Below are positions 1 to 64,000 of a stretch of 64,000 nt of DNA, piece after piece. The DNA is taken from the NCBI RefSeq assembly GCF_000020785.1, contig NC_011126.1:310001-374000 (forward strand), in the 5' to 3' direction. This stretch comes from Hydrogenobaculum sp. Y04AAS1. Its GTDB lineage: Bacteria > Aquificota > Aquificia > Aquificales > Aquificaceae. The notes below the pieces were generated by a model. It was not told the origin of the DNA. It ran no database searches and saw only the letters and a program-made list of their open reading frames with translations. How positions within the stretch are numbered: the first letter of the stretch is position 1; the number at the start of each line of letters is the position of its first letter. Both the position numbers and the translations under genes were made by a program.

Positions 1-2
1 AT

Positions 3-122
3 TTCTGGATGTGGATAAGGATACTTCCAGATTCCATGGTGTTAGGCGGAGCCTTTTTGCTGATGGTTGACATCCTGTACAAACTATTCATGCCTATAAA
101 AAAGATAGAAAAAGCAGCTTAG
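3..122 (+). CDS. C-terminal end of an integral membrane protein (partial)
   Basis: An open frame enters from the left edge and stops with TAG at 120-122, giving 39 residues. It is one hydrophobic helix followed by a basic tail ending KKIEKAA. The order R-x-L-P-D, G-G-A, then D-x-L-Y-K resembles the last helix of haem-copper oxidase/nitric-oxide-reductase large subunits as I remember them, but the piece is too short to be sure. A good hairpin terminator follows at once, so this gene ends its transcription unit. What is certain is that it is the end of a membrane protein; the family is a guess. Confidence 0.5.
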   Translation, partial: FWMWIRILPDSMVLGGAFLLMVDILYKLFMPIKKIEKAA

Positions 123-140
123 TTTAAAACCTCTTTGCTT

Positions 141-168
141 TGGAAGGCCATCTGGCCTCCTTTTTTAT
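141..168 (+). terminator. Rho-independent terminator of the left-edge gene
   Basis: The inverted repeat GGAAGGCCA / TGGCCTCC with a two-base loop and one bulge is followed directly by TTTTTTATTTTT. It lies 20 bases after the stop of the partial membrane protein and separates it from the porin. Confidence 0.75.
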
Positions 169-173
169 TTTTC

Positions 174-187
174 TTGATCTATATCAA
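174..187 (+). promoter_or_regulatory. FNR-type binding site upstream of the porin
   Basis: TTGATCTATATCAA matches the FNR consensus TTGAT-N4-ATCAA in all ten conserved positions. Its centre (180.5) is about 66 bases before the porin ATG at 247. A class II position (-41.5) would put the transcript start near 222, between the site and the ribosome site at 235-241. The match is seen; use by an FNR/CRP-family protein is inferred. Confidence 0.55.
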
Positions 188-246
188 TGATTATTAATAC
201 CAAATTGTATCAAAATATTGTCATCAACTTAATGAAGGAGGTTTTT

Positions 247-1593
247 ATGAGAAAGAAGCTGTTGTTAGCACTCTCGGTTTTTGGTATGGCTATGTTGCCA
301 TTTTATAGTGCTGATGCCATCTTGCTAAAAGCAAATGACAACGAGTTTGCAAACGTAGGTCTGAAGCTTGCTATTTGGGCTCAAAACAACGGTGCCATTA
401 CTACCAACGACCACAACAGTACAAACTTCAGCATAGAAAACGCAAGAATCTACTTTGCAGGCCAGATAAACCCTATAGTTCAATTTGGCGCAAACCTTGA
501 TTTTGCAGATAATAACGCTTTAGCTCCAGATGGTTCTGCAAGAGCTCATACTGGTGGTATAGGTCCAAAAACGGGGGCTTTTTCTGGTATAAGAGACGCT
601 TTTATAAACTTTAAATTTATGCCGCAAGCCCAGCTTATGGCGGGCTTGTTTGTAGACCCATGGTCAAGGGTATCGCTTGGCGATTTGTATTCTTTCATAG
701 TACCCCTTGAAAACTACAACCCCGGCATAGGCGAGATAGACGTTGATGGTTCAAAGTTATTGGGAAAATCCGTAGGCTTCATGAATCCAACAATCCCATT
801 TACGCTTGGTTCTGATGTGGGTAACGCTTACCGGGATGCCGGTATAACCTTGTGGGGTGATATAGGTAAGGATGCCATGATAAAGTACTATCTCATGGCT
901 GGTAATGGTAAATACGATTATGAAGCAGGTCAAAACGGTAATAGCAATCTAAAATATGGTTTTAGGATAGAATTTACACCTACAATGCTTGGATACAAAG
1001 GTACGCCAAGTTTTGTAGATGAAGATACGTTCCTTGGCAAACAAAACACATTGACATTTGCTTTTGCCTATCAACAACAAAAGATAGATTGCTCAGGTAT
1101 ATCGTCAAGCAGTATATGTAATAACCAGACCTCTTCCACCACAGCAAAAGCATATACATTTGACGTATTGTGGGAACAAAAGTTTGGGGATTTTGTGCCA
1201 AACTTCCAAGCTGCATGGCTTGACCAAAAGGATTTAGGGTATGCACAAGCTGGAACATCAGGACCAGTAGCTCAACCAGAAGCCGAAGGGTATTACCTAC
1301 AAACACAGCTTTTATACGATCAAGTTGTAGGTTTAGGAAAACCAGCACTCGTGCTAAGATATGAAGAAGATGAAAACAAAAATTACTATACCTACAATGG
1401 CAATTTTGTAACTGGTAAAGTATCTATGACAGATATATTCTTTAACTACTATATAGATGGTGAAAATGCAAACATATCTTTAGGTGCTCAAATAGTATCT
1501 CCAAACTCTGATTTGAAAAACGCCACCGCAAATAATGGCAATCAACTCAAATCCTTCACAGACTGGACACTTGCTTTAAGAACCGTATTTTAA
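247..1593 (+). CDS. Outer-membrane porin, phosphate-selective O/P-like
   Basis: A 448-residue protein. Residues 1-24 (MRKKLLLALS...YSADA) form a signal peptide. The rest has alternating polar/aromatic strands typical of a beta barrel and ends in phenylalanine (LRTVF), the usual C-terminal outer-membrane signature. The pattern of an N-terminal 'FSIENARIYFAGQI' strand, then 'GANLDFAD' and 'MAGLFVDPW', resembles Porin O/P proteins that let anions or small solutes across the outer membrane. The start at 247 is chosen because AAGGAGG lies at 235-241; a longer frame from 187 would lose the signal peptide. A single gene between two terminators, with an FNR-type site at 174-187, so expression may follow oxygen supply. 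Substrate cannot be told from sequence. Confidence 0.8.
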   Translation: MRKKLLLALSVFGMAMLPFYSADAILLKANDNEFANVGLKLAIWAQNNGAITTNDHNSTNFSIENARIYFAGQINPIVQFGANLDFADNNALAPDGSARAHTGGIGPKTGAFSGIRDAFINFKFMPQAQLMAGLFVDPWSRVSLGDLYSFIVPLENYNPGIGEIDVDGSKLLGKSVGFMNPTIPFTLGSDVGNAYRDAGITLWGDIGKDAMIKYYLMAGNGKYDYEAGQNGNSNLKYGFRIEFTPTMLGYKGTPSFVDEDTFLGKQNTLTFAFAYQQQKIDCSGISSSSICNNQTSSTTAKAYTFDVLWEQKFGDFVPNFQAAWLDQKDLGYAQAGTSGPVAQPEAEGYYLQTQLLYDQVVGLGKPALVLRYEEDENKNYYTYNGNFVTGKVSMTDIFFNYYIDGENANISLGAQIVSPNSDLKNATANNGNQLKSFTDWTLALRTVF

Positions 1594-1600
1594 TTTATTT

Positions 1601-1623
1601 TTCCCGCCTTTGGCGGGATGTTG
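1601..1623 (+). terminator. Small GC hairpin after the porin
   Basis: CCCGCC-TTT-GGCGGG lies 10 bases past the porin stop. It is followed only by a mixed T-rich stretch on the plus strand but is preceded by TTATTTTT, so it is a perfect U-tract terminator for the minus strand. Together with the next hairpin it closes both convergent genes. Confidence 0.55.
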
Positions 1624-1654
1624 TCTTTATACATTTTTGCATAGCTTTGTCTTA

Positions 1655-1686
1655 GACTGGGCGGATTCAAAGCCCAGTCTTTTTTA
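1655..1686. terminator. Terminator between porin and tetR (convergent)
   Basis: GACTGGGC / GCCCAGTC form an 8-base-pair stem around a nine-base loop, followed by TTTTTT on the plus strand. The stem abuts the stop codon of the minus-strand TetR gene. It terminates the porin transcript. Confidence 0.75.
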
Positions 1687-2259
1687 ACTTAAATCCTCTT
1701 TTGATGTTTTTCTAAATATGCTAAGGAGGAGCCTATAAGCTTTTTCTTGTATATCTTCTTCTATGTCGTCTATAAAACCCATCTCATAGAATAAGAATAT
1801 ACGCTCCAACGTGCCTATGAAAAGCGCTGTGGCATATTCTGGTTGTATGCCTATCTCTTCATGGCTTTTAAAAAATTCGTATATAACATCTTTTGGCATT
1901 TTACCATCTTTTAGCTTTAGCTCATAGTCTATTTTAAAATAATGAAATAGATTTATAAACTTAAAAGCCTCTGGGTTTGTAAAAGCATAATTTAAAAACG
2001 CTTCGGATAGATTTTTTAAAGCTTCTTCAAAGTTTTGGGCTTTTGATAAGGCGCTACTTAAGTGGTTATAAAACTCCTGCGAGCTATTTAGAAAAAGAGA
2101 TTTTACTATTTGCTCTTTGCTGTCAAAATGCCTATATATGGCTCCTTCTGTTATGCCCACCGCTCTTGCTATGTCTTTTATGGTAGTTTCTCTAATGCCT
2201 TTATTTGAAAATATTTTAAGAGCCTCGTGCAATATCCTGTTTCTTGTTCTTTTTGGCAT
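1684..2259 (-). CDS. TetR/AcrR-family transcriptional regulator
   Basis: 191 residues. The N-terminal ~50 residues are a classic TetR helix-turn-helix: ILHEALKIFSNKG, then TTIKDIARAVGITEGAIYRHF and a following SKEQIVKSL helix. The remaining ~140 residues are the helical ligand/dimer domain with no recognisable ligand signature. It is the last gene of the dapA-to-tetR operon, 25 bases after trmI. The 25-base gap holds the direct repeat AACAT at 2271-2275 and 2281-2285, ten bases apart, which might be part of an operator. No efflux pump lies next to it, so its target is unknown. Confidence 0.85.
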   Translation of the reverse strand: MPKRTRNRILHEALKIFSNKGIRETTIKDIARAVGITEGAIYRHFDSKEQIVKSLFLNSSQEFYNHLSSALSKAQNFEEALKNLSEAFLNYAFTNPEAFKFINLFHYFKIDYELKLKDGKMPKDVIYEFFKSHEEIGIQPEYATALFIGTLERIFLFYEMGFIDDIEEDIQEKAYRLLLSIFRKTSKEDLS

Positions 2260-2284
2260 GATAAGATATTAACATAAGTAAACA

Positions 2285-3046
2285 TTAACAGCTATGATTT
2301 ATATTTCTGGTAAATATCAGTATAGCTGTATGAGCTGGCATAAAATCTTCTGGTCTTAGTCTATCTGGATTTGGTTTTAACTTTCTAAGCAATATCTCAG
2401 ATATTTCATAAACAAAGAATTTATCTTTTAATGATTCTAAAAGCTTTGAAACTTGGTTGTAGGTGGGTACCAAAAAACATACGTTTGCACCGGGTTTAAG
2501 CTCTTTGTGCAACTTATCTATGTACTCCCAAGGTTCTTTTGTGTCTATAAAAGCACAGTCAAAAAATCCTTCGTCGTATTTTGCATCGTTGTAGTTTGCT
2601 AGTGTGGCTTTTAACCTATCGTCTAAAAATCCAAAGGTTTTTAAGTTTTTAATAGCGTTGTCGTAAGCTTTTTGGTTTTCTTCGTGGGTGTATAAAATGG
2701 CATCTTCTTTCATGGTTTTTAATATAATGACACTCATTACAGCGCTTCCCATACCAAACTCAAGTATTCTTTTACAAGATGGTATATCTAATTTTATAGC
2801 CGTATAAAAAGCATCTTTTGGATATACTATTTGAGTTTCTCTTTTGAATCCATATTTTACAATTTCTTCGAGGGTGGGTTTTGCTACAAAAAATCCGTTT
2901 AAGAAAATGCCTTCTTCTTTGCCTATGATGTCATCGTATTTTAGTATGTGAGATTTTACGTTTAGGCTTTCGCCCTTTTTTACTCTTTTTATATAGACTC
3001 TATCGCTGTATCTTATTGTAACTAAATCGTTTTCCAATATCATCAA
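2285..3046 (-). CDS. trmI: tRNA (adenine-58-N1)-methyltransferase
   Basis: 253 residues. Expected to add a methyl group from SAM to N1 of adenine 58 in the tRNA T-loop, a modification known to stabilise tRNA in thermophiles. The N-terminal half carries a small beta domain, then QIVYPKDA and the SAM-binding segment [12 protein letters not shown], where the family normally has GSGALT, so one motif glycine is replaced. Near the C-terminus [19 protein letters not shown] matches the family's closing motif. The start overlaps the accB stop by 4 bases. Most likely a homotetramer in the cytoplasm, as in the family. Confidence 0.85.
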
Positions 3047-3489
3047 ATTGGGGATATTTCAAAGAGAGGCTGACCGTATTCTACTATTTCACCGTTTTCT
3101 ACCAAAATATTTTCTATCCTACCTCTTACATCGGATTCTATTTCGTTCATAACTTTTAAAGCTTCTATTATACACAAGGTTTGGCCTGGTGATACTATGT
3201 CTCCTACTTCTACGAAAGGTGGTGCATCTGGAGAAGGCGCTCTGTAAAAAGTACCCACCAATGGGCTTGTGATAACGTGATAGTTAGATTTTTGCTCTTC
3301 TTTAGGTGCTTGCACTTCTTCTTTCTGCCGTGAAACTTCCAATGGCCTTGTATCCTTTGGCACTTCTTCTACTATATAAGTTTGACCTTTTTCAAGTTCT
3401 AACGTAAAATCTCCAGAGGTAAGCTTCAACCTCTGTAAACTTGAGCTATCTAAGGCTTTTATAAGGGCTAGTATAGGTTCTAAATCCAT
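3043..3489 (-). CDS. accB: Biotin carboxyl carrier protein of acetyl-CoA carboxylase
   Basis: 148 residues from the ATG at 3489, which begins one base after the efp stop; a longer reading from 3513 would overlap efp. An N-terminal helical domain (residues 1-33) is joined by a charged linker (about 40-70) to a biotinyl domain. The biotin-accepting lysine is K112 in EALKVMNE (EAMKM in many homologues). [13 protein letters not shown] is the conserved 'thumb' region typical of AccB. It carries CO2 between biotin carboxylase and the carboxyltransferase in fatty-acid synthesis. The pairing efp-accB is common in bacteria, but accC does not follow here. Confidence 0.93.
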
Positions 3490-3490
3490 A

Positions 3491-4075
3491 TTACTTTTTC
3501 TGTGCTCTATCAAGCCTTTCCAAATATTGGCCTGTTCTCGTATCCACTTTTACTATATCACCTTCGTTTATAAAAAATGGTACTTGAATAACGGCTCCGG
3601 TTTCAAGTTTTGCAGGCTTTGAGCCACCAGCTGCGGTATCTCCTTTGAAGCCCGGGTCTGTTTCTATTACTTCAAGCTCCACTGCCTTTGGAAGCTCTAT
3701 ACCTATCGGTTTATTCTTGTAGATAAAAACTACTACAGTCATACCTTCTTTTAAAAATTTTGCCTCTTCCTTTATATCTTCCGCATTTATGCTTATCATT
3801 TCGTGAGTGTTTTGGGTAAGGAAGTGATATTCGTCTGCATCCTTATAAGAAAACTCTGCAAACACTTGCTCAAAATCTGCAAGTTCTATACTGTCAGAGG
3901 ACTTGTAGGTGATTTCGATAGCGTTGCCAGTGTTCATGTTTTTGGCTTTTACTCTGACAAAAGCCTGGCCTTTACCAGGTTTTACGTGGTCGTAATCCAC
4001 AACTCTGTAGGGCTCACCCTTGTACTCAATAAACATATCCCTTTGAATGCGGTTTATATCAATCTTTTCAGCCAT
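3491..4075 (-). CDS. efp: Translation elongation factor P
   Basis: 194 residues with the three beta-barrel domains of EF-P. The loop that reaches the peptidyl-transferase centre is [10 protein letters not shown], with lysine 35 at the position modified in some bacteria. The C-terminal signature [16 protein letters not shown] and [10 protein letters not shown] are present. EF-P relieves ribosome stalling at polyproline. Its start overlaps the end of the DUF815 ATPase by 8 bases. TonB in this same window is a proline-rich client candidate. Confidence 0.96.
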
Positions 4076-4823
4076 GGTTTTTATTATAGCATAAATTTAC
4101 CGTTAGATATTTTACAAATTGTTTTGCACTTCTACCAGAATAACCACCGGCGTTTAAGGCAAATCTATCGGCTTCTTTCTCAAATTCTTCGTTCCATGTT
4201 AGGTTTAGGCTTTTAACATGATGTTTTACAATATTTATATACTGCTCTTTTGAAAAGCCCCAAAAACCAAGCCTAAGGCCAAACCTATCCACCAAAGCGT
4301 AGGCGTCGTTTAGGCTATCTTCTGGAAACTTTTCGTCTTGTAGCTTTTCTATGGTAAGGTCTCTTCTATTTGAAGTGGCATAAACTATAAGGTTATCTGG
4401 TCTTTGTTCTATATCTCCTTCTAAAAGGGCTTTCATCAAAGAAAACCTTTCATCTTTTTCACTAAAAACAAGATCATCAAAAAACAGTATAAACCTATAA
4501 GGTTTATCGTAGATGTATTCGTATATAAAAGCCAAATCTTCAAGGTTTGATTTGTAGGCTTGTATCATCCTAAGCCCTTCGTCTTTAAATCTAAAAAGCA
4601 TAGATTTTACCAAGGCAGATTTACCACTTCCTCTTCTTCCCCAAAGTAAAACATCGTTTGCCATATACCCTTTTACAAAGCAATGTGTATTTTTTATAAG
4701 TTTTTCTTTTTGGTCATCTATGAAAAGAAGATCATCTGGGTTTATAAGATCTGGTCTTTTTATAGGTTCTAAGTTTTTTTCTATTATCCTAAAAGCCAAA
4801 AAGGTTTTTAGTTCTAAGCTCAT
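4068..4823 (-). CDS. DUF815-family AAA ATPase
   Basis: 251 residues. Walker A is LLWGRRGSGKSALVKS (about residues 59-74), Walker B is FILFFDDLVF, and IVYATSNRR is the sensor-1 strand. A helical lid follows. These match the DUF815 group of small AAA ATPases found in many bacteria with no settled function. Cytoplasmic, no membrane segment. It sits in an ATGA overlap after dapA and overlaps efp. Confidence 0.8.
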   Translation of the reverse strand: MSLELKTFLAFRIIEKNLEPIKRPDLINPDDLLFIDDQKEKLIKNTHCFVKGYMANDVLLWGRRGSGKSALVKSMLFRFKDEGLRMIQAYKSNLEDLAFIYEYIYDKPYRFILFFDDLVFSEKDERFSLMKALLEGDIEQRPDNLIVYATSNRRDLTIEKLQDEKFPEDSLNDAYALVDRFGLRLGFWGFSKEQYINIVKHHVKSLNLTWNEEFEKEADRFALNAGGYSGRSAKQFVKYLTVNLCYNKNHG

Positions 4824-5692
4824 ATAAGGTTGTATTTTTTTAGGACTTCTTTTAACTTTTCTTCGTTTTGAGGAAGCATTTCACAAAGAGGTAGCCTAAA
4901 CTCTTTTTTTACCATACCCATCAAAGAAAGTGCGGTTTTTACAGGGATTGGGTTTGTCTCTATGAACATAATCTTAAATATTTCCAAAAGATAATAATGC
5001 ATATCTCTTGCTTTTTCAAAATCCCCTTTTAAAGCGTAAGAGGTAAACTCCTTTATCTCTTTTGGCATCACGTTGCTTATAACAGAGACCACACCTTTAG
5101 CACCTAAACTCATCATAGGAAGTGTCAAAGAATCATCTCCAGAAAATACCGTGAAGTTTGGTATTCTTTTTAAAATCTCAGATATTCTATCCATGTTTGG
5201 TGTAGATTCTTTTGAGCCTTTTATATTCTTGTGGTCTTTTGCAAGCCTTTCTAAGGTATCTACAGATATTTCTATGCCTGTACGAGAAGGTATGTTGTAT
5301 ATGTATATGTCTATATCTACTTCTTTGGCTATCTTGCTAAAATGTCTATAAAGCCCTTCTTGAGTTGGTTTGTTGTAATAAGGTACCACCAAAAGAGCGC
5401 TATCTGCTCCTACTGCTTTTGCAAACGTAGTAAACCTCAAAGCTTCTTCAGTGGAGTTTGCACCGGTCCCAGCCATTATATGTATGCGTTTTTTTGCGCT
5501 TTTAACGGCAAACTCTATAACAGCTTCGTGTTCTTCGTAGCTTAAAGTAGGTGATTCGCCAGAAGTCCCGCATACCAATATGCCGTCTGTGCCGTTTTGT
5601 ATTTGAAATTCAATGAGCCTCTCAAAAGCCCCGTAATCTACCTCGCCGTTTTTAAAAGGTGTTACTATGGCTGTTATGCTTCCTGTTAACAT
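4820..5692 (-). CDS. dapA: 4-hydroxy-tetrahydrodipicolinate synthase
   Basis: 290 residues, the usual length. Condenses pyruvate with aspartate semialdehyde in lysine and diaminopimelate synthesis. The Schiff-base lysine is K161 in NIKGSKEST; Y132 in IYIYNIPSRTG and T43 in GTSGESPTL complete the catalytic set. First gene of the dapA-DUF815-efp-accB-trmI-tetR operon. A TATATT box ends exactly six bases before the ATG, so the mRNA probably starts on the start codon. The pathway partner asd lies 40 kb away at 45375. Confidence 0.96.
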   Translation of the reverse strand: MLTGSITAIVTPFKNGEVDYGAFERLIEFQIQNGTDGILVCGTSGESPTLSYEEHEAVIEFAVKSAKKRIHIMAGTGANSTEEALRFTTFAKAVGADSALLVVPYYNKPTQEGLYRHFSKIAKEVDIDIYIYNIPSRTGIEISVDTLERLAKDHKNIKGSKESTPNMDRISEILKRIPNFTVFSGDDSLTLPMMSLGAKGVVSVISNVMPKEIKEFTSYALKGDFEKARDMHYYLLEIFKIMFIETNPIPVKTALSLMGMVKKEFRLPLCEMLPQNEEKLKEVLKKYNLI

Positions 5693-5698
5693 ACTAAT

Positions 5699-5704
5699 AA
5701 TATA
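5699..5704 (-). promoter_or_regulatory. -10 box of dapA operon (leaderless)
   Basis: On the minus strand TATATT is followed by six bases and then the dapA ATG, placing +1 on the A of the start codon. No Shine-Dalgarno sequence is present in between. Confidence 0.5.
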
Positions 5705-5728
5705 ACCTAAAAATTAATATTTGGTTTT

Positions 5729-7240
<1,512 letters not shown>

Positions 7241-7259
7241 TTAAAAGCCAAATAAGATG

Positions 7260-7265
7260 TATAAT
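7260..7265 (+). promoter_or_regulatory. -10 box of the coiled-coil gene (decides its start)
   Basis: Perfect TATAAT at 7260-7265, with TTGTTT 18 bases upstream at 7236-7241. Upstream ATGs at 7257 and 7266 lie in or directly after the box and could not be transcribed from it, while the GTG at 7272 is exactly six bases downstream. Confidence 0.6.
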
Positions 7266-7271
7266 ATGGTT

Positions 7272-7673
7272 GTGAGAGTTTCAAAAACGTATAGGCTTAG
7301 TTCAAAAGCTATTATGAAGATAGAGGCTTTGGTTGAAAAACTTGATATATCTGCCACAGAAGTAATAGAAAGAGCTATAGAAGAATTCTATTCTAAAGAG
7401 ATAAAAGGCTTGCAGTGTATAGCCATAGAAAAATATAACGAAGCAATAGACAAGTTAAAAGAATCCAACGATACTATTTTAGATTTGAACAAACAGATAA
7501 TGTCTTTGTATGAAAAGATAAAACAATTAGAGTACGATAAAATATCCTTAGAATTTAAGCTTAAAGAAAAAGAAAAAGCATACAACAGGCTTAAAAAGAA
7601 GGTGGAAAATGTACCATTCTGGAGAAAAGACCTAACTGAGCTTTTTGGTGCTAAAGACGAAGATGAAGATTAG
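7272..7673 (+). CDS. Small ribbon-helix-helix-like / coiled-coil protein, unknown function
   Basis: 133 residues if read from the GTG at 7272, which is where the promoter geometry puts it; ATGs at 7266 and 7257 are in frame. The first ~40 residues (RVSKTYRLSSKAIMKIEALVEK...SATEVIERAIEEFY) look like a ribbon-helix-helix DNA-binding fold. Residues ~50-110 form a long heptad-rich coiled coil, and the tail is acidic (GAKDEDED). Possibly a DNA-binding or scaffold protein; no family recognised. It converges with DUF503 and shares four bases (TTAG) of stop codon with it. Confidence 0.65.
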   Translation: MRVSKTYRLSSKAIMKIEALVEKLDISATEVIERAIEEFYSKEIKGLQCIAIEKYNEAIDKLKESNDTILDLNKQIMSLYEKIKQLEYDKISLEFKLKEKEKAYNRLKKKVENVPFWRKDLTELFGAKDEDED

Positions 7674-7957
7674 ATATTTACAAATTCTAAACTTACTTTA
7701 AAAAGAATATCTGGCCACTGTTTTTCGCTAAATCTTATCACTGAGCTCAAAACTTGATTTACGCCTTCTTTGTCTCTTCCTATCACAGCTGCTCCTATTC
7801 TTGAGCGTTGCCAAGAATCGTGAAAATCTATCTCAGATACCGATATTTTAAAGTTGCTTATTAGCTTATCTTTTATAGATCTTACATAATGTCTTTTTTC
7901 TTTTAAAGAAATTGCCTGCGGAATGTAAAAATCTATGATGGCTACGCCTATTACCAT
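7670..7957 (-). CDS. DUF503 protein (YlxP-like)
   Basis: 95 residues. The segments ISLKEKRHYVRSIKDKL and DSWQRSRIGAAVIG match the small DUF503 family, known in Firmicutes as YlxP beside ribosome-maturation genes. Function unsettled. Own promoter: TATAAT at 7964-7969, six bases before the ATG. Confidence 0.8.
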   Translation of the reverse strand: MVIGVAIIDFYIPQAISLKEKRHYVRSIKDKLISNFKISVSEIDFHDSWQRSRIGAAVIGRDKEGVNQVLSSVIRFSEKQWPDILFKVSLEFVNI

Positions 7958-7963
7958 AAAAGT

Positions 7964-7969
7964 ATTATA
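7964..7969 (-). promoter_or_regulatory. -10 box of DUF503 gene (leaderless)
   Basis: Perfect TATAAT on the minus strand followed by ACTTTT and the ATG at 7957, giving +1 at the A of ATG. Confidence 0.6.
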
Positions 7970-7993
7970 GCTTAGTATCTATATGTTTATTTA

Positions 7994-8443
7994 TTAAAAG
8001 AAATTATTGCTGGTTAGCTTGCTTTCTATTTCTTTTAAGGTATCTTGGTAGGCTTTGTTGGTGGGTTCAAGTTTTAAGGCTTTTAATACATAAAACTTTG
8101 CTTTAGTAAAATCACCGAGCTTATAGTAAGTGTAGGCCAAGTTGTTCATGGCATCTTCATTTTTAGGGTTTATTTCTATGGCTTTTTCGTAGTATTTTAT
8201 GGCGTCTTTGTACTTTTTTTCTTTAAAAAGCGCATTACCTAAGTCAAAGTATGCAATGTCACAGTGTTTATCTTTTCTTATCGCCATTTTATATTGATAT
8301 ATAGCGTCTTTAAAATCCTTTTGTTTTTCGTAGGTGTATCCAAGCTCCACGTGCTCTTTGGCACTAAGAGGATCATGTACTATAACTATGTAAGAACAAG
8401 AGCTTAGTATCATAGTAAAAGCCAAAAAAACAAGCTTTTTCAA
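7994..8443 (-). CDS. TPR-repeat lipoprotein
   Basis: 149 residues. A short lipoprotein signal peptide ends at the lipobox ILSSCS, so cysteine 16 is the likely lipidated residue. Three tetratricopeptide repeats follow at about 30-63, 64-97 and 98-131, with typical motifs such as AYFDLGNALFKEKKYKDAI. Probably a periplasm-facing scaffold for envelope proteins. Last gene of the globin-sensor operon, in a 4-base overlap with mnmA. Confidence 0.85.
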   Translation of the reverse strand: MKKLVFLAFTMILSSCSYIVIVHDPLSAKEHVELGYTYEKQKDFKDAIYQYKMAIRKDKHCDIAYFDLGNALFKEKKYKDAIKYYEKAIEINPKNEDAMNNLAYTYYKLGDFTKAKFYVLKALKLEPTNKAYQDTLKEIESKLTSNNFF

Positions 8444-9468
8444 GATATGATGCCACCTCCTAAGAGTATATCCCCAAAATAAATAGCTCCTACTTGTCCT
8501 TTTGCTACTTGCGTTGCCGGTTCTTTTAGAAAAATTATTACATTATCTTTATTTTCTTCTATATGCTTTATTGGGATGGGTTTTGAGTTGTATCTAATTT
8601 GAATATACATATTATCTTTTTCAAAGTCTTCTAACTTGTTGTAATCTTTTAATGTTATTGCATCTTTGAGAAGATATTCTTTTTCACCTACGTAAAGTAT
8701 ATTTTTTTCAATATCTTTTTCTACTACATAAAGTGGTTTATGATAAGACACCCCCAATCCGTGCCTTTGACCTATGGTATATCTGTGTATGCCTTTATGT
8801 TTTCCAAGCGTTTTTTGAGTGGCTATATGCACTATATCGCCTTGCGTCATGTCTATAAACTGAGACAGATAATCTTCTAAATCCATACCTTTTAAAAAAC
8901 ATACATCTTGAGATTCTATTTTGTTAGCCACTGGAAGATTTATCTTCTTTGCAATATCTCTGATTTCTTGCTTTGTCATATAACCCACTGGAAACATAAG
9001 GTAGTCAAGACTTTGTTTAGGGACAAGCGCCATAAAGTAAGATTGATCTTTTTCTTTGGCTCTTTTTATTTTACCTTCTTCTTTTATCACGTAGTGCCCT
9101 GTAGCTAAAAAATCTATATCAGCAGTTTGTTTTAAATAAAAGCCCAAAAACGCAGTTTTTACATCTTTATTGCATATGGCGCAAGGATTTGGTGTGAGCC
9201 CAGTTTTATAGCTTTTTATAAAATAATCTATTACTCTTTCCTTGAATAGATTTTCCCAATCAAGCGTAATATGTGGTATACCAAGCATATCGCATACTAT
9301 TCTCGCATCTTGCACATCTTTTGGAGAGCAACATACTCTGGCGTTTTCTTTGCATTCTTCTTTATAAAACCTTAATGTAACTCCTATCACATCATGGCCT
9401 TGTTCTTTTAGCAAATATGCGGCTACGCTTGAATCAACGCCACCACTCATACCAACAGCTATTATCAT
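8440..9468 (-). CDS. mnmA: tRNA-specific 2-thiouridylase
   Basis: 342 residues. PP-loop GMSGGVDSSVAAYL at the N-terminus; the two catalytic cysteines are in NPCAICNKDVKT (nucleophile side) and ESQDVCFLKG. Makes the 2-thio group of wobble uridine-34 using sulfur relayed from a desulfurase through TusA-type carriers. mnmG, which acts on the same base, is at 61322. A tusA-like gene is at 41707, beside a different PP-loop enzyme. Confidence 0.96.
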   Translation of the reverse strand: MIIAVGMSGGVDSSVAAYLLKEQGHDVIGVTLRFYKEECKENARVCCSPKDVQDARIVCDMLGIPHITLDWENLFKERVIDYFIKSYKTGLTPNPCAICNKDVKTAFLGFYLKQTADIDFLATGHYVIKEEGKIKRAKEKDQSYFMALVPKQSLDYLMFPVGYMTKQEIRDIAKKINLPVANKIESQDVCFLKGMDLEDYLSQFIDMTQGDIVHIATQKTLGKHKGIHRYTIGQRHGLGVSYHKPLYVVEKDIEKNILYVGEKEYLLKDAITLKDYNKLEDFEKDNMYIQIRYNSKPIPIKHIEENKDNVIIFLKEPATQVAKGQVGAIYFGDILLGGGIIS

Positions 9469-9470
9469 TC

Positions 9471-9911
9471 TTACTTGTAAAGCTTACTTAGTATGTATAA
9501 AAATTGTTCTTTTGTTTTATACCCTTGATAAACTCTAAAGCGCCCGTTTGAGTATATGACAGCAAAAGCTGGGGTTCCGAACAATCTAAACTTTCTAATA
9601 AACTTATTTCCACCGGAGTCGTCTACATTTACCGAAGAAAATATAAAATGCTTATTTATAACATCCACTACGTCGGGCTTTTGCAACACATACTGATCAA
9701 AAAGATCACAATACGTACAATCGTTTCCATAAAAGTATAGCAACACTGGTTTGTGCTCTTTTTTTGATAGCTCTTGGGCTTGACTGTAATAATAAATATA
9801 TAGTCCGTGCCATACGGTAAGGTTAGCGTTTGATACATTGCTTGTGGTGTCATCGGCCAATACCACAGTACTGAAAATCAAAAACGTTAAAAATATCCTA
9901 AAATACCTCAT
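9471..9911 (-). CDS. Periplasmic thioredoxin-like protein
   Basis: 146 residues. Signal peptide MRYFRIFLTFLIFSTVVLA, then a thioredoxin fold with the redox pair in YGNDCTYCDLFD and the cis-proline in FGTPAFAV. Such proteins reduce or isomerise disulfides, or support cytochrome or sulfur oxidation, in the periplasm. It lies in a 4-base overlap after mlaE. A relative with a lipid anchor is at 63160. Confidence 0.8.
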   Translation of the reverse strand: MRYFRIFLTFLIFSTVVLADDTTSNVSNANLTVWHGLYIYYYSQAQELSKKEHKPVLLYFYGNDCTYCDLFDQYVLQKPDVVDVINKHFIFSSVNVDDSGGNKFIRKFRLFGTPAFAVIYSNGRFRVYQGYKTKEQFLYILSKLYK

Positions 9912-10648
9912 GTATATATGATAGCAGTTAAAAAGTAATCAAGTATAAGAATTAACATAGAAGAGATTACAACTGAGGATGTAGTAGCTCTACCAACACC
10001 TTGGTTCCCACCGCTTGTCTTGAAACCAAAATAGTTGCTAACTGTGGCAATTACTATACCATATACGAAAGCTTTATACAATCCCCCGTATATATCGTAA
10101 AAATCTACAATTTCCTTTGTTTTATCCCAGTACATATGCCCGTTTACATGGAATATTATGGTACTTACGAGGTACCCACCAATTATGCCAGAGATGTCTG
10201 ATAAGATTGTGAGAAGTGGTAAATCAACCATGCAAGCAAAAAGTATTGGGCTTGTAATATAAGCGTAAGGGTTTATAGCCAGTGTTTCAAGAGCGTCTAT
10301 TTGTTCGGTAACTTTCATAGTGCCTATAGAAGCTGTGATGGCTGAGCCTACTCTTGCCACTACCATAAGAGAGGTTAATACAGGTCCAAGCTCTCTACCC
10401 ATAGAAAGAGCTACGAGTGCCCCAATGAGGTATTCGGAGTTAAACTTATGAAGTGTAGAATAAGTTTGTAGTGCCAACACTCCTCCTGTAAATAGCGATG
10501 TGGTAACCACTACCGGCACAGTATCTGCTCCTATGTAAATTACTCTATCTACAAAGTGCCTTATTTTTGGCCTATCTTTAAAAATGTGCAAAAGCGCCGT
10601 TAGGAAAATATAAAAAGCCTCTCCTAAAGCGTTTATAAATTCTACCAT
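9908..10648 (-). CDS. mlaE: MlaE-family lipid ABC-transporter permease
   Basis: 246 residues with about five membrane helices. GRELGPVLTSLMVVARVGSA and the following MKVTEQIDALE are hallmark MlaE/YrbE sequences. In the family, MlaE pairs with an MlaF ATPase and an MCE protein to move phospholipid between inner and outer membrane; neither partner is next to it here. Immediately downstream of the globin/PsiE gene (2-base gap). Confidence 0.92.
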   Translation of the reverse strand: MVEFINALGEAFYIFLTALLHIFKDRPKIRHFVDRVIYIGADTVPVVVTTSLFTGGVLALQTYSTLHKFNSEYLIGALVALSMGRELGPVLTSLMVVARVGSAITASIGTMKVTEQIDALETLAINPYAYITSPILFACMVDLPLLTILSDISGIIGGYLVSTIIFHVNGHMYWDKTKEIVDFYDIYGGLYKAFVYGIVIATVSNYFGFKTSGGNQGVGRATTSSVVISSMLILILDYFLTAIIYT

Positions 10649-10650
10649 GT

Positions 10651-11547
10651 TTACTTTTTCTCCACCTTGTTTATTATAAAATAAACTATACCTATGAAAA
10701 GCATCAGTATACCAAGTATTAGAAGCTCAATACTTTTCTTTGGATACAAAGATATTATAAGTATTTTTCTTATAATTGCAGCTAAAGCTATACCTGCAAA
10801 CACTTTAAGAGACAGCGGAGCTCCTTTTAAATGCTTTAATTCTTCGTTTAAAAGCTCTGATATCGCGTACAAAATAAGCGTAGAACCAAGTATCTCAAGG
10901 GCTGTAGACTCTGGGGACACTCTACCAAGTACCAAGTTTACCAATTCGTACAGTATCCATCCACCACCCACTATAGCCAAAAAGCTCATTATAGTAACGA
11001 TAAAAAGATCGATTGATCTTGAAACTCCTTGAATGGCTTCTATAAATATTTTTTGGATTTTAGAAGTGCCTAAATAAGTTTTAAACTCCTCTTCTCTATA
11101 AGCTTCTGTGATAATATCGAGGTTTATATCGAGGATTTTATCTATAGACTTTAAAATCTTTATCTTTTCGTTTGCATCGGCGGTCTTTTCTATGACTAGT
11201 GTTTCTATAAACTCTCTAACAAAATTCATTGAAGAGTTTAGATAATGGGGTGGTAAACCTATTTGAACATGTCTCATGCCTATACGCTGAACTTTTGAAA
11301 TATAAAGATGATCAACGTTTCCCTCAAAAAGCTCCAAAAACCAAGCTTGTAAGTGGGCTTTGTGTCTTTCTTTTATTTTTTCATCTTTTAAGTACCTATC
11401 TTTATCTTCAAATATATTAAAATATTCATAAAGCTTATTTACGAAGTCATACTTATGTTTAATCGCTATGTCTTTCATTTCTTTAAGGTGTTTTTCATCT
11501 TCTTCATCCCAGCTATAGTGCTTTTTAATTTCTTCTATGCTTCTCAT
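10651..11547 (-). CDS. Globin-coupled membrane protein: sensor globin + PsiE-like domain
   Basis: 298 residues. Residues ~1-160 are a sensor-globin/protoglobin domain: the segment RIGMRHVQIGLPPHY contains the proximal haem histidine H93 and the R-I-G-x-x-H-x-x-I-G-L-x-P signature of globin-coupled sensors. Residues ~175-295 hold four predicted membrane helices resembling PsiE (GGGWILYELV, ILGSTLILYAISELLNEE, and IIRKILIISLYP). The usual output modules (chemoreceptor, cyclase) are absent. First gene of the mlaE-thioredoxin-mnmA-TPR operon. Likely senses O2 or another haem ligand and alters a membrane process; the output is unknown. Confidence 0.75.
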   Translation of the reverse strand: MRSIEEIKKHYSWDEEDEKHLKEMKDIAIKHKYDFVNKLYEYFNIFEDKDRYLKDEKIKERHKAHLQAWFLELFEGNVDHLYISKVQRIGMRHVQIGLPPHYLNSSMNFVREFIETLVIEKTADANEKIKILKSIDKILDINLDIITEAYREEEFKTYLGTSKIQKIFIEAIQGVSRSIDLFIVTIMSFLAIVGGGWILYELVNLVLGRVSPESTALEILGSTLILYAISELLNEELKHLKGAPLSLKVFAGIALAAIIRKILIISLYPKKSIELLILGILMLFIGIVYFIINKVEKK

Positions 11548-11558
11548 TTATAACTAAT

Positions 11559-11573
11559 ATTATATGCTAAAAT
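11559..11573. promoter_or_regulatory. Back-to-back -10 boxes of globin sensor and EamA genes
   Basis: Minus-strand TATAAT (11559-11564) serves the globin gene, and plus-strand TAAAAT (11568-11573) serves the EamA gene. The whole divergent spacer is 35 bases, so each promoter's -35 region must lie inside the other gene's first codons. Confidence 0.5.
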
Positions 11574-11582
11574 AAAAATCTT

Positions 11583-12464
11583 ATGCATAGATCTATAGAT
11601 AAAAAAGCTTTCTTTTTGTTGATAGTGTTATCTTTTATATGGGGTTACAACTGGGTTTTGATGAAGCAGGCCATAAGTTATATGCCAGAGCTTTACTTTG
11701 CCTTTTTTAGAACTATATTTGGTGCTTTTTTGCTTTTTGGTATCTTGGCTTTTAATAAGAAAAGCCTAAAAATAACGCATTTTAAATATGTGAGCATACT
11801 AGGGCTTTTGCAAACTACAGGTTTTGTAGGCTTTACCATCTTGGCTCTTAAATTTGCTAAAGCTGGTAAAACCGCTATTTTGGTTTACTCTATGCCTTTT
11901 TGGTTAGTGTTGTTTTCTTGGAAGATTTTAAAAGAAACACCGGATAGAAAGGAAATAATTAGCAATATTGTAGCTTTTTTAGGGCTTTTTTTGGTGTTAG
12001 AACCTTGGAACATGTTAGGCAACAAGGGGTTTTTAGGTGATGCTCTTGCTGTTTTAAGCGGTATCTCTTGGGCTTTTGCGGTAATTTGGCAAAAAAGACA
12101 TCACAACTTAAATGCCGATATAGTTTCGTTAAACGCATGGCAGATGCTTATAGGAAGTATAGGTATTTTGATATGTGCTTTAATGTTTGAGAGATTTTAT
12201 ATGAAGTTTTCTTATTTTCTTTTGTTTGCTATATTTTATAATGCGGTTTTAGCAAACGCTTTAGCTTGGGTTATATGGAGTTATGCGATAAAAAGGCTCC
12301 CTTCTGGTTTTATGGGGCTTACTATGCTTACGACACCTGTAATAGGTATGATTAGTTCTATGATTATTCTAAAAGAGCGTATGGATTTTTACGAAATAGT
12401 TGGGTCTTCTTTTATTTTGTTGGGACTTTTAATAAATACCTTAGATCATATAAGAAAAGCTTAA
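11583..12464 (+). CDS. EamA/DMT-superfamily transporter
   Basis: 293 residues, ten predicted membrane helices in two EamA repeats. SFIWGYNWVLMKQAI at helix 1 and the second-repeat ALLSGISWAFAVIWQK-like segment are typical of drug/metabolite exporters of inner-membrane DMT type. Substrate unknown. Divergent from the globin sensor; converges on galE with only two bases between the stops and no hairpin. Confidence 0.85.
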   Translation: MHRSIDKKAFFLLIVLSFIWGYNWVLMKQAISYMPELYFAFFRTIFGAFLLFGILAFNKKSLKITHFKYVSILGLLQTTGFVGFTILALKFAKAGKTAILVYSMPFWLVLFSWKILKETPDRKEIISNIVAFLGLFLVLEPWNMLGNKGFLGDALAVLSGISWAFAVIWQKRHHNLNADIVSLNAWQMLIGSIGILICALMFERFYMKFSYFLLFAIFYNAVLANALAWVIWSYAIKRLPSGFMGLTMLTTPVIGMISSMIILKERMDFYEIVGSSFILLGLLINTLDHIRKA

Positions 12465-12466
12465 AA

Positions 12467-13438
12467 TTAACGTTGTTTTTTCTCCCATTCCCAAGCGGTT
12501 TTTACTATAAAGTAAGGATCGTCGTATTTTGGTTTCCAACCAAAGGTATTTTTTATCTTATCAACGTTTGCAATAAGAACAGGTGGATCTCCCGGTCTTC
12601 TATCGTAATTGTATACTGGAAAATCAACACCTGTTACCTCTTTTACTATATCCACTACCTCTTTTACACTCAAACCTCTTCCGTAGCCACAGTTAAATAC
12701 ATCGGATTTGCCACCTTCTTCGAGATATCTCATAGCCTCAAAATGAGCATCCACAAGATCTGATACATGGATATAATCTCTTATGCAAGTACCGTCTTTT
12801 GTGTTGTAATCTGTGCCGTATATACCAAAATCTTTTATCTCACCTTTTGCAGCTTTTAAAGCCCTTAATATAAGATGTGTTGGTTTTTTGGAGATTTGCC
12901 CAAGCTCTCCTTCTGGATCTGCCCCAGCTACGTTAAAATACCTAATAGCCACATACTTTAGATCGCTCACTCTTGATACATCTTCCAAGACTTTTTCAAA
13001 ATTCGCCTTGGCTTGACCATAGGGGGTTATTGGTTCTATTGAATCTGTTTCTTTTACAGGTTTATCTGATTTTATACCATAAACTGCTGCAGTTGATGAG
13101 AATATAAAGTTTTTTATACCTGCTTTTAAAGTGTATTCTAAAAGCTTTAAACTTTTGCAAAAATTGTTTTCATAATATTTTATAGGTTCTTGCACAGACT
13201 CTTCCACAGCTATATAGGCTGCAAAATGTATTATCGCATCTGGTTTAAACTCTAAAAGTGCTTCTAATGTCTCTTTGCTTTGCATATCGGCTTGTAAAAA
13301 CTTTCCACCTTTTACAAATTCCCTATGACCCGTAGATAGGTTGTCTATCACAAGAACATCGTACCCTCTTTTTAGAGCTTCTTTTAGCATATGAGAGCCT
13401 ATATAACCAGCCCCTCCGGTGATGGTTATTTTTTTCAC
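12467..13438 (-). CDS. galE: UDP-glucose 4-epimerase
   Basis: 323 residues, GTG start at 13438 directly after the rpiB stop and preceded by GAAGAAGG. NAD-binding GGAGYIGSH, catalytic serine/threonine in FSSTAAVYG and the YxxxK motif in YGQAKANFE are intact; RDYIHVSDLVDAH is also conserved. Interconverts UDP-glucose and UDP-galactose for envelope polysaccharide, which fits the O-antigen ligase at 55751. Confidence 0.93.
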   Translation of the reverse strand: MKKITITGGAGYIGSHMLKEALKRGYDVLVIDNLSTGHREFVKGGKFLQADMQSKETLEALLEFKPDAIIHFAAYIAVEESVQEPIKYYENNFCKSLKLLEYTLKAGIKNFIFSSTAAVYGIKSDKPVKETDSIEPITPYGQAKANFEKVLEDVSRVSDLKYVAIRYFNVAGADPEGELGQISKKPTHLILRALKAAKGEIKDFGIYGTDYNTKDGTCIRDYIHVSDLVDAHFEAMRYLEEGGKSDVFNCGYGRGLSVKEVVDIVKEVTGVDFPVYNYDRRPGDPPVLIANVDKIKNTFGWKPKYDDPYFIVKTAWEWEKKQR

Positions 13439-13885
13439 TTATATACCTTCTTCTTCAAAAGATGATATAATCCTTAATCTTCTTTCGTGTCTTCCGCCTT
13501 CAAAGTGGGCATCAAACCAAGCATCCACTATAGATTTTGCCAACTCAACCCCTATTACTCTACCGCCTAAACATAGGACGTTTGCGTTGTTATCTTTTAC
13601 GCTCATCCTTGCCATATATTCGTTTAGGCAAAGAGCAGCTCTTATGCCCTTTATCTTGTTGGCACTGATAGACATACCAAGCCCACTTCCACATATTAGT
13701 ATGCCTCTGTCGGCTTTTTGGTTTTTAATATGAAGAGCCACTTCTTTGGCATAAAGAGGATAATCTGTGGATTCTTTGGAATGTGTACCGCAATCTATTA
13801 GCTCATGGCCTTTTGATATTATGTGTTCTTTTAAGGCTTCTTTTAAGTCAAACCCAGCATGATCTGAGCCTATGGCTATTCTCAT
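13439..13885 (-). CDS. rpiB: Ribose-5-phosphate isomerase B
   Basis: 148 residues from the ATG at 13885, in an ATGA overlap with gat[12 protein letters not shown] at the N-terminus, [15 protein letters not shown] with the catalytic cysteine, and GGRVIG are the RpiB/LacAB signatures. Interconverts ribose-5-P and ribulose-5-P. Second gene of gatB-rpiB-galE. Confidence 0.95.
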
Positions 13886-15282
13886 AAACACTCTCTTATA
13901 AGCTTGTTTACAAGTTTCGGGTTAGCCTTACCCTTGGTAATCTTCATAACCTCCCCTACTAAAAATCCAATTAGTTTTTCTTCGCCGTTTTTTAACCTTT
14001 CTCTTTCTTGTGGGAATTTTTCTAATACGCTTATTACCACCGCTTTTATCTCATCTTCGTTTGATATTTGCTTTAAGCCCTTTTCTTCTATAATAACATC
14101 TGGGTCTTTTTTACTTGTTAGCATCTCTTTTATAACTTCTTTTGCTATTTTTGTGGATATGACGTCTTGTTTGATAAGTTCCAATAGTTTTGCCAAATGT
14201 TGTGGTGTTATGGGTATTTCTTCTATCTGATTTTCGTTCATGAATCCAAGTACATCGTTCAAAAGCCAATTGCTAAGAGCCTTATACTCTTTAGTATACT
14301 TTGTGGCTTCTTGGAAAAAATCTCCTAACTCTTTTAGGTTTGTAAGCACAGACGCTTCATATCTACTAAGACCGTAATTTTCCATCAACCTTTCTATGCG
14401 CTCATCTGGTAGCTCTGGCATATTGTCTTTTATGCTCTTCAAAAGCTCTTTAGTTATGACAAGAGGAAGCAAGTCTGGATCTTTAAAATATCTGTAATCT
14501 TCTGCTTCTTCTTTGGTTCTCATTACAAAGGTCTTACCGCTTTGAGGATCAAAGCCCCTTGTTTCTTGTTCTACAGCTTTTCCTTCAAGCAATATAGCTT
14601 TTTGGCGCTCTATCTCATACTCTATAGCTTTTTGTACAAATTTAAAAGAGTTTACGTTTTTTACCTCTACCCTCGTGCCAAGCTCTTGAGAGCCTTTTGG
14701 TCTTAGAGATACGTTTACATCGCATCTTAACTGGCCTTTTTCCATATCTGCTTTTGAAACACCAGCATATCTTACTATAGCTCTTAGTTTTTCTAAAAAC
14801 TCTTTTGCTTCTTCTGCGGAGTTTATATCTGGTTCTGTGACTATTTCCATAAGAGGTGTACCAGCTCTGTTTAAGTCCACCAAAGAGCTATTCTCAAAGT
14901 GGTTATTTTTGCCGGCATCTTCTTCTAAGTGTAGTCTTCTTATCCTTACTTTTTTGTTTTCTAAAAGCACAAAACCATGTTCGGCTAAAGGTTTTTCGTA
15001 TTGAGATATCTGGTATCCTTTTGGTAAGTCTGGATAAAAATAGTGTTTTCTTGCCATTATGGATGTTAGGTTTATATTGCAGTTTAACGCTAAGGATGTC
15101 CTGATACCATATTCTACTGCTTTTTTGTTTATAACCGGAAGGCTTCCTGGTAATGCCATGCACACTGGGCATACGTTTGTATTGGGAGGAGCGTCGTATT
15201 CAATCTTGCAAGAGCAAAACATCTTTGTTTTTGTGTCCATATGCACATGCACTTCCAACCCTATAACTGGCTCAAATTCCAT
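13882..15282 (-). CDS. gatB: Asp/Glu-tRNA amidotransferase subunit B
   Basis: 466 residues when started at the ATG at 15282 ([13 protein letters not shown], the usual GatB N-terminus). An ATG two codons upstream lies only three bases after a TATAAT box, so it is probably not transcribed. The family motif [14 protein letters not shown] (here [16 protein letters not shown]) and [10 protein letters not shown] are intact, and the C-terminal YqeY-like tail ends NPKLVNKLI. With GatA and GatC it converts mischarged Glu-tRNA(Gln)/Asp-tRNA(Asn); those subunits are not here. Confidence 0.95.
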
Positions 15283-15291
15283 AGCCATTAC

Positions 15292-15297
15292 ATTATA
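15292..15297 (-). promoter_or_regulatory. -10 box of gatB operon
   Basis: Perfect TATAAT on the minus strand, three bases before the first in-frame ATG and nine before the second (15282), favouring the second as start. Confidence 0.5.
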
Positions 15298-15321
15298 GCA
15301 TAAAGCTTTATTAAAGTTTAA

Positions 15322-15350
15322 TTGGTTTTATGCTTTTAGTATGATAAAAT
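15322..15350 (+). promoter_or_regulatory. gyrA promoter (leaderless)
   Basis: TTGGTT (15322-15327), a 17-base spacer and TAAAAT (15345-15350) are followed by seven bases and the gyrA ATG at 15358. No ribosome-binding sequence fits between. Confidence 0.6.
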
Positions 15351-15357
15351 TTTAATT

Positions 15358-19491
<4,134 letters not shown>

Positions 19492-19495
<4 letters not shown>

Positions 19496-20463
19496 AAGAA
19501 AAGTTTAGGGGTATTGTTCTTGGGTCTGCGATAGGAGACGCTATAGGAAAATCTTTTGAGGATTTAGATATTTATCAGGTAGAAGAGTTTTATAAGGATT
19601 TACCTATAACAAACTTCGTAGAACCACATCCTAGCTCTCCGGCGTTTTTCCAAAAGCCAAATGAACCTTCAGATGAAACTAATGTGTCAAGGCTTTTGAT
19701 AGAATCTATATTGGAATCTAACAAGCTTGATATTTATAACTATTTTGATAAGCTTAAAGCTTGGGCTTTTGATGAGACAACGCACAGATATCCAGATCCA
19801 TTTATACTAAAAGCCATATACAATTTGTCAAATAACATAATAGAAGGCTTGCGATTTTCTTCTGTAGAAGGAATACTTAGGGTTATAGCCACTTCTATGC
19901 TTCACTTTGAAAATGAAGCCCTATCCGATGAAGCGGCTAAGTTGGTTACAATGCTTACTCATAGAAGCGATGAGGCTTTAGATGGTGCTATTTTGTTTAA
20001 TCGCTTTTTGGTAAAATCCATAAAAAACGATGAATCTTTGGAGACTTTAGAAAATAGAATAGAGCTTTTAAAAGAGTTAAAATCTTGTGTTAAAAGCTTT
20101 TATACAAAAAAAATGTTAGATATTTTGATAGATGCTTTAGAAGAAGGATATTCTAAAGAAAAAGCCATTGTAAACATAGGTAATGGTAATTTTGTATTGG
20201 AAAGCTTAGGGTTGTCTTTGTATTACTTTCTAACGGAAGGCATTGACTATCCGTTTGATGCTTTTGTTAGTGCTATAAACTCCTATTGGGAGTTTGGCGG
20301 TGATACAGACGCTATAGGTTTTATTACAGGAGCTTTGTTGGGTGCTTACCACGGATATGAGTTTTTACCAGAGGATTTGATACAAAATTTAGAAAACCAT
20401 CAACAATATATACATTTAGCAGATAACCTTTATGAGCTTAGTAAAAAAATTCATGCAAAATAG
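19492..20463 (+). CDS. ADP-ribosylglycohydrolase (DraG/MacroH-like family)
   Basis: 323 residues. N-terminal [18 protein letters not shown] and C-terminal [22 protein letters not shown] match the ADP-ribosylglycohydrolase fold that removes ADP-ribose from proteins or nucleic acids. Magnesium-site motifs are a little unusual: SDETN in place of the common TDDT, and GGDTDA in place of GGDTDT. Substrate unknown; no ADP-ribosyltransferase partner or nitrogenase gene is adjacent. Fourth gene of the gyrA operon, ATGA overlap with hisB. Confidence 0.82.
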
Positions 20464-20465
20464 GT

Positions 20466-20471
20466 TAAAAT
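20466..20471 (+). promoter_or_regulatory. -10 box of mreB (leaderless)
   Basis: TAAAAT at 20466-20471, exactly six bases before the mreB ATG at 20478, starting within the last codons of the preceding gene. Confidence 0.5.
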
Positions 20472-20477
20472 ATTAGT

Positions 20478-21488
20478 ATGTTTGGATTCATGAATAGTGC
20501 AATAGGTATTGATTTGGGTACGGCTAACAGTTTGGTATTTGTTCCAGGACGAGGCATTGTATTGGAAGAGCCTTCTATAGTAGCTATAGATTCAAGAAAG
20601 CATAAGGTCTTGGCAGTGGGGGCGGAAGCCAAGGAAATGCTTGGAAAAACTCCTGATTATATAAAAGCTGTGAGACCTTTAAAAGATGGCGTTATTACAG
20701 ATTTTGAAATCACCCAGGTTATGATATCTCATTTTATCAAGAAAACTTTGGGTAAGGGTATATTAAAACCCAAGCCTCGAGTTGTAGTAGGTGTACCTTC
20801 TGGTGTTACACCAGTAGAAGAGCGAGCTGTAATAGATGCTGCAAAGTCCGCTGGGGCGAGGGAAGTATATCTCATAGCAGAGCCGATGGCGGCTGCTATA
20901 GGGGCAGATTTGCCAATTTCTGAGCCTATAGGTAATATGGTAGTGGATATAGGTGGAGGAACCACGGATGTGGCTGTTATATCTTTGTCAGGTATCGTTA
21001 TATCCCATTCTCTTAAAATAGCTGGCGACGAGATGAATGAAGCTATCATTGAATATATAAAAAGAAAGTTTAGTATGCTTATAGGCGAGCAAACCGCTGA
21101 GAAAATAAAATTAGATCTTGGCTCTGCTACAATGCCGACAGAAAAAAGAGAGATGGAGGTAAGAGGAAGAGATGCCACTGGGCTTCCAAGGTCTATAGTT
21201 GTTGATTCTGCACAAATCTACGAAGCTTTGGAAGATACGTTAAATGCCATAGTGAGTGCTATTAAAACCACTTTAGAAAAAACTCCGCCGGAATTGGCTG
21301 CCGATATAGTAGAAAGAGGCATTGTGCTAGCGGGCGGAGGATCTTTGCTTAAAAATTTGCATCATAAATTAACTCAAGACCTTGGTATAAAAACATACTA
21401 CTGTGAAGATCCTTTGAGAGCTGTGGCAAGAGGTGTTGGTAAAGTTGTGGACGATATAGACCTTTTAAAGAAAGTATCCTTTATATGA
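20478..21488 (+). CDS. mreB: Rod-shape-determining actin MreB
   Basis: 336 residues. Actin-fold phosphate loops IGIDLGTANSLVFV and MVVDIGGGTTDVAVISL, plus the adenosine motif GIVLAGGGSLLKNL. Forms membrane-associated filaments that guide peptidoglycan synthesis. First gene of mreB-mreC-mreD-pbp2, each joined by 4-base overlaps. Confidence 0.97.
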   Translation: MFGFMNSAIGIDLGTANSLVFVPGRGIVLEEPSIVAIDSRKHKVLAVGAEAKEMLGKTPDYIKAVRPLKDGVITDFEITQVMISHFIKKTLGKGILKPKPRVVVGVPSGVTPVEERAVIDAAKSAGAREVYLIAEPMAAAIGADLPISEPIGNMVVDIGGGTTDVAVISLSGIVISHSLKIAGDEMNEAIIEYIKRKFSMLIGEQTAEKIKLDLGSATMPTEKREMEVRGRDATGLPRSIVVDSAQIYEALEDTLNAIVSAIKTTLEKTPPELAADIVERGIVLAGGGSLLKNLHHKLTQDLGIKTYYCEDPLRAVARGVGKVVDDIDLLKKVSFI

Positions 21489-22258
21489 GGCTTGGCTTTT
21501 TATATATATTTTTGCTTTTTTTATCTTTCATTTTTATTTTTATTCCAAATACGGCTTATTTGGTCAAGTATGATCCTTTTAACTATATAACCAACTATAG
21601 ACTCTCATCTTACGCTTTTATTAGCAATATGTTGAAATTATATGTTGATTTAGTTGATGTTAAAAAAGAAAATGCTATCCTAACGAAAGAGCTAAATTAT
21701 TATAAAACCTTTAGCTACGAGCTTCAGAAATGCCAAAATGAAGCTAGGCAGTTATATTACATATCAAATAGTTTGGTTTTCATAAACAAACAATCAAACC
21801 CAAATGTATATATTTCAAGAGTTGTTGGTTATGATATGTCTGGAAAGAAAAGTTTCTTAGAAATACAAAACAACGGTAAAATAAAAGAAGGAAGCTTAGT
21901 ATCATCCAATGGATATTTTGTTGGCGTAGTTTATAAAGTTTATAAAGATGTGGCTTATGTTATGACGGTTTATAACAAAATGTTTAATACAATAGTGTAC
22001 AATTATAGGACTGGCGATACTTATATTTATAAGGGCGGTTACCCTGATGGTAGCATAATAAACGCTACTTCTAACGACGATATAAAGATAGGAGATTTAA
22101 TTTATTTTAGAAGCTTGAAAAACCAAGACATACCGTATTTATTGGTGGGCAAAGTTTTAGAGGTTAGTAGATCAAAAAATTTATTTTTTTTAAACGTCAA
22201 ATTAAAACCTATGGCCAATCCTAACATATACGATTTTGTGGTGGTAATTAATAGATGA
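21485..22258 (+). CDS. mreC: Rod-shape protein MreC
   Basis: 257 residues. One N-terminal membrane helix, a coiled-coil segment around residues 50-90 and a two-beta-barrel periplasmic domain containing VVGYDMSGKKSFLEI and NGYFVGVVYKVYKDVAYVMTV. Links MreB to the periplasmic elongasome enzymes. Identity is supported by position between mreB and mreD. Confidence 0.9.
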   Translation: MRLGFLYIFLLFLSFIFIFIPNTAYLVKYDPFNYITNYRLSSYAFISNMLKLYVDLVDVKKENAILTKELNYYKTFSYELQKCQNEARQLYYISNSLVFINKQSNPNVYISRVVGYDMSGKKSFLEIQNNGKIKEGSLVSSNGYFVGVVYKVYKDVAYVMTVYNKMFNTIVYNYRTGDTYIYKGGYPDGSIINATSNDDIKIGDLIYFRSLKNQDIPYLLVGKVLEVSRSKNLFFLNVKLKPMANPNIYDFVVVINR

Positions 22259-22695
22259 TTGGTAAGCGTTTTATTGTTTGGTTTTTTGTGCTTTTTATAT
22301 TGGAATTCTTCTTTTTAGAAGGAAATGGCTTGTATCCATTTCCAGAAGCATTTTTATCTTTGATATTCTTAAATTTAGAAAATGGGTATATTCCGCTTTG
22401 GTCATTTTTAATGGGTATTTTAATGGATCTTAGCGTAAATACGTTGGGAGTTTTTACCTTTAGTTATACGTTTTATAGTGTAATAATAAGACTTTTGCTT
22501 AGCTATACTTTAGAAACCGGTTTTTTAAAATTACCCATGTTTTTTATTTTTGATCTACTTGTAAAGCTAACAAACGTTGGTATTGTTTATATGAAGTACC
22601 ATTATATTGATTTTGGATTTTTAAGTTTTTTCATGTCAATTTTTATAGATTGTATAATATTTTTTGTGTTAGATAGGTTTTATAAAAATGTATGA
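22255..22695 (+). CDS. mreD: Rod-shape protein MreD
   Basis: 146 residues, almost wholly hydrophobic with about five membrane helices, including the conserved GILMDLSVN stretch. Sequence alone is weakly diagnostic; the call rests on size, topology and place between mreC and pbp2. Confidence 0.82.
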   Translation: MIGKRFIVWFFVLFILEFFFLEGNGLYPFPEAFLSLIFLNLENGYIPLWSFLMGILMDLSVNTLGVFTFSYTFYSVIIRLLLSYTLETGFLKLPMFFIFDLLVKLTNVGIVYMKYHYIDFGFLSFFMSIFIDCIIFFVLDRFYKNV

Positions 22696-24452
22696 AGAAA
22701 AATTACATTGTTTTTGCGCTTTTAATATTATTAGCTTATATTGCAATAGGTGCTAGATTATTTTATTTACAGATAATAAAAGGAGATAAGTATTACAAAG
22801 AGTCTAAACGAAATTATACCAGGCTTCAAATACTTTATCCTCCAAGAGGTGCTATAGAAAGTTCAGATGGCACAAAGCTTGCCTATGACGTTCCCACCTA
22901 CGATTTTTATATAGATCCTCAAGAAATATCTGAAAATAAAGATTTATCGAAAGAGATAGAAAGATTTAAAAACATGTTTGGTATAGATATAACTAATATT
23001 ATCAAAGTAAATAAAAATTCTATAACACCTATAAAAATTATGGATAACCTAAGCACTCAACAGCTGGAAACATTTTATGCAAATTCTTATAAATTTCCAG
23101 GTATTTTTGTTGGCATAGTACCAAAAAGGATATACCCTTATGGAGATGAATACGCTCATATATTAGGTTATGTAGGTTTGCCATCTCAGAAAGATCTAAA
23201 AGAATATCAGATAGGTCCTCAAAGCCTTGTAGGGAAAGCTGGTATTGAAAAACGATTCAACAAATATCTTATAGGTGAGCTCGGTTATAAAAAAATAATG
23301 GTGAATGCTTTAGGAAAAGAGCTATACACTATTGATAAAGAATTACCCGTACAGGGTGATACAGTGGTACTTACTATAAACTCTCAGATTCAAGATATAG
23401 TGCATAATGTGTTTTTAAACTCTGGTCAGAAAGTGGGTGCAGTTATAGTTATGAATGCTCATAGCGGTGAAATATTAGCATTGGATAGTTTTCCTGAATA
23501 CAATCCAAACGATGTATATAAAGACTGGAATAAGATTATAAACAATTCTCTGAGGCCCTTTTTAAATAGAGCCACTGAGGCCATATATCCACCCGGTTCT
23601 GTTTTTAAGGTGCCTATTGCAATAGCCGCCTTAAAATACGGTGTTATAACTCCATCTTCCACCCTTGATTGCTCTGGGTACATTAAAGTAGGTAATCACA
23701 TTTTTTACAATTGGCTTAGATACGATACAGGGTATCAGACAATAGTTCAAGCTATACAAAACTCTTGTGATACGTTCTTTTATCAACTTGGTATGAAGCT
23801 CGGTCAAAGGAAGATATACCAAATAGAAAAAGACTTTGGATATGGCTCTAGTATACCTTTTGAACTTTACAACTCTCCTGGGTTTTTACCTACTAAAAGC
23901 TGGAAACTAAAGAAATTTCATCAGCCTTGGTATGAAGGCGATACGGTTAACATGAGTATAGGTCAAGGTTATGTATTGGTGACTCTTCTTCAGCAAGTTA
24001 CTATGATGGAGGGTATAGCAAACAACGGCGTGATATATCAACCCACCTTGCTAAAAGATATCAAAACTCCAGATGGAAAGATTGTATTTGAGAATCACCG
24101 TAAGGTTTACAAATACGTAAGAGCTCCTTTAGAAGACTATTCGGTAGTTAAAAAAGGTTTAAGGGAAGTGGTTGTAAAGGGTACTGGTACAAATGCATTT
24201 TCTACTATTGTAGATATAGCAGGTAAAACTGGTACAGCTCAGGTGGTCTTTGGAAAACACGTAGGACCAAACAGCCCATGGAAATATCAACCGGATGCCT
24301 GGTTTGTGGGTTTTGCACCGTATAGAGATCCTAAGTATGTGGTGGGTGTTATAGTAGAGCATGGTATTGAAGGAAATCTCACGGCTGCTCCTATTGTAAA
24401 AAGGATATTGGAACAAATATATATAAAAGGTATAAATAGAGAAATAAACTAA
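22692..24452 (+). CDS. mrdA: Penicillin-binding protein 2 (elongasome transpeptidase)
   Basis: 586 residues. N-terminal membrane anchor, a dimerisation/pedestal domain, then the transpeptidase: catalytic serine in YPPGSVFKVP (SxxK), SCD in QNSCDTFFYQ in place of SxN, and KTG in DIAGKTGTAQV. Crosslinks peptidoglycan during side-wall growth. RodA does not follow; the next gene has its own promoter. Confidence 0.95.
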   Translation: MKKNYIVFALLILLAYIAIGARLFYLQIIKGDKYYKESKRNYTRLQILYPPRGAIESSDGTKLAYDVPTYDFYIDPQEISENKDLSKEIERFKNMFGIDITNIIKVNKNSITPIKIMDNLSTQQLETFYANSYKFPGIFVGIVPKRIYPYGDEYAHILGYVGLPSQKDLKEYQIGPQSLVGKAGIEKRFNKYLIGELGYKKIMVNALGKELYTIDKELPVQGDTVVLTINSQIQDIVHNVFLNSGQKVGAVIVMNAHSGEILALDSFPEYNPNDVYKDWNKIINNSLRPFLNRATEAIYPPGSVFKVPIAIAALKYGVITPSSTLDCSGYIKVGNHIFYNWLRYDTGYQTIVQAIQNSCDTFFYQLGMKLGQRKIYQIEKDFGYGSSIPFELYNSPGFLPTKSWKLKKFHQPWYEGDTVNMSIGQGYVLVTLLQQVTMMEGIANNGVIYQPTLLKDIKTPDGKIVFENHRKVYKYVRAPLEDYSVVKKGLREVVVKGTGTNAFSTIVDIAGKTGTAQVVFGKHVGPNSPWKYQPDAWFVGFAPYRDPKYVVGVIVEHGIEGNLTAAPIVKRILEQIYIKGINREIN

Positions 24453-24462
24453 CTTTATATGC

Positions 24463-24468
24463 TATAAT
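24463..24468 (+). promoter_or_regulatory. -10 box of SCO1-like gene (leaderless GTG)
   Basis: Perfect TATAAT followed by seven bases and the GTG start at 24476. Confidence 0.55.
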
Positions 24469-24475
24469 ATTTTTT

Positions 24476-25048
24476 GTGAGAAAATTAACGTTAATTTTTG
24501 TTGTTATATCTAGTATTTTGCTATTTTCTTGTGAAAAGCCAGTAAACCCAAGCATAAACGCGAAACCTTTTGATTTTAAGCTTTTTTCTGGTAATAAAGA
24601 AATATCGTTGAAAGATTATGAAAATCGTTATAAGGTAATTTTAATTTACTTTGGCTATACCCATTGTCCTGATGTGTGCCCTACGGTGTTGCACAGGCTA
24701 TCTTCTATGTACAATATGCTTGGTGATGATAAAAAATATGTAAAAGTTGTTTTTATAACTTTAGACCCCAAAAGAGATACTCCAAACATTGCTGATGAAT
24801 ATGCTAAGTTCTTTAACAAAAATTTTAGCGGTTTATCCGGAGATCCAGGTTATATAAAAAAAGTAGCCGATAGCTATGGTGTGGTTTACAAAATAGTGCC
24901 TTCAAAAACACAGGGTTATCTGATAGATCATACTGACAACATATATGTAATTTATAATAAAAGCCTAAAAACAATATTCTTTGACAAAGACCAAAACCCA
25001 ACGTATATGACGTCTTATATAAAAAAACTTTTAAAAAGTAAAGGCTAA
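24476..25048 (+). CDS. SCO1/SenC-family lipoprotein
   Basis: 190 residues, GTG start. Lipoprotein signal with lipobox LLFSC. Thioredoxin fold with the copper-binding pair in THCPDVCPTVL and the distal histidine in YLIDHTDNIYVI, all three ligands of the Sco family. Delivers copper to the CuA site of cytochrome c oxidase or acts as a thiol reductase. No oxidase gene is adjacent in this window. Confidence 0.9.
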   Translation: MRKLTLIFVVISSILLFSCEKPVNPSINAKPFDFKLFSGNKEISLKDYENRYKVILIYFGYTHCPDVCPTVLHRLSSMYNMLGDDKKYVKVVFITLDPKRDTPNIADEYAKFFNKNFSGLSGDPGYIKKVADSYGVVYKIVPSKTQGYLIDHTDNIYVIYNKSLKTIFFDKDQNPTYMTSYIKKLLKSKG

Positions 25049-25053
25049 AATAC

Positions 25054-25082
25054 TTGATTTTTTAACCGATACATTTTATATT
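25054..25082 (+). promoter_or_regulatory. Promoter of the YjfB-like/two-component operon
   Basis: TTGATT (25054-25059), 17-base spacer and TATATT (25077-25082), then a short leader with GGAGGA at 25091-25096 before the ATG at 25104. Confidence 0.55.
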
Positions 25083-25103
25083 ACTTTATAGGAGGATTTA
25101 TAT

Positions 25104-25295
25104 ATGAGTTACATGGATATAGCAAACATAGCAACTGATATGCAGCAAGCTAAAGATGTAAACAAGCAACAAATATGGGGCTTAAAATCCATGCTGGACA
25201 ATCAATCCAACGTAGTGCAACAGCTATTGGGCGAAGTTTCAAATACAAACAACAATCCGCCAAACACAGGAGAAAAATTAAACGTAAAGGCATGA
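25104..25295 (+). CDS. YjfB-like putative motility protein
   Basis: 63 residues. The N-terminus SYMDIANIATDMQQAKDVN is the signature of the small YjfB 'putative motility protein' family, usually found with flagellar genes; here there are none in the window. No signal peptide or membrane segment; helical then disordered (NTNNNPPNTGE). Strong ribosome site GGAGGA. ATGA overlap with the response regulator suggests the two are made together. Confidence 0.7.
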   Translation: MSYMDIANIATDMQQAKDVNKQQIWGLKSMLDNQSNVVQQLLGEVSNTNNNPPNTGEKLNVKA

Positions 25296-25993
25296 AGGTT
25301 CTTATAGTAGAAGACAATATAGACTTAGCACTTTCTATAAAAGATATTATAAGAAGCAAAGGATGGCTTGCGGATTTTGTATCAAACTTTGAAGATGCCA
25401 AATATGCTACAAAAGACAAGTCTTATGATATAGTAATACTGGATTTGATGCTTGGTCCTAAAAATGGTATTGAGCTTTTAAAAAATGCTAGAGAAGAAAA
25501 TTTAAAAACACCGTTTTTGATACTTACCGCAAAAGACGGTATAAACGATAAATTAACCGCTTTCAACATAGGAGCCGATGATTATCTTACAAAGCCTTTT
25601 GATATGAAAGAGCTTCTTGCAAGGATAGAAGCCATTGTAAGAAGAACCAGACAAACCGGTAGCGCTGAGTTAATATGCAATAAACTTGTGCTTGATACTT
25701 CTAATTTTACAATTCAAATAGATGGTAAGGTGATACCAGCTACTAAAAAACAATTTTTGATATTAGAAAAGCTTATTTCTAACGTTGGAAGAGTTGTAAC
25801 AGTAGAACAGCTTCTTAGTTATGCGTGGGGAATAGACGAAGAGCCATCTTCTTTTTCTTTGAGGTCTCATATTAGAACAATCAGAAGGCTTATAGATGGC
25901 TCCGGATGTCAGATAAGGACAGTCTATGGCATAGGATATTCTATAGAACCCAAAGATAGCTCCGGTAAAATAGAAGAAACAGATTGGGATTAG
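25292..25993 (+). CDS. OmpR-family response regulator
   Basis: 233 residues from the ATG at 25292. Receiver domain with acidic pocket VEDN, phospho-aspartate in DIVILDLML and K in LTKPFDMKELLAR. C-terminal winged helix with FSLRSHIRTIRRLIDGSGCQ and VYGIGYSI. Forms a pair with the histidine kinase that starts inside its last codons. Confidence 0.93.
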   Translation: MKVLIVEDNIDLALSIKDIIRSKGWLADFVSNFEDAKYATKDKSYDIVILDLMLGPKNGIELLKNAREENLKTPFLILTAKDGINDKLTAFNIGADDYLTKPFDMKELLARIEAIVRRTRQTGSAELICNKLVLDTSNFTIQIDGKVIPATKKQFLILEKLISNVGRVVTVEQLLSYAWGIDEEPSSFSLRSHIRTIRRLIDGSGCQIRTVYGIGYSIEPKDSSGKIEETDWD

Positions 25994-27147
25994 AAGAGAA
26001 AAAAGAAAATACCCTTGCCTATCTCACCGTAGTATATAGTCTGGTTATTTTTGCTATAGTTTTTATATTTTCTATATCGTCGTATTTAGCTTTTAGTATA
26101 TTGGTAGATAACTTTGTAGCTTCGGATTTGAGACAAGAATTGCGATATATAAGCGCTCAGAATATTACTGAGAACACGAGATGGCTTACTTTCAGCGATG
26201 AATCAATAGCAGTGTTAGATAAAAGCGGTAATATAATAAGCGTATCAAAGAATTTTCCTAGTTTTAGGTTTTCAAAATTTAAATCTGGTTTTCATCTTGG
26301 TTATATAAACGGTAAAAGGATTATGTATATAAGGGCTTTGCTACCTAATCATTTTACTGTGATAGTAGCAAGAAACATGACAAAATTTGAATCTATTAAG
26401 AAAAAACTGTTGAGCAGTTTTATATTGGCATTGGTAATACTTTCTGTAATAATAGCTTTTACAGGATTTTTTATAGCAAAAGCTATAACAAATAGCTTCA
26501 TAAGTTTCATGGAAAGAATATATACTATGGCGCTTAACTTTTCCCATGAAGTAAAAACACCCCTAGCTATAATATCTACAAACCTTTCTTTGTTAGAAAT
26601 TAATCCTGATAAAGCTTATATAGAAAGAATCTCAAGAGCTCTAAAACAGCTAAATAATCTGTTAAATAAAGTAGTTTTCATAGCAAAAGCAGACGAGTAT
26701 TCTATGTTAAATAAACAAACATTTATGTTGGAAGATGTTGTAATGAAAGCGCTAAAAGAACTTGAGCCTATTATAGAGGAAAAAGGCTTGAAGATAGAGC
26801 TTAACATAGAGCCTATAGAGATTACATCTTCTTGGGAGCTTTATGAAGCTATTGTATCTAATTTATTGGAAAATGCTGTAAAATATACAAATGAAGGTTA
26901 TATAAAAATAGCGGTCGTGTCTGATAATAAAAATATAATTATTAAGGTAGAAGACACCGGTGTTGGCATACCAAAAGAAAAACTCTCTACAATTACTAAA
27001 GAGTTTGAAAGAGCCAACATAGATAAACCCGGTTTTGGTCTTGGGCTTTTTATAGTATCAAAGTCAATTGGTATATTAAAAGGTAAATTGCATATTGAAT
27101 CTAAGGAAAACAAAGGTACCATCATAACGGTTTATATACCGTTTTAG
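25984..27147 (+). CDS. Membrane sensor histidine kinase
   Basis: 387 residues from a TTG at 25984 that overlaps the regulator's last three codons; no ATG allows the first helix to be kept. Two membrane helices (about 14-40 and 140-165) flank a short periplasmic sensor of about 100 residues. H-box FSHEVKTPLAIIST, N-box NLLENAVKYTN, G1 DTGVGIPKE and G2 GFGLGLFIVSK are all intact. Signal unknown. Its stop shares the bases TTAG with the convergent permease gene. Confidence 0.9.
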   Translation: MGLEEKKENTLAYLTVVYSLVIFAIVFIFSISSYLAFSILVDNFVASDLRQELRYISAQNITENTRWLTFSDESIAVLDKSGNIISVSKNFPSFRFSKFKSGFHLGYINGKRIMYIRALLPNHFTVIVARNMTKFESIKKKLLSSFILALVILSVIIAFTGFFIAKAITNSFISFMERIYTMALNFSHEVKTPLAIISTNLSLLEINPDKAYIERISRALKQLNNLLNKVVFIAKADEYSMLNKQTFMLEDVVMKALKELEPIIEEKGLKIELNIEPIEITSSWELYEAIVSNLLENAVKYTNEGYIKIAVVSDNKNIIIKVEDTGVGIPKEKLSTITKEFERANIDKPGFGLGLFIVSKSIGILKGKLHIESKENKGTIITVYIPF

Positions 27148-28205
27148 GAAAATTTTTCTTTATATATGTTAAAGGCTGTAATAAGGGTTGTAAATACAAT
27201 AGGACCTAAAAACATACCCAAGAATCCCATACTAAACAACCCGCCTAAGACAGACAAAGATAGCAGTATATAAGGTATGTGTATGGCTTTTTTCATAAGA
27301 AGAGGCCTTACAAAGTTATCGGAACCTATTATAAATAAGATTGAATAGGCAAATGCTTCTAACGATGCTAACAAACCATTTTGATAAGCTACGTAAAATC
27401 CATACGGTATCCATACTAAAGCCGTACCAAGAGGTGGTATAAAAGAAGACATAAATGTAATAAAAGCAAGCACCAGAGCATAGTTTGGAGTAAAGTAATA
27501 ATACATAAAAAATCCAAATATAGCCTGTATCAGCGCAGTACCAACGAAACCATATACTACGCTAAGTACTGTGGAATATACAGTTTTTAGTATTGTATCA
27601 AAATCTTTTGTGTTCATTGGGGTTATATCTTTTACAAAGTCTATAAACTTATCCCAATCTCTTAACATAAAAAATGTTGACATAAGAAATATAAGAGCTT
27701 TTAACATAAAACTACCCAAAAAAAGCACCATGTTTTTTAGTTGATCACCCAAAAAAGAGGCAGCGTAGGTAAGTATAGAGTTAGCAGCTTGGTTTATAGT
27801 AGGGGCATTAAGATGCAAAAACCTCAAAAATTTGTAGTAGGTAATATGTTTGCCAATGATTGGCAATTTTTTGGATATAAGATACACTTTTTGTTGGTCA
27901 AGGCTCATTATGAAAGCACTAGCGTTTTGCACAAGGTAAATACCTTGCTCTATTATGAGTACTCCAAACACAGAAAATGGTATCACTACTATGAGCAATA
28001 TAAGGATTGTGATAATTAAAGAACTTAAGTTTTCAGATTTTAGTATATGAGAAAGTTTTTTGTGAAGCGGATAAAATACTATTATAGCTATCATAGACCA
28101 AACGATAGGTGTAAAAAAAGGAGCTATTGTGTATATTGCAAGGATTATAAGTATTATTAAAAATACTGTAAAACCTATATTTATCGTCTTATCTTTTTTT
28201 AGCAT
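27144..28205 (-). CDS. AI-2E/PerM-family membrane transporter
   Basis: 353 residues with about eight membrane helices. FMSSFIPPLGTALVWIPYG and the LLSLSVLGGLFSMGFLGMFLGP C-terminal segment are characteristic of the AI-2E transporter (UPF0118) family, whose members export autoinducer-2, drugs or act as Na+/H+ antiporters. Specific substrate unknown. Last gene of an operon reading from 31287; overlaps engB by 17 bases. Confidence 0.85.
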   Translation of the reverse strand: MLKKDKTINIGFTVFLIILIILAIYTIAPFFTPIVWSMIAIIVFYPLHKKLSHILKSENLSSLIITILILLIVVIPFSVFGVLIIEQGIYLVQNASAFIMSLDQQKVYLISKKLPIIGKHITYYKFLRFLHLNAPTINQAANSILTYAASFLGDQLKNMVLFLGSFMLKALIFLMSTFFMLRDWDKFIDFVKDITPMNTKDFDTILKTVYSTVLSVVYGFVGTALIQAIFGFFMYYYFTPNYALVLAFITFMSSFIPPLGTALVWIPYGFYVAYQNGLLASLEAFAYSILFIIGSDNFVRPLLMKKAIHIPYILLSLSVLGGLFSMGFLGMFLGPIVFTTLITAFNIYKEKFS

Positions 28206-28743
28206 GGCTTAGTTCTTTCATTATGGCTTTTAGCTGTTTTATGCCTATACCATCTTTTGAAGAGGTTTGTATGATGTTTTTATCAAAAGCTTTTAAACGA
28301 TTTAGTGTATTGGCAAGTTCTTTTTGAGTGGCTTTGTCTATTTTTGTTAAGACTAACATTGTGTTTAGGCTTTTACTATCAAGATAATCAATAAGCATAG
28401 TATCAAGTTCCGTAGGACCTACCACAGAGTCTATCAAAGCAAAAACACACAGTATATTTTCGCCATGGTTTTCTATAAAATCGTTTATTATGTTTGCCCA
28501 TCTATTTCTTTCTTCTTTTGATCTTTTAGCATATCCATAGCCAGGTGTATCTACTATATAAATATTTTCTTCTATATAAAAGTTTAACGTAGCGGTGAGG
28601 CCAGGGTCTTTGCTTACTCTTGCTATTTTTGTGTTGGCAATGGCGTTTATTAAAGATGATTTACCTACGTTTGAGCGTCCGGTTAGTAGTATACAAGGTT
28701 TGTCTTTTGGAAAATCTTTTACATAGGAACCTTTGAATTTCAT
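28189..28743 (-). CDS. engB: Ribosome-biogenesis GTPase EngB/YsxC
   Basis: 184 residues. G1 GRSNVGKSSLINAI, G3 DTPGYGYAKR, G4 LTKIDKAT and G5 TSSKDGIG. Acts in late assembly of the large ribosomal subunit. ATGA overlap with trpS. Confidence 0.95.
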   Translation of the reverse strand: MKFKGSYVKDFPKDKPCILLTGRSNVGKSSLINAIANTKIARVSKDPGLTATLNFYIEENIYIVDTPGYGYAKRSKEERNRWANIINDFIENHGENILCVFALIDSVVGPTELDTMLIDYLDSKSLNTMLVLTKIDKATQKELANTLNRLKAFDKNIIQTSSKDGIGIKQLKAIMKELSHAKKR

Positions 28744-29915
28744 AGACCCAATATGTCGTTTATGGTGTCCATATTTGATTTTGCTATGTGGTTTGCCTTT
28801 TTGTTGCCCTCTTCCAATATGTTTTTTACCATATCTTTGTCTATATCTTTTCTTTTTTCTCTTATAGATGCTAAAAAGTTATTTAGATTTTTAGCAAGTA
28901 TTTTCTTGCATTCTACACAGCCAAGTTTACCGCTTTTACAATCAAGCTCTATATTTGAGGTTTCAGCTAAGTTTGTAAAAATCTTATGATAGCTAAACAC
29001 GTTGCATTTCTCAGGATGACCAGGGTCGTTTTTTCTAAGTTTTTCTGGATCTGTAAACATCTTCATAATCTTTGATGTGGTTTCTTCTTCAGTTTCATCT
29101 ATCATAATTGTGTTGTTGTAAGATTTGCTCATCTTCCGTCCATCTGTGCCAAGAAGTTTTGGAGTTTCTGTAAGTATGGCTTTTGGTTCTTTGAAAAATT
29201 CTTTGTAAAGATAGTTAAACCTTCTGGCTATCTCCCTTGTTATTTCTATGTGTGGAAGCTGATCTTCTCCTACTGGTACCCCATCAGCGTTGTAAATTAA
29301 TATGTCTGAAGCCATCAAAACAGGATATCCAAAAAATCCAAAGGTATCGGTTTCGTAGAAATCTCTTTTTGATATGTTTAGCTCTCCAAGTTTTTCTTTA
29401 TCTATTGCCCCTTCTATTAAAAGCTTTATAAAAATATCCGTTAGTCCATCCAACAAAACTTTTTTAAACATCGCTTCATCTTCTATGATTGCAGGGGCAT
29501 GATTAACTAAAATATCTACAAGAGGTATCAATTTTTCAGAGTACTCTTTTTCTACATGGTTTATCTTTAGTAGGTTGTATTTTGTATCTTTATAAGTGGG
29601 ATTTAGTTCTAACCAGCTTTTTGGGGTTATCATACTAAGTATAAGATTTAACTCCGCATGATATTTTACTTTTGATTGAACAAACAGCGTAGATTTATTT
29701 GGGTCAAGACCCATTGCAATCCAATCTGCCACCATCTCAAGCGTATTTTCTTTTATTTTTGATATATCTTTATAAGAAGTGGTAAGAGCATGCCAATCTG
29801 CCACAAAAAATAAAGTCTCGTGCTCTTTTTGTAAGTCTACCCAGTTTTTAACAGCTCCAAAAAAGTGCCCTATATGAAGTTTTCCAGTGGGTCTCATGCC
29901 ACTTACTATTCTCAT
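28740..29915 (-). CDS. trpS: Tryptophanyl-tRNA synthetase with cysteine cluster and insertion
   Basis: 391 residues, longer than the usual ~330. Class I motifs: KLHIGHFFGAVKNW and GRKMSKSYNN. Two additions stand out. About 70 extra residues (roughly 117-190) interrupt the catalytic Rossmann fold before FGYPVLMASDIL. After KMSKS, C304, C326, C333 and C336 form C-x21-C-x6-C-x2-C, close to the C-x22-C-x6-C-x2-C [4Fe-4S] motif of Thermotoga TrpRS that sits near the anticodon. Fourth-to-second-last gene of the 31287-27144 operon. Confidence 0.95.
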   Translation of the reverse strand: MRIVSGMRPTGKLHIGHFFGAVKNWVDLQKEHETLFFVADWHALTTSYKDISKIKENTLEMVADWIAMGLDPNKSTLFVQSKVKYHAELNLILSMITPKSWLELNPTYKDTKYNLLKINHVEKEYSEKLIPLVDILVNHAPAIIEDEAMFKKVLLDGLTDIFIKLLIEGAIDKEKLGELNISKRDFYETDTFGFFGYPVLMASDILIYNADGVPVGEDQLPHIEITREIARRFNYLYKEFFKEPKAILTETPKLLGTDGRKMSKSYNNTIMIDETEEETTSKIMKMFTDPEKLRKNDPGHPEKCNVFSYHKIFTNLAETSNIELDCKSGKLGCVECKKILAKNLNNFLASIREKRKDIDKDMVKNILEEGNKKANHIAKSNMDTINDILGL

Positions 29916-30574
29916 ATACCGAATCCACCCAATAGTATTCTATAAGCAATAGCTATAAAAGGATATATAATTTTACCTATTACACCAGTAAAAATAAGTA
30001 CGGTAAGTATCAAAAACCCGTAAGGTTCAAACTTATAAAACTCTTCCCAATACTTTACAGAAAAGAAACTCATAACAATACGGCTTCCATCCAAAGGAGG
30101 TATAGGCAAAAGATTAAAAAACGCCAACACTAAGTTTATTATAACAAGCTCTCTAGAAAACCACAAAAGAGGTTCTACAACGCTTGCGAAAAAAAATGGA
30201 TTTATATCAGATGCTATAGTACTTTCTAAAAGCCTAAAAGAAACAGCACCTAAGATTGCCATCGCTATATTTGCTAAAGCACCTGCTGATGATACAATAA
30301 GCATACCCATTCTTAAGTTTCTAAATCTGTATGGGTTTATAGGTACTGGTTTTGCCCAACCAAAAAGTATAGGAGAACCCACGAGCATCAAAATCCCAGG
30401 CAATATGATAGTGCCAAGCAAATCTATATGAGGAATTGGGTTTATTGTCAGCCTTCCGGCTTCCTTGGCGCTTTTATCTCCCATCCAATAGGCCGCTGCC
30501 CCATGAGCTATTTCATGAAATATAACAGCCATCATTAAAGCCGGTATAGTAATTACTATTTGTTCAAAGTTCAT
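29912..30574 (-). CDS. Site-2-type membrane zinc protease (M50)
   Basis: 220 residues, about five membrane helices. Zinc motif HEIAHGAAAYWMG near the N-terminus and second metal motif NLLPIPPLDGSRIV. No PDZ or CBS domain, so it belongs to the small M50B group of intramembrane proteases. An internal TATAAT six bases before its ATG gives it a possible own promoter inside the operon. Confidence 0.9.
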   Translation of the reverse strand: MNFEQIVITIPALMMAVIFHEIAHGAAAYWMGDKSAKEAGRLTINPIPHIDLLGTIILPGILMLVGSPILFGWAKPVPINPYRFRNLRMGMLIVSSAGALANIAMAILGAVSFRLLESTIASDINPFFFASVVEPLLWFSRELVIINLVLAFFNLLPIPPLDGSRIVMSFFSVKYWEEFYKFEPYGFLILTVLIFTGVIGKIIYPFIAIAYRILLGGFGI

Positions 30575-31287
30575 TATTTTATTATATCAGATTGTTTATA
30601 TATAATGCGCTGACAGTTAGGACACATGAAGCTAGGTATGTTATTTTGAATTAGCCTGTTGTAAAAGTCTATTGGCAATATAGTTCCACAGTAAGAGCAG
30701 GCTTTGTTATCTATTGGTACAAAAACAGGTTTTACCCTTTTTTTGATATCTTCATAAAAATCTATAAGGCTTTTCTCTAAAGTATCTTTGTGATCTTTTA
30801 TATCTTTTTCCGCTTTGAGTATAGATTGTTCTATGTTTTCTAAATCTTCTTTTAAATTTCTTATCTCTTCTTGTAAGCGTTTTTGTTTTAAAAGTAAATC
30901 TTTTAATTCGTTTGAGTTTTCTATATTGCTAAGTTGTATATATGCTTGTTTTAACCTATTTTTTGTATTTATAATAGCGTTTTCTGTTTTTGATTTTTCT
31001 CTCAACACATTTTTATACAGCTCTTTGCTTTTGATGGTTCTTAGGGATTCTGTTATCTTTTTGAGATTTTTTTCGTGTTTTTCTATGGTTTTTAGTAGTT
31101 CTTCTATTAGTTTTTTAGTATTTTCTTTTTCTTGGTGTATGTTTTCTATCGCTTTTAATACGTTGTTTAGCTCTTGTTCAAAGTGTTGTATTTCCCTTAA
31201 GATTTTTTCTTTTTCTTTTAAAAGCCTAAAAGATCTTTCTTCTTTTTCCTGTAATAAAATAAGACTCTTTAAACTATCTTTATCCAT
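30574..31287 (-). CDS. Coiled-coil zinc-ribbon protein (COG1579-like)
   Basis: 237 residues. Residues ~10-185 are an unbroken charged coiled coil; residues ~195-230 form a zinc ribbon with CSYCGTILP and MCPNCQRIIY. This layout matches the widespread COG1579/CT398-like family, whose role is unclear (nucleic acid or secretion-related in various proposals). Head of the operon running to the AI-2E permease. Confidence 0.82.
   Translation of the reverse strand: MDKDSLKSLILLQEKEERSFRLLKEKEKILREIQHFEQELNNVLKAIENIHQEKENTKKLIEELLKTIEKHEKNLKKITESLRTIKSKELYKNVLREKSKTENAIINTKNRLKQAYIQLSNIENSNELKDLLLKQKRLQEEIRNLKEDLENIEQSILKAEKDIKDHKDTLEKSLIDFYEDIKKRVKPVFVPIDNKACSYCGTILPIDFYNRLIQNNIPSFMCPNCQRIIYKQSDIIK
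30581..30586 (-). promoter_or_regulatory. Internal -10 box before the M50 protease gene
   Basis: Perfect TATAAT on the minus strand within the last codons of the zinc-ribbon gene, six bases before the ATG at 30574. Confidence 0.45.
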
Positions 31288-31317
31288 AGGTGTAATCTAA
31301 TATTATATCAGATAAGG

Positions 31318-32337
31318 TTATTCAAATACACCTTCTATTTTATAACCGCAAAAACTACATTTTCCTTTTTCTAATTTTAGGCTTTTAATAACAAATCTAT
31401 CTCTTTCTATAACTATGTTGTTGCAATTTGGACATACAGTATGTTCGTGCTCTGATTTTATGTTGCCAGTATATACATAGTATATACCCTCTTCTTTTCC
31501 AATCTCATATGCAGTTTTTATCATGGACTCTGGCGTAGGATGTAAGTCTAGGGCTTTGTAATACGGGAAAAACCTTGATATATGCCAGGGTATATGAGGA
31601 CCCAGCTCTTTGCTTATAAATTTAGCTATTAACCTTAGTTGTTCTTCGTCAAGGTATTTTGGCACCAAAAGAGTGGTAAGCTCAATCCATTTTTCGTGCT
31701 TTAAACACAGTTTTATGAAGTTTAAAATAGGTTCAAGTTTTCCTTTGGAATATTTTGAATAGGCTTTTTCTGAGAAAAACTTTAAATCTATACTAAAAGC
31801 ATCTATAACATCCATAAGCTTTAGAGCAGGCTTTTCTGTGATGTATCCGGCGGTTACCATGATGTTTTTCAAGCCTTTTTCTTTAGCCAACTTTGCTATA
31901 TCAAACATGTACTCATAAAATATAATAGGGTCAGAGTATGAGTAAGATATACTCTTAGAGCCTGTTTCTATCGCCCTTTGTACTATTTGTTCTGGAGATA
32001 TATAGGAATTTTCAAAAAAAGCTTTGTTTGAATCATCTATTTTTACTTGAGATATTTCATAATTTTGACAACCAAGACAATGTAGATTGCATCCTGGCGT
32101 TGCTATCGTTAGGGTTTTGTGACCTGGTAAAAAATGAAACAACGGTTTTTTCTCAACAGGATCTAACGCTATAGATACCAAAGATCCATATGTAGCGCTT
32201 AAAAGCTTACCGCCTTTGTTCAATCTAACACCGCATACGCCTACTTGGCCTTCTTTTAATTTACAATAATCAGGACAAAGCTCACATATTACTCTACCAT
32301 CTTCTGTGGTTTTCCAATATGAAGCTTCTATAAACAT
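31318..32337 (-). CDS. AmmeMemoRadiSam-system radical SAM enzyme
   Basis: 339 residues. N-terminal cysteine-rich segment CELCPDYCKLKEGQVGVCGV, radical-SAM cluster TPGCNLHCLGCQNYEIS (CxxxCxxC), and a C-terminal zinc-ribbon pair CPNCNN...CSFCGYKIEG. This matches the radical SAM member of the AMMECR1-Memo-radical SAM set, related to pyruvate-formate-lyase activases. Its partners are not in the window. Reaction unknown. Monocistronic; a TAAATT sits six bases before the ATG. Confidence 0.88.
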   Translation of the reverse strand: MFIEASYWKTTEDGRVICELCPDYCKLKEGQVGVCGVRLNKGGKLLSATYGSLVSIALDPVEKKPLFHFLPGHKTLTIATPGCNLHCLGCQNYEISQVKIDDSNKAFFENSYISPEQIVQRAIETGSKSISYSYSDPIIFYEYMFDIAKLAKEKGLKNIMVTAGYITEKPALKLMDVIDAFSIDLKFFSEKAYSKYSKGKLEPILNFIKLCLKHEKWIELTTLLVPKYLDEEQLRLIAKFISKELGPHIPWHISRFFPYYKALDLHPTPESMIKTAYEIGKEEGIYYVYTGNIKSEHEHTVCPNCNNIVIERDRFVIKSLKLEKGKCSFCGYKIEGVFE

Positions 32338-32386
32338 TTTTATAATTTACAGTATTTTTTACATTTTATCAATGATAATTGTATGT

Positions 32387-32770
32387 TTACTCTAAAACGT
32401 GCTTAGGAGTAACAACACAAAGAAAAACACCTTCAAAAACTTTTATATCGTTAACGTTTACAAAAGCCTCCACAGTATATTTATGGTTATCTATTTTTTG
32501 GATTTTGGCATGCGAGGTCATAACATCTCCCAATTTTACTGGTTTTAAAAATTTAACCTCTGCCTTTGCAAGTACAACGTTTGGATGGTTTACCGCAAGC
32601 ATAGATGTATAATCTGCTAACCCAAATATAAACCCACCGTGTATAAGCCCTTTTTCATCTGCTACCATGTTTTCTTTGGCTTCTAAGCTCACTACAGCGT
32701 AGCCTTCTCCAAGCTCAATAGGGGTGCCACAAAGACCTTGATTAATCTTTAAATGTGTGTTAATCATCAT
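32387..32770 (-). CDS. Hotdog-fold thioesterase (PaaI-like)
   Basis: 127 residues. [25 protein letters not shown] is the active-site helix of hotdog thioesterases, with the conserved H-G-G. Hydrolyses some acyl-CoA. Starts in an ATGATGA overlap with the chemoreceptor stop, so it is the third gene of the ODP-chemoreceptor operon, though functionally its place there is unexplained. Confidence 0.82.
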
Positions 32771-33615
32771 TTTATTAATTTATCTAAGTTGTCCTGGGAT
32801 TGTATGATATTGCTAAATATAGTATATATTTTGGATATACTATCTTTTAATTGTTCTACCGATTGTAAAATCGTGCTCGATACAGCGCTTTGCTCTTCTA
32901 AAGCATTGGCTATTGAGCTCATCAACGCTTTTGTGCTCTCTGCATAGTCTATATTTTGTGCTGATGCATTTTTTATATCTTCGAAATACTCTACTAAATT
33001 CTTAAATATGTTTTCTAAATTGTATATCTTGTTGGATAGCTCTATTATAGCGTTTTTCAACATCATTGTCGTAGAGTTTATATCTTTTGAAAAATCTTCT
33101 GTTTTTTTAGCTAGCTTTCTTACTTCATCTGCTACTACGGAAAATCCTCTACCAGCTTCTCCAGCACGTGCCGCCTCTATGGATGCATTTAACGCTAATA
33201 TAGTAGTTTGTTCTGCTATAGAATTTATATTTCTTGTAACTTTTACTATCTGCTCAGAGAATTTTGCTAGGTTTTCTGCTTCTTTTGCTAAGTTTTTAAC
33301 ATCTTTTGTATAAGATATAGCATTTTTTTGTTTTGTATCTATTTCTTCTTTTAAAGACATGGATTTATCTACCAACAACTCCATGGAAAATGTTACATCG
33401 TTGGCATTTTGGCTCATGCTTTGTATAGTTTGGCTTAGTTCTTCTATAGCGTTTTTAATACCTATTGATTTTTCTTTGCTGTCTTTTACGCGTTCTTCTA
33501 CAATTTTTTTTGTATTTTTTACAAAAGATTCCATTAATATGTTTTTGTAAATCTTTTTAGAGAGGTTGTTTACGGTCTTTCTTAAAGCTTTGTTTTTATC
33601 AAAGACGATGTTCAT
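32767..33615 (-). CDS. Soluble methyl-accepting chemotaxis protein
   Basis: 282 residues from the ATG at 33615, preceded by GGAGGG. No membrane helix or ligand domain: an N-terminal ~50-residue helix is followed by the MCP signalling hairpin. The tip [20 protein letters not shown], then [19 protein letters not shown], is nearly canonical. Eleven bases downstream of an oxygen-binding-diiron-type gene. In Treponema denticola a cytoplasmic receptor and such a protein act together as an O2/Fe sensor, so a shared task is likely here. No cheA or cheW lies in the window; cheB is at 36405. Confidence 0.88.
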
Positions 33616-33626
33616 AATACCCTCCG

Positions 33627-34406
33627 TCAATATATCTCGTTTATTATATCGAGTCCACATCTTAAGGATGAAAGCCAGTCTAAAAATTTGTTGGCATCTT
33701 CTTTTTTAAATATAGACCCATGTTGAGGTGCTATCATATCTATATCTCTTTTCTTTACCTCGCTAACCCATTTTCTGCAAGCTACGTTTCCATTCATATA
33801 ACGTTTGTGAAATCCTTCCATGAGTGGAATGTGTTTTTGAAAATCTTCTACAAATACTTTTCTCCCACCCCTTGGAAATACCGCTGCTCCTATATCACCG
33901 CTAAAAAGTATCTTTGATCTTCTATCGTAAACAGTAAAGTTTCCTACGCTGTGAAGATAGTGAGCTGGTATAAACTCTAAAATATCTCCAGTTGGTAGAG
34001 TGTAAGTCATACCTCTATCTGGTATACCTTTTATTCTTCTTATATCTGTAACACCAAAATGAGGCACAAATCTCGTCCATAGGTTTGATATGTATACTTC
34101 TGCTGGTGTATTGGCAAGCCATAGAGCTATACCAGAAGATACATCGGGATCTTGGTGAGAGTAAAATATCATCTGTATATCGTTTATGTCTATATAGGTT
34201 GATGTGTTTGCTATAACTCTTGGAAATACGTACACACCCCCTGGATCCAGCAAAAATCCTTTTCCTCTATTTATTATAATGTATTGATTTACCTGAACAA
34301 ACCCTTCTTCTTCCTCTTCTTCCCATCCAAGCCATATAAACTTGTGGTCTCCGTCATCATACAAAACTGCCCCATCCACTATAGATACATTCTCATTTGT
34401 AAGCAT
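33627..34406 (-). CDS. Metallo-beta-lactamase-fold diiron protein, ODP-like
   Basis: 259 residues: the diiron lactamase domain of flavodiiron proteins without a flavodoxin domain. Metal ligands are visible as H84, D86 and D88 in [10 protein letters not shown] (HxExD in most flavodiiron enzymes), H149 and/or H152 in [11 protein letters not shown]171 in FSGDIG and H229 in APQHGS. The acidic run E29-E34 is unusual. This fits the oxygen-binding diiron protein (ODP) group that senses O2 for chemotaxis. Strong AGGAGG ribosome site; first gene of ODP-chemoreceptor-thioesterase. A catalytic NO/O2 reductase using a separate flavodoxin is the alternative. Confidence 0.82.
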
Positions 34407-34469
34407 TTTTACCTCCTAAAATGTATAATTTTTATTTATTGTAATATATCAGAAGACAAAAATCAATGA

Positions 34470-34489
34470 TTAATTATCGGTTAATTATC
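34470..34489. repeat. Direct repeat upstream of the ODP operon
   Basis: TTAATTATC occurs at 34470-34478 and 34481-34489, 11 bases apart, about 65 bases upstream of the ODP ATG. One-turn spacing suits a regulator dimer, but the sequence is AT-rich and may be chance. Confidence 0.3.
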
Positions 34490-35179
34490 AAATTCAATCA
34501 TATATTTTCTAAAGTACTTTGGAGCGTAGTGATTTTGCAACCTTGCGTTGGACCTTTCTCTTATTGCAACCGCTTCAAAAAATGTCTTCCATAGTTTTTG
34601 GTATGTATCTTTTTCTATATTTATCTCTTTGCCAAAAGCTTCTATACTAAGATGTTTTTTGTGGTAAACAGCTGCTTTTTTCCTTTTTACGTCGTGTATT
34701 ACAAAGTTCTCCTCTTTATATCTTCTTTTGAAAAACTCTCCTAAGTAATCTAATACAAAGTGCTTTGGCTCAAACTTTGCGTATAAAATATTATCTACCT
34801 GATGAAACCTTAAAAAACCTATGTATTTGTGCCTTTCTCTATTTACCGATTTTCTATAATAAATGAGATTTCTTATAAAATCTTGATTTACATCCTTTAG
34901 GTGCTTATGCTCTAAGTAGAATAAAAAACTCCTGTATATATCAGAAAACGCTTTTTCTTCATCAAAACAAAAACAATCGTAAAAGAGTTCTATCGTCTCT
35001 TCGTCTAATATTTGTTTGAATTTTTTTAGTATATCGTCTTCTATTTCTACTTTTACAATTTTAAAAAGAGATGGTTTTTCGGCTTTTAAGAATATAGGAT
35101 TTTTTATATCGTTTTTAAAAGCCCAATACAAGGCACTTAAAAAACCTTCAAAACTATCTTCGAATATTATATTTACCAT
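34481..35179 (-). CDS. Probable DNA-metabolism protein linked to radical SAM (TIGR03915/DUF4130-like)
   Basis: 232 residues, basic, no membrane helix. Segments GFLRFHQVDNILYAKFEPKHFVLDYLGEFFKRR and, near the end, LWKTFFEAVAIRERSNARLQ with HYAPKYFRKYMIEF match the family that always sits next to a radical SAM protein of TIGR03916 type. The ending 'RxNpxLQxxhmPkRYWxxlxE' is its hallmark. Biochemical role not known; a link to uracil-DNA glycosylase has been proposed from neighbourhoods. Overlaps the radical SAM gene by 7 bases. Confidence 0.85.
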   Translation of the reverse strand: MVNIIFEDSFEGFLSALYWAFKNDIKNPIFLKAEKPSLFKIVKVEIEDDILKKFKQILDEETIELFYDCFCFDEEKAFSDIYRSFLFYLEHKHLKDVNQDFIRNLIYYRKSVNRERHKYIGFLRFHQVDNILYAKFEPKHFVLDYLGEFFKRRYKEENFVIHDVKRKKAAVYHKKHLSIEAFGKEINIEKDTYQKLWKTFFEAVAIRERSNARLQNHYAPKYFRKYMIEFDN

Positions 35180-36366
35180 AACCTTAGCTGAGTGTAAGAA
35201 GGTTTTGGGGAACTTTCTTTTATGATGGCTTTTCTTATATAATCTGGAGATAAACTATAACCTAAGTATTTTTTTGCTACTATAAAGTGCTTTGCCTTTT
35301 TAATAGATATTCCAAGCTTTATAAGGTCCATATATTCTAAGGTTTTGAATGCTCTTGCTTGTATTATTTTCATGGCATTTTTTCTACCGATGCCAGGCAC
35401 TCTTATGAGCTCTTCGTAAGAGGCCTTGTTTACATCTATTGGGTATAGATGTATATTTTTAATGGCGTAAGCGGTTTTTGGGTCTAGCTCTAAGTCTAAG
35501 TTTGAATCTTTTTCAACAATCTCTTCATACTTAAAATCGTAAAATCTAAGAAGCCAATCAGCCTGGTAAAGTCTATGTTCTCTTAAAAGAGGTGTTTTAT
35601 CTACTTTTATATGTTTTGTGTTTGGAATAGGTATATATGCTGAGTAATACATTCTTTTTAGTATCTTCTTTTCATAAAAATAAGAGGCAAGCCTTAAAAT
35701 TTGATAATCTGGCTCGTTGGTAGCTCCCACTATAAGCTGTGTTGAAGTGCTTGCTACTGGCTTTTCGCTGTTATCTCTTAGATTTTTTACAAACATCAGA
35801 GGTTTTAAGACATTGTCTTTGTTTTTTTCTGGTGCTAAAAGCTTTAAACTCTTTTCTGTAGGAAGCTCTATATTTGAGCTAACCCTATCGGCTAGTTTAG
35901 AAGCTTCTTCTATGAGCTCTTTGGAAGCTCCTGGGATTAGTTTTAGATGTATATATCCGTTAAATTTATATTCTTCTCTTAAAATTTTTACGGTTTTTAA
36001 CATGAGTTCCATTGTATGATCTGGGGATTTTGCTATACCAGAGCTTAAAAATAAGCCTTCTATATAGTTTCTTTTGTAAAAGTTTATAGTGATATCTGCT
36101 AGTTCTCTTGGTGTAAAAGAAGCTCTTTTTATATTGTTGGACGCTCTATTTATACAATATTCGCAGTCAAATATACATACGTTTGTAAAAAGCACCTTTA
36201 GAAGGGAGACGCATCTGCCATCGGATGTAAACGTATGGCATACTCCTGGAGCGTAGGAGTTTCCTATACCACCTTCTATAGTTTCTCTAACTCCTCCAGA
36301 GCTTGCACAAGATACGTCGTATTTAGCACCATCAGCTAAGATTTTGAGTTTTTCTTTAACATCCAT
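35173..36366 (-). CDS. Radical SAM protein, putative DNA modification/repair (TIGR03916-like)
   Basis: 397 residues. Early G-G-V-R-E-T-I-E-G-G-I-G segment, radical-SAM cluster CIFDCEYCINRASN, a SAM-radical barrel to about 300, and a C-terminal helix-hairpin-helix LIRVPGIGRKNAMKIIQAR for DNA contact. The order radical SAM plus HhH and the downstream partner identify the TIGR03916 family. Reaction undescribed as far as I know. TATATT six bases before the ATG marks a leaderless operon head. Confidence 0.87.
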   Translation of the reverse strand: MDVKEKLKILADGAKYDVSCASSGGVRETIEGGIGNSYAPGVCHTFTSDGRCVSLLKVLFTNVCIFDCEYCINRASNNIKRASFTPRELADITINFYKRNYIEGLFLSSGIAKSPDHTMELMLKTVKILREEYKFNGYIHLKLIPGASKELIEEASKLADRVSSNIELPTEKSLKLLAPEKNKDNVLKPLMFVKNLRDNSEKPVASTSTQLIVGATNEPDYQILRLASYFYEKKILKRMYYSAYIPIPNTKHIKVDKTPLLREHRLYQADWLLRFYDFKYEEIVEKDSNLDLELDPKTAYAIKNIHLYPIDVNKASYEELIRVPGIGRKNAMKIIQARAFKTLEYMDLIKLGISIKKAKHFIVAKKYLGYSLSPDYIRKAIIKESSPKPSYTQLRLW

Positions 36367-36372
36367 ACTTAT

Positions 36373-36378
36373 AATATA
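36373..36378 (-). promoter_or_regulatory. -10 box of radical SAM/partner operon (leaderless)
   Basis: TATATT on the minus strand, six bases before the ATG at 36366. Confidence 0.5.
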
Positions 36379-36404
36379 TTTTGTTGTATATGCTTTTAAA
36401 ATGA

Positions 36405-37463
36405 TTATTGTTTTGCTATTTTAAGAAGAAAATTTGGAATCTCATCTTTTTTAAGCACAAAATCTACACAACCGGTTTTTATCGCATTTTCTGGCATAGC
36501 CCATAGTATAGCTGTTTTTGGATCTTCCGCTACCGTGATACCGCCATTTTTCTTAACATCTACTATACCCCTAGATCCGTCGTCGCCCATGCCGGTCATT
36601 ACTATACCGCAGGTGTTTTCCTTAAAAACCTTGGCACAAGAAGACAAAAGTGAATTGGCAGATGGTATATATATTATAGAATCATCTTTTACGTAGTTTA
36701 CTATAGGCATACTATCGTTTCCAGTGATTTTCATATTTATCCTACCCCTTGATATATATACGGTGCCTGGTTTTAATACTTCATTTTCTTCTGCTTCTTT
36801 AACGTTTAGTTTACACTTTGAATTTAGATGCTCTGCGAAACTTTTTGTAAACGTATCAGGCATATGTATTGCTATAGTTATCGGATAAGGATAGTCTGAA
36901 GGCAATTTTGGCAATATTTCCCCAAGTGTTTGTGGGCCGCCTGTAGATATACCTATTGCTACCACACCTTTGCTTCCCAATTTTCTTATAGGTGGACTTG
37001 GTATCTGGGGCGGCGGTGTTTCTATCTTTTTTTCTTCTTTTAGAGCTTTCAACTTATCTGCTATGCTTTTTTTCTTTAAAATTGCATTTTCTATTTTTCT
37101 TAAAAGCTCATCTTTTACCTTGTAAAAATCTGCGTAATTTTTTGGCTTTGCTATAAAATCTAAAGCTCCAAGTTCTAGAGCTTTTATAGTTTCCTTCGCT
37201 CCTTGGGTAGTGTAAGCGCTTACCATTATTATTTGAGTTGATATATTTTCTTTTTTTATTCTTTCTAAGGTTTCCAAACCGTTCATTTTTGGCATTTCTA
37301 CATCTAAAGTCACAAGGTCTATGTTTTGATTTTTTAAAATCTCTAAAGCTTCTATGCCATTACTAGCTTCATAGATGTTTTCTACAAGATTTGAAGACTC
37401 CAATATTTTCCTTATCGCCGCCCTTATAAAAAACGAATCGTCTACTATAAGTATGTTTGCCAT
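36405..37463 (-). CDS. cheB: Chemoreceptor glutamate methylesterase CheB
   Basis: 352 residues from the ATG at 37463, with GAGGTG 8 bases upstream. Receiver domain (ILIVDDSFFIRAAIRK, phospho-Asp in DLVTLDVEMPKMNGLE, K in FIAKPKNY), proline-rich linker TPPPQIPSPPIRK, then the esterase domain: catalytic serine in GISTGGPQTL, histidine in AIHMPDTFTKSFAEHL and aspartate in MTGMGDDGSRGI. Removes methyl groups from chemoreceptors. Placed at the end of an lptC-lptA-uppP operon rather than with other che genes; the soluble chemoreceptor at 32767 is the nearest client. Confidence 0.94.
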   Translation of the reverse strand: MANILIVDDSFFIRAAIRKILESSNLVENIYEASNGIEALEILKNQNIDLVTLDVEMPKMNGLETLERIKKENISTQIIMVSAYTTQGAKETIKALELGALDFIAKPKNYADFYKVKDELLRKIENAILKKKSIADKLKALKEEKKIETPPPQIPSPPIRKLGSKGVVAIGISTGGPQTLGEILPKLPSDYPYPITIAIHMPDTFTKSFAEHLNSKCKLNVKEAEENEVLKPGTVYISRGRINMKITGNDSMPIVNYVKDDSIIYIPSANSLLSSCAKVFKENTCGIVMTGMGDDGSRGIVDVKKNGGITVAEDPKTAILWAMPENAIKTGCVDFVLKKDEIPNFLLKIAKQ

Positions 37464-37468
37464 ATCAA

Positions 37469-38239
37469 TCACCTCAAAAGATAAGCTAAATAAGCTAATC
37501 CAGTAATTATTCTATAATATCCAAAAATTTTAAGATTGTTGAAAGATATGAAGTTTAAGAAAGTTTTTACAGAAACAATTGCAAAAATAAGGGCTGTTAT
37601 AAAGCTAATACTCATTGGTAATATATCTTGGTGATGAATTTGGCTATGGTCTTTAAGAAGTGAATAGAAACCAGCGCTAAGTATCGTTGGTATTGCTATT
37701 AGAAAAGAAAAATCAGCGGCGGTTTTTCTCTCAAAGCCTATAAGCATAGCGCCTATGATGGTAGCTCCAGAACGAGAAACACCAGGGATCAAGGCAAGAG
37801 CTTGAATAAAACCTACGGTTATTGCATCTTTTATGGTAACATCTTTTAAACTTGCGATTTTTGGCTTTTTGGATAAAGATTCTACTATTATGATAATAAC
37901 ACCACCAATAAATACCATGCTTGCGGTAATGAGTGGATTACCAAGAAGATAGTGTTTGATTGGTTTGTAAAATAAAAATCCTATGGCACCTGTTGGCACG
38001 AATCCAGCTATTATCTTAAGCCATATTTCTTTATCTATTATAAGCCTTTTTGAATAAAGTATTATTACTGCTATTACTGCTCCTATTTGCATAAATATTT
38101 CATATATTTTAAAGGCAGGGTTTTCTGTGTTTATACCAAGAAGCTTTCCCACCAGTGTAAGATGGCCAGCCGCCGATACTGGTAAAAATTCCAAAGCCCC
38201 TTCTACTATGCCAAGTATAATAGCGTGTATGATGGTCAA
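37469..38239 (-). CDS. uppP: Undecaprenyl-diphosphatase
   Basis: 256 residues, about seven to eight membrane helices. EGALEFLPVSAAGHL and PGVSRSGATIIGAML are the two BacA/UppP motifs, though the first has 'ALEFLPVSAAGH' in place of the usual 'GLTEFLPISSTGH'. Recycles the lipid carrier for cell-wall and LPS synthesis. 4-base overlap with lptA. Confidence 0.93.
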   Translation of the reverse strand: MTIIHAIILGIVEGALEFLPVSAAGHLTLVGKLLGINTENPAFKIYEIFMQIGAVIAVIILYSKRLIIDKEIWLKIIAGFVPTGAIGFLFYKPIKHYLLGNPLITASMVFIGGVIIIIVESLSKKPKIASLKDVTIKDAITVGFIQALALIPGVSRSGATIIGAMLIGFERKTAADFSFLIAIPTILSAGFYSLLKDHSQIHHQDILPMSISFITALIFAIVSVKTFLNFISFNNLKIFGYYRIITGLAYLAYLLR

Positions 38240-38748
38240 GGTTTTGCTCCTTTGCCGTTTGGTATAAATATAGATTGTACTCTTTTGCCAGTTACTATAG
38301 CTTTATCCAATTTTTTATAATATATAACTCTATCTCCTTGTACTACATCGCCTTTGTTTTCCAAGTAAGCATTACCAGTTACTATAATCTCATCTTGGAG
38401 AGCGTCGTATTCTATAACATCGCCTTTTATAAGCTTGTTAGGTTCAGTATAAACAGGGTTTCCTGTGGCTATTATTTTTTCTATTTTTTTGTTTTTGTCT
38501 AAAAATATTTTTAACTCTTGGCAAGTTAGTTTTCCATTGCCCCTTGTGGCCACTACGTTGCCGGTGTATGTGATTACATTGTTGTTGTAATCCATTTTGT
38601 TTGCTTCTATATATATAGGTTTGTTGTTGTTTGACGTATTTTTTACTGGTGTATTTTGTGTTGGTTTTTCTACTTTACTAAAAGCCAAAAACGACAACGT
38701 CAAACTTGATATCACAAAAACTACTTTTTTATTTACTTTATTTTTCAT
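38236..38748 (-). CDS. lptA: LPS-transport periplasmic protein LptA-like
   Basis: 170 residues. Signal peptide (KKVVFVISSLTLSFLAFS) and an OstA-like beta-jellyroll: IYIEANKMDYNNNVITYTGNVVATRGN is the typical LptA opening. Bridges lipopolysaccharide across the periplasm. Overlaps lptC by 11 bases. Confidence 0.9.
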   Translation of the reverse strand: MKNKVNKKVVFVISSLTLSFLAFSKVEKPTQNTPVKNTSNNNKPIYIEANKMDYNNNVITYTGNVVATRGNGKLTCQELKIFLDKNKKIEKIIATGNPVYTEPNKLIKGDVIEYDALQDEIIVTGNAYLENKGDVVQGDRVIYYKKLDKAIVTGKRVQSIFIPNGKGAKP

Positions 38749-39241
38749 AGCTTTTAATATTATAAACTACAATATGAAGAGATGGCTTTAGATTTATATC
38801 AAAAGATTTCCCGTAGGAGCTAAATTTACCTTCTGAAATTATTATATCATCGTTGGCCCAAAAGTGTGAATTTCTCAAATCTATGTTTGTATATTGGGTA
38901 TATATTTTGTCTTGGGCAGTTTTATCAGATTTTGAAAATACTACATCTTTTTTTAAATATCCAACGCCAGATGTTTTGTTTATAACACCTTCTTTTGCCG
39001 TAATTGTATAAGGATAGTTTGTAGCTTTTATGTTCTTTAACGTTATATTTTGTCCTTTTATTATCAATATATCGCCCTCAACATTCCATTGATCGTGGTC
39101 ATTTGAGTATATGTGAATGTCTATTTTTTTTAACACCTGTGGAGAATTTATAAAATGATTGTTTGTATGTTCTTTTTCGTATATAAAAAAAGCCCCTATA
39201 CTTAAAAATAAAACAACAATTAAAGATATTATAAGTTGCAC
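38738..39241 (-). CDS. lptC: LPS-export protein LptC-like
   Basis: 167 residues from a GTG at 39241. One N-terminal membrane helix, then a periplasmic beta domain (WNVEGDILIIKGQNITLKNI). Weakly conserved; the call rests on topology and the overlap with lptA. Head of lptC-lptA-uppP-cheB. TATAAT lies exactly six bases before the GTG. Confidence 0.82.
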   Translation of the reverse strand: MQLIISLIVVLFLSIGAFFIYEKEHTNNHFINSPQVLKKIDIHIYSNDHDQWNVEGDILIIKGQNITLKNIKATNYPYTITAKEGVINKTSGVGYLKKDVVFSKSDKTAQDKIYTQYTNIDLRNSHFWANDDIIISEGKFSSYGKSFDINLKPSLHIVVYNIKSYEK

Positions 39242-39247
39242 AAAATA

Positions 39248-39253
39248 ATTATA
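39248..39253 (-). promoter_or_regulatory. -10 box of lptC operon (leaderless GTG)
   Basis: Perfect TATAAT on the minus strand, six bases before the GTG at 39241. Confidence 0.55.
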
Positions 39254-39260
39254 TCAGAGA

Positions 39261-39503
39261 TTACTCTGTGAATATTTGACCTTCTATAGGTTGTACATCT
39301 ATACCTTTTTCTTGCATAAACTTCATAGCTTTTTCTATTTCTTCTATATCTCCATCTATTTCTATATTTAGTATAGCGCTATCTTGGGTGACCTTTGCCA
39401 TCTTTATGTTTACTATGATGTTAAAGTTTTTGCATATGTTGCATATAATAGGTTCTTTAGCCACGCTTTCTGGATATATAAGCCTTAACCTTACAAAGTT
39501 CAT
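39261..39503 (-). CDS. NIL-domain protein
   Basis: 80 residues consisting of a single NIL domain (ferredoxin-like fold): KVTQDSAILNIEIDGDIEEIEKAMKFMQEKGIDVQPIEG. NIL domains are found at the end of methionine ABC-transporter ATPases and fused to ferredoxins; standing alone the function is unknown. Own TATAAT six bases before the ATG. Confidence 0.85.
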   Translation of the reverse strand: MNFVRLRLIYPESVAKEPIICNICKNFNIIVNIKMAKVTQDSAILNIEIDGDIEEIEKAMKFMQEKGIDVQPIEGQIFTE

Positions 39504-39509
39504 ACAGAT

Positions 39510-39543
39510 ATTATAACATGAAAAGCCAATTTTAATTTATAAT
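39510..39543. promoter_or_regulatory. Divergent leaderless promoters, NIL protein and exbB
   Basis: In a 47-base spacer, minus-strand TATAAT (39510-39515) lies six bases before the NIL ATG and plus-strand TATAAT (39538-39543) seven bases before the exbB ATG. Confidence 0.55.
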
Positions 39544-39550
39544 AAATGCT

Positions 39551-40006
39551 ATGGTTACAAAGTTTTTACTAAAATTGGCCCTAATAGGCGGAGACCCAGT
39601 GCTTTATCTTCTCATAGTTATGAGTATTTTCTCTGTGGCTGTTATGATAGAGAGGTTTTTAACTTACAGGTACATAAGTAAGAGGCTTGAGCTTTTCAAA
39701 GAATTAGAACTAAGAATAGCCCTTGACAGAAGACTTGGAATATTGGCCACATTCGGCAACAACGCCCCGTTTATAGGGCTTTTCGGCACAGTTTTAGGGG
39801 TTATAAAAGCTTTTAACGATTTGGGAAATTCTTCTCAATTTGGTGTAAAAGTGGTAATGGAAGGTATTTCTCAGGCTTTGGTGTCTACTGCAATGGGGCT
39901 TTTTGTGGCTATTCCTTCTGTTGTTGCTTATAATTATTTTGTAAGAAAGATGAAATACTTAGTCTTGCTACATGAAAGCAAAGGGAAAATCCATGAAAGA
40001 ATTTGA
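39551..40006 (+). CDS. exbB: Proton-channel protein ExbB/TolQ-like
   Basis: 151 residues, the short form seen in deep-branching and epsilon-type bacteria. Three membrane helices; the signature LATFGNNAPFIGLFGTVLGVIKAF and the following GISQALVSTAMGLFVAIPSVVAYNYF are clear. Forms the inner-membrane motor with ExbD to energise TonB. Confidence 0.93.
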   Translation: MVTKFLLKLALIGGDPVLYLLIVMSIFSVAVMIERFLTYRYISKRLELFKELELRIALDRRLGILATFGNNAPFIGLFGTVLGVIKAFNDLGNSSQFGVKVVMEGISQALVSTAMGLFVAIPSVVAYNYFVRKMKYLVLLHESKGKIHERI

Positions 40007-40388
40007 CCAAGATAAAGAGATATCCGAAATAAACATGACCCCTTTTGTGGATATTGTGCTTGTGATACTTATAATATTTATGGCTACCGCCACTTTTATG
40101 GTGGAAGGTAAAATTCCAGTAAATCTTCCAAAAGCTAAAACTTCAGAACGAACCACCGTATCTACAAAACCTGTAGTTGTGGCTATAAAAAAAGACGGTA
40201 CAATACTAATAGATAATAAAGTTATAAGCGATAATTTAGAAAGTGCTTTATCAAAAGTGGCTAATAAAGATTCTACCATAGTGTTACAGGCTTCTAAGGA
40301 TACACCTTTTCAAAATGTAGTAAGTGTAATAGATGCTTGCAGAGAGCTTGGTATAAATAAGTATATGATAGAAACAAAGAAAGAATGA
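39993..40388 (+). CDS. exbD: Biopolymer transport protein ExbD/TolR-like
   Basis: 131 residues from the ATG at 39993, which has AAGGGA 7 bases upstream; an in-frame ATG at 39972 has no ribosome site. EINMTPFVDIVLVILIIFMATATFMV gives the single helix with its essential aspartate, followed by a periplasmic domain. ATGA overlap with tonB. Confidence 0.92.
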   Translation: MKEFDQDKEISEINMTPFVDIVLVILIIFMATATFMVEGKIPVNLPKAKTSERTTVSTKPVVVAIKKDGTILIDNKVISDNLESALSKVANKDSTIVLQASKDTPFQNVVSVIDACRELGINKYMIETKKE

Positions 40389-41209
40389 CACCACGTCTTA
40401 AAAGTCGCCAAAAAGAGTATTTTATTTTAGGTATTTTGATTTCTTTACTACTTCATATTTGGCTTTTAATAGCTTTTATCCATATGAAAACCAAAAAACC
40501 AAAGAAAAATAAGCCAATAGAGATAACACTAGTACAAAAAGGTGTACCAAACAAAGCTATAGTCCCGCCTGCTATACCAATGCCGCCATTCCCCACACGT
40601 AAACCCTCAAAGCCTCATCGCGTTTCAAAACCATCAATAAAACCATCAACTCGTAACCATGTTAATAGACCCTCTACTCAAAAGTACGAAGCGCTTCCTT
40701 CTCGTATTTTAAACTCTTTGCCAAAAAGTAGCTACAAACCCTATATTGAATCTGAATCAAAGTCAACAGCTTCTTCACCAGTACCATCTTCCAAACCAAA
40801 CACAAAGACATCTTTACCTTCTACTCCCATAGCAAAAGAAGGACAAAAACACTACAATGCAAAGGCGAATCTAAATTTAAACATAAAACAATTTGTAAAG
40901 AAAGAAGAAAGCGTTTATCAATATCTTAGCTGGCTTATTAGGTATCTTAATAAACAGGCTAGAGAAAGAGATTTGTATCCTAAAGAAGCTAAAAAACTTG
41001 GTATAAAGGGTGAGGTGGTGGTACGGGTTACTATAAACAAAAATGGGACAATAGATATGTCTTCTTTAAGAGTTGTGCAATCAAGCGGTTACAAGATTTT
41101 GGACGAAAGTGCACCAAAAATTATATACGAACTTTCTCCTTTTAGAAAACCGCCAAAGAAGATAACAATTAATTTACCTGTGTATTTCTTAATAAACGGC
41201 TATTATTAA
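40385..41209 (+). CDS. tonB: Energy transducer TonB
   Basis: 274 residues. One N-terminal membrane helix, a proline/lysine/serine-rich spacer (about 40-165, repeated KPS/PST units), and a C-terminal TonB domain: YPKEAKKLGIKGEVVVRVTI...VVQSSGYKILDESAPKII. Couples the ExbBD motor to outer-membrane receptors; no receptor gene is in the window. Shares TTAA of its stop with the convergent nfu gene. Confidence 0.92.
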   Translation: MTPRLKSRQKEYFILGILISLLLHIWLLIAFIHMKTKKPKKNKPIEITLVQKGVPNKAIVPPAIPMPPFPTRKPSKPHRVSKPSIKPSTRNHVNRPSTQKYEALPSRILNSLPKSSYKPYIESESKSTASSPVPSSKPNTKTSLPSTPIAKEGQKHYNAKANLNLNIKQFVKKEESVYQYLSWLIRYLNKQARERDLYPKEAKKLGIKGEVVVRVTINKNGTIDMSSLRVVQSSGYKILDESAPKIIYELSPFRKPPKKITINLPVYFLINGYY

Positions 41210-41457
41210 TGGTTTATGTTGATCTTAGGATATAAAATCTCTACCTTTTTAACCCATCTAAGATTACCTTTGATAGATGTATCTATAACATTTTTTACCG
41301 ACATGTCAACTACAGGACAATCAGAGCATCCACCTTCAAATTGGAGATAAACTACGTTGTCTTTTACGTCCACCAATTTCAAATTACCATGATGAGTATC
41401 TAAAGCTGGCCTTATCATCTGTAAAATTCTTTCTACTTCTTGAAGTTTGTCTTCCAT
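41206..41457 (-). CDS. NifU C-terminal (Nfu)-domain Fe-S protein
   Basis: 83 residues from the ATG at 41457 (GGAG upstream). Nfu domain with LQFEGGCSDCPVVDMSVKNVI containing the CxxC that holds a [4Fe-4S] cluster between two subunits. The protein is only the Nfu domain. Carries clusters to client proteins. Last gene of the iscU operon. Confidence 0.92.
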   Translation of the reverse strand: MEDKLQEVERILQMIRPALDTHHGNLKLVDVKDNVVYLQFEGGCSDCPVVDMSVKNVIDTSIKGNLRWVKKVEILYPKININH

Positions 41458-41469
41458 AAACACACTCCT

Positions 41470-41697
41470 TTAAGAAGCTAAAGAAACTATCTTGTTCCAG
41501 ACTTCATATTTTTCTTCTTCTGGCACCCGTGATATTCTAAATAGACCATGAACCGAAAGCTTGTCTCCCAACACATCTAAAACATCCTCTTCTATGAGCT
41601 TTTTAAGACCATAATCCATCAGTAAATTTCTACTTTCTGGTACCACTTCAAACAGCTCCATCAAAACCATATCCATACTTAACCTTGCGTTGTTCAT
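41470..41697 (-). CDS. Small DUF1858-like protein
   Basis: 75 residues: LSMDMVLMELFEVVPESRNLLMDYGLKKLIEEDV resembles the DUF1858 helical unit ('T-x-D-M-x-I-x-x-V-L-x-x-Y-P-E'), but the usual cysteine pair is missing. Role unknown; sits between tusA and nfu in a sulfur operon, with a good ribosome site (GGAGG-type, just upstream). Confidence 0.65.
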   Translation of the reverse strand: MNNARLSMDMVLMELFEVVPESRNLLMDYGLKKLIEEDVLDVLGDKLSVHGLFRISRVPEEEKYEVWNKIVSLAS

Positions 41698-41706
41698 AAG
41701 GCCTCC

Positions 41707-41952
41707 TCAGTCTTTAACTTTTTTTACAAAAGCGTGAAACTCGCCGTCTTCTTCATAAATTCCTAAAAACTCTTGACCAGTGGCTTTGCACCACGTTGGT
41801 ACATCTTCTACTACGCCAGGATCATCTGCTATAAGCTCAATTACTTGTCCTATCCGCATCTGTTTCATTTGATTGCTTAACTCTGATATAGGTATAGGAC
41901 AATAAGTACCGCAAACGTTATGCTCTACATCTGCCTTAATATCATCTAGCAT
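41707..41952 (-). CDS. tusA: TusA-family sulfur carrier
   Basis: 81 residues. NVCGTYCPIPISEL carries the two-cysteine form of the TusA CPxP motif, and ADDPGVVEDVPTWCKATG is the conserved second helix region. Passes persulfide sulfur between enzymes. Overlaps the PP-loop gene by 11 bases, so that enzyme is the likely receiver. Confidence 0.9.
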   Translation of the reverse strand: MLDDIKADVEHNVCGTYCPIPISELSNQMKQMRIGQVIELIADDPGVVEDVPTWCKATGQEFLGIYEEDGEFHAFVKKVKD

Positions 41953-42979
41953 AGCTTTCCGCTCCTATCTTAAGGGAATTTATTATATCATCTTCTAAAG
42001 GCTCTGCAATTTTTTTTATCATATTTTTATCTATTGATATGTTTACATATGTAGGTTTGTTGCCACAGTATCTTGCCATTATCCTTGCTATATAATCTAT
42101 ATCTTCTTCGTTTAAATCTTTTAATATGGCAATAGCTTTATTTTCTACATAAGCCCAGTCAAACCTATTTTTAAAACCACTTAGAAACCTCGTCTCGCCT
42201 TCGTTTCTTGAAATGATCATCTTAGTCCCATTTGGTAATCTTAGGTGTCTTCCTACTGTCATAAGACTTAAATCGTCCCAATTTAGAGATTTTTTAAAGC
42301 TTAACTCTTCTTTAAACTTTATTGCAAAGTGCTCATCGGTAAGGTAGCAGCATCCTCCAGATGGTTGCTCGTAATCTATGTTGTAGGTTTTTGCTAAATT
42401 TATCTGCTTTGTTCTTGAGCGTCCTGATATATCCCACATTAGTTCTCTTTTTATTAGACCTTTTTCTTCTGGTATTGTTTCTGGCAAAAGCTTAGCAGAC
42501 AAGGGTCTTACTATTAGGCCTTTAAGACCTGATTCTTTTTCTATTATAAAAAGTTTATCTTTTGTTTGAGACATTGGTCTTTGTCCCAGTACTTCGCCGG
42601 TGGCTATAAAATCATAATTTTCTTTTTCCATTATTTCTTTTAATTTTAAAAGCATAAAAATTCTACAATCAAGACATGGATTAATATTTTTGCCGTAGCC
42701 AAATTTTGGGTTTAAAATTACATTTATATACTCTTGAGAGATATCTATTATTTCTATAGGTAATTCTAAATCTGCAGCCGCTTTTAAAGCTGGGTTTTGA
42801 GGTATTTTGCCATCTTTGTTGGGAATACCCAATCTTCTTTTATGCTCTGTTATACAAAAACCAGTGTAGAAATGAATAAGCTTTACTTCTATACCTTGAA
42901 TTTTACTAATATTCACTGCGGCGAGCTGACTGTCCAGCCCACCAGAAAATAGAACAAGCGCTTTTGGTTTATGACTCAT
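41942..42979 (-). CDS. PP-loop ATPase, tRNA-thiolase-like (ThiI/MnmA-related)
   Basis: 345 residues. PP-loop ALVLFSGGLDSQLAAVNI, NPCLDCRIFMLLKLK with a CxxC, FIATGEVLGQRPMSQ, and QPSGGCCYLTDEHFA with a second cysteine pair. Matches the PP-loop family distantly related to MnmA that is often fused or linked to sulfur carriers. It is not MnmA, which is present at 8440. Probably adenylates a nucleotide or carrier for sulfur transfer. C-terminal part (MTVGRHLRLPNGTKMIISRNEGE) looks like a nucleic-acid-binding domain. In iscU-PP loop-tusA-DUF1858-nfu. Confidence 0.8.
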   Translation of the reverse strand: MSHKPKALVLFSGGLDSQLAAVNISKIQGIEVKLIHFYTGFCITEHKRRLGIPNKDGKIPQNPALKAAADLELPIEIIDISQEYINVILNPKFGYGKNINPCLDCRIFMLLKLKEIMEKENYDFIATGEVLGQRPMSQTKDKLFIIEKESGLKGLIVRPLSAKLLPETIPEEKGLIKRELMWDISGRSRTKQINLAKTYNIDYEQPSGGCCYLTDEHFAIKFKEELSFKKSLNWDDLSLMTVGRHLRLPNGTKMIISRNEGETRFLSGFKNRFDWAYVENKAIAILKDLNEEDIDYIARIMARYCGNKPTYVNISIDKNMIKKIAEPLEDDIINSLKIGAESYAR

Positions 42980-42980
42980 C

Positions 42981-43445
42981 TTATGTGGTTAAGAAACCAA
43001 ACTCTTGACTTTCTTCTTCCTCTGACTCTTCAAAACATGTCGGTATAGCGTTTGCCTCTTCTAATCTTCCTTGTTTTGTAAGATAATCTCTTATAGCTAC
43101 GTGAAGTGTTTCAAGACCTAAATTTGTACAGTGTATTTTTTGGGGTGGCAACCCACCAAGTTGGTCAAATATATCTTTGTATGTAAGATTTAGAGCATAG
43201 TTTATGTCTTTTCCTTTTATCATTTCGGTAAGCATAGAAGAAACAGCTATGGCAGAACCGCATCCAAAGGTTTTAAACCTCACATCTTCTATAACATTGT
43301 TTTGTGGATTTACCTTTATGGTAAAAAGCATTGCGTCTCCGCAAGCTGGGTTTCCACATTGGCCTACGCCGTTGGCATCTTCCAAAACTCCTACGTTTCT
43401 TGGGTTAAGGAAGTGATCCAAAACTATATCACTATATTCAAACAT
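42981..43445 (-). CDS. iscU: Fe-S cluster scaffold IscU
   Basis: 154 residues from the ATG at 43445, preceded by AAAGGAGG; a longer frame to 43538 lacks homology. FLNPRNVGVLEDANGVGQCGNPACGD with the first cysteine, FGCGSAIAVSSMLTEMIKGK with the second, and KIHCTNLGLETLHVAI with the third: all three IscU cluster cysteines are present. Assembles [2Fe-2S] on a desulfurase (not in window). First gene of the operon. Confidence 0.94.
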   Translation of the reverse strand: MFEYSDIVLDHFLNPRNVGVLEDANGVGQCGNPACGDAMLFTIKVNPQNNVIEDVRFKTFGCGSAIAVSSMLTEMIKGKDINYALNLTYKDIFDQLGGLPPQKIHCTNLGLETLHVAIRDYLTKQGRLEEANAIPTCFEESEEEESQEFGFLTT

Positions 43446-43503
43446 AAATGCAACCTCCTTTAAGCTGATAATATTGAATGTATGAGTAAATTTTAAATTA
43501 GTT

Positions 43504-43538
43504 ATGACTGCGCTCAACTTTTTATGACTATATGTCAT
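43504..43538. promoter_or_regulatory. Candidate operator upstream of iscU
   Basis: ATGAC occurs at 43504-43508 and 43524-43528, exactly 20 bases apart, and GTCAT at 43534-43538 makes an inverted pair ATGAC-N5-GTCAT with the second. The cluster covers the iscU promoter side and the purM stop. Could bind an Fe-S or iron regulator; no binding protein identified. Confidence 0.35.
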
Positions 43539-44538
43539 TTAAAACAATTTTGCTATTATCTTTTGATTGTTCTATATACCCTACAACAAAAGAATCTTTT
43601 ATAGTGTTCAAAGCAACCTCTTTATCTTTTTCTTCGATAATAATCATAAACCCTACTCCCATATTAAAAGTTTTGTACATTTCTTCTTTTTTTATGTTTC
43701 CAAGCTTTTGAAACCATAAAAATAAATCCGGTACCGGATAAGCTGATATCACGGCTCTTAAACCATATGGTATAACCCTCGTTATGTTTCCCGGTATTCC
43801 ACCGCCTGTTATATGAGCCATAGCTTTTATCTTTATTTTGTTTTTAAGCTCCAAAACATCTTTTACGTATATCCTTGTAGGTGTTAGTAATATTTCCCAA
43901 AGTTCTTTTCCAAACTCTTTTATATAATCATTGTATTTAATATTGTGCTTTTCTAATATATATCTTACAAGGGAAAAACCGTTGCTGTGAAATCCAGAAG
44001 ATGGTATAGCAATTATAATATCATTCTCTTTTACATCTTGCCCTGTAACAATCTCATCTTTTTTACAAATACCTATGCAAAAACCAGCTAAATCGTATTC
44101 ACCGTCTTTGTAGAAAGAAGGCATTTCCGCAGTTTCTCCACCCACAAGAGGTGTATTTGCTTCTTCGCAACCTGTTATAATGCCTTCTATCAGCGGGTTT
44201 ATTGTAGACCCTTCAATCATGCCTATGGCTATATAATCTAAAAATGCTATTGGCTTTGAGCCAGTGGTAATTATATCGTTTACGTTCATTGCTACTAAGT
44301 CTATGCCTACTGTGTTGTGTATATTTACGTTTTGGGCTATTTTTAGCTTTGTGCCAACCCCGTCTGTGGTGGATGTAATTACCAAATCGCAATCTTCTAC
44401 CAAAAAACCTGCCGCAAAAGCCCCAAAGGGTAATGCTTGTTTTAGGTTTTTGTTAAGATTGTTAAGTCTTTCTTTTAAAAAGCCTACAAAACGATCTGCT
44501 TTTTCTATATCAACACCTGCTTCTTTGTAAGTGCTCAT
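43528..44538 (-). CDS. purM: Phosphoribosylformylglycinamidine cyclo-ligase
   Basis: 336 residues. ATP/metal segments STTDGVGTKLKIAQ, PLVGGETAEMPSFY and MAHITGGGIPGNITRVIP are the PurM signature. Closes the imidazole ring in purine synthesis. Third gene after the small membrane protein and thpR, ATGA overlap with thpR. Confidence 0.96.
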   Translation of the reverse strand: MSTYKEAGVDIEKADRFVGFLKERLNNLNKNLKQALPFGAFAAGFLVEDCDLVITSTTDGVGTKLKIAQNVNIHNTVGIDLVAMNVNDIITTGSKPIAFLDYIAIGMIEGSTINPLIEGIITGCEEANTPLVGGETAEMPSFYKDGEYDLAGFCIGICKKDEIVTGQDVKENDIIIAIPSSGFHSNGFSLVRYILEKHNIKYNDYIKEFGKELWEILLTPTRIYVKDVLELKNKIKIKAMAHITGGGIPGNITRVIPYGLRAVISAYPVPDLFLWFQKLGNIKKEEMYKTFNMGVGFMIIIEEKDKEVALNTIKDSFVVGYIEQSKDNSKIVLNDI

Positions 44539-45104
44539 ACTTTCACATCGCTCCCTTTTAGATAAAATTCTTCTATGATTGTGTATATAGGCCCTACGCT
44601 TGTTAGTGAGCTTTTAACAAGAGCTATTTTTGTAATTTCTTCTTCTAAAAAGAACATATCTTTGTGTTTTCTCATAAATGGATATATTTTGTTTGAAATT
44701 ATTTCGCTTATTCTACATATGCTTACGTGCGGATAAAAAGGTTTTGATTCTAGTTCTATACCGCTTTTAGCATTTGCTTTTATTATTTTGTTTGCCAAAA
44801 TCTTTAAACTATTTGCTCCTTTGGATATACCTATCCAAAGAATACGTGGCTTGCTAGTGTTTGGGAAAGCCCCAACACCAGTATAAGCTACTGTGAAAGG
44901 TGAAAAGTTTTTTGATATTTCTTCTAAATTATAAAGAAGATTTATCCTTTTTGACTCTTCCACATTACCTATAAACTGCAAAGTAATATGGAGATTTTGA
45001 GGTTCTACCCATTTACCTAATATTTCATTGGAAATTTCGGTTTTTAGCCTATTTACGTGCTCTTCTAATTTTTTTGTGGTAAAAATCCCTACAAAAAATC
45101 TCAT
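44535..45104 (-). CDS. thpR: RNA 2',3'-cyclic phosphodiesterase
   Basis: 189 residues from the ATG at 45104 (ATGA overlap). The two HxTx-type motifs of the 2H phosphoesterase family are NLHITLQFIG and YPHVSICRI. Opens 2',3'-cyclic phosphates on RNA (formerly called 2'-5' RNA ligase). Confidence 0.92.
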   Translation of the reverse strand: MRFFVGIFTTKKLEEHVNRLKTEISNEILGKWVEPQNLHITLQFIGNVEESKRINLLYNLEEISKNFSPFTVAYTGVGAFPNTSKPRILWIGISKGANSLKILANKIIKANAKSGIELESKPFYPHVSICRISEIISNKIYPFMRKHKDMFFLEEEITKIALVKSSLTSVGPIYTIIEEFYLKGSDVKV

Positions 45105-45313
45105 TGTTCTTTCTTTTTTCCTAAAAACCAAATCCCAAAGCCTATGCTTATGGCTATTAAGGTTACAAACATTGCAAAGTATTGAGATTTTGTATAGCTG
45201 TAAAACCTATAAAACGTGTCAAGGCAAAATACGTAAAAAAGATAGTACCCATAGGCTACAATGATATAAGATAAACCTTTCCATAGATATTTCAATACGT
45301 CTTTTGTTTCCAT
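45101..45313 (-). CDS. Small two-helix membrane protein
   Basis: 70 residues from the ATG at 45313, chosen because TATAAT lies seven bases upstream and the frame extending to 45607 runs antisense through asd. Two hydrophobic stretches (about 14-33 and 46-65) with a tyrosine/phenylalanine-rich loop between, ending GKKKEQ. Possibly AtpZ/AtpI-like in shape, but not recognised. Head of the thpR-purM operon. Confidence 0.7.
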   Translation of the reverse strand: METKDVLKYLWKGLSYIIVAYGYYLFYVFCLDTFYRFYSYTKSQYFAMFVTLIAISIGFGIWFLGKKKEQ

Positions 45314-45320
45314 ATAGTAT

Positions 45321-45366
45321 ATTATACAGAAATTTTGTTGCAGAACGGCTCTTAATTTATTATAAT
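45321..45366. promoter_or_regulatory. Divergent leaderless promoters, small membrane protein and asd
   Basis: Minus-strand TATAAT (45321-45326) is seven bases before the small membrane protein ATG; plus-strand TATAAT (45361-45366) is eight bases before the asd ATG. Confidence 0.55.
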
Positions 45367-45374
45367 ACTTATCT

Positions 45375-46382
45375 ATGGTAAATGTTGCTATTGTTGGTGC
45401 TACTGGCGAAGTAGGAAGAACGTTTTTAAAGGTTTTGGAAGAAAGGAACTTTCCCGTCAAAGAACTTAGGCTTTTTGCATCTTCAAAGTCAGAAGGCAGA
45501 ACAATGACTTTTAAGGGCCACGAGTATAAGATGGAGGCTCTCGAAAAACAAACGTCTTTTAAAGGTATAGATATAGCGCTTTTTTCTGCTGGTTCCTCGG
45601 TTAGCAAAGAATGGGCTCCTAAGTTTGCTCAAGATGGTGTTGTGGTGATAGATAATTCTTCAGCTTGGAGAATGGACGATGATGTGCCATTGGTAGTGCC
45701 AGAGGTAAATAAAGAAGATATAAAAAAACATAAAGGTATAATAGCAAATCCAAACTGCTCTACCATTCAAATGCTTGTGGCTATAAAACCCATATACGAT
45801 GAGTTTGGTATATCAAAGATTATAGTATCTACTTATCAAGCGGTATCAGGAGCTGGGGCTAAAGCTATAGAAGAGCTAAAAATCCAGGCAGAAAATTGGT
45901 GCCAGAAAAAAAGGATAGAACCAAATCATGTTTTGCCAAAGCGAATAGCTTTTAACGTGATACCTCAGATAGATGTATTTTTAGAGGACGGATACACCAA
46001 AGAAGAAACAAAGATGTTAAACGAAACAAGAAAGATGCTTCACGACAACGATATAAGAGTATCTGCCACCACCGTGAGAGTACCTGTGTTTTATGGACAC
46101 TCAGAAGCCATAAGCTTAGAACTAAAAAAAGAACTTGATATTCAAAGAGTAAGAGAGCTTTTAAGAAAAGCCCCAGGTGTAATCCTCATGGATGAGCCGA
46201 AGGATGGTGTGTATCCAATACCAATAGTGGTAGAAGGAAGAGATGAGGTATTTGTAGGAAGGATAAGAAAAGATAGGGCTTTTGACAACGGTTTATCTAT
46301 GTGGGTAGTGGCAGACAACATAAGAAAAGGTGCTGCCACAAATGCAATCCAAATAGCGGAGGTGCTTTATGAAAGTAGATGA
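45375..46382 (+). CDS. asd: Aspartate-semialdehyde dehydrogenase
   Basis: 335 residues. NADP-binding VAIVGATGEVGRTFL, active cysteine in NPNCSTIQML and the histidine segment in RVPVFYGHSEA. Feeds dapA (4820) and threonine/methionine synthesis. First gene of asd-NifU-like-RudS-DUF2269-argS. Confidence 0.96.
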   Translation: MVNVAIVGATGEVGRTFLKVLEERNFPVKELRLFASSKSEGRTMTFKGHEYKMEALEKQTSFKGIDIALFSAGSSVSKEWAPKFAQDGVVVIDNSSAWRMDDDVPLVVPEVNKEDIKKHKGIIANPNCSTIQMLVAIKPIYDEFGISKIIVSTYQAVSGAGAKAIEELKIQAENWCQKKRIEPNHVLPKRIAFNVIPQIDVFLEDGYTKEETKMLNETRKMLHDNDIRVSATTVRVPVFYGHSEAISLELKKELDIQRVRELLRKAPGVILMDEPKDGVYPIPIVVEGRDEVFVGRIRKDRAFDNGLSMWVVADNIRKGAATNAIQIAEVLYESR

Positions 46383-46719
46383 ATATTTAAAGGCTGGTCT
46401 TAAAAATGAAGTTTCAGAAAGTTTAGAAGGTTTGATGTCTGGGCTTTGTAAAGAGGGTTGTCATCGTCTTGAGCTTTTCATAAAAAAAGAAAACGATGCT
46501 ATAGTAGATTGTAAGTTTAAAGCTACAAAACGCTGTAAAAAACTCTTAGCGGTCTCAGATTTCTTATGCGAAGAGCTAAAAGGTAAAACATCTATAGACA
46601 AAAATGCCTTAAAACAAAAAGCCTTAGAGTATTTTAAGGAAGAAAAGGAAAAAGACAAGGTAGAAAATCGTATAGATATATTTTTAAGCGCTTTGGATGA
46701 AGCCCTTGGCAAAGCCTAA
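46369..46719 (+). CDS. Truncated NifU/IscU-like domain protein
   Basis: 116 residues. Residues 31-74 line up with the first half of IscU: C31 (CHRLELFIKK), C48 in DCKFKATKRC and C56, then LLAVSDFLCEELKGKTSID like 'SSxxTExxxGKxxD'. The third IscU cysteine is absent; five cysteines in all (27, 31, 48, 56, 67). The C-terminal half is a charged helix. Overlaps asd by 14 bases and the desulfidase by 23. May hold or deliver a cluster to that Fe-S enzyme; this is inferred. Confidence 0.6.
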   Translation: MKVDEYLKAGLKNEVSESLEGLMSGLCKEGCHRLELFIKKENDAIVDCKFKATKRCKKLLAVSDFLCEELKGKTSIDKNALKQKALEYFKEEKEKDKVENRIDIFLSALDEALGKA

Positions 46720-47623
46720 TGTTCTTGTAAGCGCTTGTTTTTTTGAGGCTTGTAGATACAACGGCGCTTATATATCCGATGCTTTTGTTAAAAGCCTATC
46801 AAACTTTGTAAACACAGTCAAAGTATGCCCAGAAGTGGAGATAGGGCTTGGCATACCAAGAGACCCTATTTTAATACAAAAAGAAGATGATCATCTAAAA
46901 CTTATCCAGCCTTCCACAGGGCTTGATTTAACCGAAAAGATGACAAACTTTTCAAAAAACTTTGTTAAAAACCTAAACATAGACGGGGCTATACTAAAAT
47001 CAAAATCTCCCTCTTGCGGGGTTTACAGTGCAAAGTATTTTCATAAGAACGCTCAAAGCCTTGGCAAAGGCCCAGGGTTTTTTGCAAAAGAACTTCTTGA
47101 TGCTTTTGAAGATTATCCTATAGAAGAAGAAAAAAGGCTTTTGGATGATGGTATAAGGTATGATTTTCTTACAAAAATATTTGCTATAGCAGACTTAAGA
47201 GAAAACTTTGAACATATGAAAGATTATTCTGAGCTTATAGAATTTCATACAAGGTATAAGTTTATGCTGATGTATTACAATCAAAATATTATGAGATTTT
47301 TAGGTAGATTTGTGGCGTCTTCTAAAAATGAAGATTTTAACAGCGTAAAAGATACATATAAAAAGCAGTTTTTAAAAGCCCTAAACTCCAAAAGAAAAAG
47401 ATTAAACCATATAAATGTTATGGAACATATCTTTGGTTATTTTTCAAGAAAGCTAAACAACGCCGAAAGAAGGCATTTTATGGAAGTGCTTAAACTTTTT
47501 AAAGAAGATAAAATAGATATTTTTGTACCTCTTTACATGCTAAAATCTTTTGCTATTAGATTTGGCGATGAGTATATATTAAAACAAACTTATCTAGAAC
47601 CATTTCTAAAGGAGCTTATATGA
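46697..47623 (+). CDS. rudS: TudS-DUF1722 fusion, RudS-type tRNA 4-thiouridine desulfidase
   Basis: 308 residues. The N-terminal TudS/DUF523 domain has the three cluster cysteines C14 (VLVSACF), C44 (VKVCPEVEIGLG with IPRDPI) and C107 (SKSPSCG), plus C19. Residues ~160-300 are a DUF1722 domain (EFHTRYKFMLMYYNQ, MEHIFGYFSRKLNNAER). TudS removes sulfur from thiouracil with a [4Fe-4S] cluster, and the TudS-DUF1722 fusion was recently described as a tRNA s4U desulfidase. All key residues are present. ATGA overlap with the DUF2269 gene. Confidence 0.85.
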   Translation: MKPLAKPNVLVSACFFEACRYNGAYISDAFVKSLSNFVNTVKVCPEVEIGLGIPRDPILIQKEDDHLKLIQPSTGLDLTEKMTNFSKNFVKNLNIDGAILKSKSPSCGVYSAKYFHKNAQSLGKGPGFFAKELLDAFEDYPIEEEKRLLDDGIRYDFLTKIFAIADLRENFEHMKDYSELIEFHTRYKFMLMYYNQNIMRFLGRFVASSKNEDFNSVKDTYKKQFLKALNSKRKRLNHINVMEHIFGYFSRKLNNAERRHFMEVLKLFKEDKIDIFVPLYMLKSFAIRFGDEYILKQTYLEPFLKELI

Positions 47624-48036
47624 TGTTTCTTCTTTTAAAAGCGTTTCACATTATGTCTATAATTTTATGGGTTGGTGCTTCTTCGTCTTTGGGACTTTTT
47701 ACAATAGTGGCTTACGAAAAAGGTATAAACTGCGATTACGATTATATGTGGAGATTTTATAAAAAGCTTGTAAACTTAGAGCTTTTTGCCTTTTTTTTGG
47801 TGATATTTTTTGGCATAGGTATGTATTCTATGCTTGGATTTAAACCAATCCCTTGGCTTATGATGAAACTTCCCATAGTTTTTGGTTTTTTCTTACCAAT
47901 GGAAGCCCTAAACGTATATTTTATACATGTAAAAAACGATATAAAAACCTACGGAAAGTTTATAAAGATAGTAAGCCCGTTCTTGATAATAGCTGGTATA
48001 TGTGTGATACTTCTGGCAGTTATAAGACCCTCTTGA
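47620..48036 (+). CDS. DUF2269-like four-helix membrane protein
   Basis: 138 residues, four membrane helices: AFHIMSIILWVGASSSLGLF at the N-terminus has the conserved histidine/tryptophan spacing of the DUF2269/CopD-like group. Function unknown, possibly haem- or metal-linked. ATGATG overlap with the preceding stop. Confidence 0.65.
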   Translation: MMFLLLKAFHIMSIILWVGASSSLGLFTIVAYEKGINCDYDYMWRFYKKLVNLELFAFFLVIFFGIGMYSMLGFKPIPWLMMKLPIVFGFFLPMEALNVYFIHVKNDIKTYGKFIKIVSPFLIIAGICVILLAVIRPS

Positions 48037-48045
48037 GGAGTATAT

Positions 48046-49665
48046 ATGAAACAACTAATAAAAGAAATTGTTCAAAAAACCATCAAAAATTTGTACGATG
48101 TTGAGATAGAACCCCAGATACAGCTTCCAAAAGAAGAATCTTACGGAAATTTTGCCTCAAATATAGCTTTTATACTCTCAAAAGCCCTAAAACAAAAACC
48201 TCAGGATATAGCAATAACTATCGCAGATAACCTAAAAAATCTCCCTCATTTTGAAAAAGTAGAAGCGCTAAATGGCTTTGTAAATATGAAACTATCAAGC
48301 GTTTTTTACGAGGGACTTTTGTTTGAGTTTTTAGAAAATCCTATAAACTATATAAAAGATGATGCCATTTTTGAGGCTTTTGGTATAAAAAAAGAAGATA
48401 AGATAAATTTAGAGTATGTGAGTGCAAATCCCACAGGACCCCTTCATCTTGGACACGGAAGAGGAGCCGTAATAGGAGATGTGCTTTATAGGCTGTTTAG
48501 ATTTTTTGATATAAAAGTTGATAGAGAATACTACATAAACGATGCAGGCAATCAGGTAAACTTACTGGCAAAAAGTGTAATGCATTATATAAACCAGGAT
48601 TTATACCCATTTCCAGAAGATGGCTACAAAGGAGATTATATAAAAGATATAGCAGAGGCGTTTTTAAAAGAGCATAACAAAAGCAATATAAACCTCGAAA
48701 TAAACCTAGAAAGAGTCAAGGATTTTGCAATATCAAAGATGATGGAAGATATAAAGAATACGTTGAAGCTTTTAAATGTAGAGTTTGATATATATTTTAG
48801 TGAAAAGACCCTAAAAGATAAGGTAGAAAAAGTTTTAGAGCTTTTAAAAGAGAAAAATCTTATAGAAGAAAAAGAAGGGGCTATTTGGTTTAAATCAAAA
48901 GATGAAGACAAAGATAGAGTGCTAAGAAAAAGCGATGGGTCTTATACATACTTTGCTTCTGATATAGCTTATCATCTTGACAAATACCAAAGAGGATACA
49001 AAAAAGCTATAGACCTATGGGGAGCAGATCATCATGGATATATACCACGTTTAAAAGCAGCTTTGGAAGCTCTTGATATACCACAAGATTGGCTTAGTGT
49101 GGAGCTTTTCCAAATCGTAAAGCTTTTTGAAAACGGTCAAGAAGTAAGGATGTCAAAACGCACCGGCAAGATGCTAAAGCTAATAGATGTAATAGAGGAC
49201 ATAGGAGCAGATAATCTAAGGTTTATGTTCTTAACCAAAAAAGCCGATACACCCCTTGATATAGATATAAATTTAGTAAAAGCCCAAAACTCTGAAAACC
49301 CAGTGTTTTATGTGCAATACGCCTATGCAAGGACAATGGGTATAAAAAGACAACTAAAAGAGCCCTTTGTATTTGGCTTTTACAAGGATAAATATACATA
49401 CGAAGAAGAGGAATTAGATCTTATAAAACGAATTCTTTCTTCAAAGGACGTGCTTTTTGAAGGAGTTATCAAAAAAGACCCAAGCCTCGTGGTAAAGTTA
49501 TCCCTTGATATAGCTAAAAGCTTTCACAAATTTTACAACACCCATAAAGTAATCACTTCAGATGAAATCACCACAAAAAAACGTATATCCTTAGTTTATG
49601 CCACTCAAAAGATATTTGATATTATATTTGATATTTTAAGCATAAAAGCCCCAGAGATGATGTAA
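48046..49665 (+). CDS. argS: Arginyl-tRNA synthetase
   Basis: 539 residues. N-terminal Add-1 domain, HIGH in NPTGPLHLGHGRGAVIGD, KMSK-equivalent VRMSKRTGKMLKL, and the closing APEMM. GAGGAG at 48034-48039 overlaps the previous stop. Last gene of the asd operon. Confidence 0.96.
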   Translation: MKQLIKEIVQKTIKNLYDVEIEPQIQLPKEESYGNFASNIAFILSKALKQKPQDIAITIADNLKNLPHFEKVEALNGFVNMKLSSVFYEGLLFEFLENPINYIKDDAIFEAFGIKKEDKINLEYVSANPTGPLHLGHGRGAVIGDVLYRLFRFFDIKVDREYYINDAGNQVNLLAKSVMHYINQDLYPFPEDGYKGDYIKDIAEAFLKEHNKSNINLEINLERVKDFAISKMMEDIKNTLKLLNVEFDIYFSEKTLKDKVEKVLELLKEKNLIEEKEGAIWFKSKDEDKDRVLRKSDGSYTYFASDIAYHLDKYQRGYKKAIDLWGADHHGYIPRLKAALEALDIPQDWLSVELFQIVKLFENGQEVRMSKRTGKMLKLIDVIEDIGADNLRFMFLTKKADTPLDIDINLVKAQNSENPVFYVQYAYARTMGIKRQLKEPFVFGFYKDKYTYEEEELDLIKRILSSKDVLFEGVIKKDPSLVVKLSLDIAKSFHKFYNTHKVITSDEITTKKRISLVYATQKIFDIIFDILSIKAPEMM

Positions 49666-49737
49666 AAACAAAAGGTCGTAAAGCCCTTTGCCTACCAAAT
49701 TAGTACCATTGTTTTCGTTGACTAGTACAGAATCCAT

Positions 49738-49766
49738 TTGTCTTACAGCCAAGTTGCATATATATT
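49738..49766 (+). promoter_or_regulatory. Promoter of the AcfC-like gene
   Basis: TTGTCT (49738-49743), 17-base spacer and TATATT (49761-49766). Transcript start near 49773 rules out the in-frame TTG at 49738 as a start and leaves GGAGGG at 49788-49793 for the ATG at 49801. Confidence 0.5.
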
Positions 49767-49800
49767 ATTTTTTGTAGTAAAGAGATTGGAGGGTTTAGCT

Positions 49801-50469
49801 ATGCTAATGCACATATACGGTCCAGAGGGACCATATCCAGCAATGAATTATGTAGCCAAAGAGTTTAACAAATATCAAAATAAGTGCAGGGCCGTAGTAA
49901 AAGCTGGCCCCTTACCGGTTTGGGAAAAAGAGGCTTTGAAAAATGGAGATATTATTTACAGTGGTTCAGAAGATATGATGGAAGATTTTCTAAGAAAATT
50001 ACCCAATATAGATAAATCTAGTATAAAACCAGTTTACTATAGGCCTTCTGCTATCATATATAGAGATATAACGATAAAAAGCTTTAAAGATTTGGCTAAA
50101 CCTGGTGTAAAAATACTTGTGGTAAACGGTGCTGGTCAAGTGGGGCTTTGGGAGGATATGGCGATGAAGTATGGAAATTTTGAGCTTTTAAAAGCTATAG
50201 AAAAAAATATATCTCACATATCTTACAACTCCAAAGATGCGTTGGAATATTGGAATACCCACAAAAATGTAAACGCTTTTATCATATACAACATATGGGC
50301 TATAGCCAATCATATAAAAGATTACTATATACCAAAGCGCCATGTGATATATAGAGATATGGATACATCCCTTACCTACAAAGGCGATAAAAACCCTTGT
50401 GCTAAAGAATTTTACAATTATGTAATCGAGGCAAAGCAAGCTTTTAAATATTTTGATTGGAGTTATTAG
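49801..50469 (+). CDS. AcfC-like substrate-binding-type protein without signal peptide
   Basis: 222 residues. Full AcfC/periplasmic-binding fold: HIYGPEGPYPAMNYVAKEF, AGPLPVWEKEAL, DIIYSGSEDMMEDF, YYRPSAIIYRD, LVVNGAGQVGLWEDMAMK and NAFIIYNIWAIANHI. AcfC proteins are ABC-type solute-binding proteins that normally carry a signal peptide, but here the mature fold starts at the first residue, with an ATG and GGAGGG ribosome site fixed by the promoter. Upstream in-frame codons encode only a broken hydrophobic run. Either the leader was lost or the protein works in the cytoplasm. Single gene between argS and a decayed stretch. Confidence 0.8.
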   Translation: MLMHIYGPEGPYPAMNYVAKEFNKYQNKCRAVVKAGPLPVWEKEALKNGDIIYSGSEDMMEDFLRKLPNIDKSSIKPVYYRPSAIIYRDITIKSFKDLAKPGVKILVVNGAGQVGLWEDMAMKYGNFELLKAIEKNISHISYNSKDALEYWNTHKNVNAFIIYNIWAIANHIKDYYIPKRHVIYRDMDTSLTYKGDKNPCAKEFYNYVIEAKQAFKYFDWSY

Positions 50470-50479
50470 AGGAAAAGTT

Positions 50480-50700
50480 AACTCAATTTTAGCAAGTGTA
50501 CAATAGGTGCTATAGTAAATGTGGGACTTCTATATCTAGGTGCTAAGCTGGGTATGATACAGGTAAAGGTGGTCTTTTAAAATTTTTAGAAAAAATCCTT
50601 CACATTTAACTTATACCTTGGGGCATGGTTATCTTAGCTATGTTTCTCCCAGAGTAGCTCTGCTTCCAAATATTTTATGCCTGTTTCCTTGATAGCTTTT
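50480..50700 (+). pseudogene. Possible decayed membrane-protein remnant
   Basis: No intact gene. One frame gives a 31-residue hydrophobic stretch (GAIVNVGLLYLGAKLGMIQ, about 50504-50560) ending in TAA at 50578, and the next frame is open for about 40 codons to 50694. This looks like a membrane gene broken by frameshifts, but could be chance in AT-rich DNA. Family not recognised. Confidence 0.25.
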
Positions 50701-50831
50701 ATCTTCAGTTAATCTTATTTTTACCTTGATTTTTACTATATAAGTGTTGAAGTGTATAAATTGTCACCATTTTTTATTTAAAAATAATTTTCCTCATATT
50801 TATGTTAATATAATTACCATTATGTTAACAA
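50701..50831. other. AT-rich spacer without genes
   Basis: No gene seen. Contains TATGTTAA at 50801-50808 and 50821-50828, exactly 20 bases apart, leading into the palindromes of the regulator promoter. Confidence 0.4.
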
Positions 50832-50860
50832 ATGAAAGCTTTCATATCTTGATATCAAGA
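50832..50860. repeat. Two perfect 14-bp palindromes upstream of the HTH regulator
   Basis: ATGAAAGCTTTCAT (50832-50845) and TCTTGATATCAAGA (50847-50860) are both perfect inverted repeats, one base apart, just upstream of the -35 box at 50865. Related TGATAT units recur at 50865-50890 and at 50929-50936. Confidence 0.7.
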
Positions 50861-50864
50861 AAAT

Positions 50865-50893
50865 TTGACATCAATGATATAAAATGATATATT
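50865..50893 (+). promoter_or_regulatory. Consensus promoter of HTH coiled-coil gene
   Basis: TTGACA (50865-50870), 17-base spacer, TATATT (50888-50893), near-perfect sigma-70 geometry. The spacer holds AATGATAT twice, ten bases apart (50873-50880, 50883-50890). GGAGG at 50911-50915 precedes the ATG at 50924. Confidence 0.7.
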
Positions 50894-50923
50894 AATATTA
50901 TCAAAATATTGGAGGTAAGTCAA

Positions 50924-51532
50924 ATGGGTGATATCAAAATGAAGGCAAGCGAGTATGCGGCAATGATGTCAGTGTCATTAAATACTGTCAAAAATAGGAT
51001 AAAAGCTGGAATACTAAATGGTGCCAAAGAAGAAGATGGTATATGGTATGTATATTTGACATCAGACGAATATGAAAATCTGCAAAACAGCAAAGAAAAA
51101 TCTCAAGAAAGAGAACAGGCTATCTCAGACTCTATAGAAAAATTGAAAGCCCTTCCAGATGGCGCTCTTATAGCCACGTATATCAATATTCAAAGATATG
51201 CCGAGTTTCAAAAGCAAGAGCTTATGCAAGAGCTTTCTAGCTTGTATGCTTTGCTGGCTGTAAAAGAGAAAGAGATAGAGTTTTTATCAAAGGATTTAGA
51301 CCGTTATAAAAGCAAAATAGAAGAGCTTAAAGAAGAAAACTTATCGTTATCTGAAAAGCTAAAAAACCTAAGCAAAGAGTTAGAAGATTGTAAAAAAGAG
51401 TACAAAGATCTAGACAACAAATATCAAAGAGCAGACATAGATATGAAAAAAATAATCCTTGATAAAGAAAAAGAGATACTTGAGAAAGAGCGGGAGATAG
51501 AAGAGTTAAAGAGGAAACTATCTATGCTATAA
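50924..51532 (+). CDS. Helix-turn-helix coiled-coil DNA-binding protein
   Basis: 202 residues from the ATG at 50924 (GGAGG 8 bases upstream; the in-frame TTG at 50909 is inside the leader). Residues 6-50 are an excisionase/MerR-type winged helix (KASEYAAMMSVSLNTVKNRIKAG...GIWYVYL). Residues ~95-200 form a long coiled coil ending EREIEELKRKLSML. The form resembles KfrA/RacA-type DNA-organising or regulator proteins, but no family is assigned. The promoter's palindromes suggest it represses itself. Isolated gene, unlike the packed neighbours; possibly acquired. Confidence 0.8.
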   Translation: MGDIKMKASEYAAMMSVSLNTVKNRIKAGILNGAKEEDGIWYVYLTSDEYENLQNSKEKSQEREQAISDSIEKLKALPDGALIATYINIQRYAEFQKQELMQELSSLYALLAVKEKEIEFLSKDLDRYKSKIEELKEENLSLSEKLKNLSKELEDCKKEYKDLDNKYQRADIDMKKIILDKEKEILEKEREIEELKRKLSML

Positions 51533-51551
51533 GCTTTAAAAATTTTTAACA

Positions 51552-52142
51552 CTATATCCTTGAGTTTATGAGGCTTTTAAGATAAAAATAGCTTAATTCT
51601 TTTTTGTATTGACGCCTTATTATATCCATTAACTTATTGAATATATTGTAAGTTAAAAGAGCATCGTCTTTAGCTCTGTGAAGTCTTTCGTATTTTATGT
51701 TAAAGTAATCTGCTACTGCAGAAAGTTTGTAGGATTTTAGGTTAGGGATGAGTTTTTTGGAAAGTTCAAGGGTGCAGATATTTGGAGAGTTTAGTTTTTT
51801 GTGAAGATATATGCTGTAAGCTTTGCTTAAAAACGATAAATCAAATTTTACGTTGTGACCTACTATGATATAGTCTTTTACAAAGTTATCAAAATCGTAT
51901 ATAATCCCTTCAACCTTGGGTTGGCCCACCAGCATAGCATTTGTTATTCCTGTTATTTCTGTTATCCTTCTTGGAATAAAAAATCCTGGGTTTATGAGTC
52001 TGTGAAATTGTTTTGTGATTCTTTCTTTTTCTACCAAAAAGGCAAAAATCTCTATTATTTCATGCTCATCTGGATTAAGGCCGGTGGTTTCTATATCTAA
52101 AACTACGTATATGTCATTCTCAAAAGATTCACTGAAATACAT
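51552..52142 (-). CDS. DnaQ/PolC-type 3'-5' exonuclease
   Basis: 196 residues. DEDDh motifs: VLDIETTGLNPDEHEIIEI (ExoI), GHNVKFDLSFL (ExoII) and HRAKDDALLTYNIF (ExoIII, with H and D). Could be the proofreading epsilon subunit or a stand-alone RNase T/exonuclease. 13 bases after the SurA-like gene. Confidence 0.88.
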   Translation of the reverse strand: MYFSESFENDIYVVLDIETTGLNPDEHEIIEIFAFLVEKERITKQFHRLINPGFFIPRRITEITGITNAMLVGQPKVEGIIYDFDNFVKDYIIVGHNVKFDLSFLSKAYSIYLHKKLNSPNICTLELSKKLIPNLKSYKLSAVADYFNIKYERLHRAKDDALLTYNIFNKLMDIIRRQYKKELSYFYLKSLINSRI

Positions 52143-52155
52143 AATTTCACATGCA

Positions 52156-53106
52156 TTACTGAAGAAATACCTTTATGTAGCTTTCTTTTTTGAGTTTGTG
52201 TAAAATCTCATCGTATTTTTTCTTCATCTTTTCTTCTAAAAGCTTTTTCTTTAGCTTGTCTAGGTCTATGTTTTGATATACAAGTTTTATGTTTTTAACC
52301 TTAGCAATGTATATGTTGTTTTTACCTTCTGCAAAGACTATATCACCTTTCGATGCTTTCCAAACCTGTTCGTCTAAATTCTTTTTCAAGTCTCCTTTTG
52401 CTACTTCTAATTCTTGAGGAGTTAGGTTTAGTTTGCTGGCTATCGTTTTTAAGCTTGTGGTGCCATTTAAAAGTTTACTTAGTTTATCTTTGTCTTTTTT
52501 GGGCACTATAAGAAGTTCAATATCTCTTTCTATTTTAGGTTTGCCGTATTTTAATTTTAAAAGCTCAATATCAGAAGGTGTAATTTTAACAGCTTTTCTT
52601 AAGTATTCTCCAAAGCCAGCTGTTGCCAAGATCTCTTTTCTTAAAAAGTCTCTAAACTCTTTTGGCGATATACCTTGTTTTTTTAGCTCTTCGTAAAGTT
52701 GTTCAACGGTAAGGTTGTTTTGAGAGGCCAAGTCTTTTATAGTTTGGTCTAAAAAGCTCTCTGGTGTGGCCATATGGTTTTCGCTCAAATATTGGTATAT
52801 GAGGTATATATCTATAAGCCTTTTTAAAGCTAATTTTGCATCTTTTGTACCAAAATAAACCATTGCTATTTTCAAATCGCTTTCTAAAATTGGTTCACCG
52901 TTTATGGAAGCTACAACTCTATTTACTAAAACTCCCGGCGTGCTATGTAAAAGCTCTTCAAAGCTTCTGTTGGTAGCGCTTTGTCGGTTTATAGTTTTAT
53001 GGCTTTTATCAACGTTTTTATCAGTCTTGGCGTTGGCGAATGTAATATTTATTAGGGTTAGCATAGATATAGCACTCGTTAGTATTTTGCTTTTGTAAAA
53101 TTTCAT
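52156..53106 (-). CDS. SurA-like periplasmic chaperone
   Basis: 316 residues. Signal peptide ending NITFANA, then a SurA N-terminal domain: NRVVASINGEPILESDLKIA, FRDFLRKEILATAGFGEYLRK. The middle (KITPSDIELLKLKYGKPKIERDIELL) leads into a short region where the parvulin isomerase domains should be; these are reduced to a segment around 200-270 without clear active residues. Probably an outer-membrane-protein chaperone without isomerase activity. AGGAGG ribosome site. Confidence 0.82.
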   Translation of the reverse strand: MKFYKSKILTSAISMLTLINITFANAKTDKNVDKSHKTINRQSATNRSFEELLHSTPGVLVNRVVASINGEPILESDLKIAMVYFGTKDAKLALKRLIDIYLIYQYLSENHMATPESFLDQTIKDLASQNNLTVEQLYEELKKQGISPKEFRDFLRKEILATAGFGEYLRKAVKITPSDIELLKLKYGKPKIERDIELLIVPKKDKDKLSKLLNGTTSLKTIASKLNLTPQELEVAKGDLKKNLDEQVWKASKGDIVFAEGKNNIYIAKVKNIKLVYQNIDLDKLKKKLLEEKMKKKYDEILHKLKKESYIKVFLQ

Positions 53107-53141
53107 AATACCTCCTACTTATCATTTTACCTCAAAAGCAA

Positions 53142-54404
53142 TTAGCTTTGTAGGCTAATTTTACCTATATCAGAATATGCTATATCTCCGGCTATTACAT
53201 AAGATTTATTTTGATATTTAAAAGCCAGTGAAACGGTTATACAAAAATCATCCGTGGCTTTAGAAAGATAAACTCCTGTTATATAAGGGGTTTCCGATGC
53301 ATTTTTAAAATAAGCTTCTTTTGATCTATCTGCCCCCTTTTTTCCTGTGGCTATGCTTTTAGATATATCTGGATTTATTATATTGTTGGATATCTGGATT
53401 CCAGACTCGTTCATTATATAGATAAGGTCGTAAAAAGGATACTTTTTAAACATATCGTAGACCACAAATTCCCACAGATTTTTTTCAGTTTTCACTAGAT
53501 TGTTGGCAATATCTTGTATAGAGGATGATATTTTTTCTTTTATAAGCTGGACTGTTGGATAATCTTGCTTTGATAAGTGCGTTATCAGAAGAGGCTGTAA
53601 TCCATCAATTATCGCTACGGTATTTTTCATATCTTTTATATATACTTTCAATATATCTATTCGTTTTAGGAAGGCATCGTAAGATTTTATGTTGTTTAAA
53701 TTTAGTACGATGGCGTACATAACAGGTGTTTTATGGGTTTGAAACAGTACGTTGTATTCTTTGTAAAATTCATCAAAGAATTTATTTATAACATCTTTTG
53801 TGATTTTTGTTTTGTGTACACTGTATATTTCGTTATCGGATTTTTCTATATAAGTACAACATTCGTTAGACATATTTTTTAATAGATCTCTTATTAGCTT
53901 AAACAGCGAGTCTATTTTATAACTAAGCTCTTCTTTTAGTTCTTTAAAATCCTGAAAACCTATAATCACTGCATAGTAATCTTTTCCTAACATGTTAGAT
54001 ATTTTGTCTTGAGAAGAGACTGGGAATTTGCTTAGATAATGGATTACTGTGTCGTAATTTATTACTCCTATGTATTGATTTTTGTTGTTTACCAAAAATA
54101 TATCAGACACTTGGAGTCTAAGGACCTCAATAACATCTGAAAGTCTTTGTGGGTTTATATTGGTGTTTTTGACTTTTGGAAGAGGTTTTGATAGTTCTCC
54201 TACATTTAAATTTTTATTTGCAAAAGCTATGTCGTCTTTTTTGACAATACCTATAGGTGTTTGATTTTTTAGTATAACAACGTATTTGTAAAAGGGCTTT
54301 TCTTTGAAAAACTTATAAACCATATCAACACTATCTTCATAGTTAAAAGCCGGTATGTTTGAAGAAAAAATGTCCAAACTTACATAGTTTTCAGCTTTTG
54401 GCAT
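53142..54404 (-). CDS. CBS-pair / middle / PDC(Cache)-like sensor protein, soluble
   Basis: 420 residues, no membrane helix or signal peptide. Two CBS repeats at about 15-75 and 80-130; a middle region (about 135-280) with a strand order like a degenerate GGDEF domain (YYAVIIGFQDFKEL...) but without GGDEF; and a C-terminal PDC/Cache-like domain (ISNNIINPDISKSIATGKKGADRSKEAYFKNA, ITGVYLSKATDDFCITVSLAF). Cache domains are normally outside the cell. Last gene of the overlapping operon, 14-base overlap with nadD. Signal and output unknown. Confidence 0.7.
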   Translation of the reverse strand: MPKAENYVSLDIFSSNIPAFNYEDSVDMVYKFFKEKPFYKYVVILKNQTPIGIVKKDDIAFANKNLNVGELSKPLPKVKNTNINPQRLSDVIEVLRLQVSDIFLVNNKNQYIGVINYDTVIHYLSKFPVSSQDKISNMLGKDYYAVIIGFQDFKELKEELSYKIDSLFKLIRDLLKNMSNECCTYIEKSDNEIYSVHKTKITKDVINKFFDEFYKEYNVLFQTHKTPVMYAIVLNLNNIKSYDAFLKRIDILKVYIKDMKNTVAIIDGLQPLLITHLSKQDYPTVQLIKEKISSSIQDIANNLVKTEKNLWEFVVYDMFKKYPFYDLIYIMNESGIQISNNIINPDISKSIATGKKGADRSKEAYFKNASETPYITGVYLSKATDDFCITVSLAFKYQNKSYVIAGDIAYSDIGKISLQS

Positions 54405-54960
54405 AAATACCCTCTTTCAATATAAATTCTAATACTTTATCTGGTATCATATATTTTACACTCTTACCATGCTTTATACGCTCTCTTATTTCAGTAGAGG
54501 ATATATCTATAGTTCTTGTGTTGCAAAAAATTGCATCTATATCGTTGTTTATAAAAATATCTTCTTTCCCTCTTTTTACCACTATAAAATTTGCAATTTT
54601 TACAAGATCTTCATACCTATACCATTTGTCAAGCGTTAGATAAGCATCGTAGCCTATTATGAAGGTTGGGGGCTGTTGATATTTTTCTTTTAGTATTAGA
54701 GCACTTTTATAAGTATAAGATATTTCTTCTTTTTTTAGTTCTATATCCTCTATAAAAGCCCAAGGTTCATCCTCCAAGGCAAGCTTTAACATTTCAAACC
54801 GCTGTTTGGGACTTGCTATAGGTTTTGGTTTAAAAGGAGATATAAAAGCTGGCATAAAATATATTTTATCAACATCACAAAGCTCGCATACATCCCTTGC
54901 CACAAGTATATGCCCTATATGTATCGGGTCAAAGCTACCACCAAAAAACGCTATACCCAT
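54391..54960 (-). CDS. nadD: Nicotinate-nucleotide adenylyltransferase
   Basis: 189 residues. Nucleotidyltransferase motifs GGSFDPIHIGHILVA and ISSTEIRERI. Makes deamido-NAD from nicotinate mononucleotide. Overlaps DUF72 by 10 bases. Confidence 0.95.
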   Translation of the reverse strand: MGIAFFGGSFDPIHIGHILVARDVCELCDVDKIYFMPAFISPFKPKPIASPKQRFEMLKLALEDEPWAFIEDIELKKEEISYTYKSALILKEKYQQPPTFIIGYDAYLTLDKWYRYEDLVKIANFIVVKRGKEDIFINNDIDAIFCNTRTIDISSTEIRERIKHGKSVKYMIPDKVLEFILKEGIYAKS

Positions 54961-55754
54961 ATACCTTGATTTCTTATAGCTTCAAGCTTGTCTGGTATTT
55001 CCACATCAAATCCGTAAAGCTTTTTAAGTTCTAAAGCGTTCAAAAAAGCTCCTGCTCCAAAGGTGTTATTAAAAAATATGTAAGTGGGTTTATACTCTTC
55101 TATTTTTCTTATCTTGGTTTTTAGTTTTTTAAGCTCGTCTATACTGTATATGTATTTGTAAGGATTTTCTTCGTCACGACCATGTATCCTAATATAGTTA
55201 AAGTCTGCTGTGCTAATCCAAGGTCCTACCAAAGCATCTTCTTTTTTGGGAGCATCTACATTTACTATGCTAACGTTGTTTTCTTTTAAAAGCTCAAAAA
55301 CATCTTTTCTATTAAAAGACTTGCTTCTAAACTCTATGGCCAAAGGTATTGGTTTTAAGCTTTTTATAAGATCTTCGATATGTTCTAAAGACTCTTCTTT
55401 GTAGTGCATAGATGGTGGAAACTGCATTAAAAGTGCTATAAAACGCCCAGAAGATACTATTGGTTCTATGTCTTCTATAAACTTCTCCAAGCTTTTTTTA
55501 TCGTAATTTTTAAAATGTGTAAAGCTTCTATGGAGTTTTATTGAATACCTTAAATTTGGCGCTTTTTTAAGTATAGATTTTATATGATGCTTTTGTGGAT
55601 ATCTATAAAATGTGAAATTTAACTCAACGCTATCAAAAAATCTTTGGTAATAAAGTATAAACTCAGATGGTCTTATGCCGTTAGGGTAAAATCTTCCTAT
55701 GGCATCTTTATAATAATATCCACTTATGCCGATGTGTATATTAGCATTCTTCAT
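54951..55754 (-). CDS. DUF72 (YecE-like) TIM-barrel protein
   Basis: 267 residues. HIGISGYYYKDAIGRFYP, SVELNFTFYRYP, LAIEFRSKSF and IYFNNTFGAGAFLNA-like ending are DUF72 hallmarks (conserved W-x-G-x-x-Y entry is partly altered). Function unsettled; YecE proteins have been linked to nucleic-acid or tRNA processes by context only. Confidence 0.85.
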   Translation of the reverse strand: MKNANIHIGISGYYYKDAIGRFYPNGIRPSEFILYYQRFFDSVELNFTFYRYPQKHHIKSILKKAPNLRYSIKLHRSFTHFKNYDKKSLEKFIEDIEPIVSSGRFIALLMQFPPSMHYKEESLEHIEDLIKSLKPIPLAIEFRSKSFNRKDVFELLKENNVSIVNVDAPKKEDALVGPWISTADFNYIRIHGRDEENPYKYIYSIDELKKLKTKIRKIEEYKPTYIFFNNTFGAGAFLNALELKKLYGFDVEIPDKLEAIRNQGIWV

Positions 55755-56950
55755 AGAGCGGTCCGACGCATTTCATATTCAAGTAGTGGCTGTTTTAAAA
55801 ACCAATTTTCAGCAATACCAAATAAAAGCAAAATCAAAGGAAGATAAAGGCTCCAAAAAAAAGTAAACAAAGATCCAAAAAGCTGATACACCATTGTAGC
55901 CACAAAAGGTATAAATAAAAAATCCTCTTGTTTAAAAGCTTTTAAACTAAAACTAAATTTTAACACCCTCCAATAAAACCAAACAAGTCCTATAAGCCCA
56001 ATAAGACCCTTTTCTATGTATTCTGATATAGCTTCAAAAGATTCAAACTTTTCAAGACCAAGCTTTGGATCTAATTTTAATCCACTTCTAATCCCATGTC
56101 CTATTAGAATGGCTGGTATATTTTTATCCTGAATATCCTTATCTATTACTCTAAAAGCGTGTATCATAATTTTATATCTTAGGCTTGAAACTGTGTTTAA
56201 CTCTTTTGTGGTAACCTGCTCGTGTTTTAGGATTTTAACAATTACATCAAACCTAGGATCTTTTCTAAAAACGTAAAACCCGCCTACCGAAAGCACAAGC
56301 ACCGAAGCGGTTAATATTGAAAGCACAAGTTTTTTAGAATAACTACCCAAAGATGCACTTAAAAAAACGCTTAGCCCTGCCAAAAACCCAAGCAAATCAG
56401 ATCTTTTTGTACTAAGTACCACCATCAAAGTATAAACCAAAAAAAGCCCTAAAAACAAAAACCTTTTCCAATCTTTTTTATATAAAAAAATACCAATGCT
56501 AGAAAAAGCTAACATAGAAAATATAAACCCAGAATCAAAAGCTCCGCCAAAAAAAAGCATCTCATAGCCTTTTGATTTTATATTGTAAAAACCCACAACT
56601 GTAAGCGGGATCCCGATAAGACAAAAGTAAAGATTTATCTTTTTAGCAAAAGCTAAATAATCTATATCAAGATAATTTTTTGCTAGATATAAAAGCATAA
56701 AAACAAGCTCTTCTATAGCGTGGTTTATCTTTGATATATTAAACAAAATGCTTGATATGAGTCCAGGGGTTATATAAGTAAATATAGGAGCCGTCAAAAT
56801 ACCTTTTAGATTTTTATTTTTAATCTCGTCGTATAAAAGCACCAAAAGATATATCACAACAAAAGCTTCAAAGATTGTTATAGATATAAAAAATGTAAAA
56901 GCTAAACACCAAAGGAGTGTATACCTTATCTTATACAATGAGATCTGCAT
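55751..56950 (-). CDS. O-antigen ligase/polymerase-like membrane protein
   Basis: 399 residues, about ten membrane helices. The Wzy_C/WaaL core includes LMVVLSTKRSDLLGFLAG and the large periplasmic loop with KYKIMIHAFRVI...GHGIRSG, as in O-antigen ligases. Joins polysaccharide to lipid A core or polymerises it. 20-base overlap with the kinase-like gene. Confidence 0.82.
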   Translation of the reverse strand: MQISLYKIRYTLLWCLAFTFFISITIFEAFVVIYLLVLLYDEIKNKNLKGILTAPIFTYITPGLISSILFNISKINHAIEELVFMLLYLAKNYLDIDYLAFAKKINLYFCLIGIPLTVVGFYNIKSKGYEMLFFGGAFDSGFIFSMLAFSSIGIFLYKKDWKRFLFLGLFLVYTLMVVLSTKRSDLLGFLAGLSVFLSASLGSYSKKLVLSILTASVLVLSVGGFYVFRKDPRFDVIVKILKHEQVTTKELNTVSSLRYKIMIHAFRVIDKDIQDKNIPAILIGHGIRSGLKLDPKLGLEKFESFEAISEYIEKGLIGLIGLVWFYWRVLKFSFSLKAFKQEDFLFIPFVATMVYQLFGSLFTFFWSLYLPLILLLFGIAENWFLKQPLLEYEMRRTAL

Positions 56951-57908
56951 ACTCTTTTGATAGTTTAAAAAGCTTTTTTGCGTTTTGGATAGCGCTGTCT
57001 TTGTTTTCTATATGTGGGTCTTTTAGTAAAAACGATGTAACTTTACCCCTAACGTAAGCTCTGTAAGATTTGTAAAAGTTTAAAAATATATCAAAATCTT
57101 CGTCTTTTGTAGCGCTTTTATAGGTATCTTCATATATTTTTGAAAAATCTCTATAACCTTTAAGATCAAGCTCCATAGATAAAAAACACATATCGTTTAT
57201 CTGATCTTGTATCCTAAACCTATCGTTAAACTCTATAGCATCCATTATACATATGTTGTCTTTATCTATTACCACATGCTCTAACCTTATATCTCCGTGT
57301 CCATCTATAACATAGCCTTCTTTTTGCCTTTTATAAAAAAGGTCTTTATGCTTTTCGTAAAAGCTATTTACTTTGTCTTTTATAAACTCGTAATCTTCTT
57401 GTTCTATGGTTTTACCTATAAATTCTTTAGTTTGCTCAAAATTCTCATCGGTGTTAAACTTCATTTGATTGTATACGTCAAAATCATACATCTTTTTACT
57501 TTGAGAGTGAAAATAGGCTATTTTTTTAGCCACATTTTTTATATCCTCTTCTTTTAAAGAGTTTAGTTTGTTTATCATGAAAAGTTCATCTTTTACCCTT
57601 TTCATCTTAACGGCGTACTCTACCACCAAAGCCTCGTCTTGGTCTTCTTGGGAAAGCTCGTAAGTGTTGTTTATTTTTATTATAGGTATCACACCAAGAT
57701 AGACATCTTCGCAGAATCTTTTGTTTATCTCAAGCTCTTTGTAAGAGTAAAACAGCCTTTTTTCTAAGGTTGAATAGTCCAAAAATCCAAAGTTCACAGG
57801 TTTTTTTATTTTATAAACAAACTCATCTGTGATGATGACAAAAGAGCTATGAGTCTGAACAAGCTCTCCTCTTAGGTTTTCTCTTAGATGATAAATCAAA
57901 TCAGACAT
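56931..57908 (-). CDS. Aminoglycoside-phosphotransferase-like kinase (COG2187)
   Basis: 325 residues. Kinase-fold features: THSSFVIITDEFVYKIKKPVNFGFLDYS with ATP-side lysine and GHGDIRLEHVVI catalytic loop (HGDxxxxN-like, with D), then DAIEFNDRFRIQD as the metal DFG equivalent. Belongs to a COG2187-type family usually fused to a P-loop kinase; that second half is missing here. Substrate unknown. Confidence 0.8.
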   Translation of the reverse strand: MSDLIYHLRENLRGELVQTHSSFVIITDEFVYKIKKPVNFGFLDYSTLEKRLFYSYKELEINKRFCEDVYLGVIPIIKINNTYELSQEDQDEALVVEYAVKMKRVKDELFMINKLNSLKEEDIKNVAKKIAYFHSQSKKMYDFDVYNQMKFNTDENFEQTKEFIGKTIEQEDYEFIKDKVNSFYEKHKDLFYKRQKEGYVIDGHGDIRLEHVVIDKDNICIMDAIEFNDRFRIQDQINDMCFLSMELDLKGYRDFSKIYEDTYKSATKDEDFDIFLNFYKSYRAYVRGKVTSFLLKDPHIENKDSAIQNAKKLFKLSKEYADLIV

Positions 57909-59769
57909 TTATCTCCGCCTTCAGTTCTTTATTTTTAGCATCAAGATCTTGCAATAGTTTGCTGTATTCTAATATCCAAGAGCTGTTGTAAACTGATATA
58001 TCTTTTTTGTAATCGGTTTTAAACATCCCTTCTTTGTAAGAGAAGGAATTTCCTATGCCTGCTAACTTTGGAAGCTCTTTTAGTATGTCGTCGTCTATTG
58101 GGAAAGGTAAGACTTTTGAAACTTTTTTTAAGCCTCTCAACGTATGGATAGTACCATCTTTTTCACCGGTGAGCTTCATCGGTATACAGGTATCTGCTAA
58201 AAGAGAAAGATCGCTCTTGAAAGGTGTTACAAGGGTTAGTTTTGTGTTTTTAAAAGCCTCAAATACAACATCTTTATCAAAATAATCAAATAAATCTTCA
58301 CCAAACAGCAGCACTGATTTTATCTCACCTTGTTTAATCATTTCTAATATGAGGCCTATATCTGTTATCGGTATATCTTTTAAAGCTTCGTAAAGACCAA
58401 GTGCGTTTGTTTGTAAAGGTATTGGCATAACTGGGGCATCTATTTTGTTAAGCATATTCCCAAGTTTTGATGCTTCTTCATATCTGAAGCTATAAACATC
58501 TACTAATATAGCTGTATCCTTGTCTATTACATCATGGATTTTTTCTATGTCTATGTAAGTTGGTTTAAATTTGTTATCCCTTGATTTTTTATTGGATGTC
58601 TTATAGACTTTGCCGTTTATCCTATAACTTACCACAGTGGCAACTGAACTTATATCATCTCCTATAAATACAAATTTGGTTTTTGATGTAATATCATCAA
58701 GATGAGCTATTGGTTTTTTGTAGGCTTTTAAAAATGGAATTAAATCAACACTAATTACAGAAGATACGTAAGAGCTTGCTTTTTTAGCTATCTCTAAAGC
58801 TAAACTTATCTCTTCGTTGGTCATAAAAGGAGATATTATGACTGCCATAGGTTTTTCTTTGAAGTTTTTGTTTATTATCTCTATTGGCTCTGAGAAGGGA
58901 AATCTGTTTTGATTAGCGATGGGTTCTTTTATTCTGTTGTCGTTTAACATGTCGTATCCAAAAAATATCTTTGCGCAGCTATCAAGTTCTTTTCCTGGTT
59001 TTGTCCTATAAACTTGAGCTTTTGACTTCCAATCTCCTACACCAAACTCAAGCTCTACATTGCATCCGGTGGGGCAATTGAGACATATGGTCTCTTCATT
59101 TTTTAAAAGCCAGCTTCTTGACCAAAACTTAAAAGGTTTTGATATGATAGCACCCACTGGGCATACATCCACGCACATACCACACATATCACAAGATGAT
59201 GTATCAATGGGTCTTACTGTTGGGACTATGTTTGAATCAAACCCTCTTTCTTCTACATAAAGGGCTTTTGCTTTGTTTATATAATCACACACCCTTGTAC
59301 ATCTGTAGCACACAACGCATCTATTTGAATAGTACTCCAAGTAATCACTTTGCCAATCGTGTTCTTCTCTGTGCTTTTCTAAAGCTGATACTGGTACTAT
59401 CTGAGTTTGTGGTCCATAAAGAGCTCCGTAATTTTGTAGATCGCATTCACCGGCTTTATCGCATATTGGACAGTCAAGAGGATGTCTTGTCATATAAGCT
59501 TGCAACAAGTAGGCCTGATTTTCTTTTACAGCTTTTGCTTGGGTGCTGACTCTAAGGCCTTCTTGTATTTGAAGCGTGCAAGATGGTATAACGCGGTTTT
59601 GATTTTCTACAAGCACTATACAAAGCCTACAAGAACCAAGCGCTGGTAATCTATCAAGATAGCAAAAATAAGGAACTTCTATACCCACAGAAAGCATGTA
59701 TTTTAATAAATTTTCTCCTTTTGGAGCTTTATATTCTTTGCCGTCTATAAATATGCTAACTGTTTCCAT
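57901..59769 (-). CDS. nuoG: NADH-quinone oxidoreductase subunit G
   Basis: 622 residues, shorter than the ~700-900 usual. N-terminal [2Fe-2S] (FCYLDRLPALGSCRLCIV), the HPLDCPICDKAGECDLQNYG cluster, CVVCYRCTRVC and CDMCGMCVDVCPVGA [4Fe-4S] sites, and CLNCPTGCNVEL entry to a molybdopterin-like domain without a cofactor. Complex I electron wire. Stands alone among unrelated genes, with AGGAGG ribosome site; overlaps pyrF by 14 bases and the kinase gene by 8. Confidence 0.93.
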   Translation of the reverse strand: METVSIFIDGKEYKAPKGENLLKYMLSVGIEVPYFCYLDRLPALGSCRLCIVLVENQNRVIPSCTLQIQEGLRVSTQAKAVKENQAYLLQAYMTRHPLDCPICDKAGECDLQNYGALYGPQTQIVPVSALEKHREEHDWQSDYLEYYSNRCVVCYRCTRVCDYINKAKALYVEERGFDSNIVPTVRPIDTSSCDMCGMCVDVCPVGAIISKPFKFWSRSWLLKNEETICLNCPTGCNVELEFGVGDWKSKAQVYRTKPGKELDSCAKIFFGYDMLNDNRIKEPIANQNRFPFSEPIEIINKNFKEKPMAVIISPFMTNEEISLALEIAKKASSYVSSVISVDLIPFLKAYKKPIAHLDDITSKTKFVFIGDDISSVATVVSYRINGKVYKTSNKKSRDNKFKPTYIDIEKIHDVIDKDTAILVDVYSFRYEEASKLGNMLNKIDAPVMPIPLQTNALGLYEALKDIPITDIGLILEMIKQGEIKSVLLFGEDLFDYFDKDVVFEAFKNTKLTLVTPFKSDLSLLADTCIPMKLTGEKDGTIHTLRGLKKVSKVLPFPIDDDILKELPKLAGIGNSFSYKEGMFKTDYKKDISVYNSSWILEYSKLLQDLDAKNKELKAEINV

Positions 59770-60433
59770 AATTACCTCCTAACATATTTAATATACTAAA
59801 AATTGTTTCTTTTGGATTGGGGCTATTAAATATACTCCTTCCCATAACAATTATATCCGCTATCCCAACGACTTCTTGTAAGCTTACTACCCTTTTTTGA
59901 TCGTCTTTTTTGTCTTTATCAAGCCTTACTCCTGGTATAATGGTTTTTAAGTTTGGAAATTTATTTTTTATACTAAAAGCCTCAAAACCAGAACATACAA
60001 CACCATCTAAACCGCACTCATTAGCAACACCAGCAAGATTTAAAACCATCTCTTCTAAACTATACCTAGAACCTAAGAACTCCAAATAAGATGAATCATG
60101 AGATGTTAGTATTGTAACCCCTATTATATTTGTATTTCCTTTTATATCTTTCAAAGGACTAAGCATTTCTTTTCCACCAAGCGTATGTACGGTAAGATAA
60201 TCTATGTTGTTTTTAGCACAAACTTCAACTGATTTTAAAACAGTATTTGGTATATCGTGAAACTTTAGATCCAAAAACACCTCAAAATTATCTTGTTTTA
60301 GGGCTTTTAATAAAGAAAAGCCCTCTTCTAAAAATACTATGGGACCTATTTTTACAACTACTGGAAGGCTCTCTAATTCTTTCAAGATGCTCAAAGAGCT
60401 TTTGTCGTCTATGGCTAGCGCTAGCTTAGGCAT
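59756..60433 (-). CDS. pyrF: Orotidine 5'-phosphate decarboxylase
   Basis: 225 residues. Active-site DLKFHDIPNTV and IIPGVRLDKDKKDDQKRVV motifs. Final step to UMP. 8-base overlap with the HEPN-like gene. Confidence 0.96.
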   Translation of the reverse strand: MPKLALAIDDKSSLSILKELESLPVVVKIGPIVFLEEGFSLLKALKQDNFEVFLDLKFHDIPNTVLKSVEVCAKNNIDYLTVHTLGGKEMLSPLKDIKGNTNIIGVTILTSHDSSYLEFLGSRYSLEEMVLNLAGVANECGLDGVVCSGFEAFSIKNKFPNLKTIIPGVRLDKDKKDDQKRVVSLQEVVGIADIIVMGRSIFNSPNPKETIFSILNMLGGNYGNS

Positions 60434-61277
60434 TTTTTACAAGCTCTTTTACAGAGGCTGATAGTTCTTTTATATATGTTTCAAAATAAGGTAACAGCTT
60501 TTTTAAAGTTTCATAAAACTCTTTGTGATCAACATCCCACGTGGTGATAAGCTTATTTTTGAGTCTCATCATATCGTAAGCTGCATTGGGATTTTCGATG
60601 AGGTTTGCCTGAGCCATCACCACAAGACAATCGTCAGAGGGATTTTTTAGTTTAAACTTAGGTGCTAAGTGCCTACATATATCAAACAAAGCATCGTAGG
60701 CTACTTGATAGAAGTATTTTGCCCTATCAAAATACATTGGTTTTGATAAAAACTCTGCTTCGTCTTTTGATAGTACAAACCTTAGTTTTTCAACGGCATC
60801 TTTTATATGTTTTGCTTTTTCATTTAGAAAATCGTAATCTATAAGAAGGTAATTTTTTGTGGTATTTTTTATGTAGTTTATAATTTGTTCTGCAAAATCT
60901 CTAAAAAGTTTTATGTGGGTATTAAGGAAATCGTATAGGCAAGACGGATCTATATCCTTTTTTAAATCTCTATAATTTACGTAGAATTCTGATAGATCTT
61001 TCATATCTTTGGCAAAAGGAAATCCTAAGCTTTCAGAAAGCTCGTAAAGACAGTGTTTTGTAGTTTTTATATTTAACACTTGGGATATGTGTCTACATGG
61101 TCTCATTGCAGATTCAAAGGCTATGTTGAAATCTGTTCTTACTTTGTCTATTACAAGTTTATTTTGTACAAAAGATTCTTTTGGGAGTTTTAGATTTTTT
61201 AATATATCTTTATAGGCTTTTTCAAGGTTTATAAAGCTTTGTACTATAAGCGATATATTAAAGCCTTTGGTTTTCAT
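60426..61277 (-). CDS. Duplicated HEPN (HepT/DUF86-like) protein with lost RNase motif
   Basis: 283 residues, two HepT-like halves: AFESAMRPCRHISQVL (53-68) repeats as AYDALFDICRHLAPKF (193-208), exactly 140 residues apart, and LYDFL (114-118) repeats as FYETL (254-258). In HepT the toxic site is RNxLVHxY; the second half has KNKLITTW (240-247) and the first VNYRDLKK (100-107), so both lack the arginine and histidine. No MntA-type antitoxin nearby. Head of the eight-gene overlapping operon; TATAAT lies seven bases before the ATG. Probably a structural or RNA-binding derivative. Confidence 0.65.
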   Translation of the reverse strand: MKTKGFNISLIVQSFINLEKAYKDILKNLKLPKESFVQNKLVIDKVRTDFNIAFESAMRPCRHISQVLNIKTTKHCLYELSESLGFPFAKDMKDLSEFYVNYRDLKKDIDPSCLYDFLNTHIKLFRDFAEQIINYIKNTTKNYLLIDYDFLNEKAKHIKDAVEKLRFVLSKDEAEFLSKPMYFDRAKYFYQVAYDALFDICRHLAPKFKLKNPSDDCLVVMAQANLIENPNAAYDMMRLKNKLITTWDVDHKEFYETLKKLLPYFETYIKELSASVKELVKNA

Positions 61278-61284
61278 CTTATGT

Positions 61285-61290
61285 ATTATA
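61285..61290 (-). promoter_or_regulatory. -10 box of the HEPN-to-CBS operon (leaderless)
   Basis: Perfect TATAAT on the minus strand, seven bases before the ATG at 61277. Confidence 0.55.
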
Positions 61291-61321
61291 AACTAATTTT
61301 ATATTTTTTGTATGCCGTTTG

Positions 61322-63154
61322 TTAGCCTAAAATGCCCATATGTATTAGTATTGCGCTTATGGAGGCTGGTGTGATACCATCTATATTTTTTGCTTGGGCT
61401 ATGGTGGCTGGTTTAAGTTTTTTTAGTTTTTCTATAGCTTCTTTGGTAAGACCTTTTACGTTTTCATAATCCATATCTGGTGGTAATTTTATATGTTCAA
61501 ACATTTTAAGTTTTTCGTTTAATTTCTTTTCTTTTTCTATGTAATATTCGTATTTTAATATTATTTCTGTTTCATCTTTTATATAAGGGTTTTGAGGTAC
61601 ATCAAAGCCAAATTCTTTTAATTTATCAATGCCTTCTATCGCTATTATTTGAGATAAAGTATAGGGTTTTGGGTTTTCACCCAAATTTATAACGGTTTTT
61701 TGGCTTTTATAATAATCAACATAATAGTTTATTCCGTTTAAAAGCTCTTTGGCAAGTTTGTAATCTTCTTCATTTAAAAGCCCAAGGTTGTGAGATAGCT
61801 CTAAAAGTCTCTCTGGTGCATTGTCTTGTCTTACCGATAATCTATATTCGGATCTTGATGTAAAAAGCCTATAAGGTTCTACTATTTCCTTTGTAGCCAA
61901 GTCCTCTGCCATAAGTCCTATATAGCTGATAGACCTTGGTAATATTATAGGTTCTTTGTTGTTTGCCCTTAAGCCGGCGTTTATACCTGCTAATATTCCT
62001 TGTCCTGCGGCTTCTTCATAGCCTGTGGTGCCGTTGAAGTTTCCAGCGTGGAACAGTCCATTAATCTTCTTAGTTTCAAGCGTTGGATATAGCTCCAAAG
62101 GATCCACTATATCGTATTCTATGGCGTAAGCTGGTCTTATAAGCACTACGTTTTCAAGCCCTTTTATAGTCCTATACATCTCTTGCTGTATGTCTTCTGG
62201 TAAGGATGTAGAAAGCCCGTTTGGGTATATTTCTATTGTATCTTCTCCTTCTGGTTCTAAAAATATCTGATGTTGGGCTTTTGATTCAAACTTTACAACC
62301 TTATCTTCTATAGATGGGCAATATCTAGGACCAACACCTTTTATAAGACCACCGTAAAGAGCCGTTCTGTGTAGATTTTTTCTTATTATCTCATGGGTTT
62401 TTGGGTTTGTATAGGTAATATAGCAATTTATTTGCTTTTTATTTGGCTCAAACCAATAGCTTCCTCTTGGGTCTGAAAACAATGAAAATTTGGGTGCTGG
62501 TTCATCTCCTGGCGCCGGTTCTAGCTCATCAAAATTTATTGTTCTTTTATCAAGTCTTGCAGGTGTCCCTGTTTTAAACCTTTTTAGCGTAAATCCAAAT
62601 CTTTTATAAAACTCATCAAGCGTCGTAGATGGTGGTTCCCAAGCTCTACCGCCTGGGAAAACTTTATCACCTATAAATATCTTTCCGTTTAAAAATGTGC
62701 CTGTGGTTACCACTACAGCTTTACACTGATATTCTATGCCAAGTTTTGTTTTTACTCCAATTACTTCATTATCTTTTACAAGTATATCTATTACTTCATC
62801 TTGTACAAGGTATAAGTTTGGTATGTTCATAAGGGCTTTTTTCATATATTCTTTGTATTTTAGCTTGTCTGCTTGAGCTCTTGGTGCCCATACAGCTTCA
62901 CCTTTTCTTCTGTTTAGCATCTTAAATTGTATACCTGTAGCGTCTATGGCTTTTGCCATTTCACCGCCTAGTATATCTATCTCTCTTACTACGATGCTTT
63001 TTGCTATACCACCTATGGCTGGGTTGCAAGACATCTGTCCTATGTTATCTATGTTTATTGTAAAAAGCCCAACACTATCGCATAGCTTTGAAGCGGCTAT
63101 AGCTGCTTCTATACCGGCATGTCCTGCCCCTACAACTACCACATCAAATTTCAT
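61322..63154 (-). CDS. mnmG: tRNA 5-carboxymethylaminomethyluridine synthase MnmG (GidA)
   Basis: 610 residues. FAD-binding VVGAGHAGIEAAIA, SCNPAIGGIAKS and the GidA segments PRYCPSIEDKV and FNGTTGYEEAAGQG. With MnmE it modifies wobble uridine-34, the same base thiolated by MnmA at 8440. Follows the thioredoxin-like lipoprotein gene by 5 bases. Confidence 0.97.
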   Translation of the reverse strand: MKFDVVVVGAGHAGIEAAIAASKLCDSVGLFTINIDNIGQMSCNPAIGGIAKSIVVREIDILGGEMAKAIDATGIQFKMLNRRKGEAVWAPRAQADKLKYKEYMKKALMNIPNLYLVQDEVIDILVKDNEVIGVKTKLGIEYQCKAVVVTTGTFLNGKIFIGDKVFPGGRAWEPPSTTLDEFYKRFGFTLKRFKTGTPARLDKRTINFDELEPAPGDEPAPKFSLFSDPRGSYWFEPNKKQINCYITYTNPKTHEIIRKNLHRTALYGGLIKGVGPRYCPSIEDKVVKFESKAQHQIFLEPEGEDTIEIYPNGLSTSLPEDIQQEMYRTIKGLENVVLIRPAYAIEYDIVDPLELYPTLETKKINGLFHAGNFNGTTGYEEAAGQGILAGINAGLRANNKEPIILPRSISYIGLMAEDLATKEIVEPYRLFTSRSEYRLSVRQDNAPERLLELSHNLGLLNEEDYKLAKELLNGINYYVDYYKSQKTVINLGENPKPYTLSQIIAIEGIDKLKEFGFDVPQNPYIKDETEIILKYEYYIEKEKKLNEKLKMFEHIKLPPDMDYENVKGLTKEAIEKLKKLKPATIAQAKNIDGITPASISAILIHMGILG

Positions 63155-63159
63155 ATATT

Positions 63160-63687
63160 TTAAGATAAACAGTGGTTGGCTTTTATGTATGAGTTTATAT
63201 CTTCTTTTTTATAGCTTTTAGTAGTGATAAAGTTTATAACACAGGCCATTGTCTTTGGTTTTACATAGCCAGGTACATTTAATATAACCTTACCTTCTTT
63301 GTTTAAGAAAAATATATTTGGATAAGCGTTTACTCCAAGGTCAGCGGTTATATCTTCTCCAGTGCCAATAAGTTTATGGTTGTTTATAACTAGTTTGTAA
63401 AGTTTTGAAGTATCATCTGCCAAAACTGATGCTACTTCAACGTTTTTTAAAGCTTTTATAAGCTCTTGGTTTGTGGTGATATCGTGTTGGAGTTTATGAC
63501 AGTATGGACAATCGCTACTTTCTATTATAAGCATCTCATAGTCTTTTGAAGGTATCAAACTCACTATTGGTACATTTTTGCTGGAGTTTGATTTTAGATA
63601 TTCATTTACGCCGTTTTGCTTAGAGCAAGAATTTATTAAAAGCCCTATACCTATGATAAAAAGAGATGTTTTTAAAAACTTTCTCAT
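63160..63687 (-). CDS. Thioredoxin-like lipoprotein (SoxW/DsbG-like)
   Basis: 175 residues from the ATG at 63687 (ATGA overlap with the aminotransferase stop); a longer frame to 63768 would bury the lipobox. Signal peptide with lipobox GLLINSC, then a thioredoxin fold with SSDCPYCHKLQHD and cis-proline AYPNIFFLN. Periplasmic thiol enzyme; similar in plan to the protein at 9471. Confidence 0.82.
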   Translation of the reverse strand: MRKFLKTSLFIIGIGLLINSCSKQNGVNEYLKSNSSKNVPIVSLIPSKDYEMLIIESSDCPYCHKLQHDITTNQELIKALKNVEVASVLADDTSKLYKLVINNHKLIGTGEDITADLGVNAYPNIFFLNKEGKVILNVPGYVKPKTMACVINFITTKSYKKEDINSYIKANHCLS

Positions 63688-64000
63688 AAACTTCTTAAAG
63701 CCTCGTTTATACGTTTTACACCTTCTGATAAGGTGTCTTCTGATACGCAGTAAGATAGCCTTGCCCAAAAGTCTTTTCCAAAGGAAGAACCAGGCACTAA
63801 AGCTACGTTACCTTTTTCTAAAATATAAGAGCTCATTTCTATATCGTCTTTGAAATTGTTTTTATACTTTGTTAAATCTATAAACATATAAAAAGCGCCC
63901 TTTGGTTTTGAATAAGGTATATGATAGTTTTCTAAAATACTTATAAGATGTGCTCTTCTTTTTGAAAACGTATTTTTCATATTTTCTATAAAAGCTTTTG
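63684..64000 (-). CDS. Pyridoxal-phosphate aminotransferase, C-terminal part (class I)
   Basis: Runs off the right edge; 105 residues seen, open to the window end. KPKGAFYMFIDLTKYK, VALVPGSSFGKDFWARLSYC and the final EGVKRINEAL match the small domain of aspartate/other class I aminotransferases. The PLP lysine lies outside the window, so the exact substrate cannot be told. Confidence 0.88.
   Translation of the reverse strand, partial: KAFIENMKNTFSKRRAHLISILENYHIPYSKPKGAFYMFIDLTKYKNNFKDDIEMSSYILEKGNVALVPGSSFGKDFWARLSYCVSEDTLSEGVKRINEALRSL

Follow-up and report, generated by a model that had tools for sequence, protein, structure and literature searches.

Structures of oxygen-binding diiron proteins (ODPs) have been solved from Treponema denticola and Thermotoga maritima, and the two proteins share 55% sequence identity. 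The T. maritima ODP (PDB 6qrq and 6qwo) is presumably paired with the soluble receptor Tm14 (PDB 3g67). In T. denticola the ODP TDE2498 is paired with the receptor TDE2496 (PDB 6qnm and 6r9n). This ODP is a chemotaxis oxygen sensor, and its partner chemoreceptor (MCP), which contains neither transmembrane nor sensing modules, modulates CheA (PMC7666581). Operons of ODP and MCP genes, in two orders, as well as fusions, have already been described (PMC7319448). A comparable case is DcrH, in which a hemerythrin domain is fused to a membrane MCP (PMC13401364); it also uses non-heme diiron O2 sensing for taxis, but belongs to a different protein family. The ODP goes unmentioned in a recent aerotaxis review.

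The pair of genes described here lies in a window of 64,000 nucleotides (the whole stretch of DNA that was analysed) from Hydrogenobaculum sp. Y04AAS1. The sequence-only reading had tentatively assigned this DNA to the Aquificales, which agrees with the nearest relative among the named records, Hydrogenobaculum sp. KMB_Bin01 (93%). The odp gene (33627..34406, minus strand) runs from an ATG at 34406 to a stop ending at 33627, and a ribosome-binding site AGGAGG read from the sequence (34412..34417, minus strand) stands five bases before the ATG. Its product of 259 aa is a stand-alone metallo-beta-lactamase-fold domain, which matched the Pfam family PF19583 with an E-value of 1.8e-76 (256.8 bits; curated cut-off 27.2). 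A phmmer search against the PDB gave 343 bits to both 6qnm and 6qrq, and the protein is 57% identical to each of the solved ODPs. The AlphaFold model (pLDDT 90.6) superposed on the T. maritima 6qwo with a TM-score of 0.93, and on the T. denticola 6qnm with 0.88. Moreover, the protein clustered in one clade with both solved sensors (support 100/98). Family match, sequence, tree position and predicted fold thus all identify the gene as an odp, and the likeness to the T. denticola sensor that had been proposed holds.

Comparison with the solved ODPs showed that all six presumed metal ligands (H84, D86, D88, H152, D171 and H229) are conserved and the same in 6qnm and 6qrq. The motif HQDPD in place of HxExD, which had been pointed out, is present at His84-Asp88; however, the other 49 aligned ODPs, including members without any tie to chemotaxis, all have the HxDxD ligand set without variation, and so the motif was rejected as a distinguishing mark. 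To judge from its 57% identity to the T. denticola ODP, the Hydrogenobaculum ODP would also bind Fe and O2.

The MCP gene (32767..33615, minus strand) is located downstream of odp after a gap of 11 bases (33616-33626), as in the arrangement that had been read from the sequence. The gap contains a second ribosome-binding site, GGAGGG (33620..33625, minus strand; from sequence), so both genes carry the ribosome sites ascribed to them. The start served by this site is the ATG at 33615, which gives a protein of 282 aa; a longer open reading frame of 297 aa would begin inside odp. In T. denticola the locus tags of the two genes are two apart (2498 and 2496). Scans for promoters and terminators gave sites no more numerous than in shuffled sequences, and an RNA family search of 30000-39000 of the window found none.

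The MCP consists of a coiled-coil hairpin only; a sensor domain, a HAMP domain and a membrane segment are all absent. Its sole Pfam domain is MCPsignal (PF00015, E = 4.7e-33), and the predicted structure is all helix (pLDDT 89.9). The maximal hydropathy over 19 residues is 0.65, whereas the values are 2.0-3.0 in six membrane receptors examined from the same genome; the protein is thus membrane-free, as had been claimed. It resembles TDE2496 in having no transmembrane or sensing modules, and it also resembles Tm14, a PDB match without membrane segment, whose solved chain in 3g67 is 213 aa in length. The kinase-contacting hairpin tip comprises the residues 147-168 (33112..33177, minus strand), and the columns E147, A148, A149, G152, G155, G157, F158, A162, E164 and L168 are invariant among 15 ODP-linked MCPs. 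Two Glu-Glu pairs, one on each helix (residues 58-59 and 240-241), are roughly equidistant from the tip at about residue 152 and are plausible candidate methylation sites. With ODP-linked MCPs from outside the genus, the MCP shares only 24-38% identity, and the sequences have also diverged between T. denticola and this thermophilic Aquificota bacterium; this low identity weakens the case for a conserved contact surface and is a point against the reading preferred below.

The linkage was compared over eighty named loci and 136 Aquificota genomes. A soluble MCP is the next gene in 22 of the 24 full-length ODP relatives with at least 59% identity and readable downstream sequence. These downstream MCPs have 277-292 aa, and their hosts are Aquificaceae, Thermodesulfobacterium hveragerdense and a Treponema. 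No adjoining MCP was found for the 71 more distant ODPs (40-49% identity) from outside Aquificota. Canonical CheA is encoded in all 15 Aquificaceae genomes with the pair vs 17 of the 49 others (Fisher p = 7e-6, uncorrected for kinship); since the genomes are related, neither the linkage counts nor the CheA counts are independent. In the draft assemblies G019, G032 and G033, contig ends hide the neighbours. Given the E-values of the two proteins and the recurrence of the pair across three phyla, chance is excluded.

Some arrangements bring the ODP closer to other chemotaxis genes. For example, cheB is directly upstream of the adjacent ODP-MCP pair in four genomes (G058-G061). In another genome of the genus (G031), an ODP fragment at a contig start, 83% identical over 151 aa, adjoins cheW in the che operon; it is likely the ortholog of the ODP described here. 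Further members of the chemotaxis ODP clade occur in G031 and in a close relative, G030, without an adjoining MCP, which counts against the reading preferred below.

The family includes several other groups. A small separate ODP-MCP group from other Aquificota families falls outside the main chemotaxis clade in the tree, and has overlapping genes and shorter MCPs of 243-246 aa (L152:3891-5575 and L153:4562-6048). A separate clade of ODP-like proteins, about 40-51% identical, is widespread in most Aquificota and many Proteobacteria (L144, L145 and L146). These proteins share PF19583 and HxDxD with the ODP here; however, they have no MCP neighbour and are also found in genomes without CheA or FliG. 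Other Aquificota encode ODP-GGDEF fusions of about 550 aa (L138:5069-6712, L139:3991-5667, L140, L141, L142 and L143), which are likely oxygen-sensing diguanylate cyclases. Behind one ODP of G031 lies the gene for a CZB-domain protein of 664 aa (L137:2436-5396, minus strand); a Pfam search of this protein gave no MCP signalling domain. In the Hydrogenobaculum genome itself, a second ODP gene and its neighbour survive as remnants (4226-4648 of L095; genome 470225-470647, minus strand). This second locus is intact in G030, where it encodes an ODP, a 226-aa protein without assigned function and a dynamin-like GTPase of 558 aa; the present genome lacks about 2.8 kb of it.

The genome (one contig, 1,559,514 bases) was searched for chemotaxis and flagellar genes, as the sequence-only reading had proposed, and the absence of any CheA, which would have spoken against it, was not found. 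The genome encodes one canonical CheA, and also CheW, CheV, CheY, CheZ, CheR, CheB and the flagellar FliG. The che operon comprises CheA, CheZ, CheY, a CZB-type receptor, a tip-only mini-receptor and CheV; the genome has a further CheW, and contains nine MCP matches. The mini-receptor, between the CZB receptor and CheV, is a 121-aa protein consisting of the MCP hairpin tip only (7078-7443 of L096; genome 172077-172442, plus strand). Over residues 26-120, its counterparts in G032 and G033 share 99% identity with it; for the CheA of these two genomes the value is 83-85%. The cheB gene (36405..37472, minus strand), a receptor methylesterase with a receiver domain (PF01339, E = 7.4e-57, and PF00072), indeed lies nearby, upstream of odp and 2.0 kb from its start. 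A DNA-repair-type gene (TIGR03915) and a radical-SAM gene are located between the two, all on the same strand.

The complete, single-contig genome of G030 has lost the pair. A deletion of about 1.6 kb, corresponding to 32822-34418 of the window, removed exactly odp and the MCP gene; the flanks are about 95% identical, and the last MCP codons alone remain. The che operon is also lost; of CheA, a remnant of some 107 residues is left between guaB and birA. Most of cheB is gone, leaving a truncated CheB, and FliG is kept. This joint loss of the pair and the che genes could reflect a general decay of motility control. G030 has kept one ODP of the chemotaxis clade without CheA, which indicates that ODPs of this clade are not always tied to chemotaxis.

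The pair belongs to the already described family, and the module type is known from T. denticola and Thermotoga; since ODP-MCP operons are already in the literature, this case is a further member of a known system. Very probably, the two genes encode a split oxygen/iron chemoreceptor which signals through CheA to flagellar switching. The ODP would first take up two Fe(II) and would then bind O2 in the form of a stable peroxo adduct, and its metal/O2 state would be passed to the soluble MCP by protein-protein contact. The MCP, which has no sensor of its own, would join the CheA/CheW/CheV array by its hairpin tip and alter the phosphorylation of CheA, and thereby of CheY, to switch the flagella. 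The cell would in this way position itself in a gradient of oxygen (or Fe(II)). Adaptation would likely proceed via CheR and CheB, as the Glu-Glu pairs on the two helices suggest. By analogy with the T. denticola system, the ODP and the MCP would be in direct contact and act on CheA.

It is unlikely that iron is what the ODP mainly senses, or that the ODP acts through CheA on a non-flagellar target such as pili or gene expression. To judge from its title, the T. denticola work of Muok et al. 2019 (cited in PMC10653840) concerns Fe(II) as well as O2, and members of the ODP family serve several different outputs, including the GGDEF fusions and the locus with the dynamin-like GTPase neighbour. 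However, the single canonical CheA is encoded with CheY and CheZ, and flagellar FliG is present in the genome; moreover, G030 still has FliG, but both CheA and the pair are gone.

A flavodiiron-type O2/NO reductase, fed by a separate flavodoxin or rubredoxin and with the MCP as an incidental neighbour, is highly improbable. The flavodiiron proteins (such as T. maritima TM0755, PDB 1vme) also have the metallo-beta-lactamase fold and the same ligand positions; the ODP model gave a TM-score of about 0.76 against flavodiiron cores, and there is a weak phmmer match of about 28 bits (27.7) to the T. maritima protein. The identity is only 18-19%, however, and the score is far below the 343 bits to the ODPs, so the closer flavodiiron similarity that would have argued against a sensor is not seen. 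The flavodoxin domain of the flavodiiron proteins, or any second domain, was not found by Pfam in the 259 aa of the ODP, as had been claimed, and the Glu of HxExD is replaced by Asp. In addition, the adjoining MCP is kept over three phyla. The identity as a flavodiiron reductase was rejected in view of domain content, motif and score.

The next gene encodes a hotdog thioesterase (32387..32770, minus strand; PF03061, E = 9.5e-8), whose start overlaps the MCP stop by 4 bases (ATGA). The sequence-only reading had described it as attached to the pair. The adjacency itself is confirmed, and also occurs in G031 (where the MCP ortholog is 62% identical), G032 and G033, that is, in four genomes of the genus including this one (G000). 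Outside the genus the thioesterase was not found beside an ODP-MCP pair; for five relatives of the thioesterase in other genera the surroundings were fetched and readable, and there neither an ODP nor an MCP gene adjoins it, and the neighbours are unrelated. A joint function of the three genes, with the thioesterase changing an acyl-CoA signal, is scarcely credible: the ATGA overlap suggests translational coupling, but 43 of the 64 Aquificaceae genomes encode relatives of the thioesterase, many of them without this ODP type or neighbourhood, and G030 retains the gene after the deletion of the pair. Its wider distribution and its survival indicate that the thioesterase is probably a co-transcribed passenger and not a third part of the system.

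Hydrogenobaculum, a thermophilic, hydrogen-using chemolithotroph and microaerophile, respires oxygen, unlike T. denticola. It is conceivable, if doubtful, that the pair serves an aerotaxis whose sign might be opposite to that in anaerobes, and that the array mixes full receptors, ODP-driven soluble receptors and tip-only receptors. The known split oxygen sensor is hereby extended to an oxygen-using thermophile. The joint deletion of the pair and the che genes, the likely ODP ortholog beside cheW, and the cheB directly before the ODP-MCP genes are natural experiments, which give genetic support that the chemotaxis ODP clade works for CheA, whereas the sister group of ODP-like proteins, whose hosts include bacteria that have no CheA, would have another role.
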